DNA of 27,047 bases from a virus: IMG/VR virus record IMGVR_UViG_3300011995_000081, positions 1 through 27,047 of that record; one strand, given 5' to 3'. Within the stretch, counting starts at the first letter, position 1. Each line of letters begins with the position of its first letter. The notes below the pieces were generated by a model that made no database searches, was not told the DNA's origin, and saw only the letters and a list, made by a program, of their open reading frames with translations. This document shows, piece by piece, positions 1 to 27,047 of the stretch. The translations under genes and the position numbers were made by a program.

Positions 1-211
1 CCCAGGATGCAGATACTGCAAAAGAGCTACTCAATGCATAAGAAGAAGATACTGCTACAGAAGCACTAATAGACGAAGTTACTTGCGGTAATGAATTCGC
101 AAGATTAGTGATTGATAGCTTTGAAGTAGTAGTTGAAGCTACTACAGGAAGTACATCGGTTCCGGTAACGGAAGTGACTGCAGGAAGTTGTGATATTTTT
201 ACGTTTGCCAT
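1..211 (-). CDS. Tail-fibre-like virion protein, N-terminus only (runs off left edge)
   Basis: Only the first 70 codons are inside the window; the gene continues past base 1. The ATG is at 211-209. The protein begins MANVKISQLPAVTSVTGTDV, followed by LPVV. This opening (a short helper motif, then a 'gtDvlPvv' turn, then a Ser/Thr-rich stretch) is common at the N-terminus of phage tail-fibre and adhesin proteins, where it docks on the baseplate. From about residue 45 the chain turns into near-repeats of the type SSSYAL / SSSFAVSAS, as in trimeric fibre shafts of phages that infect Bacteroidota. The last gene in the transcript order here, it sits 14 bases after the stop of the 95-aa gene, with a TATAAATA octamer just upstream. 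Family assignment rests on pattern recognition of this N-terminus. The receptor-binding part is not visible. Confidence 0.7.
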   Translation of the reverse strand, partial: MANVKISQLPAVTSVTGTDVLPVVASTTTSKLSITNLANSLPQVTSSISASVAVSSSYALSSSFAVSASW

Positions 212-222
212 TTGCTAGCTAT

Positions 223-230
223 TATTTATA
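223..230 (-). promoter_or_regulatory. T4-late-promoter-like octamer TATAAATA
   Basis: On the minus strand the sequence is TATAAATA, the exact T4 late -10 consensus, 11 bases before the ATG of the fibre-like gene. It contains the TAA stop of the upstream 95-aa gene (228-226). If it is used, the leader would be only a few bases long. No -35 element is expected for this class. Function is inferred from the consensus alone. Confidence 0.4.
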
Positions 231-513
231 TTATTTCTTGTGTAGTTATGAGATTATTATTATCTTCGGTCATTAAGAAATCATCATTTTCTGTAACCAT
301 ATAAATTGTTAATTCAACCGGATCTGGAGTTCCAGCAACTGCTCCTGTTTCTTCATACCGAATATAATCATCGAAACCAGTTCCCGGAGATATAGTTGGC
401 GGGAATCGTACATTACGTGCTTTTGCAACACTGTCTTGGTAGGGAGCAGGTTTATTTCCGTTAGGAGTATTTATTTTTAACCTACTTTTTCTGAATAAAT
501 CAAGAAGACTCAT
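226..513 (-). CDS. Small predicted virion protein, 95 aa, unknown function
   Basis: I do not recognise a named family. The protein starts MSLLDLFRKSRLKINTPNGN and is basic over its first 40 residues, then has a Pro/Gly-rich stretch (FPPTISPGTGFDDY). It ends in an acidic, Asn-rich tail with a repeated pattern (TENDDFLMTEDNNNLITTQ). Short 'ltEdgn.Lit' repeats of this kind occur in phage tail and fibre proteins, which suggests a structural role. It lies between a glycosyltransferase (33 bases upstream) and the fibre-like gene (14 bases downstream), again pointing to tail or adsorption functions. The ATG at 513 has no Shine-Dalgarno sequence; a CTATTTAT motif ends four bases before it. There is no signal peptide, membrane segment or cysteine. 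Confidence 0.65.
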   Translation of the reverse strand: MSLLDLFRKSRLKINTPNGNKPAPYQDSVAKARNVRFPPTISPGTGFDDYIRYEETGAVAGTPDPVELTIYMVTENDDFLMTEDNNNLITTQEII

Positions 514-517
514 GTTA

Positions 518-525
518 ATAAATAG
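518..525 (-). promoter_or_regulatory. CTATTTAT intergenic motif (candidate late promoter)
   Basis: The minus strand reads CTATTTAT, the octamer found ahead of many genes here (see 3315, 8521, 19650, 24803, 24836). It ends four bases before the ATG at 513. If it acts as a -10 element the transcript would start at or inside the start codon, so it may instead be a processing or translation signal. Confidence 0.35.
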
Positions 526-545
526 TAGAAGACTCTAGTCCATAC

Positions 546-1145
546 TTACTTAGCCCATGTTCTCTTATTGTAATGATATGCTATACTAGAGCTAGGATCA
601 TCATAAATCTGAGTACTATCGAAATAGCCTACTTTTTTCTGTTTTAAACACCATTCCGTGAGTGCTCGTACCCCAAAAGGTTCAGATTCGTCTCCTTTTG
701 AGTCGGTTCTAGTAAGGCAGTATTCTATATAAGATTTCGTGAACCCTGGTTTAGCAACAATTACATAATCGTCTTTTAGATATATCTTTTCAGCAGAACT
801 ATAAGAGTATAGACTATTCCTTCTAGTAAACACTAAATTATAATCTTCAAACAGACTATAGACAGTGTCAAAGCCTTTTTTCCACTCTATATCAAAATCA
901 CAGCAAATACCTCCTTCCTTATTTAAAATTAGATATCTGCTTAACTGTAATTTATGAAATATGGAAGATCTAGAAAATAATTCTTCAAACTCCTCTAAAA
1001 AAGGTAGAATTCTTTCTTCTGTCCAAATATTGAAATTATAGCTCGGATTAAGTTCCTGAGTCTTTTCAAAATTTGACTTGAAATCATCAGGTAACTTATT
1101 ACCCCCTACCCAGATATAATGTACTTGGTTTTTATACAACTTCAC
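546..1145 (-). CDS. OCH1-type / sugar-binding-DXD glycosyltransferase
   Basis: About 199 aa. The protein opens with a Rossmann-like strand NQVHYIWVGG, then a region ending in the pattern FHKLQLSRYLILNKEGG and CCDFDIEW. A helix with S/D-R-Y followed by GG.Y.D.D is the signature of the 'glycosyltransferase sugar-binding region containing DXD' family (OCH1-like, GT32), and the DFD supplies the metal-binding aspartates for a nucleotide-sugar donor. It is shorter than most family members, with a brief C-terminal part. I chose the GTG at 1145 because AGGAGG at 1156-1151 lies five bases upstream; an earlier in-frame GTG at 1160 would add five residues (MQEEL). The gene overlaps the end of the ribonucleotide reductase by 14 bases. 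Acceptor unknown; a virion or host surface glycan is plausible from the fibre genes next door. Confidence 0.78.
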   Translation of the reverse strand: MKLYKNQVHYIWVGGNKLPDDFKSNFEKTQELNPSYNFNIWTEERILPFLEEFEELFSRSSIFHKLQLSRYLILNKEGGICCDFDIEWKKGFDTVYSLFEDYNLVFTRRNSLYSYSSAEKIYLKDDYVIVAKPGFTKSYIEYCLTRTDSKGDESEPFGVRALTEWCLKQKKVGYFDSTQIYDDPSSSIAYHYNKRTWAK

Positions 1146-2988
1146 AAGCTCCTCCTGCACAAGCTACTTCTCCCATCAGGTTAGTCATATCAGCAAACTC
1201 AACTACCTTAGATAAGTCTATATTATGGAGACTTTTCATAAGTTCTTCATACTGCTCTTTAGTACAGTCTTCGAAAGGAGCTTGCTTGTAGGTATGTTCT
1301 GAAAACGGAAGTACAGAAAGTCCATTATAAAATTTACGGTTCTCCCACATCCATTTACCTACCTCTTCCCACTCTTCTTCTTTGATAGAAACAGTTGCAG
1401 ATATGTTGTGAGTATTTTGACCGGTTCTATGTCCTGGTTTAATCCAATTTTGATAGAAGAATTTAACCCTGCCGAGTAGGTCTAATGCAGATTCGTGACG
1501 AAGGATAGATCCTTCTGGTGCTTTTTGCGGTACAGAAATTACAGCTGTGTCGTGGGGACGGAAATACTCGTCTTCAACAAGTTCAGGATGGTTGACAGCT
1601 AGGTACGTATAAATCGCTTCATTCTTACCTACTCTTATTCTACGAATGTAATAGTCGTTATGCCATGCGTGAATACCACTTGAAGTACCTAAAGTAAGAG
1701 ATGAAGTACCTGAAGGTTTAATCGTAGTACATCTTGCTGCTGCATTAATACCAATTAACTTAGCTACACGTGTATTCTCCTCTTTTACGATTTCGGCAGC
1801 TTGCTTAAGGTCTAATTTTTGTGCAACACCTGACCCGATACCGGTCATACCTACACCAATTAAAGCATCTTTCTCAGTAGTACGCTGCCATACCGGTCTC
1901 AAATAATGGAAGTTAGTATAAGAAGCTTGTAACGTACCAATAAATGCTGCAGCTTTAACGCGTGCATTTAAATCTGCTTGATCTACAACGTCTGATACGT
2001 TTACTTCACATAGATTACAGAATTGATAAGGGCGCAATGCGATTTCACAGCATGGATTGGTTCCCCAGTCTTTATCGTTGTTAAAATAGATACCTGGTTC
2101 ACCAGCACCTGATGCCTTAATCTTATCCCACAAATTCATAAAAAACTCTTCGTCGGCTTTACTACGTAGTAATACAGCGGAGTTATTAGCACGACCTCTT
2201 TGAGGGTTTAGCTCCCACCATGCACCAGACTTAGCTGCAATCATATCTTCATCGTCGGCACTGAATAAACTAATAAGAGCTGCTCTACGGATACCTCCTG
2301 TTAATACTGCATCAGCAATATGACAGATCATATCGTGCACCTCAATAGAGGTTAACTTATCATTATTTTGCTTACTATCTAAAATACCTTGTAATTTCAA
2401 TAAACACTCTTTAAGAGGTTGAGGGCCGGGTGCTTTACCTCCTGAAGTAATTAATTGTGCACCTTTTGGTCTAATATCTGAAAAATCAAATACTGGGGTA
2501 GATCCTCCTTCAAAGTATGCTCGTACTAATACTTTTACAGCATCAGCCCATCCTTCAATACTATCACCAATAAGAAAACGACGATGTTTTTTCGAATCTG
2601 GCTTTCTTATCTCAGGTAGTTTCTCTACGTGATGCTTTTGTACTGAATAACCTACACCTGTACCTCCTAGTAATAAAAACATTGTTTCTCCAAAAGCTCT
2701 CCAATCGTCAATAGGTAAATAAGCACAGTTATAGATACGATTAGGACTGATTTCAATAGGTTTACCTGCAAACTGCATAGAGCGCATTGATGGTAAAGCT
2801 TTTTTAGCATAAACATAATCGTAAGCATTCTCAATTTCCTCCTTAAGGTTAGGAAACTTTTTTAAGTGCATCTCTTTATTTCTATCTACTAACTCCTCCC
2901 AAGACTCTCTTCTGTTAACTAGAGAATTAAATTTAGCATACTTCATGTACACTGTAATGTCACTTAGAATACTTTGCGAAATGTCCAT
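1132..2988 (-). CDS. nrdJ: Adenosylcobalamin-dependent (class II) ribonucleotide reductase
   Basis: 618 aa. It reduces ribonucleotides to deoxyribonucleotides for phage DNA synthesis. Spacing of the key residues fits the monomeric class II enzyme of the Lactobacillus leichmannii type. C88 (RIYNCAYLP) and C324 would form the substrate-reducing pair, C313 in NPCCEI the thiyl-radical site with E315 two residues on, and C610/C615 the C-terminal electron relay pair (CAGGAC). C313 to C324 is 11 residues and C610 to C615 is five, both as in that enzyme. TTIKPSGTSSLTLGTSSGIH (421-440) is the conserved barrel segment. The chain is about 120 residues shorter than the 739-aa reference, mostly between C88 and C313. 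Odd points: a second Cys (C314) where Gly is usual, and another at C327. ATG at 2988 with an A-rich, SD-free leader. No thioredoxin gene is visible nearby. Confidence 0.93.
   Translation of the reverse strand: MDISQSILSDITVYMKYAKFNSLVNRRESWEELVDRNKEMHLKKFPNLKEEIENAYDYVYAKKALPSMRSMQFAGKPIEISPNRIYNCAYLPIDDWRAFGETMFLLLGGTGVGYSVQKHHVEKLPEIRKPDSKKHRRFLIGDSIEGWADAVKVLVRAYFEGGSTPVFDFSDIRPKGAQLITSGGKAPGPQPLKECLLKLQGILDSKQNNDKLTSIEVHDMICHIADAVLTGGIRRAALISLFSADDEDMIAAKSGAWWELNPQRGRANNSAVLLRSKADEEFFMNLWDKIKASGAGEPGIYFNNDKDWGTNPCCEIALRPYQFCNLCEVNVSDVVDQADLNARVKAAAFIGTLQASYTNFHYLRPVWQRTTEKDALIGVGMTGIGSGVAQKLDLKQAAEIVKEENTRVAKLIGINAAARCTTIKPSGTSSLTLGTSSGIHAWHNDYYIRRIRVGKNEAIYTYLAVNHPELVEDEYFRPHDTAVISVPQKAPEGSILRHESALDLLGRVKFFYQNWIKPGHRTGQNTHNISATVSIKEEEWEEVGKWMWENRKFYNGLSVLPFSEHTYKQAPFEDCTKEQYEELMKSLHNIDLSKVVEFADMTNLMGEVACAGGACEVV
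1151..1156 (-). promoter_or_regulatory. Shine-Dalgarno AGGAGG inside the reductase C-terminal codons
   Basis: The minus strand reads AGGAGG, five bases before the GTG at 1145. These six bases are also the Ala-Gly-Gly codons between the two C-terminal cysteines of the ribonucleotide reductase. Most genes in this window have no such site, so it decides the start of the glycosyltransferase only if the host ribosome uses it. Confidence 0.45.
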
Positions 2989-3075
2989 TTTCTGTTTGTT
3001 TTTTAGGTTTTAAAGATAGGTTTTTCATTCGAGATCTTACGATTCTCGTTAAGATATATAACCTACTTAGTTAAA

Positions 3076-3294
3076 TTACTGTGATAGGTTCGAATTTAGC
3101 CCTTTTTGGAACTTTTGGGCTAGATAGCTATCAGATGCTTGTGGAGGGCGGAAAGTAGGGTCAACCATATCCCTTTCGACTAAATCGTTAGTTCCATTTC
3201 TCTCCATATTAAATACAAACTGCTCATAAGTAGATTGATTCACTGGAGGAGCGAAAGGAGTTCTTTTTTCAACATATAATTCTGCTATACTCAT
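3076..3294 (-). CDS. Small hypothetical protein, 72 aa
   Basis: I do not recognise it. The product starts MSIAELYVEKRTPFAPPVNQ and is hydrophilic, with a Pro-rich segment near residue 15, a charged middle (ERNGTNDLVERDMVDP) and a Gln/Asn/Ser-rich C-terminus. No cysteine, signal peptide or membrane segment. It lies between the helicase (29 bases upstream) and the ribonucleotide reductase (87 bases downstream), so it is probably co-transcribed with replication genes. A CTATTTAT motif sits about 20 bases before its ATG and could drive it separately. The reading frame is accepted because it fills the gap cleanly in the same direction; function unknown. Confidence 0.6.
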   Translation of the reverse strand: MSIAELYVEKRTPFAPPVNQSTYEQFVFNMERNGTNDLVERDMVDPTFRPPQASDSYLAQKFQKGLNSNLSQ

Positions 3295-3314
3295 ATCTGA
3301 TAACTTTTGTAATA

Positions 3315-3322
3315 ATAAATAG
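3315..3322 (-). promoter_or_regulatory. CTATTTAT intergenic motif (candidate promoter)
   Basis: The minus strand reads AGCTATTTATTATT, with the core CTATTTAT 20 bases before the ATG at 3294 and directly after the helicase stop codon. The distance suits a -10-like element with a short leader. Confidence 0.4.
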
Positions 3323-3323
3323 C

Positions 3324-4697
3324 TTATTTCCCTAATTCAAAAAATCTTTGTTGCAAAAAATTTCTTTCTTCTGCACTGAAACTTGTAATAGGTTTACCGG
3401 GCGTTTGAGAACCTTCCTGAACAAATTCATCCTCACTCATTTCTCGGGATTCTATTTCAATATTACCATTTTCAGTATTAATTTTTACAGGATACGTCAT
3501 ACCGTCTCCGCCATAACGGTTTTTCATAATATGTGCTCTCCCTGTTCCGTTTACCTTATCTATCCTCTTCCTAGACAGTGACATTGCAAAGTCAGCAATC
3601 ATAATCTTATTATAAGATCCTGCTGCTTTATCTCCTTCAATTACATCGTCTTTTGCACCTGCTCTATTTACCTGCGATACAGTCCAAACAGGGACTTTGA
3701 GATCTCTAGCAAGTGCTTTAGTAGAAATATATACATCATCGATTTCATCCTTTCTGTCTACAGACTTTCTTTTAGATTTTAGTAAATCTACGTAGTCTAT
3801 AATAATGAGATCAGGTTTATGTCCAAGATCTTTCATTTTCTGTACGTGGCTCTCTATTGTAGATATAGATGCTTTACCCATAGAGAATTCTTTGATAATA
3901 AGCTTTCCAGGTAGTTTAGTAATAGCTTCATCTACTTGAGTTCTACTTAATCCTAAATCTTGAATCCTAATTCCTGTAAACGCTGCATCGTATCTTCTAC
4001 CTACATAAGATTCTGATAGTTCTAAAGTATAGTGAAGAACTATATGTCCTTGTGCTACAGCCATAGCACCTAGTGCAGTTAACATCCAGCTCTTACCCCC
4101 TCCTGGGTTACCGAAAATAATACCTAGATCCCCGATACCTAAACCGCCTTGCAATAGTTGATTGACATGCTCCCACGGAGTTGCAATCGGACTTCTCTCT
4201 TCTAATCTGTAACGGGTTTCAGTATCTTTCTCATATTCGTGACCGATATTTTTATCTTGACCTGCTTTTAACGCAGTATCGATAAGGTAACGGATATCAT
4301 CGTATTGTCCTTTTTCGAGCAATTCAACAGAGGACAGTAATGCCTTTTTGAGCTGTTGGTTTTTACAGAAGTTAGAAAACTCTTGCTCAACAAACTCCTG
4401 GTCTTCATTAGAAGCTTTATAAGCCTCTTTTAATTGTTCGATAACAGATACTTTTAATACCTCGTTTTCGATCTTCTTAACTTCGACCTGGAGTACATCG
4501 AGAGTACAGGTTGTATGATACTTATAGTAATACTTTAAAATCTCTTCTACAATCCATTTATGTGCTGGATTATCGAAATAATCTTCTTCGAGTATATCGT
4601 ATATGCTCTGTAAAAACTCTCTATGCTTAAGAAGACTTGATAAGACCTTAATCTGAAAACTTACGCCGTACTGGTTTAATTGATTCAAAACGCTCAT
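3324..4697 (-). CDS. 41: Replicative DNA helicase, DnaB/T4 gp41 type
   Basis: 457 aa, close to the 475 aa of T4 gp41. It is the hexameric 5'-3' helicase that unwinds DNA at the fork and works with a primase. Residues 1-150 are the helical N-terminal domain. The RecA-like motor follows: Walker A GNPGGGKS (196-203), the catalytic Glu in YTLELSES (E226), Walker B LIIIDYVDLL with D301, a polar sensor in WTVSQVNRAG (Q342), and HIMKNRYGG (389-397) carrying the Lys/Arg-finger residues. The C-terminus after about 420 is charged and probably flexible. ATG at 4697, 22 bases after the exonuclease stop, with no SD. No primase gene (T4 gp61) is seen in the window. Identification is firm; assigning it as the gp41 orthologue comes from the T4-like neighbours. 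Confidence 0.93.
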   Translation of the reverse strand: MSVLNQLNQYGVSFQIKVLSSLLKHREFLQSIYDILEEDYFDNPAHKWIVEEILKYYYKYHTTCTLDVLQVEVKKIENEVLKVSVIEQLKEAYKASNEDQEFVEQEFSNFCKNQQLKKALLSSVELLEKGQYDDIRYLIDTALKAGQDKNIGHEYEKDTETRYRLEERSPIATPWEHVNQLLQGGLGIGDLGIIFGNPGGGKSWMLTALGAMAVAQGHIVLHYTLELSESYVGRRYDAAFTGIRIQDLGLSRTQVDEAITKLPGKLIIKEFSMGKASISTIESHVQKMKDLGHKPDLIIIDYVDLLKSKRKSVDRKDEIDDVYISTKALARDLKVPVWTVSQVNRAGAKDDVIEGDKAAGSYNKIMIADFAMSLSRKRIDKVNGTGRAHIMKNRYGGDGMTYPVKINTENGNIEIESREMSEDEFVQEGSQTPGKPITSFSAEERNFLQQRFFELGK

Positions 4698-4719
4698 ACA
4701 ATAATGTAAGGATATTTTT

Positions 4720-5736
4720 TTATTTTTTCAACTCGAACTTAACTATTTTTGCAAATGTTTCATTTAACCATATCTGAGGATTCAATAAAGTTTTTCCTAA
4801 TTGGTCCTCTTTGTATAGATTTAAAAAGCAATTAGGATCGAAAGTATTTTTCGGATTGTTTGCAATATTCTCAAGAAGTATTTTGTCGTTGTCGGAGATA
4901 TTTGGATTTTCTAAATCCATCAACTGCTTATTAATCTCTAATTGATTTCTGAAATTGTAGATATCAACATACTTCTTATCTTTTCCTTTGCATTCGTTCA
5001 GTAGCTCCTCTACCGTGAATCGTGTATCAGTTGTTATAGCCGGGAATAATTTAATGAGCGTTTTTATTGCTATGCCTTTTACCCCAGGTACGTTATCTCC
5101 TTTATCCCCTACGACTACCTTATGAGTTAAAAAATTATGGGGCGGTATTCCGTACTCTTTTTTTACTTCTACTGGACTGTAAATTATTTTTCTAATTGGA
5201 CTGAAGACAGAAACATTTTTACTTACTAGTTGTAAGTAATCTTGATCTGTTGATAGAATAAATACTTTCTCTTCGAATTTCCCTGCTAAGAACCCGATAA
5301 CGTCATCCGCCTCTATCTTATCTACTGTTACTAAGTCAACAGGGAGACACTTGAGATATTCAATTAGACGTATGATTTGAGCAGTTATAGACTCAGACTC
5401 TTCTTCTTGGTTATCGAAGGCATCCCAGTTAGAAATTTTTGTTATATGCCTGTTAGCTTTATATTCTGGGTAGAGGTATCTTTTATTGGTTGAACCTCCT
5501 TGTCCATCAAAGACTAAAATAACTCTTGTTGGTTGCAACTGCTTTACTACAGCACCTAAGGATCTCAGAAAACCTGCTAGACCTCCGATATGTGCTCCAC
5601 TCGGATTAATATGGCCAATAGCTGTGAAACTACGGAGAAAAGTATTTAGTGAATCGACGATTAATACTCTACTATTTTTATGTAGCTCTATCGGCTCCTC
5701 TTTCTCCATCTGTTCGAACATCTTCCTGTAATCCAT
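4720..5736 (-). CDS. rnh: 5'-3' exonuclease / flap endonuclease (T4 RNase H type)
   Basis: About 338 aa. It removes RNA primers and 5' flaps during lagging-strand synthesis. The PIN-like fold and metal ligands are visible; counting from the TTG at 5754 they are VDSLNTFLRSF (D34), VFDGQGG (D83), KIEADDVIGF (E148, D150, D151), LSTDQDYLQL (D170, D172) and GDKGDNVPGVKG (216-227), the helix-3-turn-helix DNA-binding motif. The set of acidic residues is complete, so it should be active. The C-terminal third (after about 240) is less typical. The start is uncertain: I prefer the ATG at 5736; TTG at 5754 and ATG at 5721 are also in frame and none has a good SD. With the ATG it overlaps the DenV-like gene by 59 bases in another frame, which suggests translational coupling. 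Confidence 0.88.
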   Translation of the reverse strand: MDYRKMFEQMEKEEPIELHKNSRVLIVDSLNTFLRSFTAIGHINPSGAHIGGLAGFLRSLGAVVKQLQPTRVILVFDGQGGSTNKRYLYPEYKANRHITKISNWDAFDNQEEESESITAQIIRLIEYLKCLPVDLVTVDKIEADDVIGFLAGKFEEKVFILSTDQDYLQLVSKNVSVFSPIRKIIYSPVEVKKEYGIPPHNFLTHKVVVGDKGDNVPGVKGIAIKTLIKLFPAITTDTRFTVEELLNECKGKDKKYVDIYNFRNQLEINKQLMDLENPNISDNDKILLENIANNPKNTFDPNCFLNLYKEDQLGKTLLNPQIWLNETFAKIVKFELKK

Positions 5737-6115
5737 TCTTTTTTTGTTTAGCAATTGGATTAGCTAGTCTATCAGCTATCCTCTCGCGGATTATTCGAAC
5801 GTCATTCTCTGTTGGAGTATATCCGTTCATTAATTCTGCAGGTATACTATCCCAGGACAGAAGGTAATTTTGAACATTAAATCCTCTTGCAATACACTCG
5901 TTGTAGAGATCAATATACCGCTCTTTTAAATATCCTAGCTTGTCATAAAAAAACGATACATGACCTTTACCGAGTGAAAATTGGGTAGGTATATTGTTGA
6001 GATTACACCTACCTCTAGCTACTACGTTTGGGATACGTTTTAGCTCTCTATGTTCAGCAATTAAATGCTTATTGCTAAGTTCCTTAGGTGGGATACCTAC
6101 ATTGATTCTAGTCAC
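5678..6115 (-). CDS. denV: Pyrimidine-dimer DNA glycosylase (T4 endonuclease V type)
   Basis: 145 aa, against 138 in T4. This enzyme finds UV-induced cyclobutane pyrimidine dimers, cuts the 5' glycosyl bond and nicks the abasic site. The N-terminus MTRINVGIPPKELSNKHLIA closely follows T4 (MTRINLTL...HLMAEYREL). After removal of Met, Thr2 gives the catalytic amine. R23 and E24 match T4 Arg22 and catalytic Glu23, and R27 matches Arg26 (one residue inserted). The block GKGHVSFFYDKLGYLKERYI (69-88) matches the T4 GAGHVTFFYDKL region. The aromatic WYKYYGK tail that contacts the dimer in T4 is missing; the C-terminus is instead polar, and its codons overlap the exonuclease gene. The start is GTG at 6115 with only a weak upstream AAGG. 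Its role would be repair of UV damage to phage DNA, suggesting a sunlit habitat (inference). Confidence 0.9.
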   Translation of the reverse strand: MTRINVGIPPKELSNKHLIAEHRELKRIPNVVARGRCNLNNIPTQFSLGKGHVSFFYDKLGYLKERYIDLYNECIARGFNVQNYLLSWDSIPAELMNGYTPTENDVRIIRERIADRLANPIAKQKKNGLQEDVRTDGERGADRAT

Positions 6116-6139
6116 AACCTTAATTTACATTAAAATAAG

Positions 6140-7216
6140 CTATTCTTCAGTAGGATCAAACACGTCTTTATTATCTTCATCAGTTTCGATCACTACATCG
6201 AAATCAGTAGATCCAAGAGTCTTTAACCAGTCTTTAGAATATTGCTTCTTATAGGCATCGATTGCCTGCTTAGTATCGTCGATGAATCCGTGGGCAGTCA
6301 TAATAACCCTGCCGGTAGATGTTACGTCATTAACGTGATTCTTATCACAACTAACTTTGGTACGCTTAGCGAACTCTACATCCTTGCCGTTCTTGGTTGC
6401 CTTAATCTTATTAGTTCCGGAATTGGTTACATTACCAAAAGTAATAATCAAAGAAGCATCAAAATACATCGTATCGCCGCCTTTGTTTTTCATCTTGGGC
6501 TGGGCCATAATATTCTCTGCTTTAGCAACCCAGATTTTATTTACTGCAAGCATAGTGTTTGTATAAGGTTGACTTTGCTTACGGGAAAGAACAATCTTCT
6601 GGTTAATAAAGTTACCGAATTGTTGGGACATAGCACCTGCATTCCACTCGTTATTGTTCTTGTTAGACTCTACGGATAATCTAGATGGAATCGATCCTAC
6701 AGAATCCCAAAGGAATAATAAGTCGTAAGGTAAATTACCTCTTTTCTGTTCGTCTAAAAGATCGGCAATAAATGCAGCTACATCTTCAATAGTATTTAAT
6801 CTTTCTCTATCTACGTAGATAAAAAATCCTTTGTAGTCCGCTACCTCTCCTTCATCGTTAGGTACATTTTGAAAATCTAATCCCATCTGCCGGGCATGTT
6901 CCCAATTCCATTTCATCTCAGTAATGATGAATACAGGTAAGATACCTACCTTCTGTGCACTTACTGCAGCCTCAAGAAGAGCGGTAGTCTTACCTGTATC
7001 GGAATGTCCTCGTAGTAATGTTATATGTCCGACTGGAATACCGGGTATAGATAAGCAGTCTTGAAAAGCCTTAGATAAGGGTATCCAAGTTTGCTCTTTC
7101 ATTTTAATCGACGTACTAGATAGATTCTTAGAGGCAATAAACTTATCTAGGTTAAAAGTACCCTTGACGGCACCCGCTATACTTTCGTTTAGCGAAGCCC
7201 TTGTTGATTTAGCCAT
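6140..7216 (-). CDS. uvsX: RecA-like recombinase UvsX
   Basis: 358 aa; T4 UvsX is 391 aa. It forms filaments on single-stranded DNA and catalyses strand exchange in recombination-dependent replication. Walker A is GHSDTGKTT (70-78), the catalytic Glu sits in IITEMKWNW (E100), and Walker B is LLFLWDSVGSIPS (167-177, D171). The L1/L2 DNA-binding region follows at about 185-240 (NEWNAGAMSQQFGNF and the segment after it). The C-terminus is acidic (ETDEDNKDVFDPTEE), as in RecA/UvsX proteins, where it tempers DNA binding. Six bases separate it from the SSB stop upstream, and a short gap leads to DenV, so these form one operon with gp32, its usual partner. UvsY, the T4 loader, is not seen. Could be called RecA, but context favours UvsX. 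Confidence 0.92.
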   Translation of the reverse strand: MAKSTRASLNESIAGAVKGTFNLDKFIASKNLSSTSIKMKEQTWIPLSKAFQDCLSIPGIPVGHITLLRGHSDTGKTTALLEAAVSAQKVGILPVFIITEMKWNWEHARQMGLDFQNVPNDEGEVADYKGFFIYVDRERLNTIEDVAAFIADLLDEQKRGNLPYDLLFLWDSVGSIPSRLSVESNKNNNEWNAGAMSQQFGNFINQKIVLSRKQSQPYTNTMLAVNKIWVAKAENIMAQPKMKNKGGDTMYFDASLIITFGNVTNSGTNKIKATKNGKDVEFAKRTKVSCDKNHVNDVTSTGRVIMTAHGFIDDTKQAIDAYKKQYSKDWLKTLGSTDFDVVIETDEDNKDVFDPTEE

Positions 7217-7222
7217 AAACTA

Positions 7223-8032
7223 TTACTTGAAAAGTTCGTCAAATTCGTCGTCGATATTAGACTTCTGTTTGTTGTTTAATGAAAATGAAGCTGGTTTAGC
7301 AGCAGGTGCTTCTTCTTGCTTAGGTGGTTCAGGAGTAGTAGCTACTTCTTCGGTTGAATCTTCAGGGTTTAACCAGCTAAGTAGAGCTTGTTTCATTTCA
7401 TCGTAGGAGTACTTTCTGAATATAGTAAATACATCAGGTTGATTATTTAACCATTTTTCAACTTCTTTAGGATCATCAGATAGAGCTGTTGTCTTAGTAC
7501 GTACGCGCACTTTTGACTGATTAAAAGATGTACCGTTTGTTTCAGGGCTAGTAGTTTCAATAGTAATATCTCTACCTTGAATAACATCAGTATAATCTCC
7601 AATATCTGGATCGTCTGCTAAGCTAAGCAATTCACCGTAAATCTGTTTACCGAATTCCCAGAGACGAACACCTTTGTCTTCTTCTCCACGTACAATTACA
7701 GGAGTAAATACTCGCATCTTAGGTTCTAGCTTGCGAGACATTACCCAATTTTCCTTATCTCCGGTTGATGCAAGTTGTTTTGAAAACTCAACAATCGGAT
7801 CTTTTTCACCGAAATTAGATAAAGCTAGCATCACTTTATTTCCGATGCCATAGTGGAATAGTATTTCTTTAAAAGGATTAGACTTATCCCATACTGCAGG
7901 CAAAATACGTACTGAATGCTTACCTACAGTCGGTTTCCATAAAACTAATGATAAGTCTCTTTTCTGACCGCCTTGTCTTTGATTTTGCAAGGCGCTTAGT
8001 TTAGATTTGATTGCACCTAAATCCATGCCCAT
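7223..8032 (-). CDS. 32: Single-stranded DNA-binding protein, gp32 type, without zinc site
   Basis: 269 aa (T4 gp32 is 301). It coats ssDNA and organises replication, recombination and repair enzymes. The core aligns by eye with T4: VGKHSVRILPAVWDKSNPFK with T4 GVGVIRFLPAKNDEQAPFA, and LWEFGKQIYGELLSL with the T4 FRYGKKIWDKI region. The protein has no cysteine at all, so the T4 zinc ligands (Cys77, 87, 90) are gone; the CPVC position reads roughly PIVE. The N-terminal KRKST self-association motif is not obvious (MGMDLGAIKSKLSALQ). A Pro/Ala/Glu linker (about 220-250) leads to an acidic tip, IDDEFDELFK, the usual partner-docking tail. A good sigma70-like promoter lies just upstream (8070-8098). 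The start could also be Met3 at 8026. Confidence 0.88.
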   Translation of the reverse strand: MGMDLGAIKSKLSALQNQRQGGQKRDLSLVLWKPTVGKHSVRILPAVWDKSNPFKEILFHYGIGNKVMLALSNFGEKDPIVEFSKQLASTGDKENWVMSRKLEPKMRVFTPVIVRGEEDKGVRLWEFGKQIYGELLSLADDPDIGDYTDVIQGRDITIETTSPETNGTSFNQSKVRVRTKTTALSDDPKEVEKWLNNQPDVFTIFRKYSYDEMKQALLSWLNPEDSTEEVATTPEPPKQEEAPAAKPASFSLNNKQKSNIDDEFDELFK

Positions 8033-8069
8033 AACTTAAAGTTTAAAGTTTAATTATTGTTTATATGAA

Positions 8070-8098
8070 AATATAAAGAGAAAAATTCAAACAGTCAA
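8070..8098 (-). promoter_or_regulatory. Sigma70-like promoter of the SSB gene (TTGACT-17-TATATT)
   Basis: On the minus strand TTGACT (8098-8093) and TATATT (8075-8070) are separated by exactly 17 bases. The predicted start is near 8062, leaving about 30 bases of A/T-rich leader before the gp32 ATG. The -10 and the spacing are the same at 9861-9889 and 21058-21086. It would be read by host RNA polymerase, fitting early or middle expression of gp32-uvsX-denV-rnh-41. Confidence 0.65.
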
Positions 8099-8099
8099 C

Positions 8100-8519
8100 T
8101 TATACGTTAACTATTTTATAAATTTTTGTGGAAAGCTTTTTAAGCTCATCCCCTTGGGACAGAAGAACTGTGTTTCTATAATCCGGCCAATTTATTCGAT
8201 AGGAAGTATCTAGAACGCCTTCGTTTAGTGATTTTATTAAAAGGTTGAGACTGTTAATAGTGTATAACGTATTTGTCTCTTTTTTTCGATGTAGTAAAAT
8301 AGTATTCTGTAAAACTTTTATACTGCTTCCTTCTATTTCAATATTATAAGTGCAGAGAAACTCTTCAGAATCAGGAGACTCTAAAACAAATATCTTTTTG
8401 TACATTATTGAATACTCCTCCTGTATTAAACTTAATGTCTCTTCAAGCCTATCCTTAGTACAAAACGTACAAAATAACTTATTTTTCAATTGTTCTTGCG
8501 TTAGTTGTATATATGCCAT
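8100..8519 (-). CDS. Hypothetical protein in the replication cluster, 139 aa
   Basis: I do not recognise the family. The product begins MAYIQLTQEQLKNKLFCTFC and has a CxxC pair (C17, C20) near the N-terminus. It then alternates predicted helices and strands (ETLSLIQEEYSIMYKKIFVL; IEIEGSSIKVLQNTILLH), so it looks like a small folded alpha/beta protein of mixed charge. No signal peptide or membrane helix. It lies between the DNA polymerase (21 bases upstream) and gp32 (67 bases downstream, behind its own promoter), a position that suggests a polymerase or replisome accessory role. That is inference from position only. A CTATTTAT motif ends one base before the ATG. Confidence 0.65.
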   Translation of the reverse strand: MAYIQLTQEQLKNKLFCTFCTKDRLEETLSLIQEEYSIMYKKIFVLESPDSEEFLCTYNIEIEGSSIKVLQNTILLHRKKETNTLYTINSLNLLIKSLNEGVLDTSYRINWPDYRNTVLLSQGDELKKLSTKIYKIVNV

Positions 8520-8520
8520 A

Positions 8521-8528
8521 ATAAATAG
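8521..8528 (-). promoter_or_regulatory. CTATTTAT intergenic motif abutting a start codon
   Basis: The minus strand reads CTATTTAT, then T and the ATG of the 139-aa gene. A -10 element here would give a leaderless or truncated message, so this copy argues either for leaderless transcripts or for a role other than promoter. Confidence 0.3.
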
Positions 8529-8540
8529 TCTTAAATTCTT

Positions 8541-9836
8541 CTAAAAGTTGTAGTTATCTCCTTTTTTAGCTTTTACCCTATATCCTTCTTCTTCTAGCAA
8601 ATCTTTTATTTGCTTTAGAAATCCTTTTCCATCTTCGGCTGAATAGTCTATAAGGATTGAATCGTACACTACTAGAACTACTTTGCTCTTCTTACCTTTA
8701 AAGAGCTCTTTAAGTGCGATAAGTTTTTTAGTGTTATTTACAGTCTCTAAACACTGAACGTAGTAGTTGAAAAGCTTTTGTGGATTAGCATTTTCCATTA
8801 CTATCTCTCTTCCGTTTGGTAATCTTAAATACCCTCGTTTCTTATACTCTAACCAAGTAGCTTGTACTAACTCGTCTATACTGCTAAAAAGTTCGATATG
8901 CTTAAATTCTGATTCGATTCCATTATAGAGTTGCCTGAATGTAATTTTTTTAGACTCTTGATATTCTTCTGGTGTTAGCTCCTCTTTTCCAAAATACTGC
9001 TTGCCAAGAATCATATGAACTGAATCATCAGTAGGTATTTTCAAGTCTAACATATTTGCAATTAATCTGACATGGTATCCGTCGAAATCGAATTCAATAA
9101 AAGTATCGTTTTCTGGAATAAATGCGCTTCTGGAACCGTTTTCTTTATTGAAAGCAAGGAAGTTAATGCCGTTAAAGGCGTTAGTAGGTCTAGATGTTAT
9201 GTTAAAAAGGTTATAGCTTGTGAATATCCTATTATCCTTGACAGAGCGTGCCTTCCATGTAGGTTCAAAAAACTTATCGAAAACCTTTTCATTTAACGTT
9301 AGACCCTGTTCTTCGACCCATTTATAAGCTTCTACGTATCTGTTTTGCCAATCAACGTTACCTTCTTTTCCGCAATACTTTTTCAAGTTTTCAAAAATAC
9401 ATTCACATCTCTCATAATGCTTAGAAATTGGAATCAGCTCGTTTGTTTTTTCAAAATATTTAAATTTATTGTAGAAATCTGAATGAATAGGAGTATCGCA
9501 TTTTACGTCTTTAATTTCACCGTTTGAATCAAGGATATTAAAGCACAGGTCGATTGCTTGAGGCAAGTAAAGGAAATACGAATGTTTCTTTTTATCTACC
9601 AGATAAACCTTTTCAATATCAAATAATAGAATCTGGACCTCTTCTATATTCAGCGAAAAGCCTTCTGGGTGATTTATAGGAAGTATGTAACCTTTTTGAA
9701 AATCGTTGTAGTAAAGTACAGAAGGTGCAGTTAATATCGGATGAGTTTCTTCCGAAGAAGGAACTAGATTAATATAGCATTTATCAGTTTTCGGAAGTTT
9801 TCTTAACTGCTCAACAGTCTCGATAATGTAGTACAT
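8541..9836 (-). CDS. Divergent family A DNA polymerase, compact
   Basis: 431 aa. The polymerase domain fills the C-terminal half. A region like the 'TGRxSN' block reads ITSRPTNAFNGINFLAFNKE (213-232). Motif A is FIEFDFDGYHVRLIANML (246-263) with D250 as the first metal aspartate. Motif B is SKKITFRQLYNG (295-306), where K296, F300 and Y304 match K758, F762 and Y766 of E. coli Pol I. Motif C is VLVVYDSILIDY (387-398) with D392. Unusual: His255 replaces the steric-gate Glu (E710), Tyr292 replaces the dNTP-binding Arg754, and Ser follows the motif C Asp. The N-terminal ~170 residues may be a degenerate 3'-5' exonuclease fold; I see no Asp/Glu catalytic set there. T4 itself uses a family B polymerase. 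A sigma70-like promoter lies upstream at 9861-9889. Confidence 0.8.
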   Translation of the reverse strand: MYYIIETVEQLRKLPKTDKCYINLVPSSEETHPILTAPSVLYYNDFQKGYILPINHPEGFSLNIEEVQILLFDIEKVYLVDKKKHSYFLYLPQAIDLCFNILDSNGEIKDVKCDTPIHSDFYNKFKYFEKTNELIPISKHYERCECIFENLKKYCGKEGNVDWQNRYVEAYKWVEEQGLTLNEKVFDKFFEPTWKARSVKDNRIFTSYNLFNITSRPTNAFNGINFLAFNKENGSRSAFIPENDTFIEFDFDGYHVRLIANMLDLKIPTDDSVHMILGKQYFGKEELTPEEYQESKKITFRQLYNGIESEFKHIELFSSIDELVQATWLEYKKRGYLRLPNGREIVMENANPQKLFNYYVQCLETVNNTKKLIALKELFKGKKSKVVLVVYDSILIDYSAEDGKGFLKQIKDLLEEEGYRVKAKKGDNYNF

Positions 9837-9860
9837 AACATTGATTTAAAACCTTTAAGT

Positions 9861-9889
9861 AATATAAGATAAAATTATCTCTAATCCAA
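9861..9889 (-). promoter_or_regulatory. Sigma70-like promoter of the polymerase gene (TTGGAT-17-TATATT)
   Basis: On the minus strand TTGGAT (9889-9884) and TATATT (9866-9861) are 17 bases apart. The predicted start is near 9853, giving a leader of about 17 bases before the ATG at 9836. It opens the replication block just after the last structural gene, so it would let polymerase and downstream genes be expressed independently of late transcription. Confidence 0.6.
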
Positions 9890-9892
9890 CTA

Positions 9893-10561
9893 CTAAGGTG
9901 TAATTTTTGCAAATTTGGTATAGTCCCCGCCAATAAAATCTAGAAGTCCGTTAAATACTTTGTTTTTAGATTCTGTAACGCGTTTATTTGTAGTTGCTAT
10001 ACCTCCTTTTATCTGATATTGAGATATTCTAGTATCATTTAACGGTCCGGTTAATTGCCATAACATATCAATACTTTCGTAACCTAAAATATTTTCAGCT
10101 GCAATATCTCCGTTTTGAATTTTAGTCCAGTCTAGCTTTGATATCTCAAATACATACCCGGGTCCGCTTACAGTCTTAGCGAAATAGCGAGTAAAATATC
10201 CACGTGCGTAATCGCTTTCTCCGGGACTCGGGTAATACGGAAGTAATTCAGTTAGTACTAAACTATTATCTTCTCCGTTTTTTAACCTAGACGAAGCATA
10301 GGGTTCTACTAAATCTAATCTCTGTCCTGAAAGTAAAGATCTTCCCGGGGTAAGTAAGGAGGAGTTAGTTGTTTTAGGTTCTTCGATAGGTGTTAAAAGT
10401 ATATTTGTTCCTAGTACTGGATTAATTCCTGTATACGATTTTCCGTTATACAAAGTATAGTACCTACCAGTGTAGGGAGTTTTGTCAGGTAATACAAATT
10501 GATTTCCTCTTGTATACCTGTTTTCTTGAATAGCTGCTAATGGATAATATCTTAACGGCAT
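9893..10561 (-). CDS. Predicted structural protein at the end of the baseplate block, 222 aa
   Basis: I do not recognise a named family. The protein starts MPLRYYPLAAIQENRYTRGN and is rich in Tyr, Gly, Pro and Ser. It has the pattern TPYTGRYYTLYNGKSYTGIN (28-47), resembling short beta-repeat decoration modules of virion proteins ('G.yy...nGk.ytG.np..g....l'). The C-terminal half is more helical (LDWTKIQNGDIAAENILGYE). Cysteines and membrane segments are absent. It starts two bases after the stop of the 1409-aa baseplate protein, so it is translated from the same message, and it is the last gene before the replication promoter. A minor baseplate or tail-decoration role is likely from composition and position. 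Confidence 0.65.
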   Translation of the reverse strand: MPLRYYPLAAIQENRYTRGNQFVLPDKTPYTGRYYTLYNGKSYTGINPVLGTNILLTPIEEPKTTNSSLLTPGRSLLSGQRLDLVEPYASSRLKNGEDNSLVLTELLPYYPSPGESDYARGYFTRYFAKTVSGPGYVFEISKLDWTKIQNGDIAAENILGYESIDMLWQLTGPLNDTRISQYQIKGGIATTNKRVTESKNKVFNGLLDFIGGDYTKFAKITP

Positions 10562-10563
10562 AA

Positions 10564-13500
10564 TTATATTATTATTCCTACAGTACTATAGTACTGTCTT
10601 AAAGTTACAATAGCTGCAGCGGTAGTTTCTTTCCATGCATTAGTTCTCCAAAGATTATATTCTCTATTAGCTATATTAATAATTGAACTTACTACTCCGG
10701 TAGGTGGTCTTAAGATAACAAAATAATTTGGAGCAGAAGCGGTTCCGGTAGATAGTAGCCCGTCTGTAAGGGGTATATTGGTTTGTCCGACAGTATCTCC
10801 CACGTTGCCTCCTATCGCTACAGCAGTATTATTATTAATACTCACAATTATATCTCCATGGCTAGATCCACTCCATACACTCGTTCCGAATGTTAACCTA
10901 CTTGTTTCTCTATTTTTTACCACTAGATCTCCTAACAGTACTTTTGTTTTCCCGGGATCTAATACTTGAAAACCGCGGCTATTTCCTCTTAAAGATTGTG
11001 CGTATGCGGCATGACTATCGCTCGAAGGAAACGATACTTCGGCTTGTCGCATTACATAGCTAATAAAAGCTGCACTCCAAGGTGTACTTTCTATAATACT
11101 TAACGCTGTATTTCTTACTGTTGAAGGGAACTGTCCTTGATCTCTACTAGGAGTATAGACCGGTATTCTTAAGGCTGAATCCTCTCTTAATTTTATCATT
11201 TGACCTTTTATTTTTGTCAACCATTGATTACTTTCTATAGTATGACTCAATCCGGTCACAATAAATCCTACCTTAGTATATCCGTCGGAAGCTCTCAATG
11301 AACGAGGTAGCCTACTTTCAGGTACGGTAAAGGCATTACCCATTATTATCCCGCTGATACCGTCAATAGTTATTTCGAGATCGGCTGGAATAAAAGGTGC
11401 AGCTGTAGTTGCTTTATCTAGAGATTTTACTTTCGACATCCTCTCTATGTAGTAGTTTTTAGCCATCTCTATTTTCTCTTCAGTGAGTTGTGCATTTGAG
11501 TAAATACTTGCAACATGAGCATTAAAGGTATCTGCAGCTTTCTGATCATTTGAAGTGTCATTAACTCTGCCTGTATTTCCTGAAGCGTTACTATTTGTTC
11601 CTTTATTTCTATTTGTAGCATCTTCTACATAAGGCTTATACCTGTCTTGAAAAGACCTATTTAAATAGCTTAGAGAGGAATGGTCTTTAGCGTTTATAGA
11701 TCCTGTTGCTGCTTGAGCTGATATCGCTATCATACTTGCTAGCTTGGTAGAAAAGGTTGTTTTAAATTGAAATTCTCTAGCTAAACTAAATGTTGTTACA
11801 GACGGTAGACTTGTTGATTCAAAAACCGGTAATTGACCGGCTAGAATCGGATCTGTTTTTAAAGCTTCCTTATATTGAGTTCTATCTATGAGAGTTTTTT
11901 CGAGAGGTAAATTAGGGACCCATTGATCGTCTACTATCTGTATAGTGTTTGCATCATCTCTGTACGCAACTCTCAAAGCATTAATATTTCCTAACGATTT
12001 ATTAATATCTGCCACTATTCTCTCTAAGAACAACTGCAAATTTACAGCTTGTTCTTTATCTGCGTTTGAATATTCTTTGACTACTCTTAACAGATAATCG
12101 ATATTAAGTAGTATATTCATTATCTTACCTTGATAACGATTACTAATAGATTTAAAATACAATCCGTTTTCGTTTAAAGCAGCAGTAATCCTATTTTGTT
12201 TTTCCGGATTAAAAAATTCTCCGGTTTTAATACCTTCAGCAAATAAAGCTTTATACTCAAGATTATTTGCATTTAAAGGAATTAAACAAGTAAAAGGATC
12301 GATAGACATTTGTTGAGGAGAGCTTAAACAAAAATTAGTCTCTGGATTAAAATCTATATAAACGTACGGGCGTTTTTCAGTTCCTGCTGCGCTCTCAGTA
12401 CCGGTAGTCTTTTGTTTGGAATCATAAAATAAACACATATTATTTAAAAATGCTAATAAATACCCTAACTGCAGGTAAACAGGTATACGTACTGTAGTAG
12501 TAGGTGCATCAGGAGAAGATTTTGGATATCTTACAACGTATGCTTTACATAGATCGTTAAAATCAACAGTAGGAGTCTGTAATATTTTACTACCAAACAG
12601 GATTACTCCTTTTTTGTCATCAGGATAGGCCATAAAGTCTGCATTGAACCCTCTAAGTGCAAACTGAGTTAAATCAAAGGTACCAGGTTGAATATTTTCA
12701 TTAGGGCTAGTGCTTAATACTTTATCAAATATACCTCCTTGGTAAAATTGTCTAGTTATATCTACAATATCCACAGCTATAACAGGATTATCTAAATTTG
12801 CTTTTAATGCTTCAACCTGGCACCTAGATTGAATGATAGCTAACATAGCATCTAATGCAGACTGAAATCCTTGTGCGGATTCAATTTGTTGAGTATCAGG
12901 CTGATTGACATTGCCGTTAGCGTCGCCGGTATTCGGTTGTTGCGTTTCTTGAACGGGCGGGATTTGAGGTTGTTGAGCCTCAGCAGTAGACGCAATGAAG
13001 CCGGGGTTATTTGTTTCGAATTCCCAATTAATGACTTTGGTCGTAGAACTACCGCCCACAGTAACTATTACGTCTGTTTGAAAACTACCTTTTATTACGA
13101 TAAGTTCCCCGCTTGGTGCTACCACTTCTGTTATTACCGCTGGAGCTCCAGAATTAATCCATTTTTCTAGGGCTTGTATTACAAGTCTCCTAGTAACTGG
13201 ACGATTTGGGTCCGGAGCATTTACAGTTCCCTGTAATTGAAAATAGATTAATTTTTCTGTATTCGCTGGAGCTCCTAGTCTAACTCTAAATTCAGCTCTT
13301 AAGCCGCTACTATTTCCTGTGTTTGATACTAATGTACTGTCTAGTGATACTGAGGTTATGTTTGTACTAGCACCTCCTACACCGCCACTACTAGTAGTTG
13401 TATATTGCCGCGTTTGATACTGAAATAATCTAGCTAAAGGATTAAGACCTACCTGTTCTTCTGCTTCTACATTTATGTTTTGTTGAATTACAGGAAAGCG

Positions 13501-14793
13501 GTTGAAATATTCTTCTATAAAACTACTTATCGATCCTGGACCTGCAAATAATAATGTTGCACCTGTACTAAGGTTTGCATTTAAATTATAATAGATATTA
13601 CCTACAGGAATCCATAACCCGCCAAATTTTTCATTAGCAGCCTCTAGAGTTGCAAGGTCTTTATTAGTTAAAGAAGTTTTAAATTCTACAAACTGTGTAT
13701 CAAAATATTCACCGGTCTTAAAGTTACGTACACCTATTGCTAAATAATTTTGTATAAAGTCTTTGTAAGTTAAATCACTTGGTCCAATATACTCCTTTAC
13801 TAACCTGTAAAGCTCATCAGGATTGCCGGGTATTGCCGGTAGATTAACCCCGCTTAGTTCCTGTACTCCAGTTTCAGCCTGTATTGTTGCAAGTGATGCT
13901 TGAACTTGACGTTCGAGAACACTTTGTTCTTCTTTAAATTTTTTAACAGCGCCTTCAGGTAAAGTATAGGCTTGATTTATTCTCATGGAGTCCATAACAG
14001 CTCCTAGGCCTATCAGCCTTACTGTACAATCGTAACCTCCTTGTTGATTAAAAGACCAGTTAAAATTAGAAACTACCCCTAACATCCCGTCGTAGTTTCC
14101 AGATGTTTTTCTTGCTTTTCTTGCAATATCTTGTTGAATAGTTTCTTTAGTTCTATTAGGTCCAAAAGGGTTGTCAATTCCGTAGATTTCTTTCGATACA
14201 AATACACCATCCGGAACTATACTACCGTTAGAATTTGTATTACCGAAATACTGCGTATGTCCCCATTCTAGTAACATTGAATACCCGAGTCTGAAATAGA
14301 GGGCTTCTATAACATTCAACTGATTCATGTTCCATACGTTAAAAGTTATAGTTGCTTGTCTAAGTGAGCCTAGGCGTCCAGTAGTTTCTACCTGTACTGA
14401 TAGGAGACCAGGCATTGGTCTATACCCTAATTCTTCAGTTCCACCCAATCCGTATGCGCCATTAGGACCTATCCCTTGTCTTAGAGCGATACCGTTTCCT
14501 TTTTGTATAGAAGCTCCTGCTTCTAGTATCCAGTTTTGAGCTAAAGAATCAGGGTTCGGGTAGTCACCAGGGTCGAGTTCTAAATCATTGAAAAATATTC
14601 TCCGTTCATTTTCGCTTAAGGTAGTAACGTTTACAGAAGAAGTGAGTCGTGCCCAAGCCATTTTATTAGCTAAAAACAAAACTTCTTCATTGGATCTACT
14701 CAAGGTACTATTACGACGTGCTCTAACTGAAAGCTGTCTTAATACATCATCGCTAAATGGTGCACCAATGACGTTTGATAACTTAATTGCCAT
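10564..14793 (-). CDS. Giant baseplate protein with C-terminal DUF2272/NlpC-like domain
   Basis: 1409 aa, the largest gene here. The N-terminal ~190 residues hold a strand-rich segment (LSVQVETTGRLGSLRQATIT, then FNVWNMNQLNVIEALYFRLG and LLEWGHTQYFG) typical of baseplate hub/wedge domains that pack against a tail tube. The middle has Ser/Thr/Gln/Pro-rich linkers (about 470-500 and 610-640). The final ~187 residues (from about 1223) resemble DUF2272, a papain-like fold related to NlpC/CHAP hydrolases: TPWSAAFISYVMRQAEVSFP, then SHAAY, then SSHGDIIVS. The usual nucleophile Cys after PW is Ser (S1240); H1261 and H1312 remain. It may cut or only bind cell-wall peptides during infection. It overlaps the gp53-like gene by 11 bases and has no SD. 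The baseplate role is firm from context; the exact T4 counterpart is unclear. Confidence 0.72.
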   Translation of the reverse strand: MAIKLSNVIGAPFSDDVLRQLSVRARRNSTLSRSNEEVLFLANKMAWARLTSSVNVTTLSENERRIFFNDLELDPGDYPNPDSLAQNWILEAGASIQKGNGIALRQGIGPNGAYGLGGTEELGYRPMPGLLSVQVETTGRLGSLRQATITFNVWNMNQLNVIEALYFRLGYSMLLEWGHTQYFGNTNSNGSIVPDGVFVSKEIYGIDNPFGPNRTKETIQQDIARKARKTSGNYDGMLGVVSNFNWSFNQQGGYDCTVRLIGLGAVMDSMRINQAYTLPEGAVKKFKEEQSVLERQVQASLATIQAETGVQELSGVNLPAIPGNPDELYRLVKEYIGPSDLTYKDFIQNYLAIGVRNFKTGEYFDTQFVEFKTSLTNKDLATLEAANEKFGGLWIPVGNIYYNLNANLSTGATLLFAGPGSISSFIEEYFNRFPVIQQNINVEAEEQVGLNPLARLFQYQTRQYTTTSSGGVGGASTNITSVSLDSTLVSNTGNSSGLRAEFRVRLGAPANTEKLIYFQLQGTVNAPDPNRPVTRRLVIQALEKWINSGAPAVITEVVAPSGELIVIKGSFQTDVIVTVGGSSTTKVINWEFETNNPGFIASTAEAQQPQIPPVQETQQPNTGDANGNVNQPDTQQIESAQGFQSALDAMLAIIQSRCQVEALKANLDNPVIAVDIVDITRQFYQGGIFDKVLSTSPNENIQPGTFDLTQFALRGFNADFMAYPDDKKGVILFGSKILQTPTVDFNDLCKAYVVRYPKSSPDAPTTTVRIPVYLQLGYLLAFLNNMCLFYDSKQKTTGTESAAGTEKRPYVYIDFNPETNFCLSSPQQMSIDPFTCLIPLNANNLEYKALFAEGIKTGEFFNPEKQNRITAALNENGLYFKSISNRYQGKIMNILLNIDYLLRVVKEYSNADKEQAVNLQLFLERIVADINKSLGNINALRVAYRDDANTIQIVDDQWVPNLPLEKTLIDRTQYKEALKTDPILAGQLPVFESTSLPSVTTFSLAREFQFKTTFSTKLASMIAISAQAATGSINAKDHSSLSYLNRSFQDRYKPYVEDATNRNKGTNSNASGNTGRVNDTSNDQKAADTFNAHVASIYSNAQLTEEKIEMAKNYYIERMSKVKSLDKATTAAPFIPADLEITIDGISGIIMGNAFTVPESRLPRSLRASDGYTKVGFIVTGLSHTIESNQWLTKIKGQMIKLREDSALRIPVYTPSRDQGQFPSTVRNTALSIIESTPWSAAFISYVMRQAEVSFPSSDSHAAYAQSLRGNSRGFQVLDPGKTKVLLGDLVVKNRETSRLTFGTSVWSGSSHGDIIVSINNNTAVAIGGNVGDTVGQTNIPLTDGLLSTGTASAPNYFVILRPPTGVVSSIINIANREYNLWRTNAWKETTAAAIVTLRQYYSTVGIII

Positions 14794-15091
14794 CGTTGAC
14801 TAAATTATATGTATTTAGTATTGATTGAATATTAGTTGGTATTCTTAATTGAATACCAACGGGAGGATAAATAGAATCTCCCGGTAGTGCATTTGCAGAC
14901 GCGATTATCCACCATAAACTCGAATCTTGATAAAAATCAAAAGCAAGTAAATCAAGTCTATCATTTACTGTTGTTATAACATAGTAATCAGTATCTGTTG
15001 GCTGTACCGTAGGATACACGTTAGTTTGATAATACTCGCTGCCAGTGATATTGTATTTAGTTGTCGGTATGTTTTGATATCTTGATTGCAT
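14783..15091 (-). CDS. 53: Baseplate wedge protein, gp53/LysM-like
   Basis: 102 aa. The segment VNDRLDLLAFDFYQDSSLWW, followed by IIASANALPGDSIYPPVGIQ and LRIP, is the LysM-like 'D-L-ia...ygd..lWWii...N...d........G..L.iP' pattern found in T4 gp53 and similar small baseplate wedge proteins. T4 gp53 is longer (196 aa); the gene here holds little more than this domain. In T4 this protein joins neighbouring wedges around the hub. The start ATG at 15091 overlaps the TAA of the 650-aa gene by one base (TAATG), with GGAGG four bases before the ATG, a typical stop-start coupling. The next gene begins inside its last codons. Confidence 0.75.
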   Translation of the reverse strand: MQSRYQNIPTTKYNITGSEYYQTNVYPTVQPTDTDYYVITTVNDRLDLLAFDFYQDSSLWWIIASANALPGDSIYPPVGIQLRIPTNIQSILNTYNLVNDGN

Positions 15092-17043
15092 TATCCTCCA
15101 ATTAATAACGGGTTAGTTAAATCGAAATCTTGTGCCCCTAATCCGCCCTGTCTGGGTGCTCGTGGTACAGGCTGAGGAGGTGGGTTAGTAGTTGTAACTT
15201 GAGGAGTTGAGTTTGTACCCAGTGCCCCTACGATTGGTGCAATCGGGTTTGGATTTTCAGCAGTATTCTTAGCTCTATCAGCAATAGTAGTAGCAGTAGG
15301 ATCAATAAAATGATCTTTATTAGCAATTAATGGTACAAATGGATTTGATTTGCTAACTTTTCTCGGTAGAATATCCATTATTGGCTTAAACGTACACTGA
15401 ACAGTAACCATATGCGGTAACTGCCTTACATCACCTTCTTCTCCGAACTGATTTAACACTATTTCCCATGGTGTATTAGAATTATCGATGGTTACGTTTA
15501 CATTCTCTAAAAAGCCTGGCATCCTGTAAATATAATCGCCAATAGTTAATCTAACAACATTACCGCGCATTAAATTATACTGTTCTGAATAATCTGGATA
15601 TACCTGGGAAATTAGCTGATTCAATTTTGTATACATCGGCAGCATTTCCTGTCTGCTTTGAGCAAACATTTTGAATCCAAATCCTATTGTCCTATCAAAA
15701 CCCTGATATGTTCTGAATGTCTCACCTCTTCCTAAATACTTAAAACTGTTATATTCTCCTGTATTAGTATCGCTTATCTGTCCTTCTATAAATGCTCTAA
15801 AAATAAGAGCTGTTGTAAAATTTAAATTATCGTTATCTATACACTCAAAAGCAAACTTAATAATATCTTTCGATTCGTCTCCAGCTACTTTCCATGGATC
15901 GCTATTATTCGGATTGTAAAAAAACTGGTTGGGGGCTTGGGCTCCTCTTGCTAAAAGATTTAGCATATTTAATGAATCTTCGCCGTTATTAGTAACATCA
16001 ACATACCTCGCCCTTACTCTAGATGCTCCAGGATTACCTACACCTAAACCGCCTGTACCGTTAAAAGGGTTTGCAATATTAAAATTGCTATAGTCTGATC
16101 TTGGAGTGCCTGTTGGTAATAAGTTTCTAAAATCACGTATCGGTTGGTCAATCCGAGTTCTTGTATTGGTACCTTGATTTGCAATTTGCTGGTAGGTTAG
16201 AGCGATAGTTGAATATGCTACCCCCGGTGTACCTTGTACGGTAAATTTAGGGTCAGGGTTTGTTTCGCTTAGTTTAGTTACGTTAGTATCAGTATATCTA
16301 GAGATCCTTGTAAATCCGATTCCGTATACTGATCCAGGACCTCCTAAATAATTAAACAGCTGATTTTGTACTAGGGAAATCCCTAATCGACCTGCTAAAG
16401 CAGGGTCAATACCTGTCCCGCCCACTACGTCAGGGTTAATGATAAAATCAGTTGAACCAATAAGTTTCAGAGCTCTTAATATTGAAAGTCTATTAGTCGC
16501 CTCGGTATTATTTTGAGGAGCGCCTGCTACAAAAGCATAAGTCTGTTGTAGTCTCTCATAAATTGCCGGTCCTACTCCGTGCCTATTAAAATGTGCACCA
16601 GTACCTTGGAATTGTACTTGTGCTAGTGTGTTAAGAGGATTATATACATTAGTTACAGGTAAAAAAGTATTTCCTAGACTTGGTCCTGCAAAAGTTAAAG
16701 CATTAGGTACCTGTAGTCTAGGGTTCGTAAGTTGTAAACCTAATTGCTTTTCAATAAAAGCAGTACCTCTAGGTGCATCCTTAAAAAATTTTTGTATTCT
16801 CTCTCTGTCTAAAGTTGAAGAAATAATTCCTGATCCGGCTGTTAGTAATTGAGTTATTGCACCACCTCTCACTGGAAAATCTAATGCAGTTCTATTGATT
16901 TCGTAATAACCTCTAATCGCAGGTGATACTTGTTCATTATCGATAGGGAATTGCATGTAGGGTTGATTACTACTACCGCCTCCTGGTCTATCTCCTCCAA
17001 ACCGGAGGCTAGTTAAATCCGTCTTAAAATTAATTAAAGGCAT
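15091..17043 (-). CDS. Baseplate / tail tube initiator-like structural protein (gp48/gp54-like)
   Basis: 650 aa. Residues about 385-562 hold the informative part: SKDIIKFAFECID, FRAFIEGQISD, then QEMLPMYTKLNQLISQVYPD, VVRLTIGDYIYRMPGFLENV, TPWEIVLNQ, QLPHMVTVQCTFKPI and LPRK. This ladder of strands is shared by tail-tube-initiator and tube-cap proteins that sit on the baseplate and start tube growth (T4 gp48/gp54 role). The first ~380 residues are Gly/Asn/Pro-rich and not recognised. The C-terminus is Pro-rich and probably flexible (about 600-640). It lies directly after the 76-aa protein (one base gap) and is coupled to the gp53-like gene. Assignment to a T4 gene is inference; the structural role is well supported by neighbours. 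Confidence 0.7.
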   Translation of the reverse strand: MPLINFKTDLTSLRFGGDRPGGGSSNQPYMQFPIDNEQVSPAIRGYYEINRTALDFPVRGGAITQLLTAGSGIISSTLDRERIQKFFKDAPRGTAFIEKQLGLQLTNPRLQVPNALTFAGPSLGNTFLPVTNVYNPLNTLAQVQFQGTGAHFNRHGVGPAIYERLQQTYAFVAGAPQNNTEATNRLSILRALKLIGSTDFIINPDVVGGTGIDPALAGRLGISLVQNQLFNYLGGPGSVYGIGFTRISRYTDTNVTKLSETNPDPKFTVQGTPGVAYSTIALTYQQIANQGTNTRTRIDQPIRDFRNLLPTGTPRSDYSNFNIANPFNGTGGLGVGNPGASRVRARYVDVTNNGEDSLNMLNLLARGAQAPNQFFYNPNNSDPWKVAGDESKDIIKFAFECIDNDNLNFTTALIFRAFIEGQISDTNTGEYNSFKYLGRGETFRTYQGFDRTIGFGFKMFAQSRQEMLPMYTKLNQLISQVYPDYSEQYNLMRGNVVRLTIGDYIYRMPGFLENVNVTIDNSNTPWEIVLNQFGEEGDVRQLPHMVTVQCTFKPIMDILPRKVSKSNPFVPLIANKDHFIDPTATTIADRAKNTAENPNPIAPIVGALGTNSTPQVTTTNPPPQPVPRAPRQGGLGAQDFDLTNPLLIGG

Positions 17044-17044
17044 T

Positions 17045-17275
17045 TTATAGTTTATTAACGGACTTCAAATAATCTAAATAAGTAGGTTGGGGTCTAGAAT
17101 TAAACGTAACATCAATAGGGTTTTGAGCAACAGGGACAACGGCGGATGCTCGCGGTACAGAACCGCCTCTAACTACTGCAGCTACGTTAGCAGGAGTACC
17201 TTCAAAGATGCCTGAAGGGTTCGTCTGCCCTTGTTTACTTAATTGCGAATCTCCTATTTGATCTAGTATATCCAT
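17045..17275 (-). CDS. Small predicted tail protein, 76 aa
   Basis: I do not recognise it. The sequence starts MDILDQIGDSQLSKQGQTNP, continues with a low-complexity Ala/Val/Pro/Gly middle (PANVAAVVRGGSVPRASAVV) and ends in TYLDYLKSVNKL. No cysteine, and no clear membrane helix. It is packed between the tape measure (three bases upstream) and the tube-initiator-like gene (one base downstream), so it is almost certainly translated with them. A short extended peptide in this position may be a hub or tape-measure-associated linker; this is a guess from location. Confidence 0.62.
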   Translation of the reverse strand: MDILDQIGDSQLSKQGQTNPSGIFEGTPANVAAVVRGGSVPRASAVVPVAQNPIDVTFNSRPQPTYLDYLKSVNKL

Positions 17276-17278
17276 AAT

Positions 17279-19627
17279 TTACGCTTTATCTAATCCTGGG
17301 ATTTGATTGTATTTATTGAATATTATAGCTCCTACTTTCTGTCCATCTAAATAAACATTACCGACACTATCACCTCCGCTAATACTAGATGATTCTTTTC
17401 CGGTAACTTTTGTAGCTCCTACAGGAGCAGTGCTCTGTTGTCTAGTACCTTGTTGAATCGTTCCGCTAATTGATGGAGCAGTTTCTCCAAACATACCTCC
17501 GGCAGCTTCTGCAGCTCCTCTCATTCCGCTCGCTAATCCTACTGACCCTGCTCTAACAGAACCTGCTAGACCTTTCCACTTACTTGAATTGCCGCCAAAA
17601 AATCCTACTACACTACCTACTGCCTCTAATGCACTTGCTATAATATCGCCAATTAATTGAACAGCTCCTGCAAGTCTGTTTATTAACCCTGTTACAAAAC
17701 CTTGTATCTTTTGTGGGTTAGTGATAAAATCTAAAATACCGGACTTCTCTACAAACTCAATAAAAACATTTTTGATTCTATTCATCATTTCAGTAAGACG
17801 CTCGGCAGTAGATGTCTGTGTAATATAATTGTAAGCATCTTCTCCGATCTTCTCACTGATCTGAGCTTGTGTTAAACCTCTTTCTTTTAAGATTCGAAGC
17901 TCTTCTTGAGCTTGCTTTAAATTTGTAGCACCAAGCTTCCTATAATAATCTTGCTGCTTTAAGACATCAGCTAGTCCGTCTCTAGTCATACCGACAGATT
18001 CTGCAATCGCTTCTTGCTCGATCCTGTTCATCTTTAAATACTCATCTGTACTACCTACTTGAGTGTTTATCTCTTTTGCAAGAGTTACTAAATCGTTATT
18101 AAGCGCAGCTTCACGGGCTCTAGTTAGGTTAAGTTCTTTACCGGTCAAAACTTGGGCTTCCATTTCTTTTGAAATACTACCTTCAAAATCTAAAAAACTA
18201 CTTGCTATACTATCAAGCTGTTTAAGCTCAAATCCCATAGCTTTCGTCACCATGAGTGACTTAGTAAGCTTTTCGGGGTATTTTGTAAAGCTTAATCCCA
18301 GTACGCCGGCTTGTTTACTGGCTTGATTCAATACATCTCTAAACTCGAAAGCAACACCAGTCTCGAATTCAAAAGCTTTAGACTGAGCTAAAATAGTTTT
18401 TGTAAGTTTTTCTGCATTTTTACCTGTTGTAACGCTCGTCTGTGCAATAGCTTTTCTTGTTTCTAACTCTAACCCTGCGATTTCTTTTAACTTAACGTTA
18501 TTATCTAAGATACTATTTGAAAAACGGCTTCTAACACCTAGAGCTTTGGTTAACTCTACTTGCGACTCCATTAATCTTGTCTCATTAACTACTACATTAT
18601 CGCTAGCTCTTGCAATAGCTCTAAATTCATCTTTTAACCCTGTTGCTCTATCTTTAGAAACCCCTAGATTTCGTGCTAAGTTTGTAATACCCTGATCAAG
18701 CCCTAAAGTCAGTTCAACTGCAGTCTTAAATAAATTAACAAGTCCGCCAAGTAGGCCTCCAACAATTGGTATCTTACTCACTAATTCTCCAAAACCTCCT
18801 ATAAGACTGCCGATACCTGATGCACCGGCACCGGATATAGCTCCGCCACCTATTCCCATTCCCCCTCCTATACCTCCTGATACTAAACTGGAAGCCTGTG
18901 ACAAAGGTGCTACAATATTTTTAGCTAGATCTTTACCTAATCCTGCAACATAGCTTTTCAATTGTGTTAAACCGGCTAATAAAAGAGCTACTCCGCCTGC
19001 TACCGCTACTGCTTTTCCTGCTCCTCCACCAGGTGCTCCTGCAGCACCAGCTGTCGTACCCCCTCCTCCTCCTGGAGGTATATTTGCACCTCCTCCTGCT
19101 CTTGCTCTAGCTAATGCTCTTTGTTGTTCTCGCGCTTCTTTCGATCTAAAGAGATCCATTATTTTAAATCCAACACCTCTTTCCTTGTTTATATCTTTTA
19201 TTAAATTTCTTTCTGCTAGAGCATTCTCTTTTCTCTTTTTAGCTTCCGCCATTATAGCAGCTAAAGCTCCTCCCGAAGTTTGCTTTATTTGTTCTTGTTT
19301 TTTCTTCTCTAACTGGAGTTCTTTCTCCATTTGCTTAACAAGAACTGTGTTATTGTTTAATCTAGCTGCTTTAAGAGTTTCTTCGAGATTAAGTATTTCT
19401 TTGCTAGAGCGATTATATAGAGCTGCATTTCTTACCTGCTCTCTACTAAGAGCCTTAATCTGTTCGTGTATCGATTTTTCTTGTTCTGCAGCTTTCTTAG
19501 CTTCTCTTTTTAGGTTGAGTAAATTTTTCATACTCATAGCCTGCTCATCGAGATAGCGTACCTGCTCTCTAAGCTCTTTTTCTTCTGGGGTTAGACCACC
19601 TCCTTGATTTGGTGGAGTTGCTGCCAT
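17279..19627 (-). CDS. Tail tape measure protein
   Basis: 782 aa. It sets tail length and fills the tube. Residues 12-175 are Lys/Glu/Gln-rich and heptad-like, a long predicted coiled coil (for example LRQ- and LEK-type spacing in KQMEKELQLEKKKQEQIKQ). A Gly-rich hinge follows (178-204), then a hydrophobic stretch, AVAVAGGVALLLAGL (206-220), and a Gly/Ala/Ile-rich region (250-300), typical of the membrane-active parts of tape measures. The remainder alternates amphipathic helices, and a second hydrophobic segment lies near 650-690. Position confirms it: it follows the chaperone G/T pair and precedes baseplate genes. By the usual ruler relation (about 0.15 nm per residue) the tail would be roughly 115 nm. 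No hydrolase domain is visible. Confidence 0.88.
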   Translation of the reverse strand: MAATPPNQGGGLTPEEKELREQVRYLDEQAMSMKNLLNLKREAKKAAEQEKSIHEQIKALSREQVRNAALYNRSSKEILNLEETLKAARLNNNTVLVKQMEKELQLEKKKQEQIKQTSGGALAAIMAEAKKRKENALAERNLIKDINKERGVGFKIMDLFRSKEAREQQRALARARAGGGANIPPGGGGGTTAGAAGAPGGGAGKAVAVAGGVALLLAGLTQLKSYVAGLGKDLAKNIVAPLSQASSLVSGGIGGGMGIGGGAISGAGASGIGSLIGGFGELVSKIPIVGGLLGGLVNLFKTAVELTLGLDQGITNLARNLGVSKDRATGLKDEFRAIARASDNVVVNETRLMESQVELTKALGVRSRFSNSILDNNVKLKEIAGLELETRKAIAQTSVTTGKNAEKLTKTILAQSKAFEFETGVAFEFRDVLNQASKQAGVLGLSFTKYPEKLTKSLMVTKAMGFELKQLDSIASSFLDFEGSISKEMEAQVLTGKELNLTRAREAALNNDLVTLAKEINTQVGSTDEYLKMNRIEQEAIAESVGMTRDGLADVLKQQDYYRKLGATNLKQAQEELRILKERGLTQAQISEKIGEDAYNYITQTSTAERLTEMMNRIKNVFIEFVEKSGILDFITNPQKIQGFVTGLINRLAGAVQLIGDIIASALEAVGSVVGFFGGNSSKWKGLAGSVRAGSVGLASGMRGAAEAAGGMFGETAPSISGTIQQGTRQQSTAPVGATKVTGKESSSISGGDSVGNVYLDGQKVGAIIFNKYNQIPGLDKA

Positions 19628-19649
19628 GTTTTTTTATACTATTCCATAA

Positions 19650-19657
19650 ATAAATAG
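19650..19657 (-). promoter_or_regulatory. CTATTTAT motif before the tape measure gene
   Basis: The minus strand reads AAATAGCTATTTATTTATGG, with the core CTATTTAT 22 bases before the ATG at 19627. AAATAGCTATTT is also self-complementary. The distance suits a -10-like element, and no other promoter is visible between the chaperone and the tape measure. Confidence 0.4.
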
Positions 19658-19661
19658 CTAT

Positions 19662-19931
19662 TTACTTCTTTTTTACCTTAGAAATATATGTAGGTGGTTC
19701 AGTCTTCGGTTTGATATCTGGTTTAGAAATCAAAGGTTTATCGGCTGTAACAATTTGTTGCTCGTTACGAATTTCTTGTAATTTTTCAAGATGTTCGTTA
19801 ATAAACTTAATGTTAAGACGTCTTTCGCTGACAGGCATATCCATGACTTCAGACCATAGAAAACCGCCACCGCCATGATAAGTAAGTTCGAAGACTTCTC
19901 TTTTAAAGATTTGCCTATACTCAACTCCCGG
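19662..19931 (-). CDS. Frameshifted C-terminal part of the tail chaperone (T-like), 89 codons
   Basis: This frame is +1 (equal to -2) relative to the gp26-like gene and joins it at the T9 run. Read from there it gives PGVEYRQIFKREVFELTYHG, then GGGFLWSEVMDMPVSERRLN and IKFINEHLEKLQEI, ending in a Lys-rich tail (SKVKKK). The block 'vfeltyhg.gg...Sev..MPv..r' is the pattern of the second-frame part of tail assembly chaperones in other phages. Upstream in this frame there is a TGA within 18 codons, with no ATG, GTG or TTG before the conserved block; the first ATG (19844) lies inside it. So this part is best explained as the tail of a fusion of about 336 residues. An assembly or sequencing error in the run, or transcript slippage, are the alternatives. 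Confidence 0.6.
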   Translation of the reverse strand, partial: PGVEYRQIFKREVFELTYHGGGGFLWSEVMDMPVSERRLNIKFINEHLEKLQEIRNEQQIVTADKPLISKPDIKPKTEPPTYISKVKKK

Positions 19932-20673
19932 GAAAAAAAAATTCCGCTGTCAACGGCAGGCTCTCCTCAACCTCTTTTCCAGATGAAAGTGTAAAATTAA
20001 CCGTTAAATCGATATCTGGTGTGATCGATCCGATATAGGCTCTTAACGGATTGGAATCTTTAGCAATTAATGCGTTATCTACAAAATCCCGTACTGTCTT
20101 AGCTTCATAATCTCCATTAACAGATAGGATCTGCCTCTTGAGACGGGTCGTAATTTCTCCGGCCGCTAGGTTAACTTTCTTGAGGCTCTTAATTTCTGCA
20201 TCAATAGCCTTTTCGTCTTCAATAGTAAAGAGTTTGAAAGTTAGCGTGTTTTTAGAGTTTGGTAGCTGAAAAGTAAACTCGTTTTTATTCCGGAAAAGAG
20301 TATGATCTACTTTCTTGTTTTTTAAGCTCTGTAAATCAATAGTGACTGTCTCTTTTATTTCAGTTTCAGGATCTGTATATTCAAAGCTATACTGGGATCC
20401 ATAAGCGAGAATACGTGCAGCTATTAACAAAGCATTTCTATCACCTAATAAAAGATCCTCGTATCTCACCGGGGATTTAATGAGAGATTGAAGCATTTTC
20501 TCAATTGCAATACCTTGCTTGAGCAGGTTAACATTGGTAAGAATATCTTCCTCACGGGCAGTCATATACTTCATTTCAATGGTCCCGGAAGAGAGAGGGT
20601 TAGTTGTGTCGTAAACTTTACCTTTGGAAGGTAATTCAATAGTTTCTGTAGGGATTGAAAACTTTTCGGCCAT
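19921..20673 (-). CDS. 26: T4 gp26-like baseplate/tail assembly protein (G-like chaperone)
   Basis: 250 aa. It begins MAEKFSIPTETIELPSKGKV, then YMTAREEDILTN and a helical segment IEKMLQSLIKSPVRYEDLLL, followed by DRNALLIAARILAYG. The 'iPs.G..Y......g.v.mkymta.eEdiLt' opening is that of the T4 base plate (gp26) family. T4 gp26 is 208 aa. Directly ahead of a tape measure it occupies the place of gpG-type tail assembly chaperones, which keep the tape measure soluble during assembly. The last codons (AEFFFPGS) run over a T9 stretch, where about one third more protein can be added by changing frame. Fifty bases separate it from the membrane protein upstream, and an inverted repeat (20692-20711) lies just before the ATG. 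No SD. Confidence 0.8.
   Translation of the reverse strand: MAEKFSIPTETIELPSKGKVYDTTNPLSSGTIEMKYMTAREEDILTNVNLLKQGIAIEKMLQSLIKSPVRYEDLLLGDRNALLIAARILAYGSQYSFEYTDPETEIKETVTIDLQSLKNKKVDHTLFRNKNEFTFQLPNSKNTLTFKLFTIEDEKAIDAEIKSLKKVNLAAGEITTRLKRQILSVNGDYEAKTVRDFVDNALIAKDSNPLRAYIGSITPDIDLTVNFTLSSGKEVEESLPLTAEFFFPGS
19933..19941 (-). other. Nine-T slippery run, candidate programmed frameshift site
   Basis: The minus strand reads GAA TTT TTT TTT CCC GGG AGT TGA, so the frame-0 product stops 12 bases past the run. A +1 slip of tRNA-Phe from TTT to TTC, or a -2 slip along the T run, both enter the open T frame. The run is also long enough for transcription slippage. Confidence 0.6.
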
Positions 20674-20691
20674 AATCTTAATTTAGTTATA

Positions 20692-20711
20692 TATTGATAA
20701 ATATATCAATA
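20692..20711. repeat. Inverted repeat TATTGATA-AATA-TATCAATA
   Basis: Perfect 8-base arms around a 4-base centre, 18 bases before the gp26-like ATG. The half-site core ATTGA/TCAAT recurs in the repeats at 21105 and 21188. It may bind a regulator or form a hairpin. It also contains the TATTTAT core on the minus strand (20697-20704). Confidence 0.55.
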
Positions 20712-20722
20712 ATAACTTTTTG

Positions 20723-21037
20723 CTACTTGATCTTAAAAATATTTCGGATAATACTTACAGCATAATTATAGATATCCAAAGCAATAAAGACATATAATAC
20801 TGCTGTAGTGGTCCATACCATACCGTGAAATAGCCAAAGTAATCCAAAGCCTTCCATCTTATCGTTACTTCCGAAAAAGAGATACCATAAAAAAGCAGTT
20901 ATAAGAGAGCCGGTAATGATATAAAAGATTACCTGCAAAACTAGCCAGGTAATTAAAATCTCTCCCCAGAAGTTTCTAACAAATACTGCTAGCAAGAGTA
21001 GAATCGGTACAGCAATTAAAAAAGTAGTAAGCGTCAT
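20723..21037 (-). CDS. Small membrane protein with three predicted helices, 104 aa
   Basis: I do not recognise the family. Hydrophobic segments lie at about 3-24 (TLTTFLIAVPILLLLAVFV), 30-53 (ILITWLVLQVIFYIITGSLI) and 68-92 (WLFHGMVWTTTAVLYVFIAL), with a basic C-terminus (RNIFKIK). Nothing like this is expected between tube and chaperone genes in T4. A three-helix small protein could be a holin or a host-membrane effector, but no lysis enzyme is adjacent, so I leave it unassigned. It has its own sigma70-like promoter (21058-21086), lying behind the terminator of the tail tube gene, so it starts a new transcript that continues into the chaperone and tape measure genes. ATG at 21037, no SD. Confidence 0.65.
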   Translation of the reverse strand: MTLTTFLIAVPILLLLAVFVRNFWGEILITWLVLQVIFYIITGSLITAFLWYLFFGSNDKMEGFGLLWLFHGMVWTTTAVLYVFIALDIYNYAVSIIRNIFKIK

Positions 21038-21057
21038 AACATTAATTTTTACACCTA

Positions 21058-21086
21058 AATATAACGAGTTTTCCGTTAGGAAACAA
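21058..21086 (-). promoter_or_regulatory. Sigma70-like promoter (TTGTTT-17-TATATT)
   Basis: The minus strand has TTGTTT (21086-21081) and TATATT (21063-21058), 17 bases apart, with a predicted start near 21050 and a leader of about 13 bases. Same -10 and spacing as at 8070 and 9861. It lies just downstream of a terminator, so it would restart transcription into the tail assembly genes. Confidence 0.55.
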
Positions 21087-21104
21087 CTTTTTACCGTGGT
21101 ATAT

Positions 21105-21123
21105 CTTATTGAAAATCAATAAG
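21105..21123. repeat. Inverted repeat CTTATTGA-AAA-TCAATAAG
   Basis: Perfect 8-base arms with a 3-base centre. It sits between the terminator and the promoter of the membrane-protein gene, 18 bases upstream of the -35 box, where a regulator could act. There is no T run after it in the transcribed direction, so it is not an intrinsic terminator. Confidence 0.6.
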
Positions 21124-21154
21124 TTATAGATATTAAGATTTCCGTAATTTTCAT

Positions 21155-21180
21155 GAAAAAAGCCGCTTTTTAGGCGGCTT
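21155..21180 (-). terminator. Intrinsic terminator after the tail tube gene
   Basis: In the transcribed (minus) direction the stem is AAGCCGC, the loop CTAAAAA and the other arm GCGGCTT, followed by further T (CTTTTTTC). The stem is 7 perfect pairs, GC-rich against an AT-rich background. It lies 26 bases past the tail tube stop. It is the only clear terminator in the window. Confidence 0.88.
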
Positions 21181-21187
21181 CTAACAT

Positions 21188-21200
21188 ATTGAAAATCAAT
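21188..21200. repeat. Inverted repeat ATTGA-AAA-TCAAT, second copy
   Basis: Shares the 13-base core ATTGAAAATCAAT exactly with 21108-21120. The two copies flank the terminator, one on each side, 80 bases apart. The arms here are 5 pairs long. Confidence 0.55.
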
Positions 21201-21206
21201 GAGTTC

Positions 21207-21692
21207 TTAGTAGTTCAAGATACAGTAATCCATTCCAATTCCCAATTCAATCGTAATTGCGTCTTGATTGGACCAATCGTAAGATCCGAAGTTTGCAGTC
21301 TTAACGAAAGCTCCTTTGATAATCCACTCAGATACTACGTCTCCTACCGGACCGAGAATTGATAAATTCAAGTCTTTTTTGTAGAAGTCAGAGTATCCAT
21401 CACGTCCTGTTACAGATTCGTGTGATAAACGTATCCACTCCATACAGGCCTGTTGACCAGAAGGAGAGATTGGATTATAAAGATTGAGGGTCATATCTTG
21501 CCACTCAGCCTTACCTTTAATCTTACGGTAAACGTTGATATGGTCAAGCTTTACTTCATTCAAGTTAATGTTGGGTGCAGTAGCACTCTTAATCATGAAA
21601 GAAGGAATGCCGTCAATATACATGATGAAACGGTTCTGAACTGTAGGTTCGTAGGCCGTAAACATTATCTCATTTGGATCTAGTACTGGCAT
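21207..21692 (-). CDS. 19: Tail tube protein (gp19 family)
   Basis: 161 aa, very near T4 gp19 (163 aa). It polymerises into the inner tube through which DNA passes. The pattern is that of T4 gp19-type tubes: NRFIMYIDGIPSFMIKSATA, PNINLNEVKLDHINVYRKIK, GKAEWQDMTLNLYNPISPSG and QQACMEWIRLSHE, then a second strand-rich half ending in ELGIGMDYCIL. These correspond to the beta-sandwich with 'fi..i.G.ps..v.....p......' and the 'wedm.l.ly.......' strands. It follows the Lys-rich 257-aa gene and the sheath gene, the usual sheath-tube order with one insertion. A clear terminator follows, consistent with high, separately ended expression. The ATG at 21692 has an A-rich leader with ATATTTAT 17 bases upstream. 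Confidence 0.93.
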   Translation of the reverse strand: MPVLDPNEIMFTAYEPTVQNRFIMYIDGIPSFMIKSATAPNINLNEVKLDHINVYRKIKGKAEWQDMTLNLYNPISPSGQQACMEWIRLSHESVTGRDGYSDFYKKDLNLSILGPVGDVVSEWIIKGAFVKTANFGSYDWSNQDAITIELGIGMDYCILNY

Positions 21693-21709
21693 TTTATTCT
21701 ATGTTTTAT

Positions 21710-21735
21710 ATAAATATCTATTCTGGTTATTTATA
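21710..21735 (-). promoter_or_regulatory. Late-promoter-like pair before the tail tube gene
   Basis: Two AT octamers lie upstream of gp19. TATAAATA (21735-21728 on the minus strand) matches the T4 late consensus. ATATTTAT (21717-21710) is a variant of the recurrent CTATTTAT. Either could be the -10 element of a strong late promoter; no -35 is visible. Confidence 0.42.
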
Positions 21736-21758
21736 AACTTTGATTAATAACCTGCATA

Positions 21759-22532
21759 TTATTTCTTACCGTAGTAACTTAATTTTTTAGGATCAACAAC
21801 AACACCTTTAAGCTCTTTAGGCATTTTACCGTAGGTTTGGTAATCTTGTGGTGCTACTTTAAGAGAGGCTCCAGCGTCGTTAATATCAACAATTTCATAT
21901 GTTCCTTCGTTTTCTCCGTTTGGTTGCTGATTATAAACTACGTAATCACCTTTACCGACTTTAACCATAGTTTTTGGATCATTTTTATCTGGAATAGTAA
22001 TTTTCTTACCTAATCCGAGAAATTCTTGTACTTTTTTCTTTTCGGGTAATATACCTCCTTCACCAGAACCACCTGCTGTTTTCTGAACCTTGCCTGTAAG
22101 TTCTGCACCTATCATTTTTTCGATTTCATCGTCAGACTTACCTGCATATTTAGGATCTTTCTTTAACTTAGATGCCATTTTCTTAACACCTAGCTTAATA
22201 AAGCCTGCGATAGCAGCACCACTTGTACCGAGAATTGCAAGACTTTGTAGGAAAGATTTAAAAGTTTCTGGGTCTGAAAGAAGCTGTTGGATTGGTTCAG
22301 CTATCTCTTCTACTTTATCTTTCTTTTCAGCTACTCTAGTCTCCATTTCTTCCATAGACTTCATTTTATCAGTAGCTTTAACTTCAGGAGCTTTTTCTTT
22401 TTTATCTTTTTTAACTTTAACCTCTTCCATTCCTGCGCCAAAATTTTTCTTGGACTCAGTAATTACTTGCTTGGCAAGAGATTCAAATAATTGCTTTGAT
22501 AAATGTAATCTAACTTTCGTATTATTTTTCAT
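21759..22532 (-). CDS. Lys-rich predicted virion protein, 257 aa, unknown
   Basis: No named family recognised. It starts MKNNTKVRLHLSKQLFESLA with a helix (KQVITESKK), then a highly charged Lys/Glu stretch (about 38-80) likely to be coiled coil. A small hydrophobic helix, SLAILGTSGAAIAGFIKLGV (97-116), might touch membrane or be buried. After a Lys/Gly-rich hinge, the final ~80 residues form a strand-rich part (KVGKGDYVVYNQQPNGENEG and the segment after) resembling an SH3- or KOW-like barrel. It lies between sheath and tube, so it is probably a tail or neck component, or a virion-delivered protein. The 'hLSKqLfe.L..qv' opening recalls N-termini of other phage structural proteins. Gap to the sheath gene upstream: 18 bases. 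Confidence 0.65.
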   Translation of the reverse strand: MKNNTKVRLHLSKQLFESLAKQVITESKKNFGAGMEEVKVKKDKKEKAPEVKATDKMKSMEEMETRVAEKKDKVEEIAEPIQQLLSDPETFKSFLQSLAILGTSGAAIAGFIKLGVKKMASKLKKDPKYAGKSDDEIEKMIGAELTGKVQKTAGGSGEGGILPEKKKVQEFLGLGKKITIPDKNDPKTMVKVGKGDYVVYNQQPNGENEGTYEIVDINDAGASLKVAPQDYQTYGKMPKELKGVVVDPKKLSYYGKK

Positions 22533-22550
22533 CTAAAGGTATTTTTTATT

Positions 22551-24320
22551 TTAAGCTCCAAATGTTACACCAGTTGGTAGAATGTTGAAGTCAAGTTGAA
22601 TGAATTCAGCAGTTCTAGTTGGCTGTAAGTAGATAGCACCTACAAGTAGGTTACGGTCAATTACATCCGGTGTATTATTTGTTTCGTCCATTACAACGCG
22701 GAAGGCATAAAGACCTTGACGCTGCTGTACATAGTCTAGATATGGATTAACTTGAGAAAGGAATCTATTACGAGTAACTGCAGTGTTTTGCTCAAATACA
22801 AGAGTTTGTGCTATTTGACCAATATATCCTTTTAACGCAATCAATAGACGACGTACGTTTACGCGATCAAGTGCAGAAGCTCGAGCTTGTAAGGTCTTTT
22901 GACCATATACTACTGTACCTTGTCCTGGAAATACTGCGATTGGGTTAACTTTAGCAGAATACAACGTGTTACGCTGTCCTACAGTTAGACGTCTTTCAGG
23001 CTGAATTACAGTTGGTAGACCTCCACGATTAAGACCTGCTGGTGCAAACCACTCAGCTGATACCTTATCATTATATTCGTACACTCCAGGAATAATTACA
23101 GAAGCAGGTACGAAGTTTAAACGGCCAGTTTCAATAGAGCGAACCTGTACCCAAGGCCAATATGTAGCACCGTAGCTGTTATCGTAAGATTGTGCAGATA
23201 TAGTAGCAGATGAAATAGTTTGATTATATCCAACCATGTCAACTACTGCGATAGCATCTCCGCGGTTCTGAACTGTAGATAATAGACTACCAACAATTGA
23301 TGAAGCGTTTTGATTTGAGATACCAGGTGCGTAAATTGCATCATATACGTACTGGTCTTGGTTAGATAGAAGATTGATAGCAGTAGTATAGTTATCAGGG
23401 AATACACCTTGAATATTAGTTCCCGGAGTAGCACCAGTTGAAGATACTACTGGAATATTTTCGTATAAATTTAATGCAGCTAAGCCAAAGCATCCATATA
23501 AAGGACCTGTTGCACCGCCAAAGGCTCCATTTTCTGATCCAGTTCCATTAGTTGGGATTGATGCAGTATATTGAGTGTAAGCTTGTCCTTGTGGATTTAG
23601 GTAGTTAGGTGTTGGTAAATTAACAGATTTAACACGGACATATAGAGAGGCGTTAGGGTAGCTTCCTGTAATCTCTAAGTACTTCTGTCCATCACTATCT
23701 GTAGCTACCGTTTGTGTTTGGTCTCCAATTACGTAAGCGACATAGTTATTCTGATTTGGATCTAAAGAAAGATTAGTCCAAGTCTCAAGTACAGTCTGGT
23801 TTGCATTATAATCGTCACCTCTCCTGATTAGTAAAGTAAATTGGCCGGAAGCGGAATCGGCTTGAGTAATTTGCCATCTAACGTTACTTGCTGAACCAGA
23901 AGGTAGAATACTGCCGGTTATTGTATCAACGCCTTGATTGTTGTTCATGATAGTACCTACTGAAAGGGTTTCAAGAACAAATGGGCTCTCTCCTGCAATT
24001 CCGCAAGGAATACGTGAAGAGCTTGCAGCAGTATAAGAGCCGCTAGCTACTCTTGTTACAAGTAAGGAAGTACCTCCTTGTTGAAAGTAGTTGTAAGCGG
24101 CTTGAGACGTCATATATTCGTAAGTATTGCTGTTTGAAACGAATGTAGTTCCAAATCTAGCTTTATACTGAGAATACGAAGTAACGAGAGTGGGAATATT
24201 AGGCTTTCCTATTACTGTAGGGCCTATTAAGGCTGCACCGACAGTTACTGGACCTGCAGTTACCTGAGAAAGGTCATTTTCTCTTAGGAATACGCCTGGT
24301 GAAATTAATGCTTCTGCCAT
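22551..24320 (-). CDS. 18: Tail sheath protein (gp18 family)
   Basis: 589 aa, against 659 in T4. It forms the contractile sheath around the tube. The N-terminus is diagnostic: EALISPGVFLRENDLSQVTA, GPVTVGAALIGPTVIGKPNI, and then a segment with 'Y..RFG' (YSQYKARFG), matching the sheath family. The C-terminal domain, VNVRRLLIALKGYIGQIAQT, followed by LVFEQNTAVTRNRFLSQVNP, YLDYVQQRQGLYAFRVVMD and YLQPTRTAEFIQLDFNILPT, is the conserved region that makes the interlocking mesh between subunits. The middle (about 90-280) is variable and Ser/Gly/Thr-rich, a likely surface-exposed insertion. Strongly expressed structural gene; ATATTTAT lies 22 bases before its ATG and no SD is present. Confidence 0.96.
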   Translation of the reverse strand: MAEALISPGVFLRENDLSQVTAGPVTVGAALIGPTVIGKPNIPTLVTSYSQYKARFGTTFVSNSNTYEYMTSQAAYNYFQQGGTSLLVTRVASGSYTAASSSRIPCGIAGESPFVLETLSVGTIMNNNQGVDTITGSILPSGSASNVRWQITQADSASGQFTLLIRRGDDYNANQTVLETWTNLSLDPNQNNYVAYVIGDQTQTVATDSDGQKYLEITGSYPNASLYVRVKSVNLPTPNYLNPQGQAYTQYTASIPTNGTGSENGAFGGATGPLYGCFGLAALNLYENIPVVSSTGATPGTNIQGVFPDNYTTAINLLSNQDQYVYDAIYAPGISNQNASSIVGSLLSTVQNRGDAIAVVDMVGYNQTISSATISAQSYDNSYGATYWPWVQVRSIETGRLNFVPASVIIPGVYEYNDKVSAEWFAPAGLNRGGLPTVIQPERRLTVGQRNTLYSAKVNPIAVFPGQGTVVYGQKTLQARASALDRVNVRRLLIALKGYIGQIAQTLVFEQNTAVTRNRFLSQVNPYLDYVQQRQGLYAFRVVMDETNNTPDVIDRNLLVGAIYLQPTRTAEFIQLDFNILPTGVTFGA

Positions 24321-24341
24321 TTTAATAATTTATTTCTAGTA

Positions 24342-24349
24342 ATAAATAT
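24342..24349 (-). promoter_or_regulatory. ATATTTAT motif before the sheath gene
   Basis: The minus strand reads GATATTTATTACTAG, a variant of the recurrent CTATTTAT, 22 bases before the ATG at 24320. The sheath is among the most abundant virion proteins, so a late promoter here would make sense. Confidence 0.4.
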
Positions 24350-24396
24350 CAGTCCGTAAAGGCAAAACCTAATTTATTCCTAAGGAGTACTCTACA

Positions 24397-24651
24397 TTAA
24401 GCTAAAACAGAGGTAATTGTACCTGTTTCAGGATCAATGGATCCGTCTCCGTACTTCTCACCAAGCTGTTTCAATTGATTTCGTTGTTTAATAGCGTTAG
24501 CTTTAATAGCTTCTTTCAGATTCTCTAATTCAAGATCTAATAGTGTTCTCTGGAAATGTATTTCACCTAAGACTGCAGCTAAACGGTTAGCTTCAGTTCT
24601 ATTGTTCTGAAACTCTTGTAACTCTTCTGGAGTTAATTTTCTTTCTTCCAT
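24397..24651 (-). CDS. Small coiled-coil protein, 84 aa
   Basis: I do not recognise a specific family. Residues 3-62 are a continuous amphipathic helix (LTPEELQEFQNNRTEANRLA, then ELENLKEAIKANAIKQRNQL), with leucines at heptad spacing, so a coiled coil or helical hairpin (prefoldin-like outline) is likely. A short C-terminal turn follows (GDGSIDPETGTITSVLA); the 'yGdG.id.etG.it' ending resembles those of many small phage proteins that act as assembly helpers. It sits between the 44-aa Lys-rich protein (two bases upstream) and the sheath, so a structural or assembly role is likely. ATG at 24651, no SD. Confidence 0.7.
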   Translation of the reverse strand: MEERKLTPEELQEFQNNRTEANRLAAVLGEIHFQRTLLDLELENLKEAIKANAIKQRNQLKQLGEKYGDGSIDPETGTITSVLA

Positions 24652-24653
24652 AA

Positions 24654-24788
24654 TTATTTCTTATTTGTAACTTTTTTGACTGTTTTTTTAACCTTCTCAG
24701 GTTTTGCTTCTACAACGGGAGCTTCTACTTTAGGTTCGGATTTGATAAAAAGACTCTTTAATTTGTTGAGAATGTTAACGAGCTTCAT
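24654..24788 (-). CDS. Very short Lys-rich protein, 44 aa
   Basis: A complete small frame: ATG at 24788, TAA at 24656-24654. It reads MKLVNILNKLKSLFIKSEPK, then an alternating Val/Glu/Pro/Ala segment (VEAPVVEAKPEK), then a Lys-rich tail (VKKTVKKVTNKK). The N-terminal 15 residues form a small amphipathic helix. The PK/KK-rich tail could bind DNA or simply be disordered. It starts two bases before the 84-aa gene ends its leader (the TAA ends at 24654 and the next ATG starts at 24651), which implies translational coupling. A CTATTTATA motif lies 14 bases before the ATG, supporting it as the first gene of a transcript. Function unknown; codon use and packing make it plausible as a real gene. Confidence 0.6.
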   Translation of the reverse strand: MKLVNILNKLKSLFIKSEPKVEAPVVEAKPEKVKKTVKKVTNKK

Positions 24789-24802
24789 AAGTTTTGTTTT
24801 TT

Positions 24803-24843
24803 ATAAATAGTAATATTACTTAGCAGGTCTAATATATAAATAG
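24803..24843 (-). promoter_or_regulatory. Two CTATTTAT motifs in the 134-base gap before the tail genes
   Basis: The minus strand has AGCTATTTATATATT (core 24843-24836) and ACTATTTATAAAAAAC (core 24810-24803), 33 bases apart. This gap (24789-24922) is the largest intergenic stretch and separates the sugar/oxygenase genes from the tail genes. The closer copy is 14 bases from the 44-aa ATG. Best candidate for the promoter of the tail shaft block. Confidence 0.45.
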
Positions 24844-24922
24844 CTGATTACGTGACAGAATTAGATATAATATACACAATATTAAATTTGAAATGATCTA
24901 TATCCGCCTGATAGCTACTATA

Positions 24923-25516
24923 TTATTTGAAATGTTCTCCGCCTACCCAAAACACTAAAGATCGGCGCATACCTTTCGTTACTCTAGTAACTCTATGCAT
25001 CATATAAGAAGGGAATACAAATACTGCACCTTTATCACGAGAGGCAGTTACAAAGTTATCTCCTCCTAGCCAATACTGTAAATCACCTCCATTATAGTCA
25101 TCAGGACCGGCTAGCTGAACTACAACTGAAACTTTTCTGAGAGATGGCGAACCAGGGCCTATGTCTTGATGCCATACGTAATGACCGCTCTCAGAAGCTA
25201 AATATTCTGTATATTGAATATTATCGACTATGTGATGTAGATTAAAATCCCAAAGTACTTCGTTAGCTTCAATAACACATGCCATTAAGCGTTCATATAG
25301 CCATTCCCACTGTGGTGTTTTTGGTATCCACTTAAGACGGGATGATCTAATTTTTTTACCCTCGTTTCCATCTCCAATAACAGTAGCTTCTTCAAATTGC
25401 AGTGAATTAAGGTCCTGGTCTATCTTAGATAGTTCTTCTGGAGTGAATTTTGTAAGGTAGTAGTAGAAATTTTGAGGATCGTTTTCTTTTTTAGGGAATG
25501 TGTAAGTTGTGAACAT
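24923..25516 (-). CDS. 2-oxoglutarate/Fe(II)-dependent oxygenase
   Basis: 197 aa. It would hydroxylate a substrate using O2, 2-oxoglutarate and Fe(II). The double-stranded beta-helix is visible: HYVWHQDIGPG with the metal pair H116 and D118, the core KVSVVVQLAGPDDYNGGDLQ, then KGAVFVFPSYMMHRVTRVTK with the third ligand H174, and GMRRSLVFWVGG with R184 for 2-oxoglutarate. All four key residues are present, so it should be active. This is the prolyl-4-hydroxylase/PKHD-like shape that is common in T4-like phages of aquatic bacteria. The substrate (a protein, nucleobase or sugar) cannot be read from sequence. It begins 10 bases after the glycosyltransferase stop upstream, so both are probably in one operon. 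ATG at 25516, no SD. Confidence 0.9.
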   Translation of the reverse strand: MFTTYTFPKKENDPQNFYYYLTKFTPEELSKIDQDLNSLQFEEATVIGDGNEGKKIRSSRLKWIPKTPQWEWLYERLMACVIEANEVLWDFNLHHIVDNIQYTEYLASESGHYVWHQDIGPGSPSLRKVSVVVQLAGPDDYNGGDLQYWLGGDNFVTASRDKGAVFVFPSYMMHRVTRVTKGMRRSLVFWVGGEHFK

Positions 25517-25526
25517 GGTGTTATTT

Positions 25527-26306
25527 TTAAAGGTTTATTTGTTTGCTTCTAATAAATTCTAAATCGAAAGTTGTTGTTGATATCGGGAAAGCTTCGTTAT
25601 TAAAAGGATATTTGTAAGGATCAGTCATCCTCCATCCTTCGCCCCACTTCTTATTTAGGTATTCAAAATTAATTTGGTTTATTTGAGATAGGCGCATTTG
25701 TAATTCAGAGCTTGATTTAACTGTCTGGCTTCCGTGTTTATAGTATTCATGAGCTAATCCATCTCCGTGGTAGTAAGGTCTAGTTAAACTGTAAACTCGC
25801 TTTAAAGGTTTTGCCCATACTCTCATAATGTAATCTGCATCTTCGCAGTAAGCTGGAGATAAGTTTTCATCAAATAATCCGTACTCCTGAATAACCCAAT
25901 CTTTAATTAAGAAAAGGTCCCATGATCCGTCATTAAAATCTCCTCCATATCCATGAACTATACCTATGTCGTTTTGTTGAGAGGCTTGTACCATCTCTTT
26001 TAGAAAACCTTCGGTAAAAGCTATGTCGTCATTTGTTATTATCCAGAAAGGAGCGTTTATGTAAGATTTTATAATTAAGTTCCAAACGCAAGGAATACCT
26101 AAGTTAGCAGGGAGATGGCATACTGTTAATTTATCAACAAAGTAATTTTTATTTTTATCTAACTCCTCAAGCTGCTGTGTTATCTCTCCTTTACCGTTAT
26201 TATTAAATATAACAAAGTTTTCTACAGGGTAATCTATACTCCTATACAACCTCTCCACCCATTGCGGGTTTTTCATAACTGGCGCTCCAATAACCGGTAT
26301 TTTCAT
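25527..26306 (-). CDS. GT-A fold (family 2-like) glycosyltransferase
   Basis: 259 aa. It likely moves a sugar from a nucleotide donor to a surface or virion glycan. The N-terminus MKIPVIGAPVMKNPQWVERL opens a Rossmann-type fold. FVIFNNNGKG (31-40) is the donor-binding loop. ANLGIPCVWN (67-76) follows, then WIITNDDIAF (88-97), where D93/D94 form the DXD-like metal site. SPAYCEDADYIMRVW (150-164) carries the family's acidic E155/D156 motif and catalytic-base region; HGDG (180-183) lies close behind. Signal peptide and membrane anchor are lacking, so it is cytoplasmic. The gene is four bases from the methyltransferase upstream and 10 from the oxygenase downstream, suggesting a three-gene sugar-modifying operon. 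Acceptor unknown. Confidence 0.85.
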   Translation of the reverse strand: MKIPVIGAPVMKNPQWVERLYRSIDYPVENFVIFNNNGKGEITQQLEELDKNKNYFVDKLTVCHLPANLGIPCVWNLIIKSYINAPFWIITNDDIAFTEGFLKEMVQASQQNDIGIVHGYGGDFNDGSWDLFLIKDWVIQEYGLFDENLSPAYCEDADYIMRVWAKPLKRVYSLTRPYYHGDGLAHEYYKHGSQTVKSSSELQMRLSQINQINFEYLNKKWGEGWRMTDPYKYPFNNEAFPISTTTFDLEFIRSKQINL

Positions 26307-26310
26307 AAAG

Positions 26311-27047
26311 TTAATTTAGATCTATCACTTTGACTCTTGGTAATAATATAATAAATTTTGCTTGAACTTCCAACGCTAAAGACTTTATTATATACTCTGC
26401 AAAATTATGTGCTAATACTAGTATGTAATCTGGCGGTGATGTTTTTAAGGTAGTTCTATCTACTATCTTTATACCGGTACCTGGAATGTATTTGCCTTGT
26501 TTTAAATTAGTATCATCGACTACGTAGTCTATTTCTTTATCTGTAAGTTGCATTGCATTTAAGTATATGCATCCCTTTGCTGCTGCACCAAATCCTGCTA
26601 GTTTATAACCTTGGTTTTTTAAGTTTAAAATAAAATCTTTAGATTTTTTTATATACAACTCTATTCCTTTTCCCCAATCTATGTAATCCTGTACTGTATT
26701 GCTTTCTTTCTCTAAATAATCTTCGATACTATAGTCACAAGGTTGAAAAGCTTGCCCTAACTCTCCTTTATGTGTTATTAGTAATCTCATAGTACCTCCG
26801 TGTATAGGATACTTTACTGCTTTGATTATCTGTAAATTATACTTATTAAATAACTTTACTAGAGGCTTTAATAAGTAGTAGTAAACATGTTCATGGTAGA
26901 CTTGATCAAACTGATTAGTCTCTAAGCTAGTTTTCCAGTATGGAAATTCTAAGCACCAAATACCGAATTTATCCAAACTCAACGATATCCCTTCTACAAA
27001 GCTACTAATAGGTTCGGTATGTTGAAAGCAATTTGTAGTCGTAATTA
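26311..27047 (-). CDS. Sugar C-methyltransferase-like protein, 5' end outside window
   Basis: The frame stays open to the right edge, so the start lies beyond 27047; the in-frame TTG at 26982 is not the real start. The visible part begins within the SAM-dependent methyltransferase domain (NCFQHTEPISSFVEGI, then KFGIWCLEFPYW). It continues into YHEHVYYYL, the Tyr-Glu-His motif implicated in catalysis in deoxysugar C-methyltransferases, and IHGGTMRLLI. The last ~120 residues are the C-methyltransferase C-terminal domain: LAGFGAAAKGCIYLNAMQLT, YVVDDTNLKQGKYIPGTGIK and PDYILVLAHNFAEYI. The usual substrates are keto-sugar nucleotides such as dTDP-4-keto-deoxysugars. Beside a glycosyltransferase, it probably prepares a modified sugar. 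Whether the N-terminal zinc-binding part is present cannot be seen. Confidence 0.87.
   Translation of the reverse strand, partial: ITTTNCFQHTEPISSFVEGISLSLDKFGIWCLEFPYWKTSLETNQFDQVYHEHVYYYLLKPLVKLFNKYNLQIIKAVKYPIHGGTMRLLITHKGELGQAFQPCDYSIEDYLEKESNTVQDYIDWGKGIELYIKKSKDFILNLKNQGYKLAGFGAAAKGCIYLNAMQLTDKEIDYVVDDTNLKQGKYIPGTGIKIVDRTTLKTSPPDYILVLAHNFAEYIIKSLALEVQAKFIILLPRVKVIDLN

Follow-up and report, generated by a model that had tools for sequence, protein, structure and literature searches.

Gene layout at the locus

The window, by which we mean the whole stretch of 27,047 nucleotides of viral DNA that was analysed (IMG/VR record IMGVR_UViG_3300011995_000081), carries two overlapping open reading frames that are out of frame with each other and lie directly upstream of a probable tape measure gene, which is the arrangement found in tail assembly chaperone (TAC) gene pairs of the G/GT type. 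The features, all on the minus strand, are the following:

19921..20673, minus strand: TAC-N (G-like) gene of the gp26/gp51 family (PF12322, phrog_150), with a zero-frame product of 250 amino acids
19921-19923, minus strand: TGA stop of the TAC-N gene
19963..19968, minus strand: GAGGAG, corresponding in the window to a Shine-Dalgarno-like element that stood out in the shuffle comparison of relatives
19933-19941, minus strand: run of nine T (T9), read from the sequence
19932..19941, minus strand: predicted shift site TTT TTT TTT C, with three possible UUU_Y, the last being UUU at 19933-19935 and then C at 19932
19662..19931, minus strand: putative TAC-C (T-like) extension of 89 codons, PGVEYRQIFKREVFELTYHGGGGF...KVKKK, in the +1/-2 frame, ending with TAA at 19662-19664
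17279..19627, minus strand: probable tape measure gene, 782 amino acids, assigned by position only and by the annotation in relatives

The TAC-N gene ends on the minus strand with GAA TTT TTT TTT CCC GGG AGT TGA, and its T9 run is the only homopolymer of eight or more nucleotides in the window. In the +1/-2 frame a stop is located 8 codons ahead of the TGA of the TAC-N gene; from there no further stop occurs until the TAA at 19662-19664, which precedes the tape measure ORF beginning at 19627. The first start codon of this second frame is the ATG at 19844 (MDMPVSERR), which already lies within a conserved block, and the window therefore has, as in G/GT pairs, a conserved and coding downstream frame without a start of its own before the block. 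A sequence-only reading of this DNA had described a gp26-like gene with a T9 run at its end, a frame of 89 codons that continues ahead of the tape measure, and the lack of a start codon before the conserved block; all three descriptions are borne out, the first of them also by the match of the zero-frame protein to PF12322.

The gene order sheath, tube, TAC gene, tape measure is common to the window, to Flavobacterium phage immuto and to Bacillus phage SP-15, and a tape measure is annotated at the equivalent place in immuto and SP-15. An ORF of 257 amino acids (window 21759-22532, minus strand) without a clear family match is located between sheath and tube, and a hydrophobic ORF of 104 amino acids (window 20723-21037, minus strand) without family matches separates the tail tube gene from that of the TAC. 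The window also encodes a 1409-amino-acid tail-region protein (10564-14793, minus strand), whose C-terminal part matches TIGR02594 only weakly (E 4e-4, below the cut-off).

The zero-frame protein matches PF12322 with E=1.4e-10 and 41.7 bits (cut-off 24.5) over positions 9-218 of the 219 in the profile, and phrog_150 ("baseplate hub") with E=1.9e-16. Both gp26 and gp51 of T4 fall in this PF12322/phrog_150 family, of which T4 has two copies and the window, a partial genome, one. A single PF12322 copy is also found in the complete genomes of the shifting relatives SP-15, LIS04, GXN1, Atu_ph07, Phosso, 121Q, S-SM1 and LR756508, and in the 162-kb contig of locus L053; LR756511 likewise has a single copy, but there the second part is read from a start of its own. 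Two genes for the short and the long form, in the manner of T4, were found neither in the window nor in the relatives detected with the profile. It should be noted, however, that immuto, Mel-JY01 and two contigs, though relatives by sequence similarity, were not matched by the profile, and the copy-number argument is therefore limited to genomes in which the family was detected.

TAC-N and the T part were modelled separately. The model of the zero-frame protein (AlphaFold, 47 sequences) has a pLDDT of 92.4 and a pTM of 0.87. When it was compared with solved chains (987 aligned), the first match was YqbN (3klu; Z 5.2, 79 residues aligned, rmsd 3.7), which we take to be a phage-type chaperone, and the second was the HK97 tail assembly chaperone (2ob9; Z 4.6, 95 residues aligned, rmsd 4.2). 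The presence of a known TAC, that of HK97, among the two best fold matches of the model is suggestive only, the Z-scores being low (under 8).

Selection on the second frame and its homology

That the second frame is translated is indicated by the way in which it varies. Substitutions were counted with the window as reference in 55 relatives that differ from it by 2-30%, over the 55 T-frame codons that follow the stop and with duplicates of one contig included; they fall on T-frame codon positions 1, 2 and 3 in the ratio 466/244/1445. Among the T-frame codons with a single difference, 1039 differ synonymously and 143 nonsynonymously, and the omega-like ratio is 0.03. Judged from this codon-position pattern and this ratio, purifying selection acts strongly on the second frame, which is a real protein.

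What kind of protein it is has to be approached via intermediates. The T part, which the sequence-only reading had called typical of the second part of tail chaperones, has no direct family match in Pfam, PHROGs or NCBIfam, and the designation is supported via profiles instead. The T-part profile of the relatives with a +1/-2 offset (the +1 group) matches that of relatives with a -1 offset (the -1 group, jumbo phages and cyanophages) with a probability of 97.5%, and the profile of the -1 group matches the C-terminus of gp51 with 90.5%, whereas the direct comparison of the +1 group with the gp51 C-terminus gives only 42%. In addition, phrog_634 ("baseplate hub assembly catalyst") covers residues 147-246 of gp51 and two T parts of the -1 group, which are taken to be those of the two cyanophage rows. 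The single T4 gp26 and gp51 sequences gave no usable score against the narrow fused profile, and intermediates were needed. AlphaFold predicts the T part as three helices with moderate confidence (pLDDT 77); comparison of this model with solved structures yielded weak, uninformative matches only (best Z 3.0).

The predicted shift site in relatives and the probable direction of the shift

Relatives were collected in five scans of viral contigs and in searches of cultured phages. Among the first 80, the +1/-2 offset is found wherever the sequence spans the whole site, apart from a few cases with a separate second gene. Altogether the second part lies in the +1/-2 frame at 223 loci, of which 222 are complete across the site, corresponding to 151 distinct sequences. 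The sequence-only reading had suggested an alignment of relatives for both the T run and the offset, and the two fared differently: the offset is kept in 222 of the 222 complete loci, whereas the maximal T run among the 151 distinct sequences is 9 (32 sequences), 7 (48), 6 (22), 4 (11) or 3 (38). Since the run varies from 3 to 9 while the offset is constant, it is the offset and not the run that is conserved.

Common to all these loci is a UUU followed by T or C. All 222 complete loci and all 71 diverse representatives have it in frame, so that a slippery sequence, the classic +1 site UUU_Y, is kept at the junction of the two ORFs, as in genes of the G/GT type, and a slip at this in-frame UUU_Y would enter the downstream frame. 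For example, AGCTTTCTTTGG, GGCTTCTTTTGG, AGCTTTCTTCTC, AACTTTCTATTC and TTCTTTCGT are from lineages with runs of only 3-4 T in which the UUU_Y +1 site is retained. It must be considered that the other Phe codons before a pyrimidine are UUU in 67% of the cases in these genes, and UUU at the site is therefore only moderately unusual in any single sequence. There are 18 representatives with a single UUU_Y, and all have UUU; codon usage gives p about 7e-4 for this if relatedness is ignored, the sequences being not fully independent. CCC was also considered as shift codon (CCC_T before the stop), but it is present only at L047, L052 and L053 of the first set and is thus not general.

These findings make it very probable that one gene yields both TAC-N and a longer form, TAC-NC, for which +1 ribosomal frameshifting at UUU_Y is the best reading. 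Normal translation would give TAC-N (250 amino acids). A minority of the ribosomes would slip by +1 on a UUU followed by a pyrimidine, the P-site tRNA-Phe re-pairing from UUU to UUU or UUC, and would then continue in the T frame to give TAC-NC (336 amino acids) with a C-terminal helical T domain. By analogy with G/GT of lambda, TAC-N could coat the tape measure protein and TAC-NC could recruit tube subunits. If there is frameshifting, the comparison of relatives makes it likely that the slippage is ribosomal and +1. This direction is favoured because UUU_Y is universal, because re-pairing after a -2 slip is not, because the runs can be short, and because in bacteria a +1 shift is recorded as happening with particular ease at UUU_Ynn, also where no stop codon follows (PMC5009743). 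The predicted slip, most likely +1 at a UUU codon, is retained over a very wide range of phages.

The same frame would be reached by a -2 ribosomal slip on the U run, as in phage Mu, and the two directions predict different junctions: in the window the +1 product would read EVEESLPLTAEFFFPGVEYR with three Phe, and the -2 product would have one extra Phe, AEFFFFPGVEYR. Every zero-frame codon of the overlap was inspected for whether the P-site tRNA could fully re-pair after a +1 or a -2 slip. Re-pairing of UUU to UUU after -2 is possible in 54 of the 71 representatives, the window among them. It is impossible in the other 17, which belong to at least five lineages and have the same offset; these are the immuto-like group (AGC TTT CTT TGG), the L148-L162 group (TTC TTT TGG), the L066 group (TTT CTT CTC), a 484-kb uncultured phage (TTT CTA TTC) and Streptococcus phage GXN1 (TTC TTT CGT). 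A -2 slip in the window would thus require a change of direction between sister lineages, and we consider it unlikely. The chaperone pair that the sequence-only reading had given as +1/-2 is supported as a gp26-type pair joined by a shift at the U run, and the comparison favours +1 at UUU_Y over the Mu-like -2.

Slightly more improbable still is that RNA polymerase slips on the T9 run, giving mRNAs with T8 (or T11) which the ribosomes translate in frame. Nine T is a length known for transcriptional slippage, and T9 is retained in the clade of the window (32 distinct sequences). However, sister lineages with the equal offset have runs of 3, 4, 6 or 7, of which at least those of 3-4 are too short. 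The T9 clade to which the window belongs has sequences that would suit -2 slippage and transcriptional slippage just as well; it is the relatives outside this clade that speak for +1 slippage of the ribosome.

Quite improbable is the explanation that the T part is a separate protein, made from its own start or by re-initiation, without any fusion. A start codon is present before the GG[FY] block in 107 of the 151 distinct +1 loci, but neither ATG nor GTG nor TTG precedes the conserved block in the other 44, which include the arrangement of the window. A T part with its own start, to which the sequence-only reading had given weight against a shift, does occur, albeit in rare lineages only (L054, L063, L085, L158 and L163, and, split by an endonuclease, L125 and L146), and it leaves the case for a shift in the window standing. 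Since some relatives start the T part on their own, fusion is not universally required. Several of these few lineages have lost the UUU at the old site: L054 has TTC TTC TTC, L158 has TTC TTG and L163 has TTC CTT. That the three combine a stand-alone T part with the loss of UUU fits UUU being kept for shifting. At L125 and L146 (2272-2847) a homing-endonuclease-like ORF (phrog_314, E 1.3e-9) occupies the shift site, immediately behind the TAC-N gene, and the ATG of the T part (2840) overlaps the stop of the endonuclease (2845-2847). From similar N-termini one might guess that the forms of L054 and L063 are scars of such insertions.

Finally, homopolymers are prone to sequencing and assembly errors, but an error here, such as a true run of T8 or T10, has a negligible probability and is refuted by the relatives: 151 distinct sequences share the offset, as do cultured phages whose runs are 3-7 long, and the constancy of the offset at varying run length also excludes it.

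Many of the loci have a Shine-Dalgarno-like GGAGG element about 22-26 nucleotides upstream of the first UUU (e.g., L057, L169 and L148). This far element is stronger than in synonymous shuffles (71 representatives; z about -13 when pooled, a value inflated by relatedness); short-run lineages have it in its strongest form, and it is weak in the T9 clade of the window. A second, weaker Shine-Dalgarno-like element is found at -2 to -8 and resembles the spacing in RF2. The far element was considered as a classical stimulator and rejected, its spacing fitting neither that of RF2 (3 nucleotides) nor that of dnaX (about 10 nucleotides); we know of no stimulator that it fits.

Relation to known recoding systems and meaning for the family

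The TAC genes of T4-like phages have been identified (Vladimirov, Gautam & Davidson, 2022, Virology 566:9; known to us through papers citing it). According to the relevant passages of these papers, shifting is replaced in some T4-like phages by two genes, one short and one long (PRFect, PMC10885494, after Vladimirov et al., 2022), and poly-T stretches are known -1 signals in T4-like TAC-N genes (Adele paper, PMC12846349, citing Vladimirov et al., 2022). In tailed phages -1, -2 or +1 shifts are used for the TAC product pair, T4 having been considered an exception (PMC5009743). The kind of system is, given this literature, already known, and the tie between gp26 and the G/GT chaperones, which had been put forward as new from the sequence alone, is already contained in Vladimirov et al. 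(2022) as represented in the citing papers, one of which states the T4-like poly-T -1 signals (PMC12846349). In the literature searched, which reflects Vladimirov et al. (2022) through the citing papers, no description was found of a UUU_Y +1 site in the gp26 family, and in the parts of that literature available none was found of a homing-endonuclease insertion at the shift site, as observed here at two loci.

Compared with the TACs of T4-like phages, the gene of the window belongs to the same family, PF12322. T4, however, has the separate genes 26 and 51, gp51 having an extra C-terminus, whereas the lineage of the window has one gene and a change of frame. In cyanophages and jumbo phages (121Q, GAP32, Atu_ph07, XacN1, PA5oct and others) the second part lies in the -1 frame, mostly after U_UUU_UUC, in contrast to the +1/-2 offset of the window lineage. 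In the cyanophage S-SM1 (L099:2573-2755) an annotated "gp51" of 60 amino acids is a shortened TAC-C extension in the -1 frame and not the equivalent of full-length T4 gp51. In lambda, low-level frameshifting in one gene ahead of the tape measure likewise gives both the short G and the long GT, as is predicted for the window, although lambda shifts by -1. The frame offset of the phage Mu TAC is the same, but it is reached by -2 in Mu, and the comparison made here favours +1. Another myovirus, the haloarchaeal phage HSTV-2, very likely also uses the +1 direction in its TAC gene (PMC5009743). Finally, UUU_Ynn +1 sites such as that of yopN-tyeA work by the same tetranucleotide logic and likewise have no stop codon behind them (PMC5009743); they are in different genes, whereas the site of the window type is deeply conserved in a structural-assembly gene.

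On balance we favour the wider view that an entire branch of the T4-like and jumbo myoviruses relies on a bare UUU_Y +1 site without an adjacent stop codon to set the ratio of TAC-N to TAC-NC, and that one homologous family has switched among +1 shifting, -1 shifting, a stand-alone T part and gene duplication, partly via homing endonucleases inserting at the shift site. The finding explains a stretch that is un- or misannotated in many environmental and cultured phages, e.g., the "hypothetical protein" of immuto and the 60-amino-acid "gp51" of S-SM1. With +1, -1, separate genes and duplication in one homologous gene, it can be tested how the direction of recoding evolves, and the same gene family can be used to test whether it is the ratio of N to NC or the physical fusion that matters.
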